The notes below the pieces were generated by a model. It saw only the letters and a list, made by a program, of their open reading frames with translations, did not search any database and was not told the origin of the DNA. Below are positions 1-64,000 of a stretch of 64,000 bases of DNA, piece by piece. Within the stretch, counting starts at the first letter, position 1, and each line of letters starts with the position of its first letter. Source of the stretch: Candidatus Nitrososphaera evergladensis SR1 (GTDB taxonomy: Archaea > Thermoproteota > Nitrososphaeria > Nitrososphaerales > Nitrososphaeraceae); NCBI RefSeq assembly GCF_000730285.1, contig NZ_CP007174.1, forward strand, positions 62,001-126,000. The letters run 5' to 3'. The translations under genes were made by a program, and so were the position numbers.

Positions 1-984
1 GTAACGCAGGCGGAACCCTCCTACCTTTTTCACCATGGAAAGGACAGGCCTGCCGGTGATGACTTCAGACATCCTGTGGTGCGCCGCGTCGTCGTCGCCT
101 GTCTGGATAGCGCCCTTTAACTCCTTGAGCCACTGCCAGCCGTCCAGCTTTAATGTCTCGACAAGTTTCAAGAGCTTGCGGCTCCTGCCGATGAGCCCGT
201 CGTTCATTACCCTCAGCGCGCCACCGCGCACCCTGTCTGTAGCTATCCTCCTCATGCCCTTGTGTCCCACGACGTCTACCGGGTCGGTGTCGACGCCGTC
301 AAGTTCCACCGGAAGGCTTGCGATGCACTTTACGACGTCTTCATCGAGAACCTTGAACTGGAAACCCATCACCTCCCTTTCGTAGATCCTGAGCTCTTCG
401 ACGAACCGGCCGGTTTCGTCGTCAAACGAATTGGCCTTGTACGTGCCAAGGCCGGCTACCTTGCGCGCGTGGTCGGCGATAAGCATTGTCAATGCCGCTT
501 CAGTTCCACCCGCGGAGCGTATCGGCCCGGCAAAAGACACCGACAGGTACTGCGAGCCGTCGGCGTTGTTCTTTATCGTGACGTCGGATATTCCCTGCAG
601 AGGGGCAACCGTCACGCCCTCTGTCACCACCGCAAGCGATACCCTAACTGCATTGTCAAGCCGCGTGCGCAGGTCGCCCGTGCCGTACTCGCCCTTGGCG
701 ATCTCTTCTGCTATCTTTAACGCGGCCTTTTCTTTCGTGGTCTGGCCGAGGAGTGCGCGCAATCGCTCGGCGATCTCAATGTTGTGCATCTTGGCGACCC
801 TGTCTGCCAGGTCAAACGCTATCTTGGGTTCTACTACGTCGGCGACGTCTATTCCTTTGCGCCGGGCCCTTAGCGCGTGTTCATAGTATTTCTGCACGCT
901 TGCCAGGATGTCATGCTGGTACCGCCGGTAGTACGCCGGCATCCTTATGTCCTTGAGACGGGCCTCGCCTTCGGAGAGCATCAT
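1..984 (-). CDS. polC: DNA polymerase D large subunit DP2, N-terminal part (runs off window)
   Basis: Catalytic large subunit of the archaeal replicative polymerase PolD. I translated the minus strand from the double ATG at 984/981; the frame stays open for 328 codons to the window edge. Recognised segments include VSLAVVTEGVTVAPLQGI, YLSVSFAGPIRSAGGTEAA and DRVRGGALRVMNDG, which match the conserved N-terminal region of DP2; the family is normally over 1,000 residues, so only the first quarter is present. The polymerase active-site and zinc regions lie outside. The small subunit DP1 is at 5127-6623 and the initiator gene and origin lie between them, so the partners are near each other but not in one operon. 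The start could also be 981. Confidence 0.93.
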   Translation of the reverse strand, partial: MMLSEGEARLKDIRMPAYYRRYQHDILASVQKYYEHALRARRKGIDVADVVEPKIAFDLADRVAKMHNIEIAERLRALLGQTTKEKAALKIAEEIAKGEYGTGDLRTRLDNAVRVSLAVVTEGVTVAPLQGISDVTIKNNADGSQYLSVSFAGPIRSAGGTEAALTMLIADHARKVAGLGTYKANSFDDETGRFVEELRIYEREVMGFQFKVLDEDVVKCIASLPVELDGVDTDPVDVVGHKGMRRIATDRVRGGALRVMNDGLIGRSRKLLKLVETLKLDGWQWLKELKGAIQTGDDDAAHHRMSEVITGRPVLSMVKKVGGFRLRY

Positions 985-993
985 ATCTTCTTC

Positions 994-1767
994 TTAGTGC
1001 GCCTGACGCATAGCCTTCACCATAGAAGATAACTTTTGCTGCCAGTCGCCGTCTTTCTCTATCATCGTGCCCACTACAATGACGTCGGCGCCTGCCTTCG
1101 CTATCTGGCCTGCCGTCTCTGGCGTCTTGATGCCGCCGCCGACGATCAGGATTCCCTCGTAGTACTTTCTCACCGCGGCCACCATCTCGGGCGTGACGTT
1201 CTGGGATGCGCCTGAGCCAGCCTCAAGGTAAACAAACCTCATGCCCATATACTGCGCGGCAAGGGAATACATCACTGCTAGGTTTGGCTTGTGGGACGGT
1301 ATCCCCCTTGCCCTGCCGACAAACCAGGCTGCAGTCCCTTCTCCCACTATTACGTACGCAGTCGGCAGGGGTTCGATGCCGTGCTTTTTGACGGCAAGGG
1401 CGCCAAGCGCCTGGGCCCCGGTGATGAAATATGGGTCTTCGGAGTTTAGCAGCGAGCTAAAAAGTATCGCGTCGGCCTTGGGTGATACGCCTGTGACATT
1501 TCCGGGGAACAATATCACGGGTATCTTGACGGCGCCCTTGATGTCACTTACCACCTTGGCAAGCTCCATCTGGTCGGTTGCAGACGACCCGCCGACCAGG
1601 ACTGCAGAAGCGCCGGCGGCCTCCACCTTTCTAGCAATAGATGTTACTACATCATTATTTGTCGAATTTTCAGAGTCGATTAATGGAAAACAGATCGTCC
1701 CGTGCTTTTTTATCTCTTCTCTGAGATAGGTTTCTACCTTTCCAACTGCTGGTACAGCCGCCACCAC
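994..1767 (-). CDS. Geranylgeranylglyceryl phosphate synthase
   Basis: Predicted to make the first ether bond of archaeal lipids, joining sn-glycerol-1-phosphate and geranylgeranyl diphosphate. The 257-residue product has the TIM-barrel pattern of the GGGP synthase/PcrB family: FPLIDSENS near the N terminus, VGGSSATDQME (about 58-68), FPGNVTGVSPKADAILFSSL (88-107), YLEAGSGASQNV and the phosphate-binding IVGGGIKTPETA and VVGTMIE near the C terminus. It ends 10 bp upstream of the DP2 start and the two may be cotranscribed. A TTTAAAA element at 1791-1800 lies 24-33 bp before the ATG, suggesting a leaderless transcript. Confidence 0.93.
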   Translation of the reverse strand: MVAAVPAVGKVETYLREEIKKHGTICFPLIDSENSTNNDVVTSIARKVEAAGASAVLVGGSSATDQMELAKVVSDIKGAVKIPVILFPGNVTGVSPKADAILFSSLLNSEDPYFITGAQALGALAVKKHGIEPLPTAYVIVGEGTAAWFVGRARGIPSHKPNLAVMYSLAAQYMGMRFVYLEAGSGASQNVTPEMVAAVRKYYEGILIVGGGIKTPETAGQIAKAGADVIVVGTMIEKDGDWQQKLSSMVKAMRQAH

Positions 1768-1790
1768 GCCTCCTTTTGAAATGGGTCAGC

Positions 1791-1800
1791 CATTTTAAAG
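1791..1800 (-). promoter_or_regulatory. TATA box for the GGGP synthase gene
   Basis: Read on the minus strand this is CTTTAAAATG, centred about 28 bp before the ATG at 1767, the spacing expected for an archaeal TATA box with a leaderless transcript. Inferred from spacing and sequence only. Confidence 0.5.
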
Positions 1801-1832
1801 TTTGACGTACACGGTTGGCAGCAGTATGCAAA

Positions 1833-1868
1833 GTTTAATAGCAGATGCACTATACAGATTTGTATAGT
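1833..1868 (+). promoter_or_regulatory. Promoter with perfect inverted-repeat operator
   Basis: A TTTAATA box at 1834-1840 is followed by the perfect inverted repeat ACTATACA-GATT-TGTATAGT at 1849-1868, ending 4 bp before the ATG at 1873. The expected transcription start (about 25 bp after the box) falls inside the repeat, so a dimeric repressor bound there would block initiation. The protein that binds is not known; the downstream gene product is a candidate autoregulator. Confidence 0.6.
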
Positions 1869-1872
1869 AGGC

Positions 1873-2247
1873 ATGGCCGGGTCTGATTCCAAATCTAGCA
1901 AACTTTTGACAGAAATCATAGCAAATTCTTTATTTACACCCCGTCAAGTTTCCATAATTTCTAAAAGGCTGCAGGGCGGGGGGAGGCCGCCAAACATGAC
2001 TTCGGGCGCGTATTACAGGCAGGTAAAGCAGTGCAGGGACAAGGCGATAGCCGTTCTTTACAGCGCAATACTTCTGCAATCGTCGGGGGCCCTGCAGCCG
2101 GAGGCGCTGAGCGCGATGGCCCGCCTTGCAGACCAGCTGAGCGTGATATTTGCTTCAGAGGGAAGTAGTGATGTCTTTGATCAGGCACGCATGGACGACG
2201 TGATGTCTGTGATGGACACGCTGGTAAAAAGAGTGTGCAAATTGTAA
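1873..2247 (+). CDS. Conserved hypothetical protein, possible DNA-binding regulator
   Basis: 124 residues, soluble, mostly helical. Residues 21-60 (FTPRQVSIISKRL, then GAYYRQVKQCRDKAIAVLYS) read like two short helices followed by a longer one, compatible with a helix-turn-helix, and the C-terminal half is a helical, possibly dimerising region (LSAMARLADQLSVI; MSVMDTLVKRVCKL). I do not recognise a named family. The palindrome over its promoter (1849-1868) would suit autoregulation. It is followed 54 bp later by a membrane-anchored winged-helix gene on the same strand. Confidence 0.75.
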   Translation: MAGSDSKSSKLLTEIIANSLFTPRQVSIISKRLQGGGRPPNMTSGAYYRQVKQCRDKAIAVLYSAILLQSSGALQPEALSAMARLADQLSVIFASEGSSDVFDQARMDDVMSVMDTLVKRVCKL

Positions 2248-2301
2248 AAGAAGTTTGGTCCGTAACATTAAATCACGGCTTCTGCACGCACATGTCGTGA
2301 C

Positions 2302-2988
2302 ATGATCCTGGATCTTCCCCTTAACATCACTATCGACCTTGGAATCGTGATATTGGGTGTGCTGTTTTACGCAGGCGGCCTTGTGACCGTGATGGCGCTG
2401 CGCAGGTTTAGAGAAGCTGCAAAGCGTGACGATAATAGCTATCACGCCGACGACGCAGTTGTGGAAGCCGTCGTGCTCGAATACACGCGCCGCCTGAAGG
2501 ATTATGACCGTGTGATAGCGGAGATGCGCACAAAGCTTGACATTGTTGAGGTAAAAACACAGGCGCTTGTACAGCAGCCTCACGTCATGGTCCAGCAGCA
2601 ACCGTCGTCACCCATGTCACAGCAACAGGCACCTCACGCGCAGTCCGTGAGTGAGCCCGTAACAGTCACGCAGCATCCGCCGGCTGTCACGACGACAGTG
2701 GCAGTAGAAGTCGAGGACGGCAGTGGCGGACAGAGCAACAATGGCACCATAGACTATATCCTGAAGCTTTTGGTGGAAAGGCCCCGCACCTCAAGGGAGG
2801 TCCAGCACGCAATAGGCAGAACAAGAGAGCACACCGCCCGCCTCATGAAAAAGCTGCACGAAAGCGGCCTGGTGAGCAGGGATGTCAACAGCAAGCCGTT
2901 CCGCTACAACATCACTGAAGCCGGTCGTACGAGATTGACGAAGGAGAGGCCTTCTGCTGCTCAGGCACCCAAGATCCAGCAGGCTTAG
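2302..2988 (+). CDS. Membrane-anchored winged-helix protein
   Basis: 228 residues. Residues 10-32 form one hydrophobic segment (GIVILGVLFYAGGLVTVMAL), followed by a charged helical stretch to about residue 90, then a Gln/Pro/Val/Thr-rich linker (90-145). The C-terminal 80 residues look like a winged helix-turn-helix: DYILKLLVERPRTSREV, IGRTREHTARLMKKLHESGL and a wing SRDVNSKPFRYNIT. This is the layout of a DNA-binding domain tethered to the membrane. CATGTC-GT-GACATG (2291-2304) overlaps the start codon. Its 3' end overlaps the convergent gene at 2912-3400 by 77 bp. Function unknown; an origin-proximal location is notable. Confidence 0.75.
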   Translation: MILDLPLNITIDLGIVILGVLFYAGGLVTVMALRRFREAAKRDDNSYHADDAVVEAVVLEYTRRLKDYDRVIAEMRTKLDIVEVKTQALVQQPHVMVQQQPSSPMSQQQAPHAQSVSEPVTVTQHPPAVTTTVAVEVEDGSGGQSNNGTIDYILKLLVERPRTSREVQHAIGRTREHTARLMKKLHESGLVSRDVNSKPFRYNITEAGRTRLTKERPSAAQAPKIQQA

Positions 2989-3400
2989 CGGTCCTGTATA
3001 TCCATTCCTTGCCCTGGCGGTTTCTCATGAGGCGGCCACGCTCGGCGTACCTCGACAGGTACGTTGAGATGATGCTCAGCTTGATAGGCTCGTTAAAAGT
3101 GTCCTCGTACAGCTCCAAGATGTCAGATGAAGTAAAGCTGCCGTACGGAAACTTGCTCTCAACAAGCGCCCATATCCTGTCGCCTACCGAGGCAGGATGA
3201 ACATTAGCCCTGCCAAATTCGCCTTCCAGGTTGCCATGAGCAGTAGTGGTGGTGGCGCCTTCGCCCTCGATGTTGAGGAGATCCATAAACTCGACTATCT
3301 TTAGTATCTTGTCCTTTGAGATATTACCTTCCAGGGAAAGGTTGTACTTGCTTCCCTCGGCGTCTTCCAGTTCAATGCGGAACTTTTTCCTTCCCGGCAT
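2912..3400 (-). CDS. Origin-proximal winged-helix-like hypothetical protein
   Basis: The start is placed at the ATG at 3400 (MPGRKKFRIELEDAEG, 162 residues); the frame upstream (to 3469) encodes a hydrophobic stretch that seems to be origin DNA rather than protein. The N-terminal part is a small beta-rich region with a helix (DKILKIVEFMDLL); residues 70-145 (VGDRIWALVESKF, FTSSDILELYED, LSIISTYLSRYAERGRLMR, KEWIYRT) read like a winged helix. It is transcribed away from the origin and overlaps the convergent gene at 2302-2988. A role in origin function is possible but is only inferred from position. Confidence 0.7.
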   Translation of the reverse strand: MPGRKKFRIELEDAEGSKYNLSLEGNISKDKILKIVEFMDLLNIEGEGATTTTAHGNLEGEFGRANVHPASVGDRIWALVESKFPYGSFTSSDILELYEDTFNEPIKLSIISTYLSRYAERGRLMRNRQGKEWIYRTAKPAGSWVPEQQKASPSSISYDRLQ

Positions 3401-3569
3401 GAAAAGTAATAGCAGTCCAGCTGATATCACCTTAACACTTAACAGAGCGTGTGCCATTGTTGATAACAACCAGCTTAGCTATTGTTAGCTTGACATGAGA
3501 CGAACGCTCTTTTCGTTAACAAAACCTGCCAGTTAACCATTTTTGTTGTTGCTAAAGGCTGTTTTCTAG

Positions 3570-3592
3570 TTCCAGTGGAAATAGAGGGGTCC
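3570..3592 (+). promoter_or_regulatory. Origin recognition box 1
   Basis: TTCCAGTGGAAATAGAGGGG followed by TCC. It matches the ORB core, with the G-rich end pointing right toward orc1. Confidence 0.8.
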
Positions 3593-3631
3593 ACTCTGCC
3601 CATGTTAACAGCGTTAATCGTTACCTTAACG

Positions 3632-3653
3632 CTCCAGTGGAAACAAAGGGGTC
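3632..3653 (+). promoter_or_regulatory. Origin recognition box 2
   Basis: CTCCAGTGGAAACAAAGGGG followed by TC. This is the closest match to the ORB consensus in the window, 62 bp downstream of box 1 and in the same orientation. Confidence 0.85.
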
Positions 3654-3731
3654 TTTTTCTTGCCCTTTTCCAGTTAATCGATCGATGGTGTTAACCTGCT
3701 GTTATAATCGACGATTGTTTATACATACAGC

Positions 3732-3755
3732 CACCCCTTGCTTTCCTTTCCAGAA
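3732..3755 (-). promoter_or_regulatory. Origin recognition box 3, inverted
   Basis: On the minus strand: TTCTGGAAAGGAAAGCAAGG followed by GGTG. It is a diverged ORB in the opposite orientation to boxes 1 and 2, so the AT-rich segment lies between facing sites. Confidence 0.7.
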
Positions 3756-3877
3756 CCCTTCTCATTAATTCCGGTCTACCAACTGTACAAGCTGACACCA
3801 AAACTAGTACAAGTTGATTTGAGGGTTTAAAACTGCCCTGTTAACGTAACTGTTAAGACAACCTTAACAAACCTGCA

Positions 3878-3902
3878 TTCTGGAAAGGAAAGACAGGGGT
3901 GT
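3878..3902 (+). promoter_or_regulatory. Origin recognition box 4, next to the orc1 start
   Basis: TTCTGGAAAGGAAAGACAGG followed by GGTGT, nearly the same sequence as box 3 but in the opposite orientation. It ends 18 bp before the orc1 ATG, so initiator binding here could also control orc1 transcription. Confidence 0.7.
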
Positions 3903-3920
3903 GGGTGGAAGAATAAGAAG

Positions 3921-5132
3921 ATGAGCAGCGGCGACATCGACAACATATTTGACAGGGCGGCAAGCGGCAAGTCGCTCGTCAAGAAAAGGGAGACTCTGAC
4001 CATTGATTACGTGCCGGAAAAGCTGCCGTTCCGGGACAGGGAAGCAACGGCGCTTGCACAGACGCTGTCGACCGTTTTCAAGGGGGCACGGCCGTCGAAC
4101 TTGCTGCTGTTTGGCAAGCCGGGAACCGGCAAGACTGCAGTCGTAAGAACCGTAGTGGACAGGCTGAAGAAAAAATCCGGCGAGCTTGGCATTACCGTAA
4201 ACGTTCCTATAATCAACGCAAAACTTGCTAACAGCGCCTACAAGATGCTGTTTGAAATCGCAGAGAACCTTGGCCTGAACAAGGAGGAAAAAAAAGTCGT
4301 CCACTTTACCGGGCTTTCGATGGGCGAAGCAACGGACCGCATCCTGCAGTTCATACAAAATAAAAAGATGCACGTCATCCTTGTCATCGATGAAATCGAC
4401 TCGCTGGTAGACAGAAACGGGGACGACGTGCTCTATTCTTTCACAAGGGCCAACGAGCGCATGGGTAAGGGAGGCTTTGTAAGTTTGATTGGGATCTCTA
4501 ACAGCCTGACCTTCAAGGACAAGCTGGACCCTCGCGTGAGAAGCAGTCTTTCCGAGGAAGAGACCGTGTTCAACCCGTACACGGTAGAGCAGCTGCGGCA
4601 GATACTGTCAGAGCGCGCTAGACTGGCGTTTAACGAAGGCGCAATCACGGACGCGGCGATCAACCTGTGCGCGGCCATGGCCGGCAGGGAGCACGGCGAC
4701 GCCCGCAAGGCAATCGACCTTTTGCGCGTGGCGGCAGAGCTTGCCGAGCGTGAGCACGTCTTGAAGGTGGAGGAAAAGCACGTGCGGGCCGCTCAGGAAA
4801 AGATAGAGAAGGACACCAACCTTGAAGTGATAAGAAATGCCACGACGCACACCAAGTTTGTAATGCTTGCAATTACAAAATCAAAGAACGGCAACACCGG
4901 CGAAGTGTATGAAACCTACTCGTCACTATGCAAGCAGGTCGAGCAGGAGCCCCTTACACAGCGCCGAGTCACCCAGATAATAAGCGAGCTTGACCAGCTG
5001 GGCCTCGTGTCGACAGACGTGGTGAGCCAGGGGCGCTACGGCCGGTCGCAAAAGATCAAGGTTGCCGTGCCACTTGCAACAGTACAAGACGCGCTAAAGG
5101 ACGACCCGACTTTTTCGGACCTTCTTTTATAA
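3921..5132 (+). CDS. cdc6: Orc1/Cdc6 replication initiator
   Basis: AAA+ ATPase that binds origin recognition boxes and helps load the MCM helicase. 403 residues, normal for the family. Walker A GKPGTGKT is at 65-72, Walker B VILVIDEIDSL near 155, and sensor-type residues follow in LIGISNSLTFKDKLDPRVRS. An arginine-rich lid segment (HGDARKAIDLLRVAAELAE) leads to the C-terminal winged helix (about 310-400; TQRRVTQIISELDQLGLVS). The gene sits immediately right of the predicted origin, with a box 18 bp before the ATG. Its stop overlaps the convergent DP1 stop by 6 bp. Confidence 0.96.
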   Translation: MSSGDIDNIFDRAASGKSLVKKRETLTIDYVPEKLPFRDREATALAQTLSTVFKGARPSNLLLFGKPGTGKTAVVRTVVDRLKKKSGELGITVNVPIINAKLANSAYKMLFEIAENLGLNKEEKKVVHFTGLSMGEATDRILQFIQNKKMHVILVIDEIDSLVDRNGDDVLYSFTRANERMGKGGFVSLIGISNSLTFKDKLDPRVRSSLSEEETVFNPYTVEQLRQILSERARLAFNEGAITDAAINLCAAMAGREHGDARKAIDLLRVAAELAEREHVLKVEEKHVRAAQEKIEKDTNLEVIRNATTHTKFVMLAITKSKNGNTGEVYETYSSLCKQVEQEPLTQRRVTQIISELDQLGLVSTDVVSQGRYGRSQKIKVAVPLATVQDALKDDPTFSDLLL

Positions 5133-6623
5133 TAAAAGATTGAAATCCTGCTTGAACGGCTGTAACGTTGCCAGGTTGACGACGATTGCAATGCCGGGCG
5201 AAGGCGTGATGCCCATCGTCTGCTGGAACTTTGTCTGCGCCTGCCATGCGCCGGAATTCACGACAAGCGTCCCGCGGTAGCTGTCAACATCCGTCACGTG
5301 CACGTGGCCTGCGTGAAAAATGTCGGGGACTTCTGTCATCACCATCATGTCCTCACTCTCTGGCGCAACAGGCGTGCGCCCGCCGTACGTGGGCGACAGG
5401 TGGCGCGCCTTTAACAAGACTTTCATCGCCTCTGCCGGCCGCTGGTAGCTCATGCCCGGCGTGGTAGCAATCACGTCGTCGAGGCTCTGGCCGTGAAACA
5501 TCAGCACCTTGACGCCGTTCAGCTCGATGTATGCCGGGTTGCCAAGCATCGTGCAGTTCTCAAGGTTGTACAGGCCACCCGACGTTGCCTCTGGAAATAT
5601 CGGCTGCGGAAGCGCCCTTCGGCCGGGGTCGTGGTTGCCCGGGATGATGAAGGTCTTGATGTGCTTTGGAATTTTTGAAAGCAGTTTTGCAGTGTGCGCC
5701 ATCTGGGCTGCGGCGTTCATCATGAGAAGCTCCTTGTCCTGATTTGGGAATATGCCGATGCCGTCGATCAAGTCGCCTCCGATGCAGAGGAACTTTATCT
5801 TGCGGACAACGTCGTCATCGTCTCCGGACGCCAGCCAGTCAAGGAAGCGCAGGAACTCTTGCTGCATGAAATACTTGCTTCCGACATGAAGGTCCGATAT
5901 CAACACCGCATACGCTTCGGACCTGCTCTTGTTAGGCAGGTGGTCCGGTATGTCCGGTGAAAACACGTTTTTTATGGCAAGCCCCTGCACCCCCTTGGCG
6001 TTTTCCAGCTCGAGCATCACCACCTGGTCAAGGGCCAGGTTTGCCGCCTGCTTTTTTGCGTCCTCTGATGCGGCAGTCACCTGCAGCCTGCCCGTGTAAT
6101 CGTCTACTTCTAGCTCGATGCCGTTTTTCTTTGTGCGCCTTGACATCAAAAGGCCCGACACGACGTACGTGCCGGCGTTTGCAAGGCTGCGCTCGCCTGC
6201 TGCCCCGGCCGGCCTTGGGCCCGTACTACCCTTTCCCATCTGCTTGACCGTAGAGATTTTCGTCATCCTCTTGCTGTCCGGCCTCTGGGCCAGGATGCGC
6301 ATCGTCTTTTCAAACCTGCTCTTGAACAGCAATGCATAGCCATCGACTCCCTCGCCAGTGTTGACGTTAGGCGTAGGGTCTACAAGCACCTTGGCAATCT
6401 GCTCCACCGGCGCAAGCGCTTCCTGCCTTCCCGGGTTTACGACGTTTTTGACGTCGTCCACAACTATCATCTTGGTCTGCTTTTTCTGCTTGATTATTTC
6501 CTGTACTGCCTTGAGCACGTCCGTCTCAAGCCCCTTCAGCATGGCAAACGCGTCGGGATGGATCTGATAGCCCTTGCTTGTCGCATATGATAACGCATTG
6601 ACAATCTCACTTTGCAGTACCAA
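5127..6623 (-). CDS. polB: DNA polymerase D small subunit DP1 (3'-5' exonuclease)
   Basis: Proofreading subunit of PolD, 498 residues. An N-terminal helical domain (1-65) is followed by a linker, an OB fold (about 150-225; GIELEVDDYTGRLQVTA) and a calcineurin-like phosphoesterase domain whose metal ligands are visible: SDLHVGSKYF, CIGGDLIDG, IPGNHDPGRR, MFHGQS and HAGHVHVTD. These are the motifs of the active Mre11-like nuclease. A TAATTAA element about 30 bp before the ATG may be its TATA box. DP2 is encoded at the left edge of the window on the same strand, beyond the origin. Confidence 0.95.
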   Translation of the reverse strand: MVLQSEIVNALSYATSKGYQIHPDAFAMLKGLETDVLKAVQEIIKQKKQTKMIVVDDVKNVVNPGRQEALAPVEQIAKVLVDPTPNVNTGEGVDGYALLFKSRFEKTMRILAQRPDSKRMTKISTVKQMGKGSTGPRPAGAAGERSLANAGTYVVSGLLMSRRTKKNGIELEVDDYTGRLQVTAASEDAKKQAANLALDQVVMLELENAKGVQGLAIKNVFSPDIPDHLPNKSRSEAYAVLISDLHVGSKYFMQQEFLRFLDWLASGDDDDVVRKIKFLCIGGDLIDGIGIFPNQDKELLMMNAAAQMAHTAKLLSKIPKHIKTFIIPGNHDPGRRALPQPIFPEATSGGLYNLENCTMLGNPAYIELNGVKVLMFHGQSLDDVIATTPGMSYQRPAEAMKVLLKARHLSPTYGGRTPVAPESEDMMVMTEVPDIFHAGHVHVTDVDSYRGTLVVNSGAWQAQTKFQQTMGITPSPGIAIVVNLATLQPFKQDFNLLL

Positions 6624-6690
6624 GAAGCTGCCTTCCTATCAGGCCCGGTCCTTAATTACATTTCCCTCTTTGTGTTCTGCGTCTTTTTTC

Positions 6691-6721
6691 AATAAAATAA
6701 TAATAATAATGATGATGATGT
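6691..6721. repeat. AAT/GAT trinucleotide microsatellite
   Basis: A run of AAT units followed by GAT units in the 5' region between DP1 and the Lrp-type gene. Similar AAT/GAT/ATT tracts recur after stop codons and inside coding regions elsewhere in the window. Nothing else was recognised in the rest of this gap (6624-6960). Confidence 0.7.
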
Positions 6722-6963
6722 GGCTTGCTGTGGGGCTGTGTATGTAGTGCATACGCCGACCGATAGCTGCTACGAAAAAACCCACATACGTGTAACAGCA
6801 GAGATCCCGTACAATGTCTTCGGCGGCACCAAGGATCTTCTTTTAGCTAGAGAGAAGATGCAAGATAAAAAAAGCTTTGTATAGATGCTATAAAATAATT
6901 GCAAGATCTTCCTAATAAACTGCGAGTATTACACGTGGAGTTGAGACAGAGAGAGACTACTCC

Positions 6964-6978
6964 TATAAAATTTAAATA
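6964..6978 (+). promoter_or_regulatory. TATA-rich promoter of the Lrp-type gene
   Basis: TATAAAATTTAAATA, about 26-40 bp before the TTG at 7004, with AGGAG at 6992-6996. It argues against translation starting as far upstream as 6899. Confidence 0.45.
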
Positions 6979-7003
6979 TATATTCGAATATAGGAGAGAA
7001 GCC

Positions 7004-7762
7004 TTGTCTTCATCTTCCTTCCAGGAAAGGCAAAAGAATGACAGCAGCAGCAGTAGCAGCGAGGTGATCTGCCGGCCCCGGGAGGATCAACAGCAGATTA
7101 TTGTCCCATTATCGCGGCACATGCTTTTGCAGGCAATGGAAAAACTGGGCATAAACGCCAAGTCCCTAGAATCACTCACAGTTGAACAGCTTCACGACCT
7201 CTTCAATAGGCTGAGCAATCTGACTGCCGCTGCTGCAGCAGCTCCTAACAACAGCAGCAATCAAAAGGAAAGATATCCACTGCATGTAGACGGCGGTGTC
7301 GCCGTTTTGTCGCCCATCGACAAGCGTATGCTAAAGCTCTTGCTCGCATCAAACGGCGACATTTCATCAATGACCTTGTCAAAAGAGCTTGGAATCCCGC
7401 TTACAACCATCCAGAGGAGGCGCAAGCGGCTTGTAGAGTTTCTGGACATCTCTTGCACTCTGGCATTGAGGAAATTCGACCTGCGCTCAATCACGTTCTT
7501 TATAGCAGCAGAAAACGGGATGTCGACAAGCATCGCCAAGGAAATCCTGACATGGCCAAGCGTAATGTCCGTGGCAAGGACGCTGAGCAACAACAACATC
7601 GACATAAAGGCAGACGTAGTTCTAAAGACAAACAAGGAAATCATCGATTTTTCCGAGAAGATAAAAATGATGCCTGGAGTAAAAGAGCTCTTTTGGACCG
7701 AGTCGATAGAATTGATAGGAAAGAATAACGACATGCTTTATTCCAAAATCGATTCCTCTTAG
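7004..7762 (+). CDS. Lrp/AsnC-type transcription regulator
   Basis: 252 residues from the TTG at 7004; starts at 6899 (TTG) or 7121 (ATG) are possible in the same frame. After a Ser/Gln-rich N terminus comes a short helical region, then a helix-turn-helix at about 145-190 (LSPIDKRMLKLLLASNGDIS, LSKELGIPLTTIQRRRKRLV), typical of Lrp-family proteins, and a C-terminal alpha/beta region (DIKADVVLKTNKEIIDFSEK, MPGVKELFWTESIELIG) like the RAM domain. I chose 7004 because a strong TATA element and a Shine-Dalgarno-like AGGAG lie just before it. The ligand and targets cannot be told. Confidence 0.8.
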   Translation: MSSSSFQERQKNDSSSSSSEVICRPREDQQQIIVPLSRHMLLQAMEKLGINAKSLESLTVEQLHDLFNRLSNLTAAAAAAPNNSSNQKERYPLHVDGGVAVLSPIDKRMLKLLLASNGDISSMTLSKELGIPLTTIQRRRKRLVEFLDISCTLALRKFDLRSITFFIAAENGMSTSIAKEILTWPSVMSVARTLSNNNIDIKADVVLKTNKEIIDFSEKIKMMPGVKELFWTESIELIGKNNDMLYSKIDSS

Positions 7763-7928
7763 AGAGGCCCTCTTTCGTTTATCTGCCTACTAGTGAGCTG
7801 CACGCGCCTGAAATCTCTCTCTCTCTTGCTTTGCCGCTTGTGGCTGTGTCTTGCGCAGCTGGCAAGTTTTTTATGCAATGCTCACGCATACACCATGACA
7901 GCAACAAAAGACGGTGAAAAAAGAAACA

Positions 7929-8069
7929 ATGAAAAAGTTTTGCGGCAGGTGCAAAAAAGAGATTCCGCCGTATTCGCAATACCTGCTTTGCGGCGACTGT
8001 CACAAAAAGGTCGCGCTTGCAGAAGACGACAGGGAGTTTTTTGAAAACTCGCGCGTGCACTGGCGCTAG
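7929..8069 (+). CDS. Tiny zinc-ribbon protein (46 residues)
   Basis: Reads MKKFCGRCKKEIPPYSQYLL and then CGDCHKKVALAEDD, ending VHWR. Two CxxC pairs 12 residues apart form a zinc ribbon. A TTTTTTAT element at 7867-7874 and GGTGA just upstream of the ATG support expression. It converges with the CtaA-like gene, with 3 bp between the stops. The partner is unknown; such ribbons usually bind nucleic acid or protein. Confidence 0.65.
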   Translation: MKKFCGRCKKEIPPYSQYLLCGDCHKKVALAEDDREFFENSRVHWR

Positions 8070-8072
8070 ACT

Positions 8073-8600
8073 CTAGCGCCCGTGCTTTCTCCATATTCCA
8101 ACCCACAGAAACGTCAGCAGGGCAAATGCAAACACGCTGATGCCGGTCGAAAGGTGGCTTGCCACTGCTATCGGGTGCAGGTGGGTAGTCACCGTGATAA
8201 AGCCAAGCGCAAGCTGCCATGAGACTATGGCAGCCGCAATCACTGCTGCCATCTTGGCCCTCCTTATGCTTGAAGGGACGATTATTGCAGTTGCATAGAC
8301 AAAGCCGGCAGTGACGGCTGCCACCAGCCTGTGGACGTATTCAATGAAGTAGCGCCCTTCAGGCGCGCCAAAGAGACCGTTTGGGCACAGCGGCCAGTCG
8401 GTGCACGCCAGGCCGTTTTCGGTGATGGGGCCGGAGCTTAAAAAGACCCCGATGAGCATGACCGAGTAGACAAGGCCTAGCGAGATGAACGAAATGACGA
8501 TGATTGACCTCTTTAGCCGGGGTTCTTCGGCCGCTGCTGTCTTCTTTTCTGTCACTCCCTCTCTACTCTCTGCTCTGCGGCGTTTTTGACCCCTGTCCAA
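8073..8600 (-). CDS. CtaA/COX15-like heme A synthase, half-size
   Basis: 175 residues with four predicted membrane segments (about 34-55, 88-108, 116-135, 145-168). The extracytoplasmic Cys pair GLACTDWPLCPNG and two heme-ligand histidines, EYVHRL and ASHLSTG, match one half of bacterial CtaA, which is about twice this length. Archaea are known to have such four-helix forms. It would convert heme O to heme A for a terminal oxidase. The charged N terminus (RGQKRRRAESREG) is an extension. No oxidase genes lie nearby. Confidence 0.82.
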   Translation of the reverse strand: MDRGQKRRRAESREGVTEKKTAAAEEPRLKRSIIVISFISLGLVYSVMLIGVFLSSGPITENGLACTDWPLCPNGLFGAPEGRYFIEYVHRLVAAVTAGFVYATAIIVPSSIRRAKMAAVIAAAIVSWQLALGFITVTTHLHPIAVASHLSTGISVFAFALLTFLWVGIWRKHGR

Positions 8601-8721
8601 TTATTAACCTTGCCACATGACACAGCATATGCACATGCACGAACGCAGGAAACACGCGCTCTAGATATTTTGACCTTAATGCTTAAAGGAAAATTCTGCG
8701 AAATTACTATCACGCTGTCAT

Positions 8722-9093
8722 ATGGTAAGGTCAGTCCTCCTCGTCGACCAAAAGCAATCGACTGCCGAGCTGGTCAAGACGTACCTGACGGCTGACGGCT
8801 ATGAAGTGGACCATACGCCCGACCCTTCAAAGGCAGTCGAGTACGCAAGCAGGTCGCAGTACGGCGTCGTGGTGACAGACCTTGTGATGCGTGGCGGCAT
8901 GTCGGGCATCGACCTGTACAGAGAGATAAGGTCCTACGACGTGCAGGTGCGCTTTGTGTTCATGCTGGTCCTGTCGGCCGACGTTCTACGGCTGATGGGG
9001 TCGCTTGAGAGAAGCGACGTCATAAAGAAGGAGCCGCTTTCCATGAACGAGGTCATATGCAAGGTGCGCGCCGCGTTCACGAATAGTCGCTAA
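8722..9093 (+). CDS. Single-domain response regulator (receiver)
   Basis: 123 residues, receiver domain only. The phospho-acceptor aspartate is in VVVTDLVM (about residue 53), the switch Ser/Thr is in FMLVLSAD and the conserved lysine in VIKKEPL. The acidic pocket after the first strand reads LLVDQKQS rather than the usual DD or ED, so one metal-binding acid is replaced by Gln. No output domain and no histidine kinase are nearby, so it would act as a stand-alone partner. Its end overlaps the convergent small gene at 9077-9259. Confidence 0.9.
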   Translation: MVRSVLLVDQKQSTAELVKTYLTADGYEVDHTPDPSKAVEYASRSQYGVVVTDLVMRGGMSGIDLYREIRSYDVQVRFVFMLVLSADVLRLMGSLERSDVIKKEPLSMNEVICKVRAAFTNSR

Positions 9094-9259
9094 AGATGCT
9101 GTTGACGTACGACGCCAGGTCGTCGCGCAGCTTTATCACCTTGGCGCGCTTGTCGCCATCCAGGTCGGTCATCAAAAGCGCCTCTAGGCCCTCCACCAGG
9201 TACTTTATGTTTGGAAGCGTCAAAAGCACTTGCTCTTCTTCCCTTTGTTTTCCACCCAT
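9077..9259 (-). CDS. Small hypothetical protein (60 residues)
   Basis: Starts MGGKQREEEQVLLTLPNIKY; the remainder is one or two amphipathic helices (LVEGLEALLMT, KRAKVIKLRDDLASYVNSIF). The longer frame up to 9397 would run into the upstream region of the cyclase gene, so I start at 9259. It overlaps the receiver gene end to end by 17 bp. No family is recognised. Confidence 0.6.
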   Translation of the reverse strand: MGGKQREEEQVLLTLPNIKYLVEGLEALLMTDLDGDKRAKVIKLRDDLASYVNSIFSDYS

Positions 9260-9350
9260 CCCGCCGGTATATGCGTGGCACTCGTTATTAATCATCTCGC
9301 CCGTACAAATGAGTTTAATAGCCGATCTGCGCTGCAAATGCGGCATAAAC

Positions 9351-10301
9351 ATGTCTGATCCTGCCACGCCGGACTCGCAGCGGCAGATAATAATCAACCT
9401 CTACAACTCTGGCATAGAGCCGGACATAATCGCCCTGCAGCTTGACGTCGACAGGGAGCAGGTGGACAGGACGATAGCCGAGTTTGCGGCAGAGGAGGAG
9501 CGCAAGCACGATTCGGCAAACGCCACGTCTGGGGCGCCGTCGCTTTCGTCGTTTGAGCTCGGCCCAGTGGTGGACACGGAGCAGGCAGTCAGGCTGGCGC
9601 AGGAGCGGGTGTGGCGCGCCCTCCGCTTTGAGCCGCAGTTCAACCTCTCGACAGAGGAGACAAACAACATCCTGGAAAAGTTTGCCAAGTCCAAGGTGGG
9701 CTTTGTAATCCTGTACGTCGACGTCGTAGGGTCAACAAAACTGTCGATGACCATCCCGGCGGACAGGCTTGCCACCATAGTGCAGGCGTTTACGCAGGAA
9801 ATGTCGATCCTTATTTCCGCCTACGGCGGGTACGTGCTGAAATACGTGGGCGACGCCATCCTGGCGTTCTTTCTTGCCGACTGGAACAATCTGCGAGTGC
9901 CGTGCGCAAACGCAGTTTCGTGCGCGCAGGCGATGATAAAAGTGATGCGGCAGGGCGTCAACCCTATCCTCAACCAGTACGACTATCCAGAGCTGAACGT
10001 GCGCGTCGGGATCGACGTGGGCGACAACGTCGTGGTGCAGTACGGGTGGGACACGATGACGCTTGAGGATGGCAGGCAGGTCAGGAGGCCGCACCTTGAC
10101 ATCCTCGGGTACACGATAAGCGTGACTGCCAAGATGACCGGGATTGCCAAGCCGGACCAGATAATGATAGGGCAGTTCGTGTACGAGGCGCTGTGCGACG
10201 AGGCCAAGGAGGCGTTTGCGCCCGTGCAGATAGGCCCTGAAAAGTGGGACTATGTCAGCGACTATACGGGCAAGATCTACAAGCTGTACGGCAGCAGGTA
10301 A
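9351..10301 (+). CDS. Class III adenylate/guanylate cyclase
   Basis: 316 residues. The N-terminal 50 residues (RQIIINLYNSGIEPDIIALQ) resemble a helix-turn-helix of the resolvase type. The cyclase homology domain spans about 110-300: the metal-binding aspartates are visible in FVILYVDVVGSTKL and GGYVLKYVGDAILAFF, and a conserved Asp-containing strand in VRVGIDVGDNVV. It should make a cyclic nucleotide from ATP or GTP. TTTAATA at 9314-9320 lies 31-37 bp before the ATG, supporting this start over the in-frame ATG at 9310. Confidence 0.88.
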   Translation: MSDPATPDSQRQIIINLYNSGIEPDIIALQLDVDREQVDRTIAEFAAEEERKHDSANATSGAPSLSSFELGPVVDTEQAVRLAQERVWRALRFEPQFNLSTEETNNILEKFAKSKVGFVILYVDVVGSTKLSMTIPADRLATIVQAFTQEMSILISAYGGYVLKYVGDAILAFFLADWNNLRVPCANAVSCAQAMIKVMRQGVNPILNQYDYPELNVRVGIDVGDNVVVQYGWDTMTLEDGRQVRRPHLDILGYTISVTAKMTGIAKPDQIMIGQFVYEALCDEAKEAFAPVQIGPEKWDYVSDYTGKIYKLYGSR

Positions 10302-10475
10302 GTAGAGGTAAGCAAAACAGCCAGCAACGTCTTACGCTAAGTACAGTCAGAGTTTTGAGCAGCGAAAAAGCGCACCTGTCAAGTTTATAGAGTAGCAAGC
10401 GAGCGACTTTATGTACAAAGCCCAATTTTACATCATTGCAACACGCTACATGATGACGAAGAGGAGATTTTTTTA

Positions 10476-11354
10476 TTGAGGAACGCCGCCGCAATCATCA
10501 TCGTTATAATAATATCATTTGCAATCTTGGCCGCTGCAGACAGTAGTAACAGCAGCGCACTTGCGTATCCCTTGCTGCCTCCTTGGGCACAAAACCCCCG
10601 CAACGCCGGCATGGGAATAGTGGGCATGTCCATGCTCTCTGCAACATCCCATAATTGCAACATCGAGCTCCCTGCGGAAAACCCTGACAACGGAGGCGAG
10701 TCTGTAAGGTTCAAGATTCCCCAGGGAGTCGCTGACATTGTAAGCGCCGGCGAACCAGACAAGCCTGCCAACTTCCACATTGCGTTTGAAGGGGATGACG
10801 GCCTGTACTATGAGGTAGGGATCTACTATGGGGACTGGTCAAGGGACTCTGACATAGGGTACAATGCCACCAAGTTTCAGGTAGCCTGGGGAATAGGCGG
10901 GATTCTAAGAGGGGTCTCTAACGTCCCGGTGATTGCCGGCCACACGCTTGAACTTTCGATATTGTATGGCCAGAGCAGCACAAGGCAGTGGCAGGTGTGG
11001 ATGGACGACCTTGACGACTCAAAGCCGGTCCAGGTCGTAAACATCGGGCATCCGTCAATGAAGGTCAAGAGCGATTACCTTACATTTGTTGAAGCAGGAA
11101 GTTTTGCTCCAAACACCAACACGCAGAGGCTGGGGCTGGTGGAAGTGCTGAATATCCAGCACGCTACCAGAGCAAGTAATGATGATAATAGTAATAACAA
11201 CAAGATGGACTTGAGCACATGGACGAGCGGATATCTGCTCACGGATTGCTCGCCTGTCAACAGCAGCTACGGTGTCACGTACCTGGGCAGCACCGGCAAA
11301 TTCAAGATCGGATATGAAGGAGAGACGACCAAAAATGGGCACAAATTCTGGTAA
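10476..11354 (+). CDS. Secreted beta-rich protein of unknown function
   Basis: 292 residues from a TTG with GAGGAG 9 bp upstream. Residues 5-28 form a signal peptide or anchor (AIIIVIIISFAILAAA). The rest is beta-rich with many aromatic residues (FHIAFEGDDGLYYEVGIYYG; RQWQVWMDDLDD), which looks like a jelly-roll or lectin-like fold, and a Asn/Asp-rich stretch near 245 encoded by AAT/GAT repeats. No catalytic motif is recognised. The following gene also encodes an exported protein. Confidence 0.7.
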   Translation: MRNAAAIIIVIIISFAILAAADSSNSSALAYPLLPPWAQNPRNAGMGIVGMSMLSATSHNCNIELPAENPDNGGESVRFKIPQGVADIVSAGEPDKPANFHIAFEGDDGLYYEVGIYYGDWSRDSDIGYNATKFQVAWGIGGILRGVSNVPVIAGHTLELSILYGQSSTRQWQVWMDDLDDSKPVQVVNIGHPSMKVKSDYLTFVEAGSFAPNTNTQRLGLVEVLNIQHATRASNDDNSNNNKMDLSTWTSGYLLTDCSPVNSSYGVTYLGSTGKFKIGYEGETTKNGHKFW

Positions 11355-11394
11355 CTGAGCGGCGACTTTTCCTCTCTCCCCCCTACTCTCTGCC

Positions 11395-12000
11395 TTGAGT
11401 GGATCAAAAGTCCATCTTCTTTTAATTATTCATGCACATAAACTGTTGAAGAAGCAGAATATAGCGCAGTACAATGATACGCACAGATCAGTGGTGGCCT
11501 TTTTGTTGCTTGCAGTAGCAGCAACAATAATAGCGGCAGCGGCCTATCCAGAGTACTCGCTTGTGAATCTGCAACGCCTTGCGGCCGGCGAGATGATGCT
11601 GCCGGATAGCAACAACGTCGTCATCGTCAAGTTTACGTCTTTATCCGCCTACGATTCTAATCACAATTATCTAGGCAATATAAAAGACAACATGACTTTT
11701 AGATTCGGCGAGCCAGTATTCCTTCAGGCAAACTTTACAAATTCCAAGAGTCCGTCCGGCAACAATAACTATCTGGCTATTATTGAGGTACGCAATAGCA
11801 ATACATCAGAGACCATGGTCTTTTCTAGCGTCCAGACAGAGAAATTTGCAGAGGCAGGAAACTTGGCAATAGGGACGTACTGGAAGCCAGATCAAAAGGC
11901 CAGTTATACCATACTGGTTTTTCTCTTGCAAAAGCCCGAAGATCTCAACAAAACACCTATTCAGCCTCCAATATCCTCTGTGAGGGTACAGGTGGCATGA
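11395..12000 (+). CDS. Membrane-anchored extracytoplasmic hypothetical protein
   Basis: 201 residues from a TTG. One hydrophobic helix at about 33-50 (VVAFLLLAVAATIIAAAA) precedes a beta-rich outside domain (FRFGEPVFLQANFTN, YLAIIEVRNSNTSETMVF, IGTYWKPDQKASYTILVFLL), the pattern of an immunoglobulin-like domain. Several N-x-S/T glycosylation sites occur. It follows another secreted protein by 40 bp. A start nearer the membrane helix is possible. Confidence 0.65.
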   Translation: MSGSKVHLLLIIHAHKLLKKQNIAQYNDTHRSVVAFLLLAVAATIIAAAAYPEYSLVNLQRLAAGEMMLPDSNNVVIVKFTSLSAYDSNHNYLGNIKDNMTFRFGEPVFLQANFTNSKSPSGNNNYLAIIEVRNSNTSETMVFSSVQTEKFAEAGNLAIGTYWKPDQKASYTILVFLLQKPEDLNKTPIQPPISSVRVQVA

Positions 12001-12144
12001 AGGAAGGCTACAGCCCTTTTGTCGCCGCCATGCCCTGCTATATATAAGCACATGTGAGAATGGATAACCGCCGAAAACCGCGCCAACCTCATTAAATTTC
12101 AGAAACTATATATCAGAATTTTACGCAATTATCTATCCAGGCAT

Positions 12145-12873
12145 ATGCACGCGATGGACTATGAGGATTCTTTTGTCAAGATCGCAGGTCTGATAGGGGG
12201 AGAGGAGTACGTCAAGGTATCACGCGCCCTTCTCAATACCGAGGACGTCACCGATGAAGAGATAGCAAGCGCAACCGGATTAAAGATAAACATCGTGCGC
12301 AAGGTTCTGTACGACCTGTTTGGAAAAGCGCTGATAACCGGCATCAGGGTCAAGGACGAAAAGAAGGGCTGGTTCGTCTACCGCTGGCGCGCCAAGCAGG
12401 ACCACGTCGACAATTTCATTGAAAACCAAAAGAAAAAGATCCTCGACAGGCTGCACAAGCGCCTGGAGCACGAGGACTCGACGGAATTCTACCACTGCGG
12501 CAACCACGACTGCCCGCGCGTAAAATTCGACACGGCGGTTGAACTGTTCTTCAAGTGCCCCAATTGCAAGGGCCCGCTTAACATGGTCGACAACAGCAAG
12601 GTCAAGGAGGCACTGCGCTACAAGATAGACCAGATAACCACCGACATCATCAACTCCAAGGCCAACGCGGCTGCAAACAAGGAGGCAGCGGAAGCAGCAG
12701 CTGCGGCCGAAGAGGAGGAAGAAGAAGGAGAAGAAGAGGAAGCGGGAGAAAAGGCTGCAAAGGGGAAAAAGAGTAGTAAAAAGCCGTCATCATCGTCGTC
12801 CAAGGCCAAGGCGCCTGCCAACAGCAGCAAAAAGGCTGCCGCCGCTGCGCCCAAGCCGAAGAAGAAAAAGTAA
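12145..12873 (+). CDS. tfe: Transcription factor E, alpha subunit, with Lys/Ala-rich tail
   Basis: Helps RNA polymerase open promoters. 242 residues: an N-terminal winged helix (about 8-90; IASATGLKINIVRKVLYDLF) and a zinc ribbon with CGNHDC ... CPNC at about 117-150. After residue 170 the protein has an unusually long low-complexity tail: acidic (AAEEEEEEGEEEEAGE) then basic (KGKKSSKKPSSSSS ... PKPKKKK), about 70 residues beyond the normal family end. TATA-like ACTATATATC lies about 30 bp upstream of the ATG. Confidence 0.93.
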   Translation: MHAMDYEDSFVKIAGLIGGEEYVKVSRALLNTEDVTDEEIASATGLKINIVRKVLYDLFGKALITGIRVKDEKKGWFVYRWRAKQDHVDNFIENQKKKILDRLHKRLEHEDSTEFYHCGNHDCPRVKFDTAVELFFKCPNCKGPLNMVDNSKVKEALRYKIDQITTDIINSKANAAANKEAAEAAAAAEEEEEEGEEEEAGEKAAKGKKSSKKPSSSSSKAKAPANSSKKAAAAAPKPKKKK

Positions 12874-12887
12874 GTGAGCGAGACTGG

Positions 12888-13594
12888 CTAGTTAGCAAGC
12901 AACGACCTGGCGGTCGCAAATATTTTTGACCACATTTCCCACGTGAGCCTGCCCGTGTTGGTATTCTGCCTGCTTGGGTGGTACGAGGCAAGGAGCGCCC
13001 TGCCTGAAACGACATTGTCGTACTGGGCACCGTGCGCAAACGCAAGGCCCCTTGCGCCAACCGCCCTGCAGTAGGCGTCAAACGCTATTTTTCCAAGGGC
13101 AAGGACCACCCTGACATTTTTTAGCACAGCAAGCTCTGCCTGCAGGTACGGCAGGCAGTTTGCAAGCTCTTGCGGCGTGGGCTTGTTGTCAGGAGGCGCA
13201 CATCTTGCAGCGGCAGTGATGTACGCGCCAGTGAGCACGAGCCCGTCGTCGCGTGCGCGGCTTGCCGGCTTGCCGGCTTGCTTGCAAACCCTGCCTCATG
13301 CATCGCCCTTGCAAGCCAGTCGCCCGAGCTGTCGCCGGTAAACATCCTGCCGGTCCTGTTGCCGCCGTGCGCGGCCGGCGCAAGGCCGACTATCCGCAGC
13401 CTTGCATCAGGGTCGCCCCAGCTTGGCAGCGGTTTCGACCAGTAATTCTCGCTGAAATGCCGCTTCGTCTTTTCCCTGCCCACGTCGCGGATGTATTTTG
13501 CAAGCCGTGGGCACTTTTTGCAGGCAACGACCCTGCTGTTTAGCAGCCCAAGCTCGCCAGCGGCACTATCATCGTTCATAGAAAGCGGTTGCAA
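12888..13594 (-). pseudogene. udg: Family 5 uracil-DNA glycosylase, frameshifted by an 8-bp duplication
   Basis: The N-terminal half (start 13594 or 13579) has a CKKCPRL cysteine pair and the active-site motif LAPAAHGGNRTGRMFTGD of UdgB-type enzymes; the second half, in another frame, has LVLTGAYITAAARCAPPDN, VLALGKIAFDAY and the SYHPS motif. The break is at 13261-13280, where the unit CTTGCCGG (plus strand) is tandemly repeated. Removing one 8-bp copy restores one continuous frame (SKPASRARDDGLVLTGAYIT) of about 232 residues. It may be a true mutation, a switchable phase site or an assembly error. When intact it removes uracil or hypoxanthine from DNA. Confidence 0.88.
13261..13280. repeat. 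8-bp tandem repeat at the udg frameshift
   Basis: CTTGCCGG CTTGCCGG CTTG, two and a half units inside udg. Loss of one unit restores the reading frame. Confidence 0.85.
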
Positions 13595-13643
13595 TCATCC
13601 CACGAATAATCTTTTTATCACCCATCGAAACTTTCGTTCACGT

Positions 13644-14000
13644 TTGTCCAGTTCCGATAATGGCAGCAGCATCGCCAACGCAAGCGAACTGACGTGGATC
13701 GCCGGCGCGGTAGTCCTGAGCGACAACCCGCCGCAGCAGCTAAAGTTCTGGCGCAAAAAGTTTGGAGTAAAGCAGGCCGACCTTGCAAAAAAGATGGCCA
13801 TCACCCCCTCGGTCCTGAGCGACTATGAGAAGGGCAGAAGGCCGTCCCCCGGTGCCAACTTTATCAAGCGCTACTTGCAGGCGCTGTACGAGCTGGCGCA
13901 GTCTGGCGGCGGCCCTGGGCCTCACGTAGAGCAAGAAACTACTGCAACGCCGGAGGAGCCAATGACGGCGGGCGCTGCTGTAACTATAAATCAGCCGTAG
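13644..14000 (+). CDS. Xre-family helix-turn-helix regulator
   Basis: 118 residues from a TTG at 13644; the frame is open further upstream but that part lies over udg. A CTTTTTAT element about 30 bp before suggests a near-leaderless message. The HTH spans about 35-75: LKFWRKKFGVKQADLAKKM, then TPSVLSDYEKGRRPSPGANF, typical of cro/C1-type domains. The C terminus is Pro/Thr-rich and probably disordered. It is divergent from udg and could regulate it, but there is no direct evidence. Confidence 0.85.
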   Translation: MSSSDNGSSIANASELTWIAGAVVLSDNPPQQLKFWRKKFGVKQADLAKKMAITPSVLSDYEKGRRPSPGANFIKRYLQALYELAQSGGGPGPHVEQETTATPEEPMTAGAAVTINQP

Positions 14001-14020
14001 CCCTGCTTTTCCTCACACAC

Positions 14021-14197
14021 ATGCCCCTCATATTGGTGTCACTGTATCCCGGCAGGACAAAAGAGCAGAAAGACGAGTTTGCAAAGGCAGTAACTGACGC
14101 AGCAGTCAGCATACTAAAGACAAAAGCAGAGCACGTCATCGTAGTCTATGACGAGAACCCGAAGGAAAACTGGTTCCAGGCCGGCAAGCAGCTCTAA
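14021..14197 (+). CDS. 4-oxalocrotonate tautomerase family protein
   Basis: 58 residues beginning MPLILVSLYPGRTKEQKDEF; the proline after Met is the catalytic base of this family, exposed once Met is removed. The C-terminal segment (AEHVIVVYDENPKENWFQAG) matches the tautomerase end, and 58 residues is the usual size. It is 20 bp after the Xre-type regulator and 38 bp before the amidase gene, so the three may form an operon. The natural substrate is not evident. Confidence 0.85.
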   Translation: MPLILVSLYPGRTKEQKDEFAKAVTDAAVSILKTKAEHVIVVYDENPKENWFQAGKQL

Positions 14198-14235
14198 CCT
14201 TTTATCCGCGGTAGCGCGAGTGAGTGTGAATATCT

Positions 14236-15051
14236 GTGACATCCGTCGCCGTAGTGCAGATGAAGTCGTCAGAAGACAAGCAGGACAACCTGCGGCAGTC
14301 AGTCGCGTACATAGAGCAGGCCGCGGCCGGCAAGGCGCAGCTGGTATGCTTTCCCGAGTTCCAGATGGCGTTTTCGCCTGGCACCCAGACTGCTTTTGAA
14401 TTGTCAAAACTTGCAGAGACTGTACAGGGCAGCTTTGTTACCACCCTGAGAAAGGCCGCAAAGGCAGGCAAGGTCGAGGTGGTGGCCGCGATGTATGAAA
14501 AGGGCGCAGGCAACCGCGTTTACGACACGGCAGTCGTGATAAGCAGCAAGGGAGCGATAACATCCGTGTACCGCAAGCTGCACCTGTACGACGCGCTCGG
14601 CTTTAAGGAATCAAAAAAGCTCATCCCCGGCAAAAAACTGGTCAAGCCGGCAAAGACGGCGGCAGCGGGCAACATCGGCGTCATGATATGCTACGACATC
14701 CGGTTTCCAGAGCTGTCAAGGCTCCTGACGATAAAGGGTGCAAGCGTGCTCGTTGCGCCCTCTGGATGGGTGCAGGGCCCGATGAAGGAGGAGCACTGGC
14801 AGACAATGCTAAAGGCCCGCGCAATTGAAAACGGCTCGTACGTCGTCGCACCAGACCAGGTGGGCAACATTTACGCCGGCAGGAGCATGGTCATTGACCC
14901 GTTTGGAGCAGTGCTCCTTGACATGGGCCAGAGAGAAGGCATGGAGACAGTGGAGCTTGACATGGACAAAGTCAAGCAGGTAAGGCAGTCGCTTCCGCTT
15001 TTAAAGAACCGCAGGACTGACGTCTATTCCCTCTCTAGCAAGAAAGGTTAA
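14236..15051 (+). CDS. Nitrilase-family amidase (Nit1/Nit2-like)
   Basis: 271 residues from a GTG. The Glu-Lys-Cys triad is visible: CFPEFQ (Glu about 41), YRKLHLYDALGF (Lys) and VMICYDIRFPELSR (Cys). The CYDIRFPEL form and the overall length point to the branch with omega-amidase and deaminated-glutathione amidase rather than true nitrilases. It would hydrolyse a small amide in the cytoplasm. The preceding tautomerase is 38 bp away. Confidence 0.88.
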   Translation: MTSVAVVQMKSSEDKQDNLRQSVAYIEQAAAGKAQLVCFPEFQMAFSPGTQTAFELSKLAETVQGSFVTTLRKAAKAGKVEVVAAMYEKGAGNRVYDTAVVISSKGAITSVYRKLHLYDALGFKESKKLIPGKKLVKPAKTAAAGNIGVMICYDIRFPELSRLLTIKGASVLVAPSGWVQGPMKEEHWQTMLKARAIENGSYVVAPDQVGNIYAGRSMVIDPFGAVLLDMGQREGMETVELDMDKVKQVRQSLPLLKNRRTDVYSLSSKKG

Positions 15052-15084
15052 GAGGCATTTTCTGCAATAATACCTTGCATACCC

Positions 15085-15681
15085 TTGTTTGGCGGCGAGG
15101 ACGACAAGGCAAAATTCAATACCGTTCTGACCGACGAGGACGACCTGGCCGAGATAAAGAAAATCGCAGATCGCCTGGACGAAGACGAAACGGTTCTGGT
15201 GGTCGCAAGGCAATCAAGGGTCAAGCCCGGAGGCTCCCTGACTACTCCAAACATAATATTTGCAACTAACAAGAGGCTGATAATCCGGGACCCCCGCTCG
15301 CTAGGATTAAGGCAGAGCATCGAAGACATCAGCTACGACAGGATTACAAGTGCAAGGATTGACCAAGGTATGCTTTCCTCGCGCATAATTCTGCGTGCGC
15401 CGGGACTCAGCACCATTGCCGAAAAAAAGCTTGACGGGATTACAATGGGCAGTGACAGCAACGAAGGGCAGATAGAGGCAATCCCAAAAGACAAGGCCGA
15501 AAAAATAATCGAAGCCGTAAATCAGGGAATACAAAGAGCCAAAGTTCCGACCACCACCATAGTCAACAATCAGGCCTCGATTGCGGACGAGCTGGACAAG
15601 CTTGCCAAATTAAAGGAGCAGGGCGTATTGTCGGAAGCGGAATTCGTGCAGATGAAGCAAGAACTCCTGAAAAAGCTCTAG
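15085..15681 (+). CDS. PH-like domain protein with C-terminal SHOCT motif
   Basis: 198 residues from a TTG. The central part (about 38-110) has the pattern of a bacterial-type PH domain (DETVLVVARQSRVKPGG, NIIFATNKRLIIRDP, DISYDRITSARIDQG, SRIILRAPG). The last 30 residues (ADELDKLAKLKEQGVLSEAE followed by FVQMKQELLKKL) are a SHOCT motif, a short module often at the ends of such proteins and thought to mediate oligomerisation. No catalytic residues are expected. Confidence 0.85.
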   Translation: MFGGEDDKAKFNTVLTDEDDLAEIKKIADRLDEDETVLVVARQSRVKPGGSLTTPNIIFATNKRLIIRDPRSLGLRQSIEDISYDRITSARIDQGMLSSRIILRAPGLSTIAEKKLDGITMGSDSNEGQIEAIPKDKAEKIIEAVNQGIQRAKVPTTTIVNNQASIADELDKLAKLKEQGVLSEAEFVQMKQELLKKL

Positions 15682-15812
15682 CAGCTCAGCGCAAGGTAGT
15701 GGTCGTTGTGGCTTGTGCGCCATTGCATCTTGCATTCGTGTTTCTCAATAGGGCATGAGAAGCGCTCGCTGCAGTGCTCGCACATGTGCGAATGGTCGCT
15801 TGCAAAGCTCAT
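15678..15812 (-). CDS. Tiny Cys/His-rich protein (44 residues)
   Basis: Reads MSFASDHSHMCEHCSERFSC and then PIEKHECKMQWRTSHNDHYL, ending ALSC. Cys and His spacing (CxxC, C, HxxC) suggests one zinc site. A GATAAAA element at about 15842 on the minus strand lies 30 bp before the ATG. Its stop overlaps the PH-protein stop by 4 bp. It sits just downstream of topoisomerase I, which is read in the same direction. Confidence 0.5.
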   Translation of the reverse strand: MSFASDHSHMCEHCSERFSCPIEKHECKMQWRTSHNDHYLALSC

Positions 15813-15845
15813 ATATGCGCGCGTAAATGTGCTGTTTTTCTTTTA

Positions 15846-17960
15846 TCAAGGCTGTGCAGAGCGTCTAGCGAGGCTTGCTCTATCTCTCTTGTACGGGCAC
15901 TGCATGTTGACGCACGTGTTCCACCGCTTGCCGCCACGGCCAAACGCGACGGAAATTATCGGCCAGCCACACTGGCAGGTCTTTGAAACCCTTATGCCAC
16001 CTTTTTGCGGAAGCGGCGCACTTGCCCTGCACCCCCCTGAAGCATAATTCGAGCAGCCGACAAACCGCTTTTCGGTAGTCCTTGATCTTATGATGCGCAG
16101 CTGGCCGTTTTTGCACACGGGACAGCCTCCAATTACAATGACAGCATTCGATTGTGTGGCAGCAGCGCTTCCAATCTGCCTGCCAATCGTGGCGCCTTGC
16201 TCCCGGAACGTGGCAAGCGACTCTACCAGCCTTTCCACCGCGTATTCTATCACGTCGACGGGCTCTTTCATTCCCTGCTCTATACCTTCAAGCTGCTCCT
16301 CCATCGAGCGCGTGAGTTCTGTAGATACTATTGTCGGCGCGTGCTCCCTCATCGATTCAACCACGGCAAAGCCAAGGTCGGTCGCCTCTATTCCGCTGGC
16401 CTTTTTTGTAGCGATATAGTTGCGCTTGAACAATGTCGCGATTGTGTCGGCCCTTGTTGCCTTTGTGCCTATTTTTTCTTCCTCCATCTTGGCAAGAAGC
16501 GATGCCTGGCTGTAGCGCCACGGCGGCTGCGTAAATTTTTCCTCCATCACGACCTGCCTATTTGCAAGGACGTCGCCTTCATGCAGCTGCGGCAACGTTG
16601 ATTGCTCCAGGTTGACGTACGGCCTGTAAAGCGCCATCCATCCGTCATAGAGCACCGCTCTTCCCTCTGCAAGAAACACGTGATTATTCACATTGATTGA
16701 AACGTCCGTGCGCTCTGTCACAGCCGGGTCGCCAAAGGTGGCAAGGAACCTTTTTGCAATCAGGTCGTACACCTTGAATTCAAGGCCTGAAAGCCGGGGC
16801 GCAACGCCGGTAGGGTAGATTGCTGGGTGCGCGGGATCTGCCATCAGCCCCTCGTTTGGCACGAGCCGGCCCCTTGAGAGCAGCGTCGACGCAGGCTGGC
16901 TGTACAGCGAGACCCCTGCAAGCCCGGAGAGTACCTTGGCATAGTTGATGGACGGCGGGAGCTTTTGGCTTGACGTCCTCGGGTACGAGACGAGCGCGCG
17001 CAGGTACAGCTTTTCAGCGATGGCAAGTGTGTAGCCCGGCGATAGCCTGAACAGCCTGTATGCCTCGCGCTGCAGGTCGCCGGTGTTAAACGGCGTCGGG
17101 GGCCTGAGCACGGCCTTTTTTGCGGACACCTTGCTCACGGTGCCATCCCTGCCGGTGCACGCGTCAAGCACTGCACGCGCCTGTGCAAGCTTCTCTATCC
17201 TTGGCTTTTCATAGCGGGCATGCACGGCCTGCCCGTCTTTGTCAAAATCCGCAGTCAGCACCCAGTAGGGGTCCGGCACGTGCAGCCGGATTTCAAGTTC
17301 CCTGTCGGCCACAAACGCAAGCGTGGGCCCCTGCACCCTGCCAATAGACAGGTTCCTGTAGCCGCTGCTACCCGCCTTGAACGACTGGGCAAGCGCTCTT
17401 GACAGATTGACGCCGTAGATAAAGTCGAGCATGTGGCGCGACCGGCCGGCCTGTGCAAGCCTGCTGCTAGGCTTTGCAAGCGTTGCAAACGCTTCTTTCA
17501 CTTCATCGTCGGTGAGGGTCGAGAACTTGGCCCTCAGTGACTTGTCGTATTTGCCGCCGCACGCGTATTCCAGTATGCTGTGGCCTATCACCTCGCCTTC
17601 TTGGTCATAGTCGCACGCGTGGATGAACGAGTCGGCGCCCCGGGCAAGAAAAGATATCGTATTGATAAAGCGCGCAGCCCTTGCTGCGCCCTTGGCATTT
17701 TTTTTATTGCCGTTGCCGCTGTCGATGGGCGCCCATTCTAGGTCAAGCACGGGGTAGACGCTCCTGTTCTTTGTCTTGTCGGCAAGCACGTACAGGTGGC
17801 CGGACGCCGAGCACACCTTGTAATTCCTGCCTGCGTACATGACATCAAAGACAGAGACACCGCCGGCAGTACTTCTGCTCTCACTTGCACTGCCAAGCGC
17901 CGACGCGATGCGCCGGGCGGCATCAGGCTTTTCGCAGACTACCAGTGTGTACGATGACAA
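15846..17960 (-). CDS. topA: DNA topoisomerase I (type IA)
   Basis: Relaxes negatively supercoiled DNA by cutting one strand. 704 residues. The Toprim domain opens with VVCEKPDAARRIASAL and has the metal-binding acids in CDYDQEGE (117-123). The catalytic tyrosine is Tyr326 in LVSYPRTSSQKLP. The C-terminal 100 residues carry zinc-finger cysteines (GGCPVCKNG, FVGCSNYASGGC, CQCG, CVNMQCPY). Order and length fit archaeal topoisomerase I/III. It is read toward the tiny Cys/His gene, 33 bp further on. Confidence 0.94.
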   Translation of the reverse strand: MSSYTLVVCEKPDAARRIASALGSASESRSTAGGVSVFDVMYAGRNYKVCSASGHLYVLADKTKNRSVYPVLDLEWAPIDSGNGNKKNAKGAARAARFINTISFLARGADSFIHACDYDQEGEVIGHSILEYACGGKYDKSLRAKFSTLTDDEVKEAFATLAKPSSRLAQAGRSRHMLDFIYGVNLSRALAQSFKAGSSGYRNLSIGRVQGPTLAFVADRELEIRLHVPDPYWVLTADFDKDGQAVHARYEKPRIEKLAQARAVLDACTGRDGTVSKVSAKKAVLRPPTPFNTGDLQREAYRLFRLSPGYTLAIAEKLYLRALVSYPRTSSQKLPPSINYAKVLSGLAGVSLYSQPASTLLSRGRLVPNEGLMADPAHPAIYPTGVAPRLSGLEFKVYDLIAKRFLATFGDPAVTERTDVSINVNNHVFLAEGRAVLYDGWMALYRPYVNLEQSTLPQLHEGDVLANRQVVMEEKFTQPPWRYSQASLLAKMEEEKIGTKATRADTIATLFKRNYIATKKASGIEATDLGFAVVESMREHAPTIVSTELTRSMEEQLEGIEQGMKEPVDVIEYAVERLVESLATFREQGATIGRQIGSAAATQSNAVIVIGGCPVCKNGQLRIIRSRTTEKRFVGCSNYASGGCRASAPLPQKGGIRVSKTCQCGWPIISVAFGRGGKRWNTCVNMQCPYKRDRASLARRSAQP

Positions 17961-18040
17961 CGGTGTGCATAATCTGCCCCACGCCGTATTTTAATACATT
18001 ACACGCCGGCGTTGATTTGTCCGCTAAAAAAGTAACCAAT

Positions 18041-18050
18041 CTATTTATAG
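18041..18050 (+). promoter_or_regulatory. TATA box of the thiolase gene
   Basis: CTATTTATAG, 31-40 bp before the ATG at 18081; predicts a leader of about 10 nt. Confidence 0.55.
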
Positions 18051-18080
18051 TGCAAAACGGGTAGTTTCTCTTACATACAC

Positions 18081-19247
18081 ATGACCAACAAGGTTTGCGT
18101 TCTTGGAGCCGGCAGCACGAAATACGGCAAGTTAAACGAAAGCATCATCGAAATCGCCATGTCTGCAGCTAAAGACGCCATCGAGTCTGCAGGGATAACC
18201 CCAAAGGAGATCCAGGCCGGCTACATTTCCAACGTTTTCGGTGTCGCCGACAAGCAGGTGCACATGGCACCTGTCATAATGAGCAACCTTGGCATATCGC
18301 ACGTCCCCGGCCTCACGATAGAGTCGGCGTGCGGCTCCGGCTCAGTCATGTTCCGAGAAGCCTACGCCAACGTCGCGGCGGGCTTTTACGACTGCGTTCT
18401 TGCGCTCGGCGTCGAAAAGGTCACGCACACGGGCACGACGCAGAGCACCACGCTGTTTTCATACTGCTCTGACTTTTTCTACGAGGGCGGAAACGGCGCC
18501 TCGTTCCCCGGGCTCTTTGCGTCGATGGCAAGGGCCTACATGACGACCCACAAGGCCACGGAGGAAGACCTTGCCCATGTGGCGGTCAAGAACCACGAAA
18601 ACGGCGTGCTCAACCCAAAGGCGCACGTGAGGAAAAAGATCACCGTTGACGACGTGTTAAAGTCGCCGGTGGTCGCGTCGCCACTAAAGCTGTTGGACTG
18701 CTGCCCGTTCTCTGACGGCGCATCAGCTACAATCCTCTGCTCCGAGGACTTTGCCAAAAAGTCCGGCAGGCCGTACGTCGAGATAATCGGCTCCGGCCGT
18801 GGCGCCTCTCCTGCTGCAGTTCAGGGCAGGGAAGACATTACCACCATCCCAAGCACCGTCGCAGCGGCCAAGGCGGCGTACAAGATGGCCGGCGTCACCC
18901 CGAAGGACATTGACTTTGCAGAGGTGCACGACTGCTTTACAATCGCAGAGATAATCGACATCGAAGACCTCGGCTTTTTCCCAAAGGGCAAGGCGGCCCA
19001 CGCGGTGAGGGACGGAGCTACGAGGCTCAACGGCGAGATCCCAGTAAACCCGTCCGGCGGGCTGAAATCAAAGGGCCACCCAATCGGCGCAACCGGCGTC
19101 GGGCAGGTCGTCGAGGTGTTTGACCAGTTCACCGGAAGGGCAGGCGAGCGCACCGTAAAAGACGCAGAAATCGCGCTGACGCACAACTTTGGCGCAACCG
19201 GCGCAAGCGCGGCGGTGCACCTATTCAGAAAAGTGGACAGGAAGTAA
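18081..19247 (+). CDS. Thiolase-family protein (acetyl-CoA C-acetyltransferase / SCP2-type)
   Basis: 388 residues. The nucleophile is Cys84 in ESACGSGSVMF; the other active-site segments are EVHDCFTIAEI and SKGHPIGATGVGQ. This variant, paired with a DUF35 protein, is the archaeal type that supplies acetoacetyl-CoA to the mevalonate pathway; in thaumarchaea a thiolase also closes the hydroxypropionate/hydroxybutyrate carbon-fixation cycle, and the sequence alone does not decide between them. The DUF35 gene follows 38 bp later. Confidence 0.92.
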   Translation: MTNKVCVLGAGSTKYGKLNESIIEIAMSAAKDAIESAGITPKEIQAGYISNVFGVADKQVHMAPVIMSNLGISHVPGLTIESACGSGSVMFREAYANVAAGFYDCVLALGVEKVTHTGTTQSTTLFSYCSDFFYEGGNGASFPGLFASMARAYMTTHKATEEDLAHVAVKNHENGVLNPKAHVRKKITVDDVLKSPVVASPLKLLDCCPFSDGASATILCSEDFAKKSGRPYVEIIGSGRGASPAAVQGREDITTIPSTVAAAKAAYKMAGVTPKDIDFAEVHDCFTIAEIIDIEDLGFFPKGKAAHAVRDGATRLNGEIPVNPSGGLKSKGHPIGATGVGQVVEVFDQFTGRAGERTVKDAEIALTHNFGATGASAAVHLFRKVDRK

Positions 19248-19285
19248 TAGTAGTAGTAAAAATAGAGAGGGAGAGACACGCCAAC

Positions 19286-19663
19286 ATGGATACACACGGA
19301 GTCCGCGAAAAGTTCATCGAGGTAGCAAGCAGGAAAAAGATACTGGCGCACAGGTGCGTCAAGTGCGGCCACACGATGCTGGAGACGGTCATGTTTTGCG
19401 AAAAGTGCTCGGCAAGCAAGTTTGAAGACGTCGAGCTGGAAGGCGCCGGCACGGTCGTCACGTACACAATCCAGGCAGTGGCGCCGGCGGGCTTTGAGGA
19501 TGCCGGCTCGTACGCGTGGGTGGTGTTCAAGATAAATAACGCAAACATACGCGCGTCTGGGTTCCTTCCCGGCATCAAGGAGCCAAAGGACCTGCCGGTA
19601 GGCGCAAAGGTAAGGGTTGCCGGCTTTGACCAGCACCACGGCCTGCTGCTTGAGAAGGCATAA
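19286..19663 (+). CDS. DUF35 OB-fold zinc-ribbon protein, thiolase partner
   Basis: 125 residues. An N-terminal helix is followed by a rubredoxin-like zinc ribbon (CVKCGHTMLETVMFCEKC) and an OB fold (about 55-125; GAGTVVTYTIQAVAPAGFED). In archaea such proteins bind thiolases and HMG-CoA synthase and channel acetoacetyl-CoA in one complex. Adjacency to the thiolase supports that role here. HMG-CoA synthase itself is not in the window. Confidence 0.9.
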   Translation: MDTHGVREKFIEVASRKKILAHRCVKCGHTMLETVMFCEKCSASKFEDVELEGAGTVVTYTIQAVAPAGFEDAGSYAWVVFKINNANIRASGFLPGIKEPKDLPVGAKVRVAGFDQHHGLLLEKA

Positions 19664-19691
19664 GGCTAGATTTTTTTACTTCAAATGAAAA

Positions 19692-19707
19692 ATTAGCTTT
19701 AGCTAAT
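19692..19707. promoter_or_regulatory. Perfect inverted repeat over a start codon
   Basis: ATTAGCT-TT-AGCTAAT; its right end overlaps the ATG at 19706. It may be an operator or an RNA hairpin hiding the start codon. AGCT-containing words recur just downstream (TAAGCTAC, TCAAGCTAAC). Confidence 0.5.
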
Positions 19708-20110
19708 GCTAATAAGCTACCTTCAAGCTAACAGGGCGTCGTTGCGTCCCGTCTATTCTTTGCCGCCAAACCTCGAAAGGCTGGACAGGGAAACCCTGGA
19801 GAGGCTGAAGGAAAGAACGCAAAAGAGAATCGAAGACTTGGAACTGAGCATTCTGGCACTGGACGGAATAATACTGGATTGCATCAAACGCCAAGACCAG
19901 CTCGGGTACAGGATCCCGCTGGCCTCTCAGCCTTCCTACAAGGAAGAACTGATTGAGAAATACGAAAAAGTAACAGAGGAAAAGAAAATCAGATCTAAAG
20001 AGTATCAAGAACTAAAACACGAAATTGCTACTCTGAACTACAACCTTGAGCAGCTCGACATAGTTCTGAACACGATACTACAGGAAATCGTCGATCTATC
20101 CGACAGCTGA
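19706..20110 (+). CDS. Coiled-coil hypothetical protein
   Basis: 134 residues. From about residue 25 it is almost entirely helical with heptad patterns (RLDRETLERLKERTQKRIED; EELIEKYEKVTEEKKIRSKE; HEIATLNYNLEQLDIVLNTI), separated by a short Pro-containing break near 70. It therefore resembles an antiparallel coiled-coil hairpin. There is no zinc site, membrane segment or catalytic motif. An inverted repeat overlaps its ATG. Function unknown. Confidence 0.75.
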   Translation: MLISYLQANRASLRPVYSLPPNLERLDRETLERLKERTQKRIEDLELSILALDGIILDCIKRQDQLGYRIPLASQPSYKEELIEKYEKVTEEKKIRSKEYQELKHEIATLNYNLEQLDIVLNTILQEIVDLSDS

Positions 20111-20220
20111 AAAACCAGCAATATGCTGCATTTGTGTAAATTCTATTGATACTGATAGTAAAAAAACGTCAAGGGAACTTTTCTTATTTCTCTTTTTTTA
20201 ACAACAACTGAAAAGAGAAA

Positions 20221-20385
20221 ATGATGTCTGCTGACGTAGTGTGCGGCAAGTGCGGTTCTGTAATCTACACCATGCGCATGTTAAAATCGGTAAAAGACGC
20301 GCTGCGCGCCACAAACAACCGCTGTCCCGTCTGCGGAGCAGCGCTCAACCCTGCCGACTTTACCGTTGCCGCGACAAAGCGGTAA
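20221..20385 (+). CDS. Tiny zinc-ribbon protein (54 residues)
   Basis: Reads MMSADVVCGKCGSVIYTMRM, a helix (LKSVKDALRATNNR), then CPVCGAALNPADFTVAATKR. Two CxxC pairs bracket a basic helix, the layout of a small zinc ribbon. It lies 110 bp after the coiled-coil gene and 115 bp before cdvB. No close named family is recognised. Confidence 0.7.
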   Translation: MMSADVVCGKCGSVIYTMRMLKSVKDALRATNNRCPVCGAALNPADFTVAATKR

Positions 20386-20500
20386 CAAAAACCCTCCACT
20401 TCTTTTGTTGTAGCTTAGCTGTTTTGGCAGCTTTTGGTCCATAACCTTCAACTCTGTGCCTTAACCTGAAACCCTGCCGCAAAAATCACAGAGTAGGCCG

Positions 20501-21112
20501 ATGGTAGAGCGCCAGCAGCTAGTGAACCAGCTAAACAATGCCACTGCGGTTGTCTACAACCAGCTAGGCAGGTTGCAGATGCTGGACAAGAGGTTTGCCT
20601 CGATGGAGTCGCTGTACATGCAGCAGATAACGACGAGCATCAAGACTGGCAACAACCCGCGGGCAAGAATCCTGGCAAACGAGCTCTCAAACGTGAAAAA
20701 GCTGCGCAGGACGACGCAGCACACCGGGATGGCGCTTGAGGCGCTGGTGATACGGTTCTCGACCATGAACGAGTTTGCCATGATACTGGACACCATCGAC
20801 CCGACTGTCGACATGATAAAGGGCATCCAGGCCGAGCTCTCAAAGGCCATCCCCGCGGCAGGCGACGCGCTGTCAGAGGTCTCGTCCGTGACTGCCGACA
20901 TGCTGGCAAGCGCAAACGTGCGCGCCGCCGATGCAAAAATCTCGACGCCCATGGATGCCGACGCCCTGAGCATCCTCAACGAGATAGAGGGCGCGCTAGA
21001 GACCGAGGCAAAGGCCAAGCTTCCCGAGATACCTGCCGACATGCCAACGCACCGCCAGGAAGAGAAAGAAGAAGGAGAAAAGCAGCAACAGCAAGAAGAA
21101 GTGCTGGCATAA
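20501..21112 (+). CDS. cdvB: ESCRT-III-like cell division protein (CdvB family)
   Basis: 203 residues. The first 150 form the helical Snf7-type core (QLVNQLNNATAVVYNQLGRL; ARILANELSNVKKLRRTTQH; VIRFSTMNEFAMILDTIDPT), with the negatively charged helix LSILNEIEGALETEAKAKL near 160-178 as seen in ESCRT-III proteins. There is no winged helix of the longest CdvB type, so this is probably one of the CdvB paralogues. It would polymerise at the division site. The tail (EEKEEGEKQQQQEE) is disordered. Confidence 0.85.
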   Translation: MVERQQLVNQLNNATAVVYNQLGRLQMLDKRFASMESLYMQQITTSIKTGNNPRARILANELSNVKKLRRTTQHTGMALEALVIRFSTMNEFAMILDTIDPTVDMIKGIQAELSKAIPAAGDALSEVSSVTADMLASANVRAADAKISTPMDADALSILNEIEGALETEAKAKLPEIPADMPTHRQEEKEEGEKQQQQEEVLA

Positions 21113-21233
21113 CAACAACAAGGCTGAAAAGGTTGACCTTTTGGTCTAAAAGGCTCACGTAGAGCTAGTAGTACTGTTAGTAAAAAATATTTTACAAAGG
21201 AGTTTTAATCATTTATGTTGGTTATGAGGCGCA

Positions 21234-23396
21234 ATGGAAACGGAACCGAGTTTTGACTATTCTCAACTACAGCAAAGAGAATCACGCAAGGGAGGCGTGC
21301 TGGAATCGGCATCCAAGCGCGTCAGGATGATATTTTCAGTCATGGCAAGCCCGAACAGGATCGACATCCTCCGCATCCTGAACACAAAGGGCCCACTGAC
21401 ATATTCAGAGCTTAAAGCGCTGGCAGGTTTCAAGTCAAAAAAAGAGTCGGGCAAGTTTGCATACCACTTGAGAAAGCTGTTGAGGCAGTTGCTGGTCGCG
21501 CTGAACAAGGCCGAGCGCCGCTACACTATTACCAATCTGGGCAAGCTTGTGCTGTCTCTTGCCCGGCAGATTGAAGAGCGCTCGATAATAGAGAGCGGCA
21601 AGATGTACGTAAGGACGGGCAGGCAGACGATAGAGGAGTTCAACTCGCACAAGATAATACAGTCGCTGGTGAGGGAAGCCAACCTCCCCCTTGAGCAGGC
21701 CCACAAGATAACCGAGGAGGTCGAGAACAAGATCTACAAGTTCCAGACCGCGTACCTGACGTCGTCGCTTATCCGCGAGACTGTCAACTCTGTGCTGATA
21801 GAGCACGGCCACGAAGAATACAGAAACAAGCTTGCGCGCATTGGCCTGCCGCCGTCAGACATTTCCGAGATGCTGTCAAGCGAGGATGCCACGAGAAGCG
21901 GCGCGGCAGGCGTCATGGCAAAGACTGCCGGCTCGGTGTTTTCAGAGTACCTAATCTTTAACACGCTCCCAAAGGACATCGCCGACATGCACCTGGCCGG
22001 CGAGATACACATCGCCCAGCCCGGAGCGTGGGGCCTCCTGCCGGACACGCTGTTTGTGGACCTTTCCGACATGGAAGACGGCAGCCTGGACCTTGCCTGC
22101 AGGCATCCTGCCGTGGCAAGGTTTGCGTCGATAAAGACGGCCGACGACATGCTTGCCGCGCTTCCTGTTCTGATCGCGCTCCTTTTGAGGGAGGCCTCGG
22201 CAGAGGTTGTGCTTGAAGGAATCGCGCCGCCGCTTGCCAAGGCCAAGGATACTGATGACCTTGCAGCCAAGTTCGCCAGGGCGCTTGTGTCGTCATCTGC
22301 CGCTGCTGCCGGCGCAGGCCAGCAACAACAGCAGCCGCTTGCAACGCTGGTGGTGCCTGCCGGCGACACAGCAGCGGACGCCAAGCAGCTGAACGCGCTA
22401 CTTGACGGCTACCGCCGGTACGTCGACGCGACCCCCGTTCCCCGCGTCGGCCTTGCAATAACCCACGGGGGCAAGCTGAAGGACAGCATCGACCATATCA
22501 CGGCAGCGGTAAGGAGCGGAGGCATCATAACTATTGGAAGCAATGATAATAATAATAATACTGCCAGGTCGTCAAGCGGGATACGCAAGACGATGGCAGC
22601 GACAAACGGCAAAGGCTCCTCATCCTCTGCTGCAATGTCGCTTCAGGCGCTTTCGATAAACCTGCCCAGGCTTGCCTACGAGTCAAACAAGGACGAAACC
22701 TACTTTCGGGCAAAGCTGGCCCTTGCGATAAAGCCGTCGCTTGCGGCAATGGCAATGAGGAAAAAGGCCGTCATGGACAACGCAAGACGCGGGCTCCTCC
22801 CCGCGTTCTCTGCGGCTACTCATTCGATGCAGCATGCCACCTCAAGCATCGTCATAAACCTGACGGGTGCCCACGAATCCGTCTTTAGCATCCTTGGCCA
22901 CGATGAGGCCAACAGCGGAGTAGAGGTGATGCAGAAGGTGCTAAAGACGGCAGTAGATGTCGCCGCGGCGCAGGGCAAGCAGCTGGGCGAAGACTCTTGC
23001 GGCGTAGCGATGATAGCAGACGACTCTGGCACCCGCTTTGCCGCCCTTGACTCTGAAAAGTATGGCAAAGTCTCGCTCCTCCAGTCGCAGAACACCACCA
23101 GCTATTCCCAGGGAATGACGCTAAATGGCAAGGAGCTTGACAAAAAACAACAGCTGGCTGCCGAGTGCTCTGCCATCGACAAGATACTTAATGGCGGACT
23201 TGCGGCCACAGTGGACGTCACCGACCTTGGCGCCGGCGAAGCCAAGAGCGCAATCGAGGCTGCAGCTGCAGAGCTTGCGTTCTTCCGGCCCCGGGCCTGG
23301 CTTGCCGTATGCGCAACGTGCGGCAAAAAATACAAGATGTCTGCCGACAGGTGCGAGTCATGCAAGTCGCCGCACAGGCTGCTTACGACGGCATAG
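21234..23396 (+). CDS. Winged-helix + ATP-cone + degenerate NrdD-like protein
   Basis: 720 residues. Domain order: a winged helix at about 25-115 (SPNRIDILRILNTKGPLTYS; SGKFAYHLRKLL), an ATP-cone at 121-205 (RTGRQTIEEFNSHKIIQSLV), then about 500 residues resembling class III ribonucleotide reductase (HLAGEIHIAQPGAWGL; SLQALSINLPRLAYES), and a terminal zinc site CATC ... CESC. The glycyl-radical motif that should follow the zinc site is absent; the protein ends LLTTA. Low-complexity Gln/Asn inserts occur near 365 and 440. It lies 298 bp before nrdJ, so a nucleotide-sensing regulator is more likely than an enzyme. Confidence 0.82.
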   Translation: METEPSFDYSQLQQRESRKGGVLESASKRVRMIFSVMASPNRIDILRILNTKGPLTYSELKALAGFKSKKESGKFAYHLRKLLRQLLVALNKAERRYTITNLGKLVLSLARQIEERSIIESGKMYVRTGRQTIEEFNSHKIIQSLVREANLPLEQAHKITEEVENKIYKFQTAYLTSSLIRETVNSVLIEHGHEEYRNKLARIGLPPSDISEMLSSEDATRSGAAGVMAKTAGSVFSEYLIFNTLPKDIADMHLAGEIHIAQPGAWGLLPDTLFVDLSDMEDGSLDLACRHPAVARFASIKTADDMLAALPVLIALLLREASAEVVLEGIAPPLAKAKDTDDLAAKFARALVSSSAAAAGAGQQQQQPLATLVVPAGDTAADAKQLNALLDGYRRYVDATPVPRVGLAITHGGKLKDSIDHITAAVRSGGIITIGSNDNNNNTARSSSGIRKTMAATNGKGSSSSAAMSLQALSINLPRLAYESNKDETYFRAKLALAIKPSLAAMAMRKKAVMDNARRGLLPAFSAATHSMQHATSSIVINLTGAHESVFSILGHDEANSGVEVMQKVLKTAVDVAAAQGKQLGEDSCGVAMIADDSGTRFAALDSEKYGKVSLLQSQNTTSYSQGMTLNGKELDKKQQLAAECSAIDKILNGGLAATVDVTDLGAGEAKSAIEAAAAELAFFRPRAWLAVCATCGKKYKMSADRCESCKSPHRLLTTA

Positions 23397-23694
23397 CTGC
23401 ACAACTCCGCCCCGCCGCAGTTTGAAAAACGGCGCAGCTGCGCCGCCCGCCATATCTTTTTTTCATAATTTTATGATAGAGGCAGAGCTGGTAAACTTGT
23501 GACTCTGTCGGTATGTACGCATAGGAAAATTGCCGGAAGGTTTTGTGGATTTTCCTGAAAATATCACACGATTCTGTTTGATTTCGTTGCCGTGGCCGGG
23601 ATTAATAGTCAATTGTGCATTTTTGCTGATGTACGAGATAACACAAATAGCACAAAAGAGTATAAGTACGAGTGGTTTGGTGGTAAGAGACGGG

Positions 23695-26439
23695 ATGGCG
23701 GGAGTTACTGAATTTAATAATTCACAGGGAAACCTGATCTCGAAAATCAGAAAGCGGGACGGACGCATCGTCAGCTTTGAACAGTCCAAGATATCAAACG
23801 CAATTTACAAGGCGCTTGTGGCAACCGGAAAGCCGGACTACCCACTGGCAGAAAGGCTCGGCGTGAGGGTCTTCCAAAAGATGGCGCAGCAGGGCTATGG
23901 CTCTGAAAAGGCAGTCGCCACCGTGGAGGACGTGCAGGACATGGTCGAGTCCATACTGATAGAGGAAGGGCTGTCGGAAACGGCCAAGGCGTACATACTA
24001 TACAGGCACGAGCGCAGGAAGGTAAGGGACGAAAAGATGAAGGTCCTGAACAAGAAGGACCTCGACGAGGTCGACAAGGCCTTTGACATCAACTCGCTGC
24101 GCGTGCTTGCGGCGCGCTACCTTTTGCGCGACGAGAACAACGAGATAGTCGAGAGTCCCAAGCAGATGTTTGAAAGGGTGGCAATCCTTGTCGGAATAGC
24201 TGACGTGATGCACGACTCGCAGGTGTTCAACCTTGCAGGCGGCCACGTGCAGGACGCAGAAGAGGCTGCGAAATACTACCACAAGCTTGCAGACTTTGAC
24301 ATGAAGCTAAAGATAGGCGAATACTGGCTCAACCGCTACCACTTTGAGGCCATGGTACGCTCGTACATCCACGCCGCAAAGCAGGGCCAGATGAAGGTCA
24401 GCTTTAAAGAATTGTTAAGGCTGGTGGCAGAGGGCAAGATGGCCGCGTACAGCGACCGCATAAGGGAATACTATAACCTCATGATATCGCGCGACTTTTT
24501 GCCAAACACGCCGACGCTCATGAACGCCGGCGCAAGGCTCGGGCAGCTGTCGGCGTGCTTTGTCCTTGACATGCCCGACGACATGAACAGGATAATGAAG
24601 TCGTCGACAGACGCGGCGATGATATTCAAGTCGGGAGGCGGAGTCGGCATCAACTACTCGGACCTGAGGCCGGAGGGCGACATTGTCGCTTCGACATCTG
24701 GCGTCGCATCCGGGCCGACGTCTTTCATGAGGATAATCGACACAATCACAGATGTGGTAAAGCAGGGCGGCAAGCGCAGGGGAGCAAACATGGGCATCCT
24801 TGAGGCGTGGCACCCTGATGTTGAAAAGTTTGTCACGGCCAAGACCAAGCCGGGCGTCTTTGAGAATTTCAACGTCTCTGTCGGCATCTGGGAGGATTTC
24901 TGGAAGGCCCTTGTCAGCAAGGATGGAAACCACAAGTACACGCTGAGGAACCCGCGCACCCACGAGCCGATGAGGCAGATTGACGCGCAGCAGCTGATAG
25001 ACCTGATCGCGCTTTCCGCGTGGAAGAGCGCCGAGCCGGGAGTGATATTCTTTGACAACATCAACAAGTACAACCCGTGCATCGAAGCCAAGGGCGGGCC
25101 GCTGCGCGCCACAAACCCGTGCGGCGAGCAGTCATTATATCCATACGAGTCGTGCAACCTGGGCTCCATCAACCTTGCAAACTTTGTAAAGCGCAAGGCA
25201 GACGGGATGTATGAGTTTGACTGGCAGCGCTACGAGCAGGCAGTCAGGCTCTCCACAAGGTTCCTTGACAACATCATCGACATGAACAAGTACCCTGTCG
25301 AAGAGATAGAGACAAACACGCGCGCGACAAGGAGGATAGGCCTTGGCATCATGGGTATCGCAGACCTGCTGTTCCTTCTCCGCATCTCGTACAACTCGAA
25401 GGACGGCTATGAGTTCATGAACAAGCTTGCAGAGGCTGTTTCATACTTGAGCATGGACGAGTCTGTTGCAATCGCAAAATCGAGGGGCCCGTTCCCCATG
25501 TTCAAGGACACCGACTATGTCAAGGGCAGAATCCCAGTGGCAGGCTATTACGAGCTGCCAAAAGAGACGCACACATACGACTGGGCGACTCTCATTGAAA
25601 AGATAAAGAAGAACGGCATCCGCAACTCGTGGACGTCGACCATTGCGCCCACAGGCACGCTTTCCATGATAGCCGACACGGCAAACGGCGTCGAGCCGGT
25701 GTTTGCGCTCGTCTTTGAAAAGCGCGTGACTGTTGGCAGGTTCTTTTACACCGACAAGGTGTTTGAGAACGCGCTGAAGGAAAACGGCCTGTACTCTGAC
25801 GAGATACTGACCAAGATTGCAAACAACTATGGCTCTGTGCGCGGCATCGCTGAAATCCCGGAATGGATGCAGAGGACGTTTGTCACTGCAATCGACATCC
25901 ACTGGATGGACCACATCATGGCGCAGGCGGTGTGGCAAAAATGGATTTCCAATGCGATTGCCAAGACGATAAACATGCCCGGCGACGTGACAGCGGAGGA
26001 CGTAAAGTGCTCGTACCTGCTGTCGCACGAGCTGGGGCTAAAGGGCGTCACGGTATTCAGGGACGGCTCGCGGCAGGAGCAGGTATTGCACATCACCGGC
26101 AAGAACAATGGCGAAAAGCAGTTTACCGTCAAGCCGAGCAGGTACATCGCCGACTATATCCAGAACAACATACAGGAGCCCTACGTGCGTGAGCAGATGC
26201 TAAAGATACTGAAGGAGAAGGGAATCGATGAGGGCACTGTTCCGCAGGCAACGATGGCGACAGCTGCCGTAGCGGCGCCTGTCGTCGAAGTGCCCAAGAA
26301 GGCGACCCAGCCTGCTGCGATGCAGGTCATGTCTTCAAACGAGGACACCACGTGCCCATCGTGCAAGGCAAGGCTTGTCATCACCGAAGGGTGCAACATC
26401 TGCATCGAGTGCGGCTTTAGCAGCTGTGCATCGGGGTAA
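23695..26439 (+). CDS. nrdJ: Class II (adenosylcobalamin-dependent) ribonucleotide reductase
   Basis: Makes deoxyribonucleotides using vitamin B12. 914 residues from the ATG at 23695; the frame extends to 23530, but a TATA-like GTATAAGTA at about 23660 favours the later start. An ATP-cone is at the N terminus (KIRKRDGRIVSFEQSKISNA). The catalytic barrel shows ACFVLDMPDDMNRIMKS, the NPCGEQSLYPYESCNLGSIN active-site loop and STIAPTGTLSMIADTANGVE. The C terminus has a Cys-rich redox/zinc tail (CPSCKARL ... CNICIECGFSSC). No class I subunits are nearby. Confidence 0.95.
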   Translation: MAGVTEFNNSQGNLISKIRKRDGRIVSFEQSKISNAIYKALVATGKPDYPLAERLGVRVFQKMAQQGYGSEKAVATVEDVQDMVESILIEEGLSETAKAYILYRHERRKVRDEKMKVLNKKDLDEVDKAFDINSLRVLAARYLLRDENNEIVESPKQMFERVAILVGIADVMHDSQVFNLAGGHVQDAEEAAKYYHKLADFDMKLKIGEYWLNRYHFEAMVRSYIHAAKQGQMKVSFKELLRLVAEGKMAAYSDRIREYYNLMISRDFLPNTPTLMNAGARLGQLSACFVLDMPDDMNRIMKSSTDAAMIFKSGGGVGINYSDLRPEGDIVASTSGVASGPTSFMRIIDTITDVVKQGGKRRGANMGILEAWHPDVEKFVTAKTKPGVFENFNVSVGIWEDFWKALVSKDGNHKYTLRNPRTHEPMRQIDAQQLIDLIALSAWKSAEPGVIFFDNINKYNPCIEAKGGPLRATNPCGEQSLYPYESCNLGSINLANFVKRKADGMYEFDWQRYEQAVRLSTRFLDNIIDMNKYPVEEIETNTRATRRIGLGIMGIADLLFLLRISYNSKDGYEFMNKLAEAVSYLSMDESVAIAKSRGPFPMFKDTDYVKGRIPVAGYYELPKETHTYDWATLIEKIKKNGIRNSWTSTIAPTGTLSMIADTANGVEPVFALVFEKRVTVGRFFYTDKVFENALKENGLYSDEILTKIANNYGSVRGIAEIPEWMQRTFVTAIDIHWMDHIMAQAVWQKWISNAIAKTINMPGDVTAEDVKCSYLLSHELGLKGVTVFRDGSRQEQVLHITGKNNGEKQFTVKPSRYIADYIQNNIQEPYVREQMLKILKEKGIDEGTVPQATMATAAVAAPVVEVPKKATQPAAMQVMSSNEDTTCPSCKARLVITEGCNICIECGFSSCASG

Positions 26440-26552
26440 ACAAATACACACACGCATCATCCCTTCCTCTCTTCTTTCCCTTTTTCTGTTTTCAAAAACT
26501 CCGATTCTATTATATTATTATCTGCAAGCTGCAAATATGTGCACAGCATCAT

Positions 26553-27419
26553 ATGATGACGATGGAAGGCAAGATCTGCCTGGTCACGGGAAGCACATCC
26601 GGCATCGGAAAAGAGATAGCGGCCGGCCTTGCAGAGATGGGGGCAAAAGTCGTGCTCGTGGGCAGGAGCAGAGAAAAGTGCGAGACTGCCATCCAGGATG
26701 TTATCGCCATGACTGCAGACAGCAGAGTTTCATCGGGCCTGCTCTCATATCTTGTCGCAGACCTTTCTTCGCAACAGTCAGTGCGCCAGCTCGCAAAAGA
26801 TTTTGCCGACAGCCATGACAGGTTGCACGTGCTTGTAAACAATGCTGGCGTGTTCATGTCAAAAAGGGAGCTGACGGTCGACGGCATTGAGTACACGCTT
26901 GCGGTAAACCATCTTGCGCCGTTTCTCTTGACCAACTTGCTCCTTGGCAGGCTGAAGGCCGGAGCCCCTTCGAGAATAATCACAACCAGCTCTGTAGCCC
27001 ACAGGGGAATAAAGATCGACTTTGACGACCTGCAGATGATGAACAAGGGCTACAGCGGGATACGCGCGTACGGCCAGTCCAAGCTGGCAAACATTCTGTT
27101 TACTAGGGAGCTGGCAAGGCGGCGCCTGCAGGGAACGGGCGTCACCGCAAATTGCTTTCATCCCGGAGCGGTCAGGACAAACCTTGTGCGGGGCTCTTCC
27201 TATGGCCTTGTCTGGGGCGCTGCAAGCGTCTTTTTCACCAGCCCGCAAAAGGGTGCGGATACTGCGATCTATCTTGCCTCGTCAGACGAGATCAAGAATG
27301 TCAGCGGCGAGTATTTCGTAAAGAGAAAGCAGGCCAAGGCGTCTGATGCCGCGTACGACGACGATGCCGCCGAAAGGCTGTGGAGGGCAAGCGAGCAGCT
27401 CACCGGAATACAGACCTAA
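26553..27419 (+). CDS. Short-chain dehydrogenase/reductase
   Basis: 288 residues. Rossmann fold with NAD(P) motif GSTSGIGKE near residue 13, NNAGVF, and catalytic Ser/Tyr/Lys in ITTSSVAHRG and YGQSKLAN. The arginine in VLVGRSRE after the second strand suggests NADPH. The sequence resembles the retinol-dehydrogenase-like branch, a broad group whose substrate cannot be read from sequence. It stands alone between nrdJ and a tiny gene. Confidence 0.9.
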   Translation: MMTMEGKICLVTGSTSGIGKEIAAGLAEMGAKVVLVGRSREKCETAIQDVIAMTADSRVSSGLLSYLVADLSSQQSVRQLAKDFADSHDRLHVLVNNAGVFMSKRELTVDGIEYTLAVNHLAPFLLTNLLLGRLKAGAPSRIITTSSVAHRGIKIDFDDLQMMNKGYSGIRAYGQSKLANILFTRELARRRLQGTGVTANCFHPGAVRTNLVRGSSYGLVWGAASVFFTSPQKGADTAIYLASSDEIKNVSGEYFVKRKQAKASDAAYDDDAAERLWRASEQLTGIQT

Positions 27420-27463
27420 TGTTACTCCTTATATTCCCTGACACACCATAATACTGTAATAAT

Positions 27464-27604
27464 ATGGGATTCTTGGACAGGTTACGGAAGAAAAAAGATG
27501 ACCAGCCACACGAGGCCGCGCAGGGCTCTTCTGGAGCAACGGCGGGTGAGCAGCCAAGGCGAGTCAAGAGGTATACGTCTGACGGCAAGCCGGTGTACGA
27601 GTAA
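27464..27604 (+). CDS. Tiny basic hypothetical protein (46 residues)
   Basis: Reads MGFLDRLRKKKDDQPHEAAQ, a Gly/Ser/Ala middle, then RRVKRYTSDGKPVYE. The basic amphipathic N terminus resembles a membrane-surface helix, and the rest looks disordered. TTATATTC at about 27430 is at TATA distance from the ATG. No family is recognised. Confidence 0.5.
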   Translation: MGFLDRLRKKKDDQPHEAAQGSSGATAGEQPRRVKRYTSDGKPVYE

Positions 27605-27714
27605 AATAATGTAGACGCAGCAGCACGCAAGAATAGTACCGCGTCAGAGTTTTTCGGGTTTCTCAGGATAAATCCTGCATTTTGTCGATGCGTTCTGCAG
27701 ATTTTCCAGTATGA

Positions 27715-27726
27715 TTTGTATACAAA
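27715..27726. promoter_or_regulatory. 12-bp palindrome
   Basis: TTTGTATACAAA, in the gap after the tiny gene at 27464. It is related to the TGTATA half of the operator at 1849-1868. It could be a binding site; chance is not excluded. Confidence 0.3.
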
Positions 27727-27810
27727 CCTAGATGGCGCTAGAAAGGCGTTGATAGAGAGAGCAAGCCCTTGTTAGCAGATGTTTAGTGCCTGCAAGCGAT
27801 ATATCCTCCC

Positions 27811-27927
27811 ATGGATCTGTTGGAAGCGGTAATGTGGGTGGCCCTGAGCTTTTTTGTGACGCTTGCCGGCTTGGAAGTGGCATGGAGTGAAGTGGGCCTA
27901 AAGAAAAAAGAAGAGGCTATTCTCTAG
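27811..27927 (+). CDS. Possible single-span membrane microprotein (38 residues)
   Basis: Starts MDLLEAVMWVALSFFVTLAG and ends with a charged tail (GLKKKEEAIL). One membrane helix (about 5-24) with positive charges after it is a credible small membrane protein. Two hairpins follow its stop. Support is limited to composition and context. Confidence 0.4.
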   Translation: MDLLEAVMWVALSFFVTLAGLEVAWSEVGLKKKEEAIL

Positions 27928-27936
27928 CATAATAGT

Positions 27937-27987
27937 GGCACATACTTTTGTGCCTTGCAACGAGGCGCCACTTTTTGTTCTGGCGCC
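27937..27987. other. Two tandem perfect hairpins
   Basis: GGCACA-TACTTT-TGTGCC at 27937-27954 and GGCGCCA-10 nt-TGGCGCC at 27964-27987, starting 10 bp after the stop of the 38-residue frame. They may be a transcript end or part of a small RNA. I see nothing further in the remainder of the gap to 28157. Confidence 0.5.
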
Positions 27988-28157
27988 CTTCCGTCACACA
28001 CACAGAGAATATCGTGGCAATGGCAATGAATCTAGTTTTGTAGGAAAAAAGAGTCCCGCTCGCCTACATGCCTAGAACAAGAGCCACTGTTTTTCCAAAT
28101 AGAACAAGATTACAGAAAGACTTTAAAATTTAAGCAATAACTCTTGCCATCATCAAA

Positions 28158-29273
28158 GTGATAAGGGAATTGGCAGGTGCGCTGTTCCTTTTCGCACTTT
28201 TCTTTGGGAGCCTCGCACCTGCATATGCACAAAGCCAAAGCCAGGCAGCAAGATCCAGTGGAGGTTATTATTACAGCGGCACGGGATTCGATATAGAGTT
28301 CCCTCCGGGCTGGAACGGCACGCTTGCAGACGGGAAATATCCTGTGGCCAGGCCATCATCAGCTGCTGCACAGGCCGGCACGTCGATGAGCGTCTTTGCA
28401 GTAAACAGGCTTGAAGTGAAAAACCTGATAATGTCGGGGGTTCATGTCCTGCCGGAGTTGGACAGCAGCAGCAGCGGCAGAAAAGAAGAAGAACAGCAGC
28501 AATGCCAGAGGACGCTTGCCGAGCTGGTGCCAGTAAACGACATCAACGTGTTCCATACTATTCTAGAATGTGCAGACGAGCAGCAGCAACATTACGAAAT
28601 AACCGACAGCTATATCTTTTTCACACTGACAAAGTCAATTGCGGTTGGCTATTCAGCCCCGTCCAAGGATGCGTACAACAGATACCTGCATGACTTTACA
28701 AGCTCGTTGAAAACGGTCAAGGTTGACGAGCCAGTCAACATCCGGTCGGGGCTTGAAATCGTCCTTGGCATCACGAAATTTTACAAAAAATCCATAGACA
28801 TCCAGGCCGCCAACGACGCCGGGGTGGACATGGTGATCGGCGCCTCATCAAACAACGTCAGCGTTGTGTTTGACGAGCCCGGCAAGCGCTTTGTGATCAA
28901 GGTCAACGGGCAGACTGCTGCTACAGGGCAAGCCGGCCGGCTGCTGGTTCCAGTAGACAAGGTCCTGCGCGGGCCGTACCAGGTGCACATAGACGGCGTG
29001 CCTGTGCCGGACCCGCTTGTAATTGAGGATACCCAGACAAAAGAAAAGCTTGTTATGGTAGAGTATGGCGAAGGAGCGCGCCAGATCGTCATCAGCGGAG
29101 CAGAGGTGGTCCCAGAATTCCCTCTGCACGTTGCAGGAATAATGCTTGGAGCCGTCCTTTCCGCATCAATCCTGTACCAGCGCAAAAAAAGTAGTAGTAA
29201 TAATAATAACGTCAAGAGGTCAGGGGAGCTATCCCTCCACACACGTGCACCCTTGCGTTCCCACTCAGCCTGA
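28158..29273 (+). CDS. Exported surface protein with PEF-CTERM-like C terminus
   Basis: 371 residues from a GTG. A signal peptide spans 1-25 (LAGALFLFALFFGSLAPAYA). The N-terminal domain starts YYYSGTGFDIEFPPGW, reminiscent of PsbP-like domains; a second beta domain follows (about 225-310). Near the C terminus VPEFPLHVAGIMLGAVLSAS followed by a basic stretch (YQRKK) is the layout of archaeal PEF-CTERM sorting signals. About 40 residues beyond it seem disordered. It is probably displayed on the cell surface; function unknown. Confidence 0.8.
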   Translation: MIRELAGALFLFALFFGSLAPAYAQSQSQAARSSGGYYYSGTGFDIEFPPGWNGTLADGKYPVARPSSAAAQAGTSMSVFAVNRLEVKNLIMSGVHVLPELDSSSSGRKEEEQQQCQRTLAELVPVNDINVFHTILECADEQQQHYEITDSYIFFTLTKSIAVGYSAPSKDAYNRYLHDFTSSLKTVKVDEPVNIRSGLEIVLGITKFYKKSIDIQAANDAGVDMVIGASSNNVSVVFDEPGKRFVIKVNGQTAATGQAGRLLVPVDKVLRGPYQVHIDGVPVPDPLVIEDTQTKEKLVMVEYGEGARQIVISGAEVVPEFPLHVAGIMLGAVLSASILYQRKKSSSNNNNVKRSGELSLHTRAPLRSHSA

Positions 29274-29328
29274 CCCCGTCTTTCAGGGCAAGCTGGGCTG
29301 CTTTTTCTTAAAAGAATTCAGCAGGCTG

Positions 29329-29362
29329 ACTGCAGAGCCGTACACTAGAGCCTCTGCGCAGT
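29329..29362. other. Hairpin in the gap before the TIM-barrel gene
   Basis: ACTGCAGAG pairs with CTCTGCGCAGT across a 13-14 nt loop with a two-base bulge. It is followed by CA-rich alternating sequence (29380-29408) and then the likely TATA element GATTAAATAC. No gene is seen in the gap. Confidence 0.35.
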
Positions 29363-29474
29363 TCTGGCCTGCACTTGCACACACACATACACACGCATAT
29401 GCACACATATCGATTAAATACACAACAAAACAAGTTTTTTCCATCCACAACACGGGGAGTTTCGCAGCCGTCGT

Positions 29475-30440
29475 ATGATCATAATGCAGCTCAAGTCAAC
29501 CCAGCAAGAGGAGGCGTTTGCAAACATTGCCGCAATCATTAACAGGCTGCATAAAAGCCATGGCTACAGGATAAGAGGACACGAAGTCCACCAGACGCGT
29601 GGAGTAATGGCCAAGACGTCGCTTCCTGAAAGGGCTAAAATGGTTTCGAGTTTTTGCGCGCGCAACGGCATACGATACCTTGCATACCACTCCCCGATAC
29701 TTGGCAGAGGCCAGAACATCTGGGAGGACAAATGGCGGGAGAAGGTCAAGGAGTCGCTTGCCCTTACGATCCAGGAGGCGCAAGCAGTCAGAAAAGAGGC
29801 TGGCCTCCAAAGCAAGGTCGTAATAGTGTTCCACCTGACAAGCTACATGCCTTCAAAGGAGGTGCCAAGGACGCACAAAGAAAAAATTGCGCTTTACGAG
29901 GCCGCAGAGCAAGAATTCCTAAAATTCTTTAAGAGCGAGCAAGATACGGACGGCTGCGTTCTGGCGGTTGAAAACACGTATCCCCGGCATGACGGAGACT
30001 CGGAAAGCATCGGGCCATTCCACCCGTCGGAGCTTGCCCGGATGGAAAAACACGGCATCATGACGGCCCTTGACCTTGCCCACTACCAGCTGTACTCGAA
30101 TTATCTGAGCCGTGGAAAGGGCAGGCTTGCCGGCGACCTGGACAGGGAAAGGTACGGCCGCGCGCCCTTCTGGGACCAGTGCATAAAAAAGGACCTTGCC
30201 AGCTCGCTTGCGCTTCTCCACATCAGCGACGCAAGCGGGTTTGAAGTCAGGGGCGAGGCTCTCCCAGTTGGAAGCGGCGAGATACCCTTTGCAGACGTGC
30301 TTGGTGCCTGCAATTCGCTTGGCAGGGACGTGCGGGGCACCATAGAACTAAGCTGCGGCCACCTTCAAAAAGGCAGGCTGCAATTTGAAAGCGCCAGGTG
30401 GCTCTTGGAGAATGTCCCTGGCGCGTTTAAAGAAGCCTGA
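29475..30440 (+). CDS. Xylose isomerase-like TIM-barrel protein (AP endonuclease family 2)
   Basis: 321 residues. Barrel strands with the usual metal ligands are visible: YLAYHSPIL (His), VIVFHLTSY, LAVENTYP (Glu), ALDLAHYQ (Asp/His), LLHISDASG (His/Asp) and TIELSCG (Glu). This pattern occurs in both endonuclease IV and sugar isomerases, so the reaction cannot be fixed. A GATTAAATA element lies at 29412-29420. The NAD synthase gene follows 65 bp later. Confidence 0.82.
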   Translation: MIIMQLKSTQQEEAFANIAAIINRLHKSHGYRIRGHEVHQTRGVMAKTSLPERAKMVSSFCARNGIRYLAYHSPILGRGQNIWEDKWREKVKESLALTIQEAQAVRKEAGLQSKVVIVFHLTSYMPSKEVPRTHKEKIALYEAAEQEFLKFFKSEQDTDGCVLAVENTYPRHDGDSESIGPFHPSELARMEKHGIMTALDLAHYQLYSNYLSRGKGRLAGDLDRERYGRAPFWDQCIKKDLASSLALLHISDASGFEVRGEALPVGSGEIPFADVLGACNSLGRDVRGTIELSCGHLQKGRLQFESARWLLENVPGAFKEA

Positions 30441-30505
30441 TAACAAAAAAAAGAATGAGCACACACACATATATTAATACAAGAACATTCGTAGCTGGTC
30501 TATAG

Positions 30506-31345
30506 TTGAATTATTATTATTCTTCTTCCAGCCCCGAGTCTCGCGTGCTTGCCAGACTGACCAGCGGCTTTGATCGTGCAAAGACCGCAAAAAGCATCGA
30601 GAAATTCATCGCCGGTTATGTCGAGGCCGCGCGGGCAGAAAGAGGAATCGTGATGGGCCTCTCTGGCGGCCTCGACTCTGCCGTGGTAGCGGCGCTGTGC
30701 ACAAGGGCGCTTGACGGAAGCGGCAAGAATGTTCTTGGATTGATTCTGCCGAGTGCGTCAACCCCGAACGAAGATGTAGAGGATGCGGCCGCGCACGCCA
30801 GAGAACTTGGCATTGAGCACCAGACCATCAACATGGAGCCGATAGTCGAAAGATACATGCAGGTCCTGTCGGATGATAACGAAGACAAAGTCGCGCGGGG
30901 CAACCTTACTGCGAGGGTGCGCATGTCCGTGCTCTATTATCATGCGCACGTTGGCAAAAGGCTGGTTGCAGGGACAAGCGACAAAAGCGAGATAAGCATC
31001 GGCTACTTCACGAAATTTGGCGACGGCGGGGCAGACATGATCCCGATAGCCGGCCTGTACAAGACGCAGGTCAGAGAGCTAGGCCGATACCTAAAAGTGC
31101 CTGACGCAATACTGCAAAAAAAGAGCAGTCCCAGGCTCTGGGCGGACCACACTGCAGAAGATGAAATAGGGATGGGCTATGAAACAATCGATCCCATCCT
31201 GTACATGCTGGTGGACAGGAAAAAAACCGCAAAAGAGGCAGCCGTAGCGCTTGGCGTGCCCGTAGACAAGGTAAAAAAGGTGCAGGGCATGATTGCAAAG
31301 AGCGCGCACAAGCGTGCAATGCCGGCCGCGCCGCCAAAACTGTAA
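30506..31345 (+). CDS. nadE: NH3-dependent NAD+ synthase
   Basis: Converts deamido-NAD to NAD with ATP and ammonia. 279 residues from a TTG, with a TATA-like ATATATTAATAC about 30 bp earlier. The pyrophosphatase loop GLSGGLDSAVVAAL (about 50-63) defines the family, and GTSDKSEISIGYFTKFGDGG and SPRLWADHTAEDEIGM match further substrate loops. There is no glutaminase domain. The N terminus NYYYSSSS comes from ATT/TCT triplets and is probably an add-on. Confidence 0.93.
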   Translation: MNYYYSSSSPESRVLARLTSGFDRAKTAKSIEKFIAGYVEAARAERGIVMGLSGGLDSAVVAALCTRALDGSGKNVLGLILPSASTPNEDVEDAAAHARELGIEHQTINMEPIVERYMQVLSDDNEDKVARGNLTARVRMSVLYYHAHVGKRLVAGTSDKSEISIGYFTKFGDGGADMIPIAGLYKTQVRELGRYLKVPDAILQKKSSPRLWADHTAEDEIGMGYETIDPILYMLVDRKKTAKEAAVALGVPVDKVKKVQGMIAKSAHKRAMPAAPPKL

Positions 31346-31414
31346 GTCGAGACCTTTCTTTACCGCAGAAATTATTATATTTTATTTTCAAGATACATAA
31401 CATGCCATAAATAC

Positions 31415-31666
31415 ATGCGCAAGCCGGTGCTGTTGATAGACGACGCAGAGGATTCGCTTGAAGCAATCAGGCTGTTTCAAGAGTCCGGCCAGAAATACGT
31501 CGAATATCACATCAAGAAATTCGAGGAGAGCTGCTGCGGCGAGCTTCCGACCACTCGTGCTCCATCGGTTTTTGCCCCCGAAGGGATATTCAAGGGGCTA
31601 GAGGGCGTCAGAAACTATCTGTCCATTGAAAAGCAGCCGGATACAGGCGAGAGCGCGTACTGGTGA
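31415..31666 (+). CDS. Small hypothetical protein, thioredoxin-fold-like
   Basis: 83 residues. It reads as strand (PVLLIDDAED), helix (SLEAIRLFQESG), strand (YVEYHIKKFEES), then TTRAPSVFAPEGIFKGLEGV followed by a helix. The Pro after TTRA and the final helix are like the cis-Pro half of thioredoxin folds, but there is no CxxC at the first helix; the only cysteines are the pair ESCCGEL. The fold is inferred, with no known function. Confidence 0.7.
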   Translation: MRKPVLLIDDAEDSLEAIRLFQESGQKYVEYHIKKFEESCCGELPTTRAPSVFAPEGIFKGLEGVRNYLSIEKQPDTGESAYW

Positions 31667-31685
31667 TGATGATAATAATGATACA

Positions 31686-32039
31686 TTATGGCAGGTCCAC
31701 GTAGACCGCCCCGTCTTTTTCAACCACTGGATACAGCACAAGGTCGCCTGACTTTCTCCACTCTGGCGACTGCTCAACCCATGTCGCCTCCCTTTTCCAC
31801 GACTTCATGTTCTCCAGCTTGCCGGTGAACACGTTGTACTCGTAGCCGTGCATGTGGCAGACGATGTTGTCGCCGTTAAAGTCGCCCTTTGCAAGCGACG
31901 CGCCCCTGTGAGGGCAGGAATTGTTGCAGGCAAACAGCTTGCCGCGCCTTTTCCCGACCAGCACGTCTGTGCCGTTAATGGTAAAAACCTTCCAGCAGTC
32001 GTCAGGAATTTCACTACTCGCGCACGCCCTGTAAAGCAT
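31686..32039 (-). CDS. Rieske-type [2Fe-2S] ferredoxin
   Basis: 117 residues. The two cluster motifs are CPHRGASL (Cys/His) and CHMHGYEY (Cys/His), preceded by the beta strand DVLVGKRRGKLFACNN. There is no membrane helix, so it is a soluble ferredoxin of the kind feeding oxygenases or acting as a lone electron carrier, not a bc1-type subunit. It is read in the same direction as the Dps-like gene 36 bp upstream, which suggests an oxidative-stress or iron-related pair. Confidence 0.9.
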   Translation of the reverse strand: MLYRACASSEIPDDCWKVFTINGTDVLVGKRRGKLFACNNSCPHRGASLAKGDFNGDNIVCHMHGYEYNVFTGKLENMKSWKREATWVEQSPEWRKSGDLVLYPVVEKDGAVYVDLP

Positions 32040-32075
32040 CGCAAAAAAGAGGAAAGTAAAGCGGTTGTATTAACC

Positions 32076-32681
32076 TTAGAGGTGTATCAGGCTCCCCTGC
32101 GCTCCTGTGTGCGGAGATTGCCCTGCGAACTTTCTCCTAAAGTGCCCTGATGGCCTCTTTGAGAGAAGCTCTATGAACCACGCTTCATGCTCAACCTCTT
32201 CCTGCATTATCCTCTGTGCAATGTCGTACGTCCTTGGGTCCTTGCCCGCTGTCATGTCACAGACCTCGCCCCACGACCTTATGGCGCACTGCTCGGCTTC
32301 TAACAATACTTTCAGTATGGAGTTGATGTCCTCCCAGTTGTTGGGAAGGAAAGCGTCGGGACAGCCTGCCTGGTCTGCAAACCTTCTGATGTCCCTTGGA
32401 AGCGCGCCGCCAAGCTCGTACAGCCTTGGGACCATTGCCTCAAAGTGGTTCCTGTCCTCTATCCTTGCGTCTTCGACTATTTCCTTGATGCCTTCGCCTT
32501 CAAGGCCGGTGCAGTGCATCCTCAGGATAGTGTAGTAATAGTACGTCGTGAACTCTGCTCCGACTCCCTTTACAATCAGGTCCTTCAGCTTGTCTACGTT
32601 GACGCCGTTTTTCTTCAGGACTTCAAGTGCGACAATGTTCGGGACTGGCTTTGTCGTTTTTGCATATTCTGCATCAGACAT
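32076..32681 (-). CDS. Dps-like ferritin-family protein
   Basis: 201 residues. The four-helix ferritin-like core has the iron-ligand pattern [38 protein letters not shown] and [15 protein letters not shown], as in the Dps-like (DPSL) proteins of Sulfolobus, which use peroxide to oxidise and store iron. Two cysteines ([17 protein letters not shown]) match the DPSL feature of paired cysteines near the site. The C-terminal 20 residues look flexible. The Rieske gene is directly downstream. Confidence 0.9.
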
Positions 32682-32764
32682 TATGAGGAGTAGTACCGAA
32701 AATAATTAAAGAGTTGCGAACTTTTGCGCAATTGCGATGATGTTTCTTCTCATGCAAAGATTTT

Positions 32765-33172
32765 CTAGGTGTAGGTGTCGATTACCTGCGATGCTGCCGC
32801 CGTTGCCGCTTTTACTGAAGGACGCTGCCGTTGCTGTTCTTCCTCCTCTTCTTCTGGAGAAGAAGGGACAGCATCGATATTGTTATTTATCCTCAGCATC
32901 TTTTCTGCGCATGTAAAATGTGCCAGGTATTCCCTTCCCTTTTCAGTTATCAATAGGGACCTGTCTGGCAGCTCATCCAAAAGCCCGCTCTGCCAGGCCA
33001 GCTCTACGTACCCTTGCAGCATAGAGTGGGACAGATTTGCCTTGTATATTACGTGCGTCCTCTTGGTTTTCTGCTCGCAGACGCGGAGTATTTCCGCAAT
33101 TATCGCGTGCATGCTCCGCGGCTTCATTAGACTCCTTCTATGGGAAAACACTGTTGCGACTTCCTTAAACAT
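32765..33172 (-). CDS. Winged-helix regulator
   Basis: 135 residues. Residues 20-85 read as a winged helix of the HTH_45 kind seen in many archaea: MHAIIAEILRVCEQKTKRTH, YKANLSHSMLQGYVELAWQS, GLLDELPDRSLLITEKGREY. The C-terminal 40 residues are Glu/Gln-rich. A CTTATATCC element (minus strand, about 33207-33215) supports the start at 33172; ATG 33127 is the alternative. Confidence 0.82.
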   Translation of the reverse strand: MFKEVATVFSHRRSLMKPRSMHAIIAEILRVCEQKTKRTHVIYKANLSHSMLQGYVELAWQSGLLDELPDRSLLITEKGREYLAHFTCAEKMLRINNNIDAVPSSPEEEEEEQQRQRPSVKAATAAASQVIDTYT

Positions 33173-33252
33173 GACACTAGAATTACGATATAGAAGTTAT
33201 TATAGTTATTGGATATAAGATCCATAGCTGGAACTTATTATTAAAACTGATC

Positions 33253-33270
33253 GTAAAACCGATGTTTTAC
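33253..33270. promoter_or_regulatory. Perfect inverted repeat between htpX and the winged-helix gene
   Basis: GTAAAAC-CGAT-GTTTTAC, about 80 bp before the winged-helix start and 52 bp after the htpX stop. It may be an operator for the former or a transcript end for the latter. Confidence 0.45.
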
Positions 33271-33321
33271 CTCTGAAATTGTAGTGGCAATGACGATAAC
33301 ATGCACATGATGTACAGAATG

Positions 33322-34233
33322 TTATTTTAGCAGAGACTGCATTTCCATCAGCCTTCTCACCCGCTCTTCGACAGGCGGATGGGTGGAAAAGAGATTTGAG
33401 AGCGAGCTTTTTGACAGGGCGGGAATGATGAAAAATGTGTTGAGGCTTGCGGCCTGCTCAAGCTCCCTTTGAGGGGCGGCCTTCATCTTGCCGCTTATCT
33501 TCAAGAGTGCGCTTGCAAGCTTTTCCGGCTTGCGTGTCATCTGGGCCGATCCCTTGTCTGCGGCGAACTCTCTGTACCGCGATATTGCCCGTATGATCAA
33601 AAAGCTCACAAGCCACGTTACTGCGGCAACTACGATTATTATCACCATTGCGCCTGCCCCGTTGTTGCTGTTCCTGCCGCCACCATAGTATCCATAACCA
33701 CCGCCATAGAACATGCTGCTAAAGAGCCCAAACCGCATAAGGGAGAACGCGACTATTGAAAAGAGGCTTGCAAGCGTGATGACAAGCACGTCCCTGTTCC
33801 TTACGTGCGTAAGCTCGTGAGCAAGCACGCCTTCAAGCTCGTCGTCATCAAGCGTGTTCATGATGCCCGCCGTCACCGCCACCACGGCGCTCTTTGGGCT
33901 CTTGCCGGTTGCAAAGGCGTTTGGGACCTGCGTGTTCATAACTGCAATCTTGGGCATTGGAAGGCCGTTTTCTGCAGCAAGCCTTTCCACTATTGCATGA
34001 AGCCTAGGGTACTGGTCCTTTGTAACGACTTTGGCGCCAGAGCTCCACAGGACGATTTTGTCAGAAAAGTACCATTGCGCGAGAACCATCAGCGACGCGA
34101 TTATGGCAATGGGGATATAGCCAACTCCAAGGTATGCAAGCACGCCCAGAAACACCAAGTAAAGCACTGACAGAATCGCAAAGCTCAGGATCATTCTGAT
34201 TGTGAGGCCGGTATCCCTCTGCAGTTGAGCCAA
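33322..34233 (-). CDS. htpX: HtpX-like M48 membrane metalloprotease
   Basis: 303 residues. Zinc motif HELTH in VLAHELTHVRNRD (about 140) and the third ligand Glu in RYREFAADKGSA. Two N-terminal helices (about 15-60) and two central helices (about 150-215) match HtpX topology with the active site facing the cytoplasm. A Gly/Tyr/Asn-rich loop (GGGYGYYGGGRNSNNG) sits between the central helices. It likely degrades misfolded membrane proteins. Confidence 0.93.
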   Translation of the reverse strand: MAQLQRDTGLTIRMILSFAILSVLYLVFLGVLAYLGVGYIPIAIIASLMVLAQWYFSDKIVLWSSGAKVVTKDQYPRLHAIVERLAAENGLPMPKIAVMNTQVPNAFATGKSPKSAVVAVTAGIMNTLDDDELEGVLAHELTHVRNRDVLVITLASLFSIVAFSLMRFGLFSSMFYGGGYGYYGGGRNSNNGAGAMVIIIVVAAVTWLVSFLIIRAISRYREFAADKGSAQMTRKPEKLASALLKISGKMKAAPQRELEQAASLNTFFIIPALSKSSLSNLFSTHPPVEERVRRLMEMQSLLK

Positions 34234-34438
34234 GATGCGTGTGTGCTACCTCATGTTACACTATGCACGTTTGGACAAATAAGCCCTGCTGCTTCCATCC
34301 CTGTCTGCCATCAAAAAATGCGGGCATAGATCTTTTAGCTAGAAGCAAATGTCATCAATGCAAGCTTGGTTTTTGATCAAGCATTTCAAGCTAGGATTTC
34401 TTTAAGGCAATTAGCTTGTCAGTTTACAACGAAAGAAT

Positions 34439-34648
34439 ATGTTCAAGATCATGTCGCTGATAGTTGGCGGGATCGTGCTCATGGCGGTAGGCGTTTACGT
34501 ACTGAGCACGGCTAGCATACAGTTCCCAAGCATCCAGTGGCCGCAAATCCAGTGGCCCGACGTGAACTGGGTGATTGTGGGGTGGGTAGTAATCGTGGGC
34601 GGGCTGGTATCTGCCGGCACCGGGGTTATCGCCTCACGCTTGACATGA
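34439..34648 (+). CDS. Small membrane protein with PxIQWP repeat
   Basis: 69 residues, two membrane helices (about 5-24 and 44-62). Between them is a short repeated outside loop (FPSIQWPQIQWPDVNW), rich in Trp and Pro. The end (SRLT) is short. The upstream 200 bp contains several AAGCTT/CAAGC words but no gene. No function is recognised. Confidence 0.7.
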   Translation: MFKIMSLIVGGIVLMAVGVYVLSTASIQFPSIQWPQIQWPDVNWVIVGWVVIVGGLVSAGTGVIASRLT

Positions 34649-34749
34649 GGAAAAAACAACATTATTTTTCTTCCTTTGCCTTTTTGTCTTCTTCCGCTTG
34701 TGCAAGGCTTTCTCAATATCAGAGATGCCTGTGGCACACCCGCCTCTTC

Positions 34750-35031
34750 TCAAAAGTACTTTTCCCTTATCTTGCGCCTCTCCAGCTCTTCTGTGTACTG
34801 TCTGAGGGTTTTCACGTCCGGGGTGAGCACCAGATCCTTGTGGGTGGCAGGAGGATGGGCAATGCGCAGCACCGTCGCCTTCAGGTACTTGTTGTGCTCA
34901 CTTTCCTGCGCACAATCGCGGGAGCAGAAAAAGCCAAACATGTAGCTGTTTCGTGCAATGGTGTAAAAGAAAGCGCTCGTAGAAAGGTCGGCGTCGCATC
35001 GCAGGCACCTTGTTGCGTCCATCGTCACCAT
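34750..35031 (-). CDS. Small zinc-binding protein
   Basis: 93 residues (ATG 35022 is an alternative start). Cysteines in TRCLRCDADL and FGFFCSRDC are spaced as in TRASH or MYM-type fingers, with YTIARNSYM between them. The second half is a helix-rich charged segment (TLRQYTEELERRKIREKYF). No partner gene is evident. Confidence 0.72.
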   Translation of the reverse strand: MVTMDATRCLRCDADLSTSAFFYTIARNSYMFGFFCSRDCAQESEHNKYLKATVLRIAHPPATHKDLVLTPDVKTLRQYTEELERRKIREKYF

Positions 35032-35221
35032 CTGTCTCGTCTTCTTGCTTGCAAGTCAGATGCCGTGCAATATATCAGCATTGTGAAACTTCTCATTTCT
35101 AACAACAGAGGATTTTTGTATATTATACGCAAAAACAGACCCGCAGCCCACGACCCTTCGTTCTCCCAAACGAGAAACAAGACTACACTAAAATCCTTAA
35201 TTTCTAGGATATCAACGGGAA

Positions 35222-35668
35222 ATGGACAGAAAATTCCTGATAGGGTTATTCTTCGGACTGGTAATTGCCACCACCGCGATATATGCGTGGGAAGCAAAAT
35301 CGCACATAATCGATAATCCAAACATCGAGGGACCGTTCTTCTTGATAATAGCTATACTGCATGTTCCAGTCGGGTACTGGGCTGTGAAAAATAACTCTAA
35401 CCTTGCCTGGGCAATAATGCTTATCGGAACAATTGCTATAATTGTAATTTTTGGCATAAGCAGGTCTGACGCTGCCTTTTTGGTGGGAAGAGACAAACCC
35501 GGAGGTTTTGGAAGCCTGAGCGTAATTTCCAAGGTGCTTCAAGCAGGCATAGTCGCAATATCCGGATGGGCAATAATGGATAATAGAAAGAATGGCGCTG
35601 GCAACACTCCCTCAATTGTTCAGACTCAAAAGCCAAGCCCTGCAAACCAGGATGGGCGCAAATCCTAG
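35222..35668 (+). CDS. Four-helix membrane protein of unknown function
   Basis: 148 residues with membrane segments at about 4-22, 38-55, 61-78 and 99-117 (LIGLFFGLVIATTAIYAW; FFLIIAILHVPVGYWAV; LAWAIMLIGTIAIIVIFG; VLQAGIVAISGWAIM) and a hydrophilic tail. No charged or aromatic motif typical of a known carrier was recognised. Confidence 0.75.
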   Translation: MDRKFLIGLFFGLVIATTAIYAWEAKSHIIDNPNIEGPFFLIIAILHVPVGYWAVKNNSNLAWAIMLIGTIAIIVIFGISRSDAAFLVGRDKPGGFGSLSVISKVLQAGIVAISGWAIMDNRKNGAGNTPSIVQTQKPSPANQDGRKS

Positions 35669-35738
35669 AGAGCTGGGTCCTGACAGCGGCAAAAAGAGGG
35701 AGAGAGAATAATCTTACAGAACCTTGCACGCTGGCTGT

Positions 35739-35746
35739 TTATTACT
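35739..35746 (+). promoter_or_regulatory. TATA box of the MscS-like gene
   Basis: GTTTATTA, 21-28 bp before the ATG at 35767; this favours that start over the TTG at 35746, which would lie inside the promoter. Confidence 0.5.
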
Positions 35747-35766
35747 TGCAGCAATACTCAGAGTAT

Positions 35767-36627
35767 ATGTATATGGCAGTTGCAAGCCAAGACGCTGTTG
35801 CTGCTAGGCAAAACGGCTCTGCCAGCGTTGTACGGCAGATAACCCGCCTTGTACTTATAACGCTGCTAATAACGATGGCAACATGGGTGGGCCTTTACCT
35901 TTTTGAGCAGTTTCTTGCACCCGACCTCGGAATACAGCATATCCACATGCAGCTGACTGGAAGCGCCATCACTGCAGCCGTGTCGTTTGTCCTGATTTAT
36001 GCGGTCCGGCGAATCGTGCACAAGAATGTCGCAAGGATAAATCCACATCTCTCTACTATCCTCTCATTTTTTGTCATCATAACCATTTCATTGATCGCGG
36101 CGGTAGTGCTGATGCACCAGTGGGGCATAGACCCGCAGGTCATCCTGGTAAGCGGCGGGCTAACCGCGATCATAGCGGGCATTGCCCTGTCTGATATAGT
36201 GGGCAACATCCTAGCCGGCGGGCTGGTGCTAACTGCTTTTCCTGCAAAAGTGAGCGACCACGTCTTTATGATAGGGGACAACATCCACGGAGTGATAGAT
36301 GATGTGCACCTGATGTACACCAAGATCATCACAGATGACAACACGGAATACTATATCCCAAATAACGCCATACTGCAGGGGTCTGTGAGGATAATCAAGG
36401 AAAGGCCGCTGAATCACCTGCTGCCAATCAAGGAGGGAGAACACGTACAGATAATCGCCTCTACTGAAAAATATGCTGGAACCGTATCCAAGATCACTTC
36501 CAAGTTCTTTTTTCTGGCAAGCGATGGCGACGCGAACAAGGAAATAGTACTGGCAAATGCAAACCTCATTTCAGGCCAGTATGTGATAATAAAAGACAGG
36601 CCCGGAAAACAACCAGTCGATCTATAA
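35767..36627 (+). CDS. Small mechanosensitive channel (MscS family)
   Basis: 286 residues. Three membrane helices (about 24-42, 62-80 and 105-150), the last being the pore region (VSGGLTAIIAGIALSDIVGN, LAGGLVL). It is followed by the beta domain signature VFMIGDNIHGVIDDVHLMYT and YYIPNNAIL. The cytoplasmic cage is short, so this is a minimal MscS. It would open under membrane tension to release solutes. The frame also allows a TTG start at 35746. Confidence 0.9.
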   Translation: MYMAVASQDAVAARQNGSASVVRQITRLVLITLLITMATWVGLYLFEQFLAPDLGIQHIHMQLTGSAITAAVSFVLIYAVRRIVHKNVARINPHLSTILSFFVIITISLIAAVVLMHQWGIDPQVILVSGGLTAIIAGIALSDIVGNILAGGLVLTAFPAKVSDHVFMIGDNIHGVIDDVHLMYTKIITDDNTEYYIPNNAILQGSVRIIKERPLNHLLPIKEGEHVQIIASTEKYAGTVSKITSKFFFLASDGDANKEIVLANANLISGQYVIIKDRPGKQPVDL

Positions 36628-36707
36628 CGCAGTAGCAGTATAGTAATAATAAAGGCCAGCAGGCAATGCCCCGTCGGCCGATACAAAAGAGGAGGTCTTG
36701 CGTCTGG

Positions 36708-36776
36708 ATGTCAAGCCTAACAGGAAATATACACTCAGACGCTAGACCCCAAAAGATCTTGCGCAAAAGCAGCTAA
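36708..36776 (+). other. Copy of a repeated 20-bp start-like element (22-codon frame MSSLTGN...)
   Basis: ATGTCAAGCCTAACAGGAAA opens a 22-codon frame (MSSLTGNIHSDA...). The same 20 bp, with at most one change, begins a 23-codon frame at 57218 and the surface-protein gene whose ATG is at 55997. It sits between the arms of an inverted repeat: GCGTCTG at 36700 and CAGACGC 28 nt on. Whether the peptide is made is unknown. Confidence 0.45.
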
Positions 36777-36846
36777 TAATCTAACCTGACTTGCTGCAGC
36801 ATATAATGGGCATTCTCTTTTATAGAAGAATATTCTTTTATTTACT

Positions 36847-37044
36847 ATGGGTCTGCTTACATGGATCGTCATTGCCGTGGTTATAGTATTGATAATCGGA
36901 ATAGGCGTTGAGGCATTCTTCTCAGGCTTGATATCCGGAGCGGAAAAACTCGGCAATAATCCCGTCATTAAAAATGCGACAGAAGAGGGCAAGAATTTTG
37001 CCAAAGATGCAATCCAGAACGCCACCAGCGGAATGGTAAAGTAA
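36847..37044 (+). CDS. Small single-span membrane protein
   Basis: 65 residues. An N-terminal membrane helix (LLTWIVIAVVIVLIIGIGVE) is followed by an amphipathic helical tail (GAEKLGNNPVIKNATEEGKN). Small proteins of this form are common in thaumarchaea but lack assigned functions. A TTTATTTAC element directly before the ATG is part of an AT-rich stretch. Confidence 0.65.
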   Translation: MGLLTWIVIAVVIVLIIGIGVEAFFSGLISGAEKLGNNPVIKNATEEGKNFAKDAIQNATSGMVK

Positions 37045-37194
37045 AAAATTTCTGACCTTGCACAAAAAGCCGCCAGTCAGTCGCTCGTACAACAAAAAAT
37101 GCCATGGAGAGGAGAGAGAGGGAAAAAATGCAAAGTACAACTCATGCGTATTCTTACTCCTGAAGCACTGACCAGCAAGAATCAGATATCTAAT

Positions 37195-37212
37195 GCAAAT
37201 TATACAATTTGC
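37195..37212. promoter_or_regulatory. Perfect inverted repeat upstream of the 588-residue orphan
   Basis: GCAAATT-ATAC-AATTTGC, 60 bp before the ATG at 37272. It has the same geometry (7-8 bp arms, 4-bp spacer) as the repeats at 1849 and 33253. Confidence 0.5.
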
Positions 37213-37271
37213 GCAGAAAAACGACCGCAGCTAGAACGAACGCGTAAATACTCTACGAAAAATAATTCTCT

Positions 37272-39038
37272 ATGGTAGAGTATGATAGTGACAGTAGCGA
37301 CAAACATGGAACTGCTGCTGGCGGCGGCAACAGCAATAATGATATTCGTAGCAACAATAATAGTAATAATAGTAGCGCCGGTGCCAGTCCGCATCCCTCG
37401 CACGGGCATTTTCTATATGCAGACTATACGCCGCTAGAAGATAATCGAAACCTTATAGAGATGATAAAGAATTTCGTGTCGCTAGCTGCGCAAGTGATAA
37501 AATATCACGAAACGGATGTGAAATGTATATCTCTGCTGGATGATTCAGAGCTTCTACGCAAAGAACTCATCTCTGCCATAAGAAACACTAGAGCAGCTAC
37601 CACAGACACAATAGATAGATTTTATGAGAGAAATTCTAATATCTTTTCGTCCGTCACAGGTTTGCAGTCTGCCGGCGGCAACACGTTTCTGACCGATGCA
37701 AAAGCCTCACTTGACAGGATGTTGACTGATGTGGAGGCAAACTCTTCCCAGCAGCAAGAGAAATACAACGAGAACATAAAGTCAACAACAAATGCAAACC
37801 GCATTGCCGCGATTAACGCTGTGCAAGGCTGGCTGTCCGACGAGAATCGCAATTTTCCAGGATCTGTTCTTGCAAATCTTTCGATCGAGCTAGAAGCGCA
37901 CATTGATCCTGCGACCCACAATAACAATTACAAAGTTATTCGCACTGCATCAACGTCAGTATCAACACCGAAATCGGCGGTCGCAGTCACAAACAAAGAT
38001 GAGGAAGGAGAGAAAGAAGCCGGTGCAAAGGCAGCAGCAATAACATCAACAATGCCATTCACGTACGTCTTTGAGTTCGAGTCTGCCGGCATCGAGTTCT
38101 GGAACTATCGCAAGAAAGTCGTTGATCTTGGTATAAAGGAATTGATGCTTCCCGTAGGCATGAAGCTTCCCATGTCGGAAAAGGTCAAGAATACTTTCAG
38201 ACTGGGCTCTAAAAAGGAAGAGTCGGCCAAGGAGCCGCATTTTACAAAGGCAGACGACTTTTACATGTCCTCTGTGGTTTTGCGCGATGATAAAACCCTT
38301 GAAGTGCAATTAGCATCCGACATCTCTGCTGGACACGCAAGGGAAGGCAAGGGCGAGCTTTTTACTATCACCTTTGACATGGTAAGCTTGCCGGATTCTT
38401 CTGCGCATAGTGGTAATAATAATATCTCTCTCCCGTCTTCCTCTACGAATTCTGCTACTTTTTCGACAACTCGCCCAACGATACACTATACAGACAACAG
38501 AGACAGGGGAGAAGAGGGGCAAGCTACCGCCATGGTAGAAACGGATCTGCTTCGAATAAAAGAAATTGAACAGGCAACTGACTTGCGCAAGCTAACAACG
38601 TTTGGCACAGCGGTCCTGACCAAGATGCAGATTTTGCGAGATCCCAAAATTCTGGCTTTGAAAGGCAAATTAAAGTTGCTTGCGGTGGAAGAAAAGGAAG
38701 CAATAGCTATGTCGAGGCGTAACGTCAGCGGCGGCGCAGCGGCAGAACCGACTGGCTCTGGCTTCACCGCCACTGCTGCTACTGCCATAATGTCTCCTCT
38801 AGTTTTCATTGAATTTCGTCTCCTTTTCGATCTCCTTGAAGCGCTGGCCAGATCATTTGGCCCTGCAATTGGGAAGCTAAGAGAAAAAACACCCGTGAAA
38901 GAGGAATTGATATTGCGACAGGAGCTGGAAGGAGGGCAAAGAAAAGAGTTTGCCGTCAGGCTCGCAGATCTTAGGTTGCAGCTAGAAGAAACAACTCATG
39001 GCAAATCGATATCTCGTACGCTCTTTGGCGAAGAATGA
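37272..39038 (+). CDS. Large orphan protein, unrecognised
   Basis: 588 residues, no signal peptide or membrane helix. The N-terminal 45 residues are Asn/Ser/Gly-rich. A helical region follows (about 60-200: NLIEMIKNFVSLAAQVIKYH; ASLDRMLTDVEANSS), then a central alpha/beta part (about 255-375: TYVFEFESAGIEFWNYRKKV; DDFYMSSVVLRDDKTLEVQL), a Ser/Thr/Asn-rich linker, and a second helical part to the end (LRIKEIEQATDLRKLTTFG; IEFRLLFDLLEALARSF). I do not recognise any domain. It may be restricted to this lineage. A perfect inverted repeat lies 60 bp upstream. Confidence 0.7.
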   Translation: MVEYDSDSSDKHGTAAGGGNSNNDIRSNNNSNNSSAGASPHPSHGHFLYADYTPLEDNRNLIEMIKNFVSLAAQVIKYHETDVKCISLLDDSELLRKELISAIRNTRAATTDTIDRFYERNSNIFSSVTGLQSAGGNTFLTDAKASLDRMLTDVEANSSQQQEKYNENIKSTTNANRIAAINAVQGWLSDENRNFPGSVLANLSIELEAHIDPATHNNNYKVIRTASTSVSTPKSAVAVTNKDEEGEKEAGAKAAAITSTMPFTYVFEFESAGIEFWNYRKKVVDLGIKELMLPVGMKLPMSEKVKNTFRLGSKKEESAKEPHFTKADDFYMSSVVLRDDKTLEVQLASDISAGHAREGKGELFTITFDMVSLPDSSAHSGNNNISLPSSSTNSATFSTTRPTIHYTDNRDRGEEGQATAMVETDLLRIKEIEQATDLRKLTTFGTAVLTKMQILRDPKILALKGKLKLLAVEEKEAIAMSRRNVSGGAAAEPTGSGFTATAATAIMSPLVFIEFRLLFDLLEALARSFGPAIGKLREKTPVKEELILRQELEGGQRKEFAVRLADLRLQLEETTHGKSISRTLFGEE

Positions 39039-39204
39039 ATAATAATTAATATATATATCATATATTTTCTGCCTGGTACATACACACGCGCACCTATTAT
39101 GTGTCTTTTACAAACTTGCAAATGACACGTACAGGCTGCTCCGTGCCATTTCGTATGTTGAAATGTAGTAAATTCTCCGATTTCCTATGGATATTCAATC
39201 CGCC

Positions 39205-39214
39205 TATTTTTATA
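39205..39214 (+). promoter_or_regulatory. TATA box of the gene at 39242
   Basis: TATTTTTATA, 28-37 bp before the ATG at 39242; argues against the longer frame from 39101. Confidence 0.5.
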
Positions 39215-39241
39215 GCAATTTTTGCGAATGTTGTTATAACT

Positions 39242-39652
39242 ATGGTCAAGGTAACAAAGTCTGTCTATATAGAAATTGAGAAAGACGGACAAAAGATAAC
39301 TTTTGGTCCAGATGAAATTGAAGATATCAAAAGGCAATTAGATGCTGCCATAAGGGAAAAGGGCAGAGAATTTCACGCAAAAACAAAGGCCCGGCGAAAG
39401 GTAAAGGCGCTTGCAAAAGTAGCAACAGTATACCACATGAGCGATGACAAAAAGAAGGAGATAATCAATAACGTGAACAAAAAGCTATCTGGCACGCCAA
39501 AAACCCTCTCTGCCCTTTTGGATGGCGTCTCTTATGTTCCCAATTACCTGCCTGTGATAAGAAAGATGGTGGAAAGCCAGCAGAACGTCGCCAGAAAGCA
39601 GGTAGGCAAGAGAACATTGTATTATCTAAAGGACGGAAAAAACACGCAATAA
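39242..39652 (+). CDS. Basic hypothetical protein
   Basis: 136 residues, rich in Lys. The N terminus is a beta hairpin (SVYIEIEKDGQKITFGPDEI), then a long basic helix (DIKRQLDAAIREKGREFHAK, TKARRKVKALAKVATVYHM), and the C-terminal part ends QVGKRTLYYLKDGKNTQ. It could bind nucleic acid, but no known domain is recognised. The frame upstream to 39101 lacks protein-like character, and a TATA box precedes the chosen start. Confidence 0.68.
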   Translation: MVKVTKSVYIEIEKDGQKITFGPDEIEDIKRQLDAAIREKGREFHAKTKARRKVKALAKVATVYHMSDDKKKEIINNVNKKLSGTPKTLSALLDGVSYVPNYLPVIRKMVESQQNVARKQVGKRTLYYLKDGKNTQ

Positions 39653-39723
39653 TAGGCCAAGCTACCGCTTTGTGGCATCTTGTTATTGTGCTTCTTCGTC
39701 CACTTTATGTTTATCCCAGTTAC

Positions 39724-40632
39724 TCATTGCGCTCCAACTGGAGGAAGTACGAATGTGTCAGAGACTGGAGAAGATAGATCGCTTTCGTTTTCTGCAACTA
39801 TTGAAACCTGAATCGAATACTCTTCATCGTTCACCAGCACGGGGCCTTGGACATGGTATGTGCCGTCGCTTGCCACTCCCTCATTGTCCGTCAGGTCAGG
39901 TCCCCATGTAACAAAGTTTGCGGTGCTGTTTGTCCTGGATATGGCCGGCACAAGCTCCAGGTCCAATATGCCGTCTGAATCCTCAAATTGGTTGCTGTAC
40001 ATTGCTGACGCGGAGTTTGAAATAGTCACGTTGTATGTGATGCTTAAATCTGGCGGGATCACGGCGGCACTTTCATGCGGCACAAACGACAGTGTCACCC
40101 TTGCCAGTTTGCTTGAATTAAACGGCAGCGCGTTTCCGCCGATTAGCATGTCCATGTTGCTTCCTCCTTCAAACCCGCTTCCTACGTTGATTCTGCCCTT
40201 TGATTGCGGGTTTGCGCTATCATGATATTCGTAGGTTCCCGGAACGGTAAACGTGTGTGTGAAAAAGCCTCCGGGTGCTATCATGTCCGAGTCAAACTCT
40301 GCGCCCTGCGGAACGCCCGGGGAGCCTGCGTCTACGGTGACGGAATGTTCTGACTCGTCTTCATTAAACCATATAACGGTCATGCCAGTTGGTATTGAAA
40401 TCGTCGTCGGCAGGAATGGTGAAAAACCCAGATCCGTAAACGGGATGTGCACTGCAAACGAGGGGTCTTCCCTTGCTTGGCTGTAACCCGGCTGAGGGTT
40501 AAATGATGTAGTAGTTGATGATGTTGTTTGCGAGAATGCGCTCTGGAGCGATGCTGCAAGTAATAATGATGACGTTATCGCAAGGAGAGTCGCTGCGGCA
40601 AGAACCGCGCTACCATGCTTGAACTTGGACAT
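39724..40632 (-). CDS. Secreted cupredoxin-like protein with a degenerate copper site
   Basis: 302 residues with a signal peptide (1-34). The first domain (about 50-150) is plastocyanin-like: ISIPTGMTVIWFNEDESEHS and TFTVPGTYEYHDSANPQSKG. The first His ligand is kept, but the usual C-x2-H-x2-M end is replaced by residues of YHDSANPQSK, so type 1 copper binding is unlikely. The second half (about 165-300) is another beta sandwich with several N-glycosylation sites. It probably lies outside the membrane as a structural or scaffold protein. Confidence 0.82.
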   Translation of the reverse strand: MSKFKHGSAVLAAATLLAITSSLLLAASLQSAFSQTTSSTTTSFNPQPGYSQAREDPSFAVHIPFTDLGFSPFLPTTISIPTGMTVIWFNEDESEHSVTVDAGSPGVPQGAEFDSDMIAPGGFFTHTFTVPGTYEYHDSANPQSKGRINVGSGFEGGSNMDMLIGGNALPFNSSKLARVTLSFVPHESAAVIPPDLSITYNVTISNSASAMYSNQFEDSDGILDLELVPAISRTNSTANFVTWGPDLTDNEGVASDGTYHVQGPVLVNDEEYSIQVSIVAENESDLSSPVSDTFVLPPVGAQ

Positions 40633-40912
40633 GAAAACAATAAAACACTGTGTTGCCTATAAGCATGGAAGGAGCAGCGTACTGGTAGCCGCCTATCCGT
40701 AAAAGCAAGATTCGCATATCATAGATGAACTACCGCTTCTCCGCGTACCTTGAAATCCAAACTAAACTACTACTTTCAATCTCCAAAAATACTTCAGGTT
40801 TTTGCATCATCATCACCTTTCGCAGGAGAAATTTTTTCTAGTTAACAAAGTTAAGGCAGGAATTAATTGGCCGCAAGTGCAGTTTAGTGACGCAGTAGAT
40901 GCGCTGACCAGT

Positions 40913-41620
40913 ATGAAGAAGAAAAAGAGTTTCCACCTCGGTCTTGTCGTAGGCTGCTGCGCTCTGGTCATAATCATATTCTTTTTTATTCTGCCGCTGT
41001 CTTCATCCTTGTCGTCTTATCGTTCACACCGCCTCCTAGTAGTCATCAGGCCGACATTTACTTTTGCCGCCTACCAGCCTCATGGATTCTATGATTATTA
41101 CAGGGGAAACTGCAAGACCCGGTGCCTGACTGTGCCGCTAAGCCCAAGGGAACGTACGAGCGTGATGGATTATGCGGGCAGCAACAACGCCCTCGAGATG
41201 ATCAAATCACTTGAAACCAGCGACGTTGTTACTGACGAGCAGGTAACCAAAAACCCCTCCATCCTGGCAAGCTACCAGAAGGTGATAGTGCTTCACAATG
41301 AATACGTCACCCAGGCAGAGTTTGATGCCATAACCCGCCATCCAGACGTCCTTTACCTGTACCCAAACGCGCTATATGCGCTTGTTTCGTACAATCCTGT
41401 CTCCAACACGATAACTCTGCAAAAGGGTCATGGCTACAAGGGCGTCAACGATGCTTTCAACTGGCCACCCTCGAGGAGCACCAAAGACGAGTACAACACC
41501 AGCTGCAAGAACTGGCAGTTTGAAAAGGCGGTAAACGGCATTGTCCTGAACTGCTATCCCGAGTTTGACATTCTGCATGATGCAAAACTTTGGATCGCAA
41601 TTATTAATCGAAAGGTCTAG
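40913..41620 (+). CDS. Membrane-anchored hypothetical protein
   Basis: 235 residues from MKKKKSFHLGLVVGCCALVI; the frame extends 37 codons upstream, but this start puts a basic N terminus before the membrane helix. After a Ser-rich spacer, the outer domain has LSPRERTSVMDYAGSNNALE, YQKVIVLHNEYVTQAEFDAI, HPDVLYLYPNALYALV and paired cysteines. The strand IVLHNEY recalls a glutamine-amidotransferase-like fold, but I cannot assign it. A perfect hairpin (CTTCCGC/GCGGAAG, 41635-41656) follows the stop. Confidence 0.7.
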   Translation: MKKKKSFHLGLVVGCCALVIIIFFFILPLSSSLSSYRSHRLLVVIRPTFTFAAYQPHGFYDYYRGNCKTRCLTVPLSPRERTSVMDYAGSNNALEMIKSLETSDVVTDEQVTKNPSILASYQKVIVLHNEYVTQAEFDAITRHPDVLYLYPNALYALVSYNPVSNTITLQKGHGYKGVNDAFNWPPSRSTKDEYNTSCKNWQFEKAVNGIVLNCYPEFDILHDAKLWIAIINRKV

Positions 41621-41851
41621 TTGGTCGTAACGCTCTTCCGCCTTTCTGCGCGGAAGCTAGTGCAAAAGAGAAATAGAAATATCCTGAAATCTTGATGGCA
41701 GAAAAGTGCTCTTTTAGGTTGTAATTTTGCCAGAGCCTGCAGGCAAAAACTATTGTACACATGATATAACATGTTAAAACATATCAATGCCTCCCCCTCC
41801 CCTAAAGGTGCCTGCTGCCTTAACTAGAATGTAGCCTGACAATAATTCAGT

Positions 41852-42070
41852 ATGAATGACCTAGAAGATCTAATTGCCAAAGAATCATCACCATCATCAC
41901 CATCATCACCATCATCACCATCATCATCATCGCTAGATTCTCCCGATATCATGTGTCAAAAATGCAGAAAACAGGTTGCCGAGGTCTTTCAGGTGACCGG
42001 GGATTTTTGCCTGCAGTGCTGGCAGGACGAGACCCATCCTGACATCGAAACGAAAACCCGGGAAAGCTAA
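41852..42070 (+). CDS. Small zinc-ribbon protein with SPS repeat
   Basis: 72 residues. An N-terminal tract of Ser-Ser-Pro units (residues 12-27) is encoded by a CATCAC-type microsatellite. It is followed by a zinc ribbon, IMCQKCRKQVAEVFQVTGDF then CLQCWQDE. The DNA repeat is prone to change length without breaking the frame, since the unit is a multiple of three. Function unknown. Confidence 0.72.
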   Translation: MNDLEDLIAKESSPSSPSSPSSPSSSSLDSPDIMCQKCRKQVAEVFQVTGDFCLQCWQDETHPDIETKTRES

Positions 42071-42145
42071 TCTCGCCTGTTTTTCTCGTGCGAACAGGAA
42101 CTTGGTAACATAATCTTTTTCAATATGTCGTCGTGAGCGACCCTG

Positions 42146-43129
42146 ATGAACACAAAAAAGCACATGATGTTGCTGGCAACCGTGGCAGCAGCCGTTCTGG
42201 TCGTGGGAATGATTTCTGTCGCCTCACTGAATGGCGCTAGCTTCGCATATGCTGACAAGGAACAAATGCAGCACCCTGGCAGCTCGATGACAATGACGGC
42301 AGCGCCGTCGTCGCCCGCCAAGGGAGCGGCTTTAGGAACCATATCGAGCATTCAGAATGATGAGAAGGGTCAGCCCGCTTGGATAGCGGCTGGCGGATGG
42401 AAGTTGTTTCTGATGCCTTCTGAGAGCAAGAACAACAGTACAACATCAGCGGCCCCTGACGCAAAATTCAGCGCCAGATTCATCATGACAAAGCTGGATG
42501 GTACATCAAAACACGAACATGCAATTTCTGACTTTGTCCTGACAAACATGTCTGACGATGGCAACACCACGACTCTTACTGGAAATGCCACAATGACGAT
42601 GAAGGACGCACCACAAAAGAACATTCCAATGACAATCAAAATCATGAACCACAACATAATCAGCATTATGCTGGATCCTCATGTGAACTCGCATCTGGGC
42701 AACACTCCGTTGTATGGCACCGTTCTTAGGGCGAACAATGGGTATCACACGATGGCACACATGGGAGAGAACAAGACTATGATGTCTGACAACAGCAATA
42801 GTTCGGACAAAGATAAGGAGAAATCCTCTGCCAAAGAAGAGGGGCGTGCAACAACAATCGATATCGTTTCAGGCGCAGCTAACAAGGGCGACAAGTCGTT
42901 CAGTCCAAATCCTGTGGCCATAAAGGCTGGGACTGAAGTAACATGGAAGAATGCGGATTCTGCTCTGCACACCGTGACGTCTGGCAAGAACTCGACTCCG
43001 GACAACGTCTTTGACTCCAGTATCTTGGTACCAAAGAAGGACTTTACGTTCAAGTTCAACAGCGCAGGGACGTACGATTACTTTTGCCAACTCCACCCAA
43101 CAATGATTGGCGAGGTAACAGTCACTTAA
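42146..43129 (+). CDS. Secreted two-domain protein with C-terminal cupredoxin
   Basis: 327 residues with a signal peptide (to about 36). The first domain (about 60-210) is shared with the protein at 56164-57000: it has PAWIAAGGWKLF, MTKLDGTSKHEHAISDF, MTIKIMNHNIISIMLDPHV and HLGNTPLYGTVL. After an acidic linker comes a plastocyanin domain with all four type 1 copper ligands: His275, Cys314, His317 and Met320 (FCQLHPTMIG). It should carry electrons outside the membrane, in line with the copper-based redox chemistry of ammonia-oxidising archaea. Confidence 0.9.
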   Translation: MNTKKHMMLLATVAAAVLVVGMISVASLNGASFAYADKEQMQHPGSSMTMTAAPSSPAKGAALGTISSIQNDEKGQPAWIAAGGWKLFLMPSESKNNSTTSAAPDAKFSARFIMTKLDGTSKHEHAISDFVLTNMSDDGNTTTLTGNATMTMKDAPQKNIPMTIKIMNHNIISIMLDPHVNSHLGNTPLYGTVLRANNGYHTMAHMGENKTMMSDNSNSSDKDKEKSSAKEEGRATTIDIVSGAANKGDKSFSPNPVAIKAGTEVTWKNADSALHTVTSGKNSTPDNVFDSSILVPKKDFTFKFNSAGTYDYFCQLHPTMIGEVTVT

Positions 43130-43329
43130 GCAGAAACGCGGATTTCCCTTTCTTTTCTTTTTCTACTCTGTGTATGGTGCCGCTCACCTGACTCTGCAAA
43201 AAGGCGTTGTCCTACGTTGCTCTATTTACTCATACCAAAAAACAGGTTTCGTGCTTTTCTTTCCCGGATGGATTTATGTGCATGTATGTATATGCGCGTT
43301 TTTCAAGCAAATGCTATAACGCAAGCCGC

Positions 43330-43842
43330 CTAGCGCGTTGCTGTCCAATGATACGCATCTTCTGAATCAAAATGGGCGGTACAATTGCTTCCGTTGTCTA
43401 GCGTGTACGTAATTTCCATTGCGAACAAGTTTCCCTTGCTCTTTGGATGCCACGATCCCGACCTTTCGTAATCGGTGGTTCCTCCTTCCATCCAGGTGAT
43501 GGGAATCCCTATCACTCCTGCCCACCAGCCCGTATGCTGGTTGTCGCGTGCAAGATTGGCCGACAGCGAGGTCTTGCGCTTTAGTTCGCTTGATCCTTCT
43601 ACATTGCCGAGGTTTTCTCGTTTTGCCTTGTTCACCAGTCTCACGGCAACTGCCTTGACCTTTTCTTTTTCCCCCTTCTTGTTTTCGTCGCCCTGCAGCT
43701 TTACCGTCAGCATCAATCTTCCTGATTCAAGCGAGTTGAGCGACTCTGCCGGGGCTGGCGTGCATTCAAAGTCGACGCGGTACGGACACGAGGAGGGGAT
43801 TGTATCACTGGAATCAAGTCCATTCCATTGCGCGTTTCTCAT
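43330..43842 (-). CDS. Hypothetical protein, unrecognised
   Basis: 170 residues, no signal peptide. It is beta-rich (LMLTVKLQGDENKKG; VKAVAVRLVNKAKRENLG; FAMEITYTLDNGSNCTAHFD) with a Trp/Gly/Ile-rich middle (TGWWAGVIGIPITWMEG). The cysteines (SSCPYRVDFEC; SNCTAHF) have no zinc spacing. No neighbours suggest a role. Confidence 0.6.
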   Translation of the reverse strand: MRNAQWNGLDSSDTIPSSCPYRVDFECTPAPAESLNSLESGRLMLTVKLQGDENKKGEKEKVKAVAVRLVNKAKRENLGNVEGSSELKRKTSLSANLARDNQHTGWWAGVIGIPITWMEGGTTDYERSGSWHPKSKGNLFAMEITYTLDNGSNCTAHFDSEDAYHWTATR

Positions 43843-44024
43843 ACCATAGAGAAGGTTCTTTGAACCTTAAAGATAATCGAAAATCCTGCCCGGTCTGCAC
43901 CTTCCTCGCCCAGGGGAGCGGCCTCCACTCCCTGTAGTTCTCTATATATTCGTGCGATGATGCGCAGCATATATCATCTTTAGCTCACAACTGTTTTAGA
44001 TTATCTTTGCTTTAGTAAGAGTAT

Positions 44025-44276
44025 ATGACAACTGAAATGTCCGCCAAGCACGAAGCTACCAGGCTAACAAACTCTACATATGATATAATAAGAGCGCTTG
44101 AAAAGGACGCAGATTTTCTCTATTCCACCGTCGACAGGTACATCGACGACGCTAGCAAGGAAAACCGCTCCGATCTCATTGGCGTATGGAACACAATAAA
44201 GCAGGATAAAGAGAGGCACGTACAGCTGCTAAGGGAAGCGCTCGCAAAGGAAGCAAAAGAAGAGCGTCTGAAGTGA
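44025..44276 (+). CDS. Small helical protein
   Basis: 83 residues, two long helices (STYDIIRALEKDADFLYSTV, DRYIDDA; DLIGVWNTIKQDKERHVQLL, REALAKEAKEE). The acid and His pattern (EKDADF ... DKERHVQLL) is like half of a ferritin-like bundle that could bind metal as a dimer, but this is only a resemblance. It precedes the PAC2-family gene by 120 bp. Confidence 0.65.
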   Translation: MTTEMSAKHEATRLTNSTYDIIRALEKDADFLYSTVDRYIDDASKENRSDLIGVWNTIKQDKERHVQLLREALAKEAKEERLK

Positions 44277-44396
44277 TAAAGATACTCGCTAAATTTTTTG
44301 CACAATCACAATAATAATAAAAAGACTTTGTCAAGGTAGCCTTGGCAATGCGGCTAACAGAGAAATACTTTGTCTTCCTAAGTCATACAGACATAT

Positions 44397-45365
44397 ATGG
44401 TTAAAAGAGGATTTGCAAGCGAGACAACCATTCACGAGTCTTACGATGGCAAGACCCGGATAAAGCAGTTCTTGCGCGTCAAAGCTACCACTAACAATAA
44501 TACTGCAAATTCAAGAAAACACATCTCTTTGCGCCCTTCGCTCATTGCAGGCTTTCCCGGCACGGGACTCGTGGGTTCTATATCGGCCAACTTTATAATC
44601 GAAAGGCTTGACATGCACCAGATAGCGTCTGTCGACTCGGAATTCATAATGCCTACCGTCACCTACATCGGCGACAAGCTGAGACACCCATTTCGCATTT
44701 ACGCCGATAGAAAGGGTTCGCTGTACGTCATAGTCTGCGAAGCTCCGCTGCTGCCAGAAGGAATTCACAATATCATGGATCTGGTGGTGTCGTGGGCAAT
44801 CAACAACGGGATTGGCGAGGTGATAACCCTTGACGGCATACCTGTCAGCGGTTGGCCTGCGAAAAACCGAGAATCGATAGTTTTGACCAGCCATTACCAC
44901 TCTGGTAATCTGCAGCAGCCATCATTGCCATCCGCTCCAGCATCAGGCAATGATGAGGATAATGATAATAATAATGATGATAATTACGGCAACAATGCTG
45001 CTGCCGACGACGATGATAATTATGATGATGGACTAAAATCCTCATCTCCATACCATCACAAAAAGACCACTCTGATAACAGGCATGTCGGCAGGGCTGCT
45101 ATCGTCATGCCTGTCGCGTGACATGGCCTGCAGCGCGGTTCTTGTCCAGACAGCCAGCGGCGTACCTGACCCGGAGGGAGCGGCCCTGTTGCTTCAGACG
45201 ATCAGCGAAATGCCACACGTCCCACTCGAGTTAGATGTCGGCCCTCTTTTGAAGGAGGGCAGGGAGATCAAACGCAGGCTCGCAGAAACCATAGCAAGCC
45301 TCAAACGGCAGGAAGAAGCGCAGGCGACGCCATATCCAGCGGGCAGATCGATGATGTACGGCTAG
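44397..45365 (+). CDS. PAC2-family protein (proteasome assembly chaperone-like)
   Basis: 322 residues. The conserved core begins SLIAGFPGTGLVGSISANFI (about 46-65) and continues SVDSEFIMPTVTYIGDKLRH, APLLPEGIHNIMDLVVSWA, VITLDGIPVSGWPAKN and ITGMSAGLLSSCLSRDMACS, then the Pro-Asp-Pro loop ASGVPDPEGAALLLQTI. This matches archaeal homologues of proteasome chaperone PAC2/PbaA. An Asn/Asp insert of about 40 residues (NDEDNDNNNDDNYGNN) interrupts it near 185-215, encoded by AAT/GAT repeats. Confidence 0.87.
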   Translation: MVKRGFASETTIHESYDGKTRIKQFLRVKATTNNNTANSRKHISLRPSLIAGFPGTGLVGSISANFIIERLDMHQIASVDSEFIMPTVTYIGDKLRHPFRIYADRKGSLYVIVCEAPLLPEGIHNIMDLVVSWAINNGIGEVITLDGIPVSGWPAKNRESIVLTSHYHSGNLQQPSLPSAPASGNDEDNDNNNDDNYGNNAAADDDDNYDDGLKSSSPYHHKKTTLITGMSAGLLSSCLSRDMACSAVLVQTASGVPDPEGAALLLQTISEMPHVPLELDVGPLLKEGREIKRRLAETIASLKRQEEAQATPYPAGRSMMYG

Positions 45366-45401
45366 CATGGCAAAACCCATTGCAAAGCTTGCCGGCACCT
45401 G

Positions 45402-46079
45402 CTATTTTCTGTACAGGTGGTAGTAGTCCTTTTCTGGCACCTGCTGTCCAACTTCCTTGAGAAGGCTTTTGCTGTCCAGCACCAGGCCAAAGAAATTCCG
45501 GACATCTTCCAAAGTACATTCATACCTCTTGGCATCCATTGACGCAGTTGCGTCAGAAACAAGTACCACATCATAGCCTAGATTGAAAGCATCTCTCAGG
45601 CTAGTTTCGACGCATATTGACGTATCTACTCCGCAGATGATGACGGTGTCAACTTTTAAATCACAGAGTTTCTTGTCAAGCTCTGTGCCAAAAAAGGCCG
45701 AATCCCTTCGCTTTATTATCACATTTGGTGATGATGTGTCTACAGATTTTTTGATACTGTCGATGATGTCAGCATCCCACGTACCTTTGACACATATCGG
45801 AGCGCTTTCGATCCTCTCTTCTCTTGGCTTGGGTAGAAACTTGTGCGTTTTTGTAAGCAGGTCGACGCCGGATGGCTCTCTTACGGCCATCATGTAAAAG
45901 ATGGGGATTCCTTTGTCCCTGCACAGGCTGACCATGCTGCAGATGTTTGGCAACACACGGTTATAGTCAGAGATATTTATGCCTAGAATATCATACGAGC
46001 CTCCCTCTGACATGAAACAGTTCTGAACGTCTATTACCAACAACGCTGGGTGAACTTCTTGCCCTTTCAACAACATCAC
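45402..46079 (-). CDS. Isochorismatase-like cysteine hydrolase
   Basis: 225 residues. The catalytic triad is visible: Asp in LLVIDVQNCFMSEGG, Lys in ICVKGTWDADI, Cys in IICGVDTSICVETSLRD. This family includes nicotinamidases, carbamoylases and isochorismatases; the substrate cannot be told. The C terminus is extended by about 20 residues. It runs toward the PAC2 gene, with 36 bp between the stops. Confidence 0.88.
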   Translation of the reverse strand: MMLLKGQEVHPALLVIDVQNCFMSEGGSYDILGINISDYNRVLPNICSMVSLCRDKGIPIFYMMAVREPSGVDLLTKTHKFLPKPREERIESAPICVKGTWDADIIDSIKKSVDTSSPNVIIKRRDSAFFGTELDKKLCDLKVDTVIICGVDTSICVETSLRDAFNLGYDVVLVSDATASMDAKRYECTLEDVRNFFGLVLDSKSLLKEVGQQVPEKDYYHLYRK

Positions 46080-46189
46080 TGATACTTTTTCAATTATCAG
46101 TTATACGAGTTGTGCCCTGCTGTCATTCTTTCCCCTATGGTTGATTGCTGCTTGCACTCTCTGTATTGCAGCATCCTTAACGCTTAACT

Positions 46190-46975
46190 GTGATGGCGTC
46201 CATAAGATCACATGTGTCGCAGCCCAAATTTTCTAACAACAACAAGAAGGTGGCGATAATTTTTTGCACCAAAAATTCTGCACGCACTATTGAAAACGCG
46301 ATAGCGAATGTAAAGCAAAGCCCCTATGCTCCAAGCATTATTGTTATAGACGGTTTCTCAAACGACAACACGATCGAACTGGCCAAAAAAGCGGGCGCAA
46401 CTATTGCAATAGAGCAGCCAGAGCGCAAATTTCCTGGCAAAGGCATAGCGATGAAGGCGGGTTTGCAGGAAGCCGAAAAGATGGGAGCACACATAGCGCT
46501 TTTTTTGGATGCTGATATAAAAAATCTTACAAGTGAATGGGTGGACGCACTGGTAGAGCCCGTGGTAGAGCGAGGATATGACATGACAAGAGGCTTTTAT
46601 GAGCGGCATCCAAAAGATGCGGCTGTAACAAAACTGATAGCAAGACCGATGATTTCAGTATTTTTTCCAGAGCTGTCTGGTTTTGAGCAGCCACTTAGCG
46701 GCGAAGTCTGCGCTAACATCCGAGTCTGGACAGATTTACTAAAAAGAAACCCTCCTGATGGATGGGGGATAGATGTTTGGTTTCTTATCGAAGTGGCAGT
46801 ACTGGGGCATAAGGTAAAGGAGATATTCTTGGGCAAAAAAGAGCACGCTTCTTTTGACGCATACAGGGAGGATGTCGGCAAGCTGAGCAAGATGTCAGAG
46901 CAGGTTCTGTTTACGATAATGCAGGAAGCAGTAAAGTACAACCGGCTTGACGCATACCGGGGAGTAAGCACCTAA
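46190..46975 (+). CDS. GT2-type glycosyltransferase, glucosyl-3-phosphoglycerate synthase-like
   Basis: 261 residues. The N terminus has the nucleotide-sugar fold (VAIIFCTKNSARTIENAI; IIVIDGFSNDNTIELAKKAG), GKGIAMKAGLQEAEKMG and the metal-binding ALFLDADIKN. The segment RPMISVFFPELSGFEQPLSG matches the signature of glucosyl- and mannosyl-3-phosphoglycerate synthases, and GWGIDVWFLIEV fits the acceptor loop. It may start synthesis of a glucosylglycerate- or mannosylglycerate-type compatible solute; the phosphatase partner is not evident. A convergent GT4 gene follows. Confidence 0.83.
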   Translation: MMASIRSHVSQPKFSNNNKKVAIIFCTKNSARTIENAIANVKQSPYAPSIIVIDGFSNDNTIELAKKAGATIAIEQPERKFPGKGIAMKAGLQEAEKMGAHIALFLDADIKNLTSEWVDALVEPVVERGYDMTRGFYERHPKDAAVTKLIARPMISVFFPELSGFEQPLSGEVCANIRVWTDLLKRNPPDGWGIDVWFLIEVAVLGHKVKEIFLGKKEHASFDAYREDVGKLSKMSEQVLFTIMQEAVKYNRLDAYRGVST

Positions 46976-46989
46976 ATCGCAAGATATTA

Positions 46990-48276
46990 TCAAACTGACT
47001 CTGCATACTTTTCTTCTTCTCCTGCTGCTGACACCAAGAGGGGACTGATCACGCTTTTTAGATTCTTGTTAAAGTTGCCGACAGAAAATCTTGATGCAAT
47101 TTCGCCCATCTTTGATCTGTCTTGCAAAGAATCAGATGCCGCCAGGGCCCTTTTGGCGATTATGTCCGCAGCCTCTTCAAGGCTGTGAAATTGATATTCG
47201 CTTGGCACGAATTCGGTATTGCCGCCTACATGGGGCACCACCGGGATGAGCCCTGCGCTCATTGCCTCCACTATGGCTATCCCAAAGGGCTCGCCGGCCA
47301 GAGGATGCAAAAACACCTTTGACTGCTTCATCAATTCAAGCAGGCGTGGAAAGCTCACGTCAACTTCGATATGGACGTTATCTTGCAGATTGCTGTCGTC
47401 TATCATTTGCTTTAATTTCTCCAAGTATTGCTGGTCGTCCTCTGAAATGTTTCCTGCAAGCGTCATTTTCGCACTGGTTTCCTTGTCCTTCAGTATGCCA
47501 GCAACCTTGACTGCGTTTTCAATTTGTTTGTCAGGACTAAACCTCGATAGCACGAGTATTGAATTTTCCTCCTTCTTACCAGAATAGGTAAAGACATCAT
47601 GAAACTTTTTTACGTCTACTGGAGGATACACAACCACTGGATTGACTTTGTTGTAATGTTGCTCTATTGCGTTTCTGCTAAATTGTGAGTTTGTAAGCAC
47701 AACGTTTGCATGCTGCATCATCGTATCATACATTTTACGTGAGCTTGTTAGTATCTTGCGCCCCGGGTCCTTGTCTGCAGCCAGGTCCATCGATGTCCAC
47801 TTGTTTATAAATTTCATATAACTGCCATCGTCTACAAGCTGTGGCAAAAGCGGAAAGTGGCAATACGTAACAAAATTTTTTCTCAAGCCTGTTCTTTTAA
47901 TGTTGTCATCGTGCTCATCATCGTCATGGTAATAATATGGCAAGAGATCGCCGTGCGTGTTTATCACTAGATCATATCTGTCATCGTCACCGTATACTTT
48001 TGCTGCCGCTTCACTGTGCGAGCCTGCTTGATCATGAGATTTGTCATCCTTATCTGCCTGCAGAAGGGAGAATATATCTATCTTCTCTACATTTCTAATT
48101 GCGAGATCTGAGATTCCAAAATCTCTCTTTATCTCTTTGACGTTGGGTTGCGTAAAAGACGCAAGATCAACTTGAAAGCCCATTTCGTTTAGGGTATTGA
48201 TGGCAGAGAGTGCCAAGTACTCACTGCCTCCTCCTGCGTTCAAATCGTCATGGATAATTTTTGCATTCATCAGCAT
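46990..48276 (-). CDS. GT4-family glycosyltransferase
   Basis: 428 residues, GT-B fold. N-terminal domain: KIIHDDLNAGGGSEYLALSA. C-terminal donor-binding domain: ILVLSRFSPDKQIENAVKVA, then VFLHPLAGEPFGIAIVEAMS and AGLIPVVPHVGGNTEFV, which hold the usual EX7E glutamates. An Asp/His/Tyr-rich insert (LLPYYYHDDDEHDDN) lies near 115 and is encoded by microsatellite-like DNA. It is related to Alg11-type mannosyltransferases. The likely role is building N-glycans or surface polymer. Confidence 0.88.
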   Translation of the reverse strand: MLMNAKIIHDDLNAGGGSEYLALSAINTLNEMGFQVDLASFTQPNVKEIKRDFGISDLAIRNVEKIDIFSLLQADKDDKSHDQAGSHSEAAAKVYGDDDRYDLVINTHGDLLPYYYHDDDEHDDNIKRTGLRKNFVTYCHFPLLPQLVDDGSYMKFINKWTSMDLAADKDPGRKILTSSRKMYDTMMQHANVVLTNSQFSRNAIEQHYNKVNPVVVYPPVDVKKFHDVFTYSGKKEENSILVLSRFSPDKQIENAVKVAGILKDKETSAKMTLAGNISEDDQQYLEKLKQMIDDSNLQDNVHIEVDVSFPRLLELMKQSKVFLHPLAGEPFGIAIVEAMSAGLIPVVPHVGGNTEFVPSEYQFHSLEEAADIIAKRALAASDSLQDRSKMGEIASRFSVGNFNKNLKSVISPLLVSAAGEEEKYAESV

Positions 48277-48317
48277 ATATCACAACAGTATTTTTTATCA
48301 TTATTACGCTATATGCA

Positions 48318-49340
48318 TTACGAGAAGCTCTTTACTTGCTCTGCAGTGATCAGTTTCTTGAGCAGTAATATTAGTCCATAATACGGCAGGTTGTAAAATG
48401 CGGCAAGGGCTGCATAGTCAGGACCAAAGAATTGCGAGGCAAAAACAACAACCAAGACATTATTTACGTAACTCATTACAACTATGCCAGTTGCAATCAA
48501 CTCTTTTCTCTTCCCTTTTTTGCCACTAACGATGCGTCCAGTAAAGTAGCCTATCGCACTATACGCTGCAAACAAGACAAACGAGGCAGTGATTTCAACA
48601 AACAGAAACTCGGGCTTTTTAAAAAAGTAATTTGAAAATTCTGCAAAGACTCCGAAATTGATGAGGGCGATAAATACGATGGACGCCGGCAATGATCTTT
48701 TATCGACCTTTTCAGCTACTGCAGGCCACCGTTTCTTTACAAACCAGCCAGCAGCGATTGGAATAAAGAGTGCGGTGACTAGCAGGAAAATCATCTGTAG
48801 TATTGGTATCTTAAACTGCGAGTTGCCCAGTAGGAAATATACCATGGAAGGAAGAACGAACGGGACAGCAAGAGATGTGACAATTACCATTGCGACAACC
48901 AAAGACAGTTGCCGCCTGTTTTTTTCTCCCTCCAGAGTAACGTTAATCACAAACGGTGCTCCAAGGCCGGTTGAAATGCCTGACAATAATAGCACAGGGA
49001 TTGCTAGTGGCTCGTAGACGATTTTTGTAATGGCATACATCAACAGTGGCAATATCAAAAGTTTGGTTACCGACAGAATGGCAAGTTTTTTGGGAGTCTT
49101 GAACGTAGAGGCAAGCTCACCGAGATCCATTCGTATGAGGTTTAGAAACAAAAGGCCGCCAAGCCATACGAGCAGATAAGGTTGAAAAATGCGTCCCACA
49201 GAGGGTACAAGAACGCCGGCAGACATTGACGCCACAATCGCTACGAAAAGCAAAATGTCATTCTTGTCAAGCTCTCTTTTTGGAGCATATTTTTCAACCA
49301 TGATGTCAGTACTCAGATCATCGGCATAATATATCAGCAC
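48318..49340 (-). CDS. Bile acid:sodium symporter-family transporter (BART superfamily)
   Basis: 340 residues (MVEKYAPKREL at 49301 is a likely true start) with about nine or ten membrane helices, e.g. DILLFVAIVASMSAGVLVPS, LLVWLGGLLFLNLIRMDLGE, LLSGISTGLGAPFVINVTLE and VVMSYVNNVLVVVFASQFFG. The conserved Gly/Asn-containing crossover helices match SBF-like carriers, a family that includes organic-anion and arsenite transporters. The substrate cannot be read from sequence. It follows the GT4 gene on the same strand, 42 bp upstream. Confidence 0.83.
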   Translation of the reverse strand: MLIYYADDLSTDIMVEKYAPKRELDKNDILLFVAIVASMSAGVLVPSVGRIFQPYLLVWLGGLLFLNLIRMDLGELASTFKTPKKLAILSVTKLLILPLLMYAITKIVYEPLAIPVLLLSGISTGLGAPFVINVTLEGEKNRRQLSLVVAMVIVTSLAVPFVLPSMVYFLLGNSQFKIPILQMIFLLVTALFIPIAAGWFVKKRWPAVAEKVDKRSLPASIVFIALINFGVFAEFSNYFFKKPEFLFVEITASFVLFAAYSAIGYFTGRIVSGKKGKRKELIATGIVVMSYVNNVLVVVFASQFFGPDYAALAAFYNLPYYGLILLLKKLITAEQVKSFS

Positions 49341-49489
49341 GACAGATCATTTTATTAGGATAGTTTAGCAGCGCAAGAGAGATGAAAAAGAAAAAGATGA
49401 AGAGAAAGTGCGGCCTGCCAGCTGCGGCAGCAGCATTTTATCATATTGCCGGATAAAGTGTTTTTAATTTTTAATGAGCAGTACAGGAA

Positions 49490-49717
49490 ATGGAGAATGT
49501 CGGCAGCAAGGGTATCATGTACATGGATAGTATATGCACCTGCAAGACGTGTAACCACAAGCTAACAAAAAATTGCATAGAGGCCAGCTGCTCCTGCTGC
49601 ACCGAAGAAAATCACTCGATGGTTCTCGATGGAATAGAAGGGTTTGCTCCCCTGACAAACAAAAAAGAAAAGAAGGAGGCCAAAAGAAATGCAAGGGCGC
49701 AGAAGAGACTACGATAA
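49490..49717 (+). CDS. Small cysteine-rich protein
   Basis: 75 residues. Eight cysteines within residues 16-37 (CTCKTCNHKLTKNCIEASCS then CC) could hold one or two metal ions. The basic tail (NKKEKKEAKRNARAQKRLR) suggests nucleic-acid contact. Its end overlaps the start of the hydrolase gene by 29 bp, so they are probably translated from one message. Confidence 0.7.
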   Translation: MENVGSKGIMYMDSICTCKTCNHKLTKNCIEASCSCCTEENHSMVLDGIEGFAPLTNKKEKKEAKRNARAQKRLR

Positions 49718-50492
49718 TGATGACGATGATGATAAAAACGAGCAATCAGTCGATATCTCGCTTGATTCAGGTGTTTTACTGCATGGTAATCTGAAGGTCT
49801 TTGATGATGACAATAATAGCCTGTCCAAAATAGTACTATTTGCCCACGGAAGTGGGAGCGGAAGATACAGCCCGAGGAACAGATACGTTGCAAGCGTGCT
49901 AAATAAGACGCGCATAGGCACTCTACTTTTTGACCTCCTCACAGAGGAGGAAGAAATTGTCGATGAGCAAACTCGGCATTACAGGTTTGACATCAGCCTT
50001 TTGGCAGACAGGCTGGTCAGAGTAACCGACTGGTTGTTGCTCCAGAATGGAGGCTTTGCTAATAATAATCATCTTAGAATTGGCTATTTTGGGGCAAGCA
50101 CCGGAGCTGCAGCCGCATTGGTGGCGGCTGCAGAAAGGCCAAATGCAGTGCAGGCCGTCGTCTCGCGGGGAGGCCGGCCTGACCTTGCCACAACAAAATC
50201 TCTGGCCCAAGTCCGGGCGCCTACGCTCCTCATCGTCGGGCAAAACGATGAGCCCGTAATTGAGCTAAACTGGGAAGCGTTTGGCAACCTGCAACTACTC
50301 GCCAATGACAAAAAAGAATTGGTGATAATTCCCGGCGCCACGCATCTATTTGAGGAGCCGGGCAAGCTTGAACAGGTGGCACAGCTAGCCACAAGCTGGT
50401 TTGCGCGTTTTCTCGGCGGCGACATAAAAGAGAAAAATCATGATGAGGATGGCACCAAGAAATCTGACATGGCAGCAGAGGCGACGCGATAA
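49689..50492 (+). CDS. Alpha/beta hydrolase (dienelactone hydrolase-like)
   Basis: 267 residues. After an Asp-rich N terminus (YDNDDDDDKNEQ) comes the fold: IVLFAHGSGSGRYSPRNRYV (oxyanion region), nucleophile Ser in IGYFGASTGAAAALVAA, Asp in PTLLIVGQNDEPV, His in PGATHLFEEPG. This branch is often found beside erythromycin-esterase-like genes, sometimes fused to a phosphoribosyltransferase, and the esterase gene indeed starts 12 bp later. The substrate is unknown. Confidence 0.88.
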   Translation: MQGRRRDYDNDDDDDKNEQSVDISLDSGVLLHGNLKVFDDDNNSLSKIVLFAHGSGSGRYSPRNRYVASVLNKTRIGTLLFDLLTEEEEIVDEQTRHYRFDISLLADRLVRVTDWLLLQNGGFANNNHLRIGYFGASTGAAAALVAAAERPNAVQAVVSRGGRPDLATTKSLAQVRAPTLLIVGQNDEPVIELNWEAFGNLQLLANDKKELVIIPGATHLFEEPGKLEQVAQLATSWFARFLGGDIKEKNHDEDGTKKSDMAAEATR

Positions 50493-50503
50493 TTGCAGAG
50501 ACG

Positions 50504-52003
50504 ATGATGACGGTGTATAAACTTGAAAATGCCTCCAATCTTGATCCGCTGCTGGAGCACATTGGAGACGCCAGGTATGTCTTGCTTGGAGAAGCGTCGC
50601 ATGGGACATCCGAGTTCTATGCTTGGAGGACAGAGATCACCAAGCGCCTGATAGCTGAAAAGGATTTTTCTTTTGTGGCAGTTGAGGGAGACTGGCCGGA
50701 TTGCTATAGGGTAAATCGCTACGTAAAAGGTATGGCAGAAGCCGGGTCATCGGCCTTTGAAGTGTTGCACGCGTTCAGCCGCTGGCCTACATGGATGTGG
50801 GCAAACAGGGAAATTATCGAATTGGTCGGATGGCTAAGGTTTTACAATGACAGAAGGGTGGCAGGACGGAACAATAGAGAAAGAAGACGCGACAGAAAGG
50901 CTACTACTACTACTGCTGCTGGGTTTTACGGTCTGGATGTCTACAGCTTGTGGGAATCGCTTGATGCCGTCATGCAGTACCTCAAGAAGAATTACCCCGA
51001 TTCGTTAAAGGCGGCTATCAACGCGTACAGCTGCTTTGAGCCCTACGGCAGAGACGTCGAGGAATATGCTAGGGCGACTGCATTCATCCCAGAGTCTTGT
51101 GAAGACGAGGTTGTTGAAATGCTGGTGGAATTGAGACAAAAAGAGCAAAGGAAGGAGAGGAACTTGGCAAGTGGTGGATACAAGAGTGATGAAGAAGAAA
51201 AAGAGGCATATTTTGATGCAGAACAGAACGCCGTGGTGGCAAAAAACGCAGAATTGTATTACAGGACGATGATGAAAGGTAGCGCCGCTTCATGGAACGT
51301 CCGCGACCACCACATGATGAACACGCTTGAGCGCCTGATGAGATTTCATGGCAGCGATTCCAAGTGCATAGTATGGGCGCATAACACCCACGTTGGCGAT
51401 GCAAGGGCAACTGACATGCAAAGGGCCAAAATGGTAAACCTTGGCCAGCTTGCAAGGGAACAGGCAGGGCACGATAACGTAGTGCTGGTAGGTTTTGGAA
51501 CATACGAGGGAACCGTAATTGCTGCAAAAGAATGGGGTGAAAAAATGGAGAAGATGCCTGTCCCGCCTGCAATTGATGGAAGCTGGGACAGCTTTTTGCA
51601 CAAGTATGACGAAGCTGCCGAAAGGTATGACGATGATGGTAGTGACAGCAGAAGCAACAATGATAATGATAATCGAAAAACCATAAAGGATAAACTCTTT
51701 ATCTTTAGCAATAGGGGAAAAGAAGGATACAGCACGTTTCTTGTCCCAAGGGGGCAGAGGGCAATCGGTGTAGTTTACAACCCTTCATACGAAAGATATG
51801 GAAATTACGTGGAAACCATTCTGCCCGAACGATACGATGCACTATTGTTTATTTTGATAAAACAAATGCGCTCCGACCAATACACATGCCAGTATCGCCA
51901 GACGAGGAACTTCCAGAGACTTTTCCTACTGGTGCATGATGACATAAGCACACACGCATGTGTATGTATGCGCGCATGTATGTGCTATTGCTACTATTGT
52001 TAA
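50504..52003 (+). CDS. Erythromycin esterase-like protein, C terminus altered by a frameshift
   Basis: The open frame is 499 residues. Active-site segments are ARYVLLGEASHGTSEFYAWR, FVAVEGDWPDCYRVNRY, DRHHMMNTLERL-like (residues about 265-276) and WAHNTHVGDARATDM. The final 50 residues do not fit. At a T run (51852-51855), shifting frame by removing two bases gives LLFIDKTNALRPIHMPVSPD, the expected family ending, with a stop at 51939 (about 477 residues). The frame as read instead ends in a Cys-rich tail translated from alternating purine-pyrimidine DNA. It may be a true mutation, ribosomal slippage or sequencing error. The enzyme group is wider than macrolide resistance. Confidence 0.85.
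   Translation: MMTVYKLENASNLDPLLEHIGDARYVLLGEASHGTSEFYAWRTEITKRLIAEKDFSFVAVEGDWPDCYRVNRYVKGMAEAGSSAFEVLHAFSRWPTWMWANREIIELVGWLRFYNDRRVAGRNNRERRRDRKATTTTAAGFYGLDVYSLWESLDAVMQYLKKNYPDSLKAAINAYSCFEPYGRDVEEYARATAFIPESCEDEVVEMLVELRQKEQRKERNLASGGYKSDEEEKEAYFDAEQNAVVAKNAELYYRTMMKGSAASWNVRDHHMMNTLERLMRFHGSDSKCIVWAHNTHVGDARATDMQRAKMVNLGQLAREQAGHDNVVLVGFGTYEGTVIAAKEWGEKMEKMPVPPAIDGSWDSFLHKYDEAAERYDDDGSDSRSNNDNDNRKTIKDKLFIFSNRGKEGYSTFLVPRGQRAIGVVYNPSYERYGNYVETILPERYDALLFILIKQMRSDQYTCQYRQTRNFQRLFLLVHDDISTHACVCMRACMCYCYYC
51959..51984. repeat. Alternating purine-pyrimidine tract
   Basis: A 26-bp run of TG, TA, GC and CA steps, almost palindromic around the central GCGC. The sequence class favours Z-DNA or cruciform structure. 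It lies past the restored stop of the esterase gene, in what would then be intergenic DNA. Confidence 0.6.
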
Positions 52004-52107
52004 TCACAGAGTCAACAATACGACTCGTTTCCTAGTACGCGGACTGCTATAAATCAAAACGAGATATAGAGAGATACTCATTTATTTCATTTTTACCAAA
52101 CTTTAGA

Positions 52108-53184
52108 ATGGCCGAGAAAGAAAAACCTGGGATTGTAGAACAAGGAGATATTTTCTTTTTTTACAGGCCAAAGGTCGGCAAGGAAGAAGTCGAGGAGATA
52201 AAGGACGTGCAGAGATTCTATATGGTCACCTCGCCAGAAGAAGGAAAACAAAGAAGGCTCTTTATTCTAGGCCAGAAACAACTGCCAAAGATCGTTGAGG
52301 GCAAGTCTACGTCAGAAGAAAGAAACTGGGCTCTCAATGTGCTTACGACCTCAAACACAGAAGACATCAGAAAAGAATTACTGCCCGCCGAATATGAGAC
52401 AGAAACAAGGGGCAAAAGAAGGGTAGGACCTGCAACGCCAGCCGGTGAAGGCAAGTATTCCATAGTCAAGCATGACAATCATACCGAGCTTGCGTATGTC
52501 TTGGAGCTGCCTCCAGTGCCGGGTCCTACGCAAAAAGAATTTGAGATAAAAAAAGAGGCCAGCTACATCATTTCTGTTAAAAACCCGGACATACAGGTGC
52601 CCGGCTTTAAAGCCTTTGAAGAGAGAAAGCCGCAATACCCCTCTTCCGTAAAGGAAAAGTTTGGAGACAGACGGTGGATAAATGTGGAAGATCCGGATCT
52701 TTTGAACTATGAAAACACGCAGGTATTGCTCATCGGCGCAAGGAAAAGGGATGTCGAAGAGGAGCTGGGCATTGACCTCAACGAGGAAAAAGAGACAACC
52801 AATACCGCCGAGCTGTTCAACGAGCTAAAAATCAGAAAGGATCAAGTCCCATTAAAGCCTCTGCTGAAAGGTGATTTTCCAGGCAAAGAAGAAATGCCCT
52901 CAGAAAGGGAAGTCCAGCAGCTGTCAAGTGAGGAAGCCCCCGGAAGGGGAGGCAAGGCAGGAGGGCGTGCGGCCGCATCAAGAGCGCCGTCTGCTGCGGC
53001 AATAGCAAAGATACTCGCCGGCACTGATTTTCCAAAGAAAAAAGATGAACTTGTAAGGGTTGCAGAGAAAAATGCAGGCAGGGTAGAGTCAGCCCAAGAC
53101 ATTGTGCAAACTGTGCGCGACCTGCCAGACAGGAAATACAACAGCATGGCAGACGTGGAAAAGGCCTTGGGAAAGGTGAGCTAG
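52108..53184 (+). CDS. Large conserved hypothetical protein with C-terminal DUF2795
   Basis: 358 residues. The first 230 form a conserved domain (GDIFFFYRPKVGKEEVEEIK; FYMVTSPEEGKQRRLFILGQ; ERNWALNVLTTSNTEDIRKE; LLPAEYETETRGKRRVGPAT; SYIISVKNPDIQVPGFKAFE) that I recall from uncharacterised bacterial and archaeal proteins. A Gly/Ala-rich linker leads to one DUF2795 module at 295-357 (AAIAKILAGTDFPKKKDELV; LPDRKYNSMADVEKAL). The next gene, 10 bp on, has two such modules. Confidence 0.78.
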   Translation: MAEKEKPGIVEQGDIFFFYRPKVGKEEVEEIKDVQRFYMVTSPEEGKQRRLFILGQKQLPKIVEGKSTSEERNWALNVLTTSNTEDIRKELLPAEYETETRGKRRVGPATPAGEGKYSIVKHDNHTELAYVLELPPVPGPTQKEFEIKKEASYIISVKNPDIQVPGFKAFEERKPQYPSSVKEKFGDRRWINVEDPDLLNYENTQVLLIGARKRDVEEELGIDLNEEKETTNTAELFNELKIRKDQVPLKPLLKGDFPGKEEMPSEREVQQLSSEEAPGRGGKAGGRAAASRAPSAAAIAKILAGTDFPKKKDELVRVAEKNAGRVESAQDIVQTVRDLPDRKYNSMADVEKALGKVS

Positions 53185-53194
53185 AGTAGAGAAA

Positions 53195-53764
53195 ATGGCG
53201 CAGTTCAAGTGCGAAATATGCGGAGACGGTTTTGAGCAAAAGTCCCGGTTTGAAAGACACCTGGCAACGGCACACCCTGACAGAGCGCCGTCTGCCGCGG
53301 ATTTGGAAAAAGCATTGTCTGGTGTACAATACCCAAAGACAAAAGAGGAGCTGCTGACTGCCTACGCGTCGCAGCAAGTATCTGATGACGAGCTTCGAAA
53401 ACTTGTAGAGTCGCTGCCAAGTCGCACGTACAGAGATGCTGCAGAAGTTGCAATTGCATTGGGAGAAGTAAAGAAAAAGCAGGGAATCCGGAGCGCAAGT
53501 GAAGTTGCCGAGAGTGAAGCGCCAAGCGCAAGGGGCGGAAGGACCGCGGCAAGCACAGCAACATCCGCCGCGGCGGTTGCAAAGGCTCTTTCTGGCGTGG
53601 ATTTTCCAAAGAGAAAGGATGAGCTAAAAGAGTATGCACAGAGGCATATTCTAGAGTCCGGGCTTGATAACCCAAAAGACATAGTGGACATGATAGGCAT
53701 GCTGCCGGACAAGGAATATCACGACATGTCTGATGTAGAGAAATCGCTGTTTGCGCAAACTTGA
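53195..53764 (+). CDS. C2H2 zinc finger fused to two DUF2795 modules
   Basis: 189 residues. The N-terminal classical finger is FKCEICGDGFEQKSRFERHL then ATAH (Cys-x2-Cys ... His-x4-His). The two DUF2795 modules are at about 30-90 (ADLEKALSGVQYPKTKEELL; LPSRTYRDAAEVAIAL) and 125-186 (AAVAKALSGVDFPKRKDELK; LPDKEYHDMSDVEKSL). It is in an operon with the preceding gene. The finger suggests nucleic-acid or protein binding. DUF2795 has no established function that I know of. Confidence 0.85.
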   Translation: MAQFKCEICGDGFEQKSRFERHLATAHPDRAPSAADLEKALSGVQYPKTKEELLTAYASQQVSDDELRKLVESLPSRTYRDAAEVAIALGEVKKKQGIRSASEVAESEAPSARGGRTAASTATSAAAVAKALSGVDFPKRKDELKEYAQRHILESGLDNPKDIVDMIGMLPDKEYHDMSDVEKSLFAQT

Positions 53765-53827
53765 AGTACAAAAAGAAGAAAAATCTACCAAGTCCTTATT
53801 TCCCGCGCTTTTTTGCTTGTTTTTTCT

Positions 53828-54148
53828 TTATTTCTTCTTCCTTATTAGGCGCTGATGCTGCAAATAAAAGAGGTCTATTACTGCTTTTACATCTTCGGGT
53901 TTCTGAATCTCATGACTCACCCATCCAGATTTTGGAATGACATGGTGCGGCAGCACTTTTCCCTCGGATATGAGTCTCTTGCTGATTCTAGTTGGAAATT
54001 GCAAATCTGCTATTTCGTCGCCATGAATGTGTCCCATCTCAATGCCGTTCACATAAAATCTGGTAGTTGCAAAATCGTGCTCATGTATAGTAACTCCCTC
54101 CCAACCAAGCAACTCTCGCTTTATGACTTCACTTGAAGGCAAATCCAT
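53828..54148 (-). CDS. Luciferase-like domain protein (DUF5519 type)
   Basis: 106 residues. The sequence RFYVNGIEMGHIHGDEIADL, FPTRISKRLISEGKVLPHHV and SGWVSHEIQKPEDVKAVIDL matches a small family often labelled luciferase domain or DUF5519. The histidines are conserved in that family, and the biochemical role is unknown. It ends with a basic tail (RLIRKKK). Confidence 0.75.
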   Translation of the reverse strand: MDLPSSEVIKRELLGWEGVTIHEHDFATTRFYVNGIEMGHIHGDEIADLQFPTRISKRLISEGKVLPHHVIPKSGWVSHEIQKPEDVKAVIDLFYLQHQRLIRKKK

Positions 54149-54294
54149 CCGACGGCGTTTTCATCTCTTAATGCTTGTATGCTGCACCGCAGTTATTACC
54201 TCTTTCTGTGCATACATGCACGCATGGCAGAAATTTGCTGCATTCGATAAAAAATGAAAAAATATGATGTGGTGCATGTCTTTGCACTTTTTTC

Positions 54295-54834
54295 TTAGGA
54301 ATCAACAACAGTCAGCGCAAAAAAGTTGTCCGAAATATTGTATTGTGGCCTGTTGCCGGTGGCATTATGGATAGCTTCTGCAATCGTCTTACAAAAGAAG
54401 AGCGAACACTTGTATCCCATATTGTGATGCACTAGTAACTGGATCTTGTTGTCTTGTGTTCTCTTTTTAGAGAAGGTAAAACGTGATGCTATCGACCATA
54501 TCTCTAGACTCTCAATAAGCGCATCTTCTGAATACTCTCCGTGCAAAATAAACTGCAGAGCTTTTGGATCAGTCTTGCTGTTGGCCTGTGATACTTCTAT
54601 TATTTCTTCTTCGGTCATTTTCTCCATTATGACCCTGAGTCTGGCCTTTGAGACTGGAACCATCATGCCCTTTGCGGTCTTTGTGTTGCACCAGATATAT
54701 TGCATGAAAGCTTTGTGCACTAGAGAGTTAAGGCTGATTCCTTCCTCCTCTGCCTCGCGCTTCAGCTGATCCAGAACACTACTCTTTACTCGAAATGTCT
54801 TTGTTTCAGTTTCTTCTTTTGAATTGCTAATCAA
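54295..54834 (-). CDS. Ribbon-helix-helix N-terminal domain protein
   Basis: 179 residues. Residues 10-48 (ETKTFRVKSSVLDQLKREAE; EEGISLNSLVHKAFMQYI) are a ribbon-helix-helix DNA-binding motif like CopG/Arc. The rest (about 60-179) is an alpha/beta effector region (ARLRVIMEKMTEEEIIEVSQ; IQLLVHHNMGYKCSLFFCK) without a clear family. It may be a one-component regulator, standing next to the repeat-rich surface protein. Confidence 0.78.
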   Translation of the reverse strand: MISNSKEETETKTFRVKSSVLDQLKREAEEEGISLNSLVHKAFMQYIWCNTKTAKGMMVPVSKARLRVIMEKMTEEEIIEVSQANSKTDPKALQFILHGEYSEDALIESLEIWSIASRFTFSKKRTQDNKIQLLVHHNMGYKCSLFFCKTIAEAIHNATGNRPQYNISDNFFALTVVDS

Positions 54835-55054
54835 AGTGTTGATAATAATGTTGATGGTTGAAGAAAGATAAAAAGGGACAAGGAAGCTGCGACGTTACTG
54901 CCGTACCATGAGAAAGGCATTGCATGTTTCTTTGTTATACCGGGACTTTGTATCTTGCTTTTGCCAAGCACTGTCACAGTATTTCTGAAATTTTTGAAAT
55001 ATCTTCTTTATGCTTGGTCCTTCATAATGGCCGAGAGAGAAATTTTATTATCTG

Positions 55055-55095
55055 ATAAAAAGAAAAAAGTCTAATGCTCCTTCATAGGAGGAGCA
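55055..55095 (-). terminator. Hairpin plus T-run after the repeat-protein gene
   Basis: On the minus strand: TGCTCCT-7 nt-AGGAGCA (55095-55075), followed by TTAGACTTTTTTCTTTTT. It starts 21 bp after the stop of the gene at 55116-55997 and looks like an intrinsic terminator. T-rich ends are the known archaeal signal; the hairpin is an extra. Confidence 0.6.
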
Positions 55096-55115
55096 ATATG
55101 TCTCAGTAGCGTATC

Positions 55116-55997
55116 TCAAGCTGTTGCGTTACCTGATGGTGTAGTTGATGTTGCGTTACCTGATGGTGTAGTTGATGTTGCGTTACCTGATGGTGTAGTT
55201 GATGTTGCGTTACCTGATGGTGTAGTTGATGTTGCGTTACCTGATGGTGTAGTTGATGTTGCGTTACCTGATGGTGTAGTTGATGTTGCGTTACCTGATG
55301 GTGTAGTTGATGTTGCGTTACCTGATGGTGTAGTTGATGTTGCGTTACCTGATGGTGTAGTTGATGTTGCGTTACCTGATGGTGTAGTTGCGCTTACAGT
55401 GAGCGTAGTTGAAGCTTTAACGCCGTTGGCATCTGTTGCACTGACATCGTGACTGCCGCTTGTTATGTCAGCAGGAGGCGTTGCAGTTGCGGTAAATGAA
55501 CCATTGGCATCTGTTGTTACGGGTTCTAGCGTATCCAGAGTAAGATCGTCGATCATCAGCGTCGCGTTTTGGTTGCTGCTAAAGCCAGAGCCAGTGACAG
55601 TCAGCTGCTCATCCGCATTGACGGAAGATGGCGTCAGAACAAGAGTTGCATTTTTTGATAGTGCTGTTATATTTCCCGGTGGCGCGGTTACGTTACCTCC
55701 CGGTGGCGCGGTTACGTTACCTCCCGGTGGCGCGGTTACGTTACCTCCCGGTGGCGCGGTTACGTTACCTCCCGGTGGCGCGGTTACGTTACCTCCCGGT
55801 GGCGCGGTTACGTTACCTCCCGGTGGCGCGGTTACGTTACCTCCCGGTGGCGCGGTTACGTTACCTCCTGTTGCTGTCCCGTTGGTTGCATTTTGCGCTG
55901 ATGCAAACGGGCTTACCATTGCCAAAGATGCAATCGCAAAGCCCGCAACCAACAGGCAGGACGTCAACAGTTTCCTATTTCCTGTTAGACTTGACAT
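55116..55997 (-). CDS. Secreted repeat-rich surface protein
   Basis: 293 residues. MSSLTGNRKLLTSCLLVAGF begins a signal peptide cleaved near FASAQ (34). Next are eight repeats of NVTAPPGG (about 47-112), then one Ig/transthyretin-like domain (113-200: VLTPSSVNADEQLTVTGSGF; ADITSGSHDVSATDANGVKA), then ten repeats of TTPSGNATS to the end. Every repeat contains an N-x-T glycosylation site, so a highly glycosylated stalk is predicted. There is no membrane anchor at the C terminus. The 27-bp DNA repeats look identical, pointing to recent amplification. Confidence 0.82.
   Translation of the reverse strand: MSSLTGNRKLLTSCLLVAGFAIASLAMVSPFASAQNATNGTATGGNVTAPPGGNVTAPPGGNVTAPPGGNVTAPPGGNVTAPPGGNVTAPPGGNVTAPPGGNVTAPPGNITALSKNATLVLTPSSVNADEQLTVTGSGFSSNQNATLMIDDLTLDTLEPVTTDANGSFTATATPPADITSGSHDVSATDANGVKASTTLTVSATTPSGNATSTTPSGNATSTTPSGNATSTTPSGNATSTTPSGNATSTTPSGNATSTTPSGNATSTTPSGNATSTTPSGNATSTTPSGNATA
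55123..55391. repeat. Ten tandem 27-bp repeats
   Basis: The unit in plus-strand terms is GTTGCGTTACC TGATGGTGTAGTTGAT and encodes SGNATSTTP. Copies appear identical at the DNA level, including third positions. Copy number can change without a frameshift. Confidence 0.92.
55680..55866. repeat. Eight tandem 24-bp repeats
   Basis: The unit in plus-strand terms is GGCGCGGTTACG TTACCTCCCGGT, encoding NVTAPPGG in the same gene. Copies are near-identical. Confidence 0.9.
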
Positions 55998-56163
55998 TAC
56001 GGCATTTCTGTGTTAGTGATTCTTAAGATTTGAGGAAACACAGTAGCTATCCTCACTACCCAAAATATTCATAGTAAAACCTCTACGAAACTACTACCTC
56101 TCTCTCTATTGCAGCGCATTATGAGCAAAAAAGGAAGGAGGAGGATATAGGTAGAGGTTGTCG

Positions 56164-57000
56164 CTACCCGCGCTCCTTTGCAACAGTGCCGTAGATGGGT
56201 TCAGTGCCAAAGTGGTTGTCTATCTTGTCAGGTCCCAGCGTCATGGCAATTGCAGAGTTGCCTATTATCTTGATAGTTACTGGTACATCCTGCACTGGGC
56301 CCTTTGACATTGTGACGGTAACTGTTCCATTGATGGTCGGGTTGCCAGACTCGTCGTTCTTGATTTGAGTCACTTTTAGATCCGACACTTCATGCTCATG
56401 CGGGGCAGTTCCGTCAGGGCGGACCATCTCTATTTTGGCTACAAAGGAAAGGTTGCTTCCTGCGGACGTGGATGTGTTGTTCTGTCCTGTCATTGAGGTG
56501 GCATTTCCTGTAACAGTGGTCTTGTTACCATCTGTTGTTACTGTCGCGTTGCCCTGTGTGGTTACTGTCGCGTTGCCGGCCGTTACAGTAGCGTTGCCGC
56601 CAGTGGCTGCAGTTGCGTTGCTCTTTACTTCTTCCAGCTTCCAGATTCCAGCCAGTATCCATGCAGGCTTGTTAGCTTCCTGCTGTATGCTTGCAATCCG
56701 GCCCGTTAGCCTGCCGTCTTGCATCTTCAAGCCTGTCTGGTTTCCCGTTGGGGCCGTGCCTGTTTGGTTCCCTGTAGTGGCCGTTTGATTTCCTGTCTGA
56801 TTTCCTGTGGTCGAAGTCTGGTTTCCTGAACCTGTTACATTTCCAACCAGGCTCTTTCCAGCCTTCGTCGCGTTTCCAATCAGGTCTTGGATTGGATTTT
56901 GTGCATAGCTTTTTGCCACTGAAAAAGAGCCGGCCACGATAGCCGAGACAAGTACAGCGGCAATTGCAGCAGAAAATACCTTAGCCTTGTCGTTCATCAA
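56164..57000 (-). CDS. Secreted glycosylation-site-rich protein, paralogue of the 42146 N-terminal domain
   Basis: 278 residues with a signal peptide ending near SYAQ (33). Residues 50-90 are Asn/Gln/Thr-rich repeats (TGNQTGNQTATTGNQTG). The conserved domain (about 92-278) reads GRIASIQQEANKPAWILAGI, WKLEEVK, MVRPDGTAPHEHEVSDLKV, VPVTIKIIGNSAIAMTLGPD and NHFGTEPIYGTV, matching the first domain of the cupredoxin protein at 42146. A Thr/Asn-rich insert (about 130-170) breaks it. No copper domain is present here. The role is unknown, on the cell exterior. Confidence 0.8.
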   Translation of the reverse strand: MMNDKAKVFSAAIAAVLVSAIVAGSFSVAKSYAQNPIQDLIGNATKAGKSLVGNVTGSGNQTSTTGNQTGNQTATTGNQTGTAPTGNQTGLKMQDGRLTGRIASIQQEANKPAWILAGIWKLEEVKSNATAATGGNATVTAGNATVTTQGNATVTTDGNKTTVTGNATSMTGQNNTSTSAGSNLSFVAKIEMVRPDGTAPHEHEVSDLKVTQIKNDESGNPTINGTVTVTMSKGPVQDVPVTIKIIGNSAIAMTLGPDKIDNHFGTEPIYGTVAKERG

Positions 57001-57532
57001 AACATATAATCACTAGGAAATGTTTAATGAGTTTCGACCTTGACTTTGACGTGCGTCAGATAAGCTAGAATGGGCAAGAGACTTTACTAGAAGGATAATC
57101 AAGAATAGTTACTGTCCAATCATAATGAGTTAGTTGGCCTCGCATGTGATCTTTCTCTCTCTAACAAGCGTATGTGCGTGTGCGTGAGAAAAATACCCGC
57201 GCCCCTATTACATGTCGATGTCAAGTCTAACAGGAAACGAGGCGCGGGTGAGGTACTCTCCGTACCTTGTAATGCAAACAAGTATCTAATAAGATTAGTG
57301 GGTAATAGCTACAGGCCTTTTATATGGAAGAAATTCTCCAGTTGGCCCGGCTCAGAAAGCTCTGCCTCTTGGTCTCATCTTTGGGAAAAACCTGTCACGA
57401 AGAAATGTTCTTTTCTCTCTTTCCCCGCCTGGGTCTCTACATGTGCATATAATGAAAATGCGCAGGAGCTAAAGTAACTTTGTTACTCGCTAATGATACG
57501 CAATCATTAATAAAAAAATTTGGCTATTACGG
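57001..57532. other. Gene-poor gap containing an inverted repeat and an MSSLTGN frame
   Basis: 532 bp. CCCGCGCC at about 57197 and GGCGCGGG at about 57239 are perfect inverted arms enclosing a copy of the repeated 20-bp element (57218). A long frame across 57172-57477 has no protein-like features. TG-rich alternating DNA is at 57170-57187. Nothing else is recognised. Confidence 0.5.
57218..57289 (+). other. Copy of the repeated 20-bp start-like element (23-codon frame MSSLTGN...)
   Basis: ATGTCAAGTCTAACAGGAAA is identical to the first 20 bases of the surface-protein gene starting at 55997 (minus strand). Here it opens a 23-codon frame (MSSLTGNEARVRYS...). An in-frame ATG lies at 57212. It could be a displaced gene start, a translated peptide or a shared nucleic-acid signal. 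Confidence 0.45.
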
Positions 57533-58144
57533 TTGCATACAGTCATGGAAGCATCAGGAAAGAGTAACAGAAAAACACAGATGATGGTGATGGCAGGCGT
57601 CATGGCTGCAGTCCTGGCTACGGCGGCAGTCTTTATGACGCAACCTGTACTAGCGCAGCAAGGAACCAACAGCACACAATCCAACAACAACCAGCTACAG
57701 CAACAACAGCAGCAGGGCGTGCCACAGCTTAACGGCACCGTAAACTTGCGAGACGCTGCAAAGGCATTTTTGCGCGACAACGTAAAGGTGCCATTTGACA
57801 GTGCCCTTAACACGGCAAAGGGAGCAGTCTCTAACGGCACCGTGATCGGCGGTCAACTTACAGTGGTTCAGGGCTACCTCGTATACGCGTTCAAGGTCGC
57901 CAATTTCGATGCTGACACAAGCCAAATAGTCATAGTGGATGCAGGAAACGGCTCTGTCCTGTACACCTCTGGCAACATGCCGCTGCACTTTGGCGGATTT
58001 GGAGGCGGAGGCTATGGGTGCGCTCGCGGTCACTTCTCTGGCCATCATGGCATGAACTGGGGCGACAGGGCTCCTTGGTCTTCTTCGCCATCATCTTCAG
58101 ACAGTGGTAGTAGCGGCGGGTCTTCAGCTGCCCTTAATGCTTGA
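57533..58144 (+). CDS. Secreted PepSY-like domain protein
   Basis: 203 residues (a start at MEASGK, 57545, is also possible). A signal peptide covers up to about VLAQ (42), followed by a Gln/Asn-rich segment. Residues 65-150 form a PepSY-like unit: LRDAAKAFLRDNVKVPFDSA, GQLTVVQGYLVYAFKVANFD and SQIVIVDAGNGSVLYTSG. The tail is Gly/His/Ser-rich (FGGFGGGGYGCARGHFSGHH) and could bind metal. PepSY domains usually inhibit or present peptides on the outside of the membrane. Confidence 0.8.
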   Translation: MHTVMEASGKSNRKTQMMVMAGVMAAVLATAAVFMTQPVLAQQGTNSTQSNNNQLQQQQQQGVPQLNGTVNLRDAAKAFLRDNVKVPFDSALNTAKGAVSNGTVIGGQLTVVQGYLVYAFKVANFDADTSQIVIVDAGNGSVLYTSGNMPLHFGGFGGGGYGCARGHFSGHHGMNWGDRAPWSSSPSSSDSGSSGGSSAALNA

Positions 58145-58227
58145 GTGCCCCGCAACTCTTCCTTTTTTCTTTTTTCTGTCGCAGTTGCACACATCTCTGA
58201 TGCTATTGCAGCCTCCTCTCCTCAAAT

Positions 58228-58350
58228 CTATTCAATAGTGTCAGGGCAGTTTTTGCAGTAAAGGCCCTGCTTGTCTCCACTGTAAGCATTGGAAAGGTCA
58301 AAAAGAACGGAATCTCCGCAACAATATGCTTGGGCGTTAAACGACCGCAT
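58228..58350 (-). CDS. Tiny zinc-ribbon protein (40 residues)
   Basis: Reads MRSFNAQAYCCGDSVLFDLS and then NAYSGDKQGLYCKNCPDTIE. A Cys pair (YCCGD) and CxxC (YCKNC) 22 residues apart are arranged as in a small zinc ribbon. An A-rich element lies about 20 bp before the ATG on the minus strand. It is divergent from the zinc-ribbon gene at 58460. Confidence 0.5.
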   Translation of the reverse strand: MRSFNAQAYCCGDSVLFDLSNAYSGDKQGLYCKNCPDTIE

Positions 58351-58459
58351 TTCTGTTGAGGAATTTTTTTGTGTACGTGCACACCACAGTATTACTTCTT
58401 CGTCAGCTTACACATATGCAAGATGTATATGTGCCTACTCGCCACTGGTGAGGCAGCAA

Positions 58460-58600
58460 ATGACCTTTTGCGAATTTTATTGCTTTAACTGTAACCAGCC
58501 AGCAGACGAACATCGAGACGGTAGCTGCCGCAACTGTGGCAAGCCTGTCACTAGACTCGTGGAAAAGAATCATCAGCAGCAAAAAGAAAAAAAGGCATGA
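58460..58600 (+). CDS. Tiny zinc-ribbon protein (46 residues)
   Basis: Reads MTFCEFYCFNCNQPADEHRD and then GSCRNCGKPVTRLVEKNHQQ, ending in a basic tail. CFNC and CRNC form a zinc ribbon. The frame is open upstream to 58289, but the ribbon starts at this ATG and the upstream part overlaps the divergent gene. Function unknown. Confidence 0.6.
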   Translation: MTFCEFYCFNCNQPADEHRDGSCRNCGKPVTRLVEKNHQQQKEKKA

Positions 58601-58713
58601 TGAAATACGCTATCGCATGTTCTTCCTATACAGTCGCGGTGGTCTTGCAAAAGCTGTCCAAACGAACAAAAATAATTTTTTGGGCGGCCATCACATGCCC
58701 ATAGTAGAAAGTC

Positions 58714-58721
58714 ATTAAAGA
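58714..58721 (+). promoter_or_regulatory. TATA-like element for the candidate RNA
   Basis: ATTAAAGA, 20-27 bp before the predicted RNA 5' end at 58741, matching archaeal TATA spacing. Confidence 0.4.
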
Positions 58722-58740
58722 TAGCTATAGAACTAGATTA

Positions 58741-58866
58741 GGGGGGCTGAGGGAGGGACCCAGTTACCTGATTACGCGTATGGTGTCGTTGTGCCCAGCT
58801 ACGCCAGGCGTTCTCAGGCATACCGGATCTCTGCGGAAATTGTCCATCCTGCCTCGGCCCCTTTTT
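58741..58866 (+). ncRNA. Candidate structured non-coding RNA, about 126 nt
   Basis: The ends pair over a long distance: GGGGGGCTGAGGGAGGGAC at the 5' end with GTCCATCCTGCCTCGGCCCC at the 3' end gives a closing helix of roughly 18 pairs with small bulges. The helix is followed at once by TTTTT (58862-58866). Inside, GTATG/CATAC (about 58778 and 58819) and ACGC/GCGT can form further stems. A TATA-like element sits at the right distance upstream. It does not match 5S rRNA, SRP RNA, RNase P RNA, tRNA or box C/D patterns that I can recognise. A weak protein frame also crosses it. Confidence 0.45.
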
Positions 58867-59030
58867 AGCAATTTCAAGCGTGCAGATGCCCCGATAGCCT
58901 GCATAAATGAGCTCATAAAGACGACCAAGTCAACGGAGCGAAAAACCCTCGGCCTCGAAAAAAATAGGACAATGGAAGCAAAAGCGAAATTCATTTCATT
59001 GAAGAAATTCTATACTAATACGAAAATAAT

Positions 59031-59456
59031 ATGCCTGCAGTCGATGAAGTTAGAGTTGCCTTTGAAAACCTACAGCAAAAATACAAAGAGCACCTGCCAA
59101 AGGTAGACACTGTTCTCATAGAAAACCTCCTAAAGCGTAAAATGGAAGATCCGTCCAACGACCCGATATTCATGGTCGAGGTTTTTACCAAGCCGGGCCT
59201 TGATCCGCAGCAAGTCAGAAGCTACATAATCCAAAAGACGGGTATGAGCCCAGAGATATACGACAACGGCACGCACTATGTGACAAACCAGAAACTCAAC
59301 TTGAAGATACTAAAAGAGATATCCGATTCTGACGATGTTCTTGAGGTTACCGGCGAGTATACAGGCAGGATTGGGGCCTATGGTGCATCACACGAACATC
59401 GGGAGACTGAAGATACTCCGGGAGCAGCAACTGGACGCGGTAAGCCACCTGGATAA
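59031..59456 (+). CDS. Conserved-looking hypothetical protein
   Basis: 141 residues, soluble. An N-terminal helix (VDEVRVAFENLQQKYKEHL) precedes an alpha/beta core (DPIFMVEVFTKPGLDPQQVR; GMSPEIYDNGTHYVTNQKLN; LKILKEISDSDDVLEVTGEY), which reads like a ferredoxin-type fold. The tail is Gly/Pro-rich. A TTCTATACTAAT element lies about 20 bp before the ATG. No family is recognised. Confidence 0.7.
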   Translation: MPAVDEVRVAFENLQQKYKEHLPKVDTVLIENLLKRKMEDPSNDPIFMVEVFTKPGLDPQQVRSYIIQKTGMSPEIYDNGTHYVTNQKLNLKILKEISDSDDVLEVTGEYTGRIGAYGASHEHRETEDTPGAATGRGKPPG

Positions 59457-59597
59457 GGAAGGGAGCTCCTCTTTCTTTACTCTGCCGCACATGGACTCGT
59501 AGCGCAACACGGAAAGTAATTTTGTTTTGCTGTCGTGGACATCCTTACATCATCTTTGTCATTATCATCTAGAGGTTTCTTCGTGAATCTATTTCTA

Positions 59598-60323
59598 ATG
59601 GTGCAAATTTCTAAAGCATCGCACATGGGGGGCAGAAGCAGTAGTGTCCTACGCAAGTTCTTGGCAGGTCTGATCATTGTTGATGCGTTGATCGCTATTT
59701 GGATTATCGCCATTGCCGGCAACTGGGATCCGCGGCTCTTGATTGGATGGGCTGTCTTGAACGTGGTAATAGCAATTTCCGCGCTAGCGATCATCAAGTC
59801 ATCGTCGCGGCGCAAGGGCAGTTCCTCTCTGCAAGCACGTCATACTCGATATTATTATTCTCCATCCCAAGAGGAGGAGCGGCATACAAGGGATAGCGAC
59901 GACGATTATAATAGTGATTTTCACCGAGCCGCATACATTACGATGAACGGAGAAACCGTGAAAAGCAAAGGCGAAAAGCTCCTGGCAGATTACTTTTATC
60001 AAAACAATATTGTCTATCAATATGAAAGAGCGGCATGGACCACTGGCACCAGATTCAAGTCTAAAAGAATGATTTCCAAGCCCGATTTTTATCTCCCCGA
60101 TTATGACGTGTATGTTGAATACTGGGGAATGGTGAATACCAAGGACAAAAACAACAGGGCCGACTATATCAAATCGATGGAGTGGAAAATGACCAAGTAC
60201 GATGAAAACAAAATAAAATTCGTATCCATCTATCCAAACAATCTAGACGATCTGGACAGGATTTTCAAAGCAAGGTTGAGGAAAGCTACCACTACTGTTG
60301 CTGACGCAAAGAGAGACAATTAG
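59598..60323 (+). CDS. Membrane-anchored PD-(D/E)XK nuclease-like protein
   Basis: 241 residues from ATG 59598 (GTG 59535 or ATG 59625 possible). Two membrane helices near the N terminus (FLAGLIIVDALIAIWIIAIA; LIGWAVLNVVIAISALAII) are followed by a Ser/Tyr/Glu-rich linker and a restriction-fold domain: VKSKGEKLLADYFYQNNIVY, KPDFYLPDYDVYVEYWGM, then NKIKFVSIYPNNLDDLDRIF. The PD and the later Glu fit the metal-binding core, and the first-helix Glu (KGEK) is also present. Such domains occur at the ends of helicases and in Vsr-like enzymes. A membrane anchor on one is unusual. Confidence 0.8.
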   Translation: MVQISKASHMGGRSSSVLRKFLAGLIIVDALIAIWIIAIAGNWDPRLLIGWAVLNVVIAISALAIIKSSSRRKGSSSLQARHTRYYYSPSQEEERHTRDSDDDYNSDFHRAAYITMNGETVKSKGEKLLADYFYQNNIVYQYERAAWTTGTRFKSKRMISKPDFYLPDYDVYVEYWGMVNTKDKNNRADYIKSMEWKMTKYDENKIKFVSIYPNNLDDLDRIFKARLRKATTTVADAKRDN

Positions 60324-60384
60324 GCGTGTGCATATATATTCAATAATAATAAAAAAGGCCACAGAAGAAGACGGCCATAGAAAC

Positions 60385-60582
60385 CTAGGCTACTGTTGTT
60401 GATGATGTGTTCTTGGCCACGTGATCCTGTTTTCTGTGCTCTTCTAGGTCAAGTGAACTTGGGAACGTCTTGTTACATTCTTCGCATTCAAACCTTGGAC
60501 GCTCGGCCGGCACCTGGGCCTTCACTTCCTCTTTTTTTGCAAGGGGCACCTGCTTGCCTTCCTTTTCCATGTTTCCATTCAT
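60385..60582 (-). CDS. Small C2H2 zinc-finger protein
   Basis: 65 residues. One classical finger at about 31-54 (FECEECNKTFPSSLDLEEHR, KQDH; Cys-x2-Cys ... His-x4-His) is preceded by a Lys/Glu-rich stretch. The finger is like those at 53195 and 62817 in this window. Isolated C2H2 proteins are common in thaumarchaea. Confidence 0.78.
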   Translation of the reverse strand: MNGNMEKEGKQVPLAKKEEVKAQVPAERPRFECEECNKTFPSSLDLEEHRKQDHVAKNTSSTTVA

Positions 60583-60766
60583 AGCATTGCATGTACCGCT
60601 TACGAAATAAACGAGTTTCTCGAGGCTTAAAGAGAGGTAAAATACCTAATTTCCTTAAATCAGCCGACGATGATAATGATACACGTGCTCCTCGATCCGG
60701 AGCTCTGCAAACAGAGAGTGAGAGAAAAAAGGGAAGGGGGGAGTCGATTGATATGTGCGTCGCGAC

Positions 60767-61870
60767 ATGATATTCTTGCGCAACAAAAAGATGCAAAAAG
60801 AAGAAGAAAAGGAAATGCAGCTGGAAAAAAAGAACGCCATTGAGGTCCACAACCTGACCAAGACTTATCGCGGCAATATCCCCGCGGTGGACAGCATCAG
60901 TTTCTCGGTCATGCCTGGAGAGATATTTGGCCTCCTGGGGCCAAACGGTGCCGGCAAAACCAGTACTATTAAAATGATAGTCACCCTTGCCAAGGCCACT
61001 TTTGGCAGGCTGGAGGTTTTTGGAGTTGATGTCTCTAGATCACCCCAAATCGCAAGAGGGATGATGGGATACGTGCCTCAGAGCATATCCGTTGATGCTG
61101 ACCTTACCGCGTATGAGAATCTGCTAATCTTCTCCAAGCTTTCGTATGTCAGCAAGCAAGACCGTGACGAGAGGATACGCGAGGCGTTACAGTACATGGG
61201 CCTGGCAGGAAGGGCAAACGACCTTGTCAAGCATTTCAGCGGAGGCATGATGCGCAGGCTAGAGATAGCCCAGGCACTTGTCAACCGGCCAAGGATCCTG
61301 CTCCTAGATGAGCCAAGCATCGGGCTTGATCCGGCGTCAAAGAGGCAGGTGTGGAAAAGCATCAAGCAGTTGCGGCAGGACTATGGCACTACCGTCCTGA
61401 TTACCACCCACGACATGACAGAAGCAGATGTCTTGTGCGACAGAGTGGCTATCATGTCTGCGGGCAATATAGCAGCATTGGGAAATCCTGCAGAACTGAA
61501 AAGGACCATTGGAGGTGGAGACAGGGTGACGGTAAATTTTCTTGCCTCTGCCGTGCGGCCGCAGGACATGGAATTTCTGTCAAGCCTGGGCAAGGTCGTT
61601 GCAATAGGCAACAACAACGATGATGAAGAAGGAGACGAAACGTCTGTTCAGATTCTGGTGGGGGACGGGGAAGAAGCTGTACCGCACATCATGGATTCTT
61701 TTCGAAATAACGGCATCCAAATCGAGTCCATTTCGGTAAGCAAGCCGACCTTGGATGACGTTTTCATGAAGTATGCCAACCGAAGGCTCGACTGCGAAGA
61801 GGAGATGGTTGCTGCTGCCAAAAGCAACTCTAGCGGAGCAAGGCGCGATTTTGTGAGACACGCAAAATGA
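60767..61870 (+). CDS. ABC transporter ATP-binding protein (DrrA/CcmA-like)
   Basis: 367 residues from ATG 60767 (GTG 60755 possible). Walker A GLLGPNGAGKTSTIKMI near 50, Q-loop GYVPQSISVD, signature FSGGMMRRLEIAQAL, Walker B ILLLDEPSIGLDP and H-loop ITTHDMTEADVLCD. A C-terminal domain of about 100 residues (VSKPTLDDVFMKYANRRL) is typical of drug and polysaccharide exporters of the ABC-2 type. Its stop overlaps the permease start by 4 bp, so the pair form one transporter. Confidence 0.94.
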   Translation: MIFLRNKKMQKEEEKEMQLEKKNAIEVHNLTKTYRGNIPAVDSISFSVMPGEIFGLLGPNGAGKTSTIKMIVTLAKATFGRLEVFGVDVSRSPQIARGMMGYVPQSISVDADLTAYENLLIFSKLSYVSKQDRDERIREALQYMGLAGRANDLVKHFSGGMMRRLEIAQALVNRPRILLLDEPSIGLDPASKRQVWKSIKQLRQDYGTTVLITTHDMTEADVLCDRVAIMSAGNIAALGNPAELKRTIGGGDRVTVNFLASAVRPQDMEFLSSLGKVVAIGNNNDDEEGDETSVQILVGDGEEAVPHIMDSFRNNGIQIESISVSKPTLDDVFMKYANRRLDCEEEMVAAAKSNSSGARRDFVRHAK

Positions 61871-62679
61871 TGATGAATAGAAATAAAAACAACAGCAACA
61901 ATAGCAACAGCGTCGAAAGGTTCCTTTACAGTTCCATGACAGTGGCAGAAATGGAAGCAAGAAAGCTACGCCACGATTCTACCGAGCTGTGGACCAGGGT
62001 GGTGCAGCCTGCCCTTTGGCTGCTTATTTTCGGCGTGACTTTTAACAGCCTCCGAGCTCTGCAGACAGCCGGCGACTTTTCCTACATCCAGTTTATCACG
62101 CCGGGAATCCTGGCGCAGTCAGTTCTGTTCATAGCAATTTTTTACGGCATCACCGTCGTCTGGGAGCGCGATGTGGGGATCTTTACCAGGCTCTTGTCTA
62201 CGCCGTCGCCAAGGGCGTCCATAGTTCTGGGCAAAGCCCTTGCCGCTGGCTTGAGGGGGCTTTTCCAGGCAGCAATGATATTTGTACTGGCTCTTTTAAT
62301 CGGAGTCGAGATAAGGCTTGACCCTGTTGACGTCATCGGAGTTTTTGCCATAGTGGTATTGTTTGCCATGTGCTTTTCCAGCCTGTCGATGTTGCTTGCC
62401 TCGTACATGAAGACTCGCGACAGGATGATGGGGATAGGCCAAGCGCTGACCATGCCTCTTTTCTTTGCAAGCAACGCCATCTATCCGATTGCTCTGATGC
62501 CTGTGTGGCTCCAGTACGTGTCGCTGGCAAACCCGCTGAGTTATGTTGTGGATGCGCTCAGGGCAATGCTAATCACCGGTAACTATGCAAACTTGCCAGT
62601 TGATATTGCCGTGGTGCTTTTTGCTACGGTCGCATTTGTAGCGCTTGCCTCTGTGTCAATAAAGAGGCTGCTGGAATAA
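61867..62679 (+). CDS. ABC-2 type transporter permease
   Basis: 270 residues. Six membrane helices (about 43-60, 75-95, 125-150, 158-178, 190-210, 245-265). The region FITPGILAQSVLFIAIFYGI and the preceding amphipathic coupling helix with VWERDVGIFTRLLSTPSPRA are the ABC-2 signature. It pairs with the overlapping ATPase gene. The substrate (drug, lipid or polymer) is unknown. The N terminus has an Asn-rich tract (NRNKNNSNNSNS). Confidence 0.92.
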   Translation: MMMNRNKNNSNNSNSVERFLYSSMTVAEMEARKLRHDSTELWTRVVQPALWLLIFGVTFNSLRALQTAGDFSYIQFITPGILAQSVLFIAIFYGITVVWERDVGIFTRLLSTPSPRASIVLGKALAAGLRGLFQAAMIFVLALLIGVEIRLDPVDVIGVFAIVVLFAMCFSSLSMLLASYMKTRDRMMGIGQALTMPLFFASNAIYPIALMPVWLQYVSLANPLSYVVDALRAMLITGNYANLPVDIAVVLFATVAFVALASVSIKRLLE

Positions 62680-62816
62680 AAAGAGGGCGACTCATTCTAA
62701 CCTCTGATGTTCTGGCATACGTGGGAAAGTGCCACAGCGCCGCTGCCTGATGCGCTTTGATATAATGATGATGCATCAAGTCTTTTAAAATATGGTGTTG
62801 GTGATATTTTTGGTAT

Positions 62817-62945
62817 ATGTCTTCGGATGTCCCGCGTTGCAAGGAATGTGGGATGGTGTTTGATACTGTAGAATCGCTGGAAGAGCACGTAAAAAATGAA
62901 AAGCAAGAAGTTGCAGAACGCCACAAAGGGATCGATGACGGATAG
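62817..62945 (+). CDS. Tiny C2H2-like zinc-finger protein (42 residues)
   Basis: Reads MSSDVPRCKECGMVFDTVES and then LEEHVKNEKQEVAERHKGID, DG. Cys-x2-Cys with later His residues resembles a C2H2 finger whose last His is shifted (EEH ... ERH). TTTTAAAATA at about 62783-62792 is at TATA distance. It lies 137 bp after the ABC permease. Confidence 0.62.
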   Translation: MSSDVPRCKECGMVFDTVESLEEHVKNEKQEVAERHKGIDDG

Positions 62946-63932
62946 CGCAAGGCTTCTTTCTGCTATTCCTTTTTGAAGCCCGCTATTTGGAAAAATACAC
63001 CGCCTATTCTTCTCTAGGTGTGCATATATGTAATCACGGTAAGGATTTGGAATGAATGTACGTGTATATGCTCTTGCAAGAAATTTAGAGATGTAGTGTG
63101 AGAATAATTGCGCCAAGGCAGGCAGGTATTGTTATTATTCTGATGACGACGATACCTATGAGAGGCGCCACAAGGACACACGACTACTGGAGCAACAGGT
63201 GCCACACACACATATATGCACCTTGTCAAGATCGGGAAAGGAACTGTTGGTATCGTCGTCATCATCTTTGTTCGCCATCCCATCATAGTTAGCCTGCCCC
63301 GGCGTCATCTCCTTTCCGACTTGCTTTAAAGTCGTTGCGGAGCTATTTTACGCGGCATCGGTACAGGAAAATATATTCGGTACATGAGTTTGCCGTGACA
63401 ACAGTATGTGCGTGTATATCTGGCTCATCCCCTCTTTTCATTTTCGTTTTGGTCCTTCTTCTTTTTTTCATTAGTGTTATATTTCAGATCTATCGGGGGA
63501 TTCTCGTTTCCTTGGCGCGGCATCTCGTTTAGCTGACCTTGATTGGGACTCTTTTGGTTCTCTTGTCGCTTGCGCTCACCTGATTTCTTCTCCGCATTTT
63601 CATTTGACACACTACTAATTGTATGTGAAATTGCAATAAAATAGTTAAGCGCAATTGGCAGCGCCATATGATGATGGCGTGTGCGCGGCTGAATCAAAAG
63701 CCGCCAAAGTTTCTAATTTGGCAGATCGTCCAAAGCTTCTGTAACTTGATGAAATTGCACGAATTTTTCGTGTCTTCTATTGGTTTAAGCATATACGTAT
63801 TACGTCTGTGTCTTCTCGACAGGCTGGCAAAAATAAAAGGGACAGTAGAGTGTCCTGCGTGTCCTTCGGTAATTGCAAAGTGCATCAATTATTGCAATGT
63901 ACCCTTAATCGTTATAACATATTGACACGGTC
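62946..63932. other. Gene-poor stretch of about 1 kb
   Basis: No convincing gene except a weak minus-strand frame at 63425-63667. It holds several alternating purine-pyrimidine tracts with CACACA/TATATG steps (near 63021, 63206 and 63406). Frames on both strands are short, of unusual composition and without motifs. The stretch may hold decayed genes or untranslated RNA. Confidence 0.5.
63425..63667 (-). CDS. Doubtful small protein
   Basis: 80 residues from the ATG at 63667: a short hydrophobic start (ALPIALNYFIAISHTISS) then a long Lys/Asn/Gln/Glu-rich hydrophilic tail. It could be an anchored disordered protein, or the frame may be accidental. There is no clear promoter. Confidence 0.25.
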   Translation of the reverse strand: MALPIALNYFIAISHTISSVSNENAEKKSGERKRQENQKSPNQGQLNEMPRQGNENPPIDLKYNTNEKKKKDQNENEKRG

Positions 63933-64000
63933 ATGCTGGTGAGTAGCTCATTACTCACCTTACCCTTCGACGAAGATGAGGATCAGGGTCTGGCTGGAGC
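63933..64000 (+). CDS. Possible gene start running off the window
   Basis: The frame from ATG 63933 (MLVSSSLLTLPFDEDEDQGL...) is open to the last base. TTATAAC at about 63911-63917 is near TATA distance. The inverted repeat GTGAGTA-6 nt-TACTCAC (63939-63958) lies within its first codons. Only 22 codons are visible, so this is tentative. Confidence 0.3.
   Translation, partial: MLVSSSLLTLPFDEDEDQGLAG

Follow-up and report, generated by a model that had tools for sequence, protein, structure and literature searches.

What is the gene, coding for a protein that resembles an anaerobic (class III) ribonucleotide reductase (RNR), that directly precedes nrdJ in Candidatus Nitrososphaera evergladensis SR1, an aerobic archaeon? 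The window, a 64,000-nucleotide stretch of contig NZ_CP007174.1, carries at this position a gene that an earlier, sequence-only reading had interpreted as a dead anaerobic reductase turned, in an aerobic lineage, into a dNTP-sensing transcription regulator parallel to NrdR. The dead body, the fused DNA-binding domain and the linkage to nrdJ stood up to further analysis; the aerobic-lineage origin did not. The gene and its parts are as follows.

21234..23396, plus strand: whole gene, 720 aa; winged helix, ATP-cone, inactive NrdD body and zinc ribbon (ORF, Pfam, AlphaFold2 model)
21318..21554, plus strand: winged-helix DNA-binding domain, residues 29-107 (DUF7347/HTH_20; column identity; dN/dS)
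21603..21833, plus strand: ATP-cone, residues 124-200 (PF03477, 3e-11; alignment columns)
21834..23303, plus strand: NrdD-like body lacking the finger-loop cysteines, residues 201-690 (NRDD, 2e-17; Foldseek; catalytic columns)
23310..23363, plus strand: zinc ribbon C693, C696, C707, C710, equivalent to the NrdD zinc site (sequence, alignment)

Architecture and conservation of the protein

The reading frame is open throughout and its ATG start is kept in relatives. Pfam models recognized an ArsR-like winged helix (DUF7347, residues 33-107, 2e-10; HTH_20, residues 37-89, 2e-7), an ATP-cone (residues 124-196, 3e-11) and NRDD (residues 443-712, 2.2e-17), and models specific for NrdD scored far under cut-off (NCBIfam TIGR02487, 53.8 bits against 326). 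A CxxC...CxxC zinc motif occupies residues 693-710 and the chain stops 10 residues past its last cysteine; no R-x-x-G-Y glycyl-radical motif was found in the 720 residues, the C-terminus preceding the radical loop. The AlphaFold2 model, built from 58 sequences (pLDDT 85.3, pTM 0.81), retrieved class III RNRs only among its top 36 PDB matches in Foldseek, including 9dca (5e-17) and 1h79 (TM 0.67, normalized by target length). Both the NRDD and the ATP-cone models hit all 58 aligned members, and DUF7347 hits 56, indicating that the architecture is not due to chance. Domain models, members and structure prediction thus bear out the order of parts read from the sequence alone, including the retained terminal zinc cysteines and the end before any glycyl-radical motif.

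The gene is under strong purifying selection, with whole-gene dN/dS values of 0.03-0.13 in ten close pairs. Values range from 0 to 0.05 in the winged helix and from 0.03 to 0.25 in the body, and winged helix and cone are near zero for most pairs. Mean column identity in ammonia-oxidizing archaea (AOA) likewise reaches 97% in the winged helix and 93% in the cone, both nearly invariant, and 62-74% in the main body. Nitrosopumilus-type regulators (five loci) carry a strongly acidic, Asp/Glu-rich N-terminal extension that is absent in Nitrososphaera. Shortened members of 535-637 aa, in which the zinc site or some of the C-terminal body is missing, occur at eleven loci; one genome (G006) has such a member plus a full-length copy.

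Loss of catalysis and ancestry

Catalytic residues were compared between 39 family members and 18 true archaeal NrdDs of the same phylum. The N-terminal cysteine, both finger-loop cysteines and the radical glycine are present in all 18 NrdDs. The three cysteines, which serve as thiyl-radical and reductant residues, occur in none of the 39 family members, the finger-loop region of this alignment containing gaps, and the glycine is gone in 37; the two members that keep it are without the cysteines. Structural motifs (His-xx-Gly, Asn-x-Pro-Arg, Gly-xx-Glu and the zinc cysteines) are mostly retained. Among 23 AOA regulators the four zinc ligands are the only cysteines that are invariant or close to it, and two homologues have four cysteines in total. 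Several non-AOA members retain the enzyme's C-terminal loop, although its glycine is replaced, so that intermediate stages of the loss survive. No Gly_radical domain was detected in the genome of the window, and an NrdG-type activase (TIGR02495, the one NrdG model used) scored above cut-off in none of five AOA and in 24 of 42 genomes overall.

In the protein tree a single branch separates the regulators from the true NrdDs with support of 100/99, several long branches inside the regulators being uncertain. The family is one clade apart from true NrdD, and the data are consistent with a single origin, which they do not prove. Judged by these residues and this tree, the protein is a pseudoenzyme derived from NrdD and not an NrdD enzyme, in keeping with the dead body read at the outset. 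A class III RNR that is still active and receives its glycyl radical in trans, as YfiD supplies one for pyruvate formate-lyase, would account for the retained NrdD fold and zinc site, yet it is ruled out for practical purposes by catalytic residues and genome content: the three cysteines are missing throughout, to the point that some AOA members have zinc-ligand cysteines alone, neither a glycyl-radical domain nor an activase was found as described, and the host is aerobic.

Distribution, gene neighbourhood and upstream regions

Of 250 genomes sampled from the phylum, 180 have a family match at E<=0.001; most of these matches are far stronger than this threshold, and some of the weakest may reflect true NrdDs or isolated cones. 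Within the Nitrososphaeraceae, the family of the window, the regulator is present in 65 of 70 genomes. The non-AOA members fetched measure 535-840 aa, and our guess is that many come from Bathyarchaeia-like lineages. The family is ancient and phylum-wide and not the product of an aerobic lineage, as had been supposed, since its clade spans many other lineages, several with an active-looking NrdD.

The features adjoining the gene in the window are listed here.

21177..21210, plus strand: core promoter block of the regulator gene, TTAGTAAAAAATATTTTACAAAGGAGTTTTAATC, with an imperfect dyad GTAAA-N6-TTTAC (alignment of 30 loci)
23660..23669, plus strand: TATA-like element GTATAAGTAC of a separate nrdJ promoter (alignment; conserved in several close relatives)
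23695..26439, plus strand: nrdJ, adenosylcobalamin-dependent class II RNR, 914 aa (TIGR02504, 1e-226, 754 bits)

By alignment nrdJ starts at the conserved ATGGCGGG and not at the TTG at 23530. The position of the regulator just upstream of nrdJ on the same strand, noted from the window, recurs in 68 of 68 named AOA loci with a detectable nrdJ (80 named loci were listed, all AOA-type; in the remaining 12 the contig mostly ends about 1.5 kb or less from the regulator). In a separate set of loci an nrdJ-type match lies beside the regulator in 33, 32 of them in the order of the window and one (G019) in another lineage. Directly upstream of the regulator, Nitrososphaeraceae carry a Snf7/CdvB-like ESCRT-III gene (20501-21112 in the window; also at loci L002 and L031), which was not seen in the Nitrosopumilales loci checked.

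Other lineages show other partners. Linkage to nrdD is found independently in two families: two genomes of different genera in one family have the order regulator, glutaredoxin, true nrdD, and a further genome (G142) has the regulator followed by nrdD. The intervening glutaredoxin-like gene encodes 102 aa, which suggests an operon with a dedicated reductant. The pyrimidine gene pyrB/pyrI directly adjoins the regulator in 17 of 37 non-AOA loci from nine families. This linkage may in part be inherited gene order, because NAC, PUA and HflX genes recur there too; the pairs, however, are convergent in twelve cases and divergent, with a shared promoter region, in five, and such switching suggests more than descent.

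Upstream regions were examined for a candidate operator. In Nitrosopumilales GATC reaches 13.8/kb upstream of the regulator and 11.9/kb between regulator and nrdJ, about five times the background of 2.3/kb measured over 201 further intergenic stretches from these loci; the loci are related, so that the counts are not independent, and the word was chosen after inspection of the data. It ranks first of 136 tetramers in the nrd regions, the runner-up having about one third of its enrichment. Distances between GATC copies favour multiples of approximately 10-10.25 bp (resultant 0.38; 0.35 at 10.5 bp), against at most 0.15 in 300 position shuffles. Two checks are free of this dependence between loci; they used a 20% sample of the genome of one relative and a genome pattern search as genomic background. 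Of the 117 intergenics in the sample, one nrd stretch has the most GATC copies and the other shares second place, the remainder of the sample holding 2.3/kb in intergenic and 2.6/kb in coding DNA. Dense GATC triplets number just 7-33 per genome, and four of five genomes have one at the regulator that lies entirely or largely outside coding sequence. A triplet in genome G114 was discarded as promoter evidence, since it falls within coding sequence, at the Asp/Leu-rich beginning of the regulator gene. Taken from sequence patterns, the phased arrays are a candidate operator in Nitrosopumilales, and the regulator a candidate GATC binder. Another dense array, with about 11 GATC sites (locus L221, genome G003, 981178-981330), occupies the divergent intergenic region of two genes for apparently secreted proteins, and is possibly a further target of the regulator or else unrelated.

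In Nitrososphaeraceae neither GATC enrichment nor a shared operator was found, and a search for enriched tetramers to hexamers yielded weak, mostly A/T-rich words. The conserved upstream parts of regulator and nrdJ in this family are the core promoters alone, the block TTAGTAAAAAATATTTTACAAAGGAGTTTTAATC being conserved across it.

The fixed linkage to nrdJ could also be expected of a subunit that acts on the NrdJ protein as an allosteric or assembly partner, its winged helix making protein contacts, all the more as RNR activity is normally regulated by ATP-cones. Such a role is nevertheless unlikely, given that AOA NrdJ carries a cone of its own, that the family adjoins nrdD or pyrB in other lineages, that conservation in AOA peaks in the winged helix and that phased GATC arrays occupy upstream regions.

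Proposed nucleotide sensing and mechanism, and relation to known systems

Within the cone, V126, R127, E134, F136 and K140 are kept family-wide: of 58 members, V126 is invariant, E134 occurs in all 58 and K140 in 52, with R in the other 6. The Lys-Arg pair of NrdR (K50/R51), which touches phosphate (PMC9110341), is replaced by T128 and S/G129, mostly T and S, so that nucleotide binding in the family may be altered or absent. With this replacement a ligand may be held differently than in NrdR. Some archaeal NrdDs that appear to be active have a similar R-T-S cone, making the T/S cone probably ancestral to the regulator family. The replaced pair, along with the body as the fastest-evolving part, would also fit a protein that binds DNA but has given up nucleotide sensing, its cone and body having become a mere dimer scaffold or the sensor of another ligand. 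This reading fares slightly better than that of an NrdJ partner and is still improbable, in view of the five conserved cone residues, a cone dN/dS near zero and the nucleotide-synthesis genes that adjoin the regulator in many lineages.

The explanation that best suits the evidence is that the protein, built from an inactivated class III RNR, responds to nucleotides and regulates transcription of nrdJ and of its own gene. We regard this as probable, and infer binding of both DNA and nucleotide. In class III RNR the ATP-cones swing between positions on binding of ATP or dATP (PMC12662201). The NrdD body of the regulator would dimerize as in class III enzymes, holding a pair of winged helices against the same face of the DNA, and nucleotide in the cone, possibly also in what was once the substrate or specificity pocket, would reposition the cones and thereby the winged helices. 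The dNTP/ATP balance would in this manner set binding at the nrdJ promoter and at that of the regulator itself, repression at high dATP being the likelier sign by analogy with NrdR. Outside AOA, nrdD and pyrB are probable targets of the family. Whether much of the archaeal phylum regulates nrdJ, nrdD and pyrB through factors derived from one ancient inactivated RNR, an enzyme fold thus sensing, in a way independent of NrdR, the pool of its own product, is in our estimation evenly balanced.

The combination of winged helix, cone and dead NrdD was not found in the literature searched, which covered few subscription papers, and the family is real and conserved and apparently undescribed. Its members are at risk of being mislabelled as anaerobic reductases. 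If the proposed role is true, they represent a case of an RNR converted into a transcription factor. NrdR is described as rare in archaea (PMC9110341), and the family provides a concrete, testable candidate for the tuning of dNTP supply there. The NrdR model TIGR00244 had no match in five of five AOA, including the genome of the window, and scored above cut-off in 3 of 42 genomes overall. In three genomes of one family a true NrdR gene lies immediately upstream of nrdD, with the pseudo-NrdD regulator elsewhere, which offers a natural comparison of the two systems. The ATP-cones found in the genome of the window are those of the regulator, of NrdJ and of a 136-aa stand-alone cone protein with a basic C-terminus (L091:1686-2096; approximately 2,872,185-2,872,595); the latter was rejected as an NrdR, having no zinc ribbon.

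Among known systems, NrdR couples the state of its cone to DNA binding (PMC9110341). It shares with the regulator a DNA-binding domain joined to an ATP-cone, an RNR-adjacent gene and putative sites upstream of itself and of the RNR. NrdR, however, has an N-terminal zinc ribbon and no enzyme body, whereas the regulator has a winged helix at the front and an NrdD body with the zinc ribbon at its C-terminus; of the NrdR cone residues K50, R51, E56 and K62 it retains the E and the K, with T/S at K50/R51. Membership in NrdR is ruled out by the lack of a zinc-ribbon DNA-binding domain and of a TIGR00244 match, and most likely the regulator works like NrdR, through another DNA-binding domain, without being one. 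Class III NrdD (PF13597, TIGR02487), its best structural match, has in common with it the cone, the barrel and the C-terminal four-cysteine zinc site, but the regulator lacks the catalytic cysteines and the glycyl-radical loop, has gained a winged helix and occurs in AOA without NrdG. ArsR-type/DUF7347 archaeal regulators share the winged helix (PF12840/PF24038), to which this family adds a cone and a reductase body.
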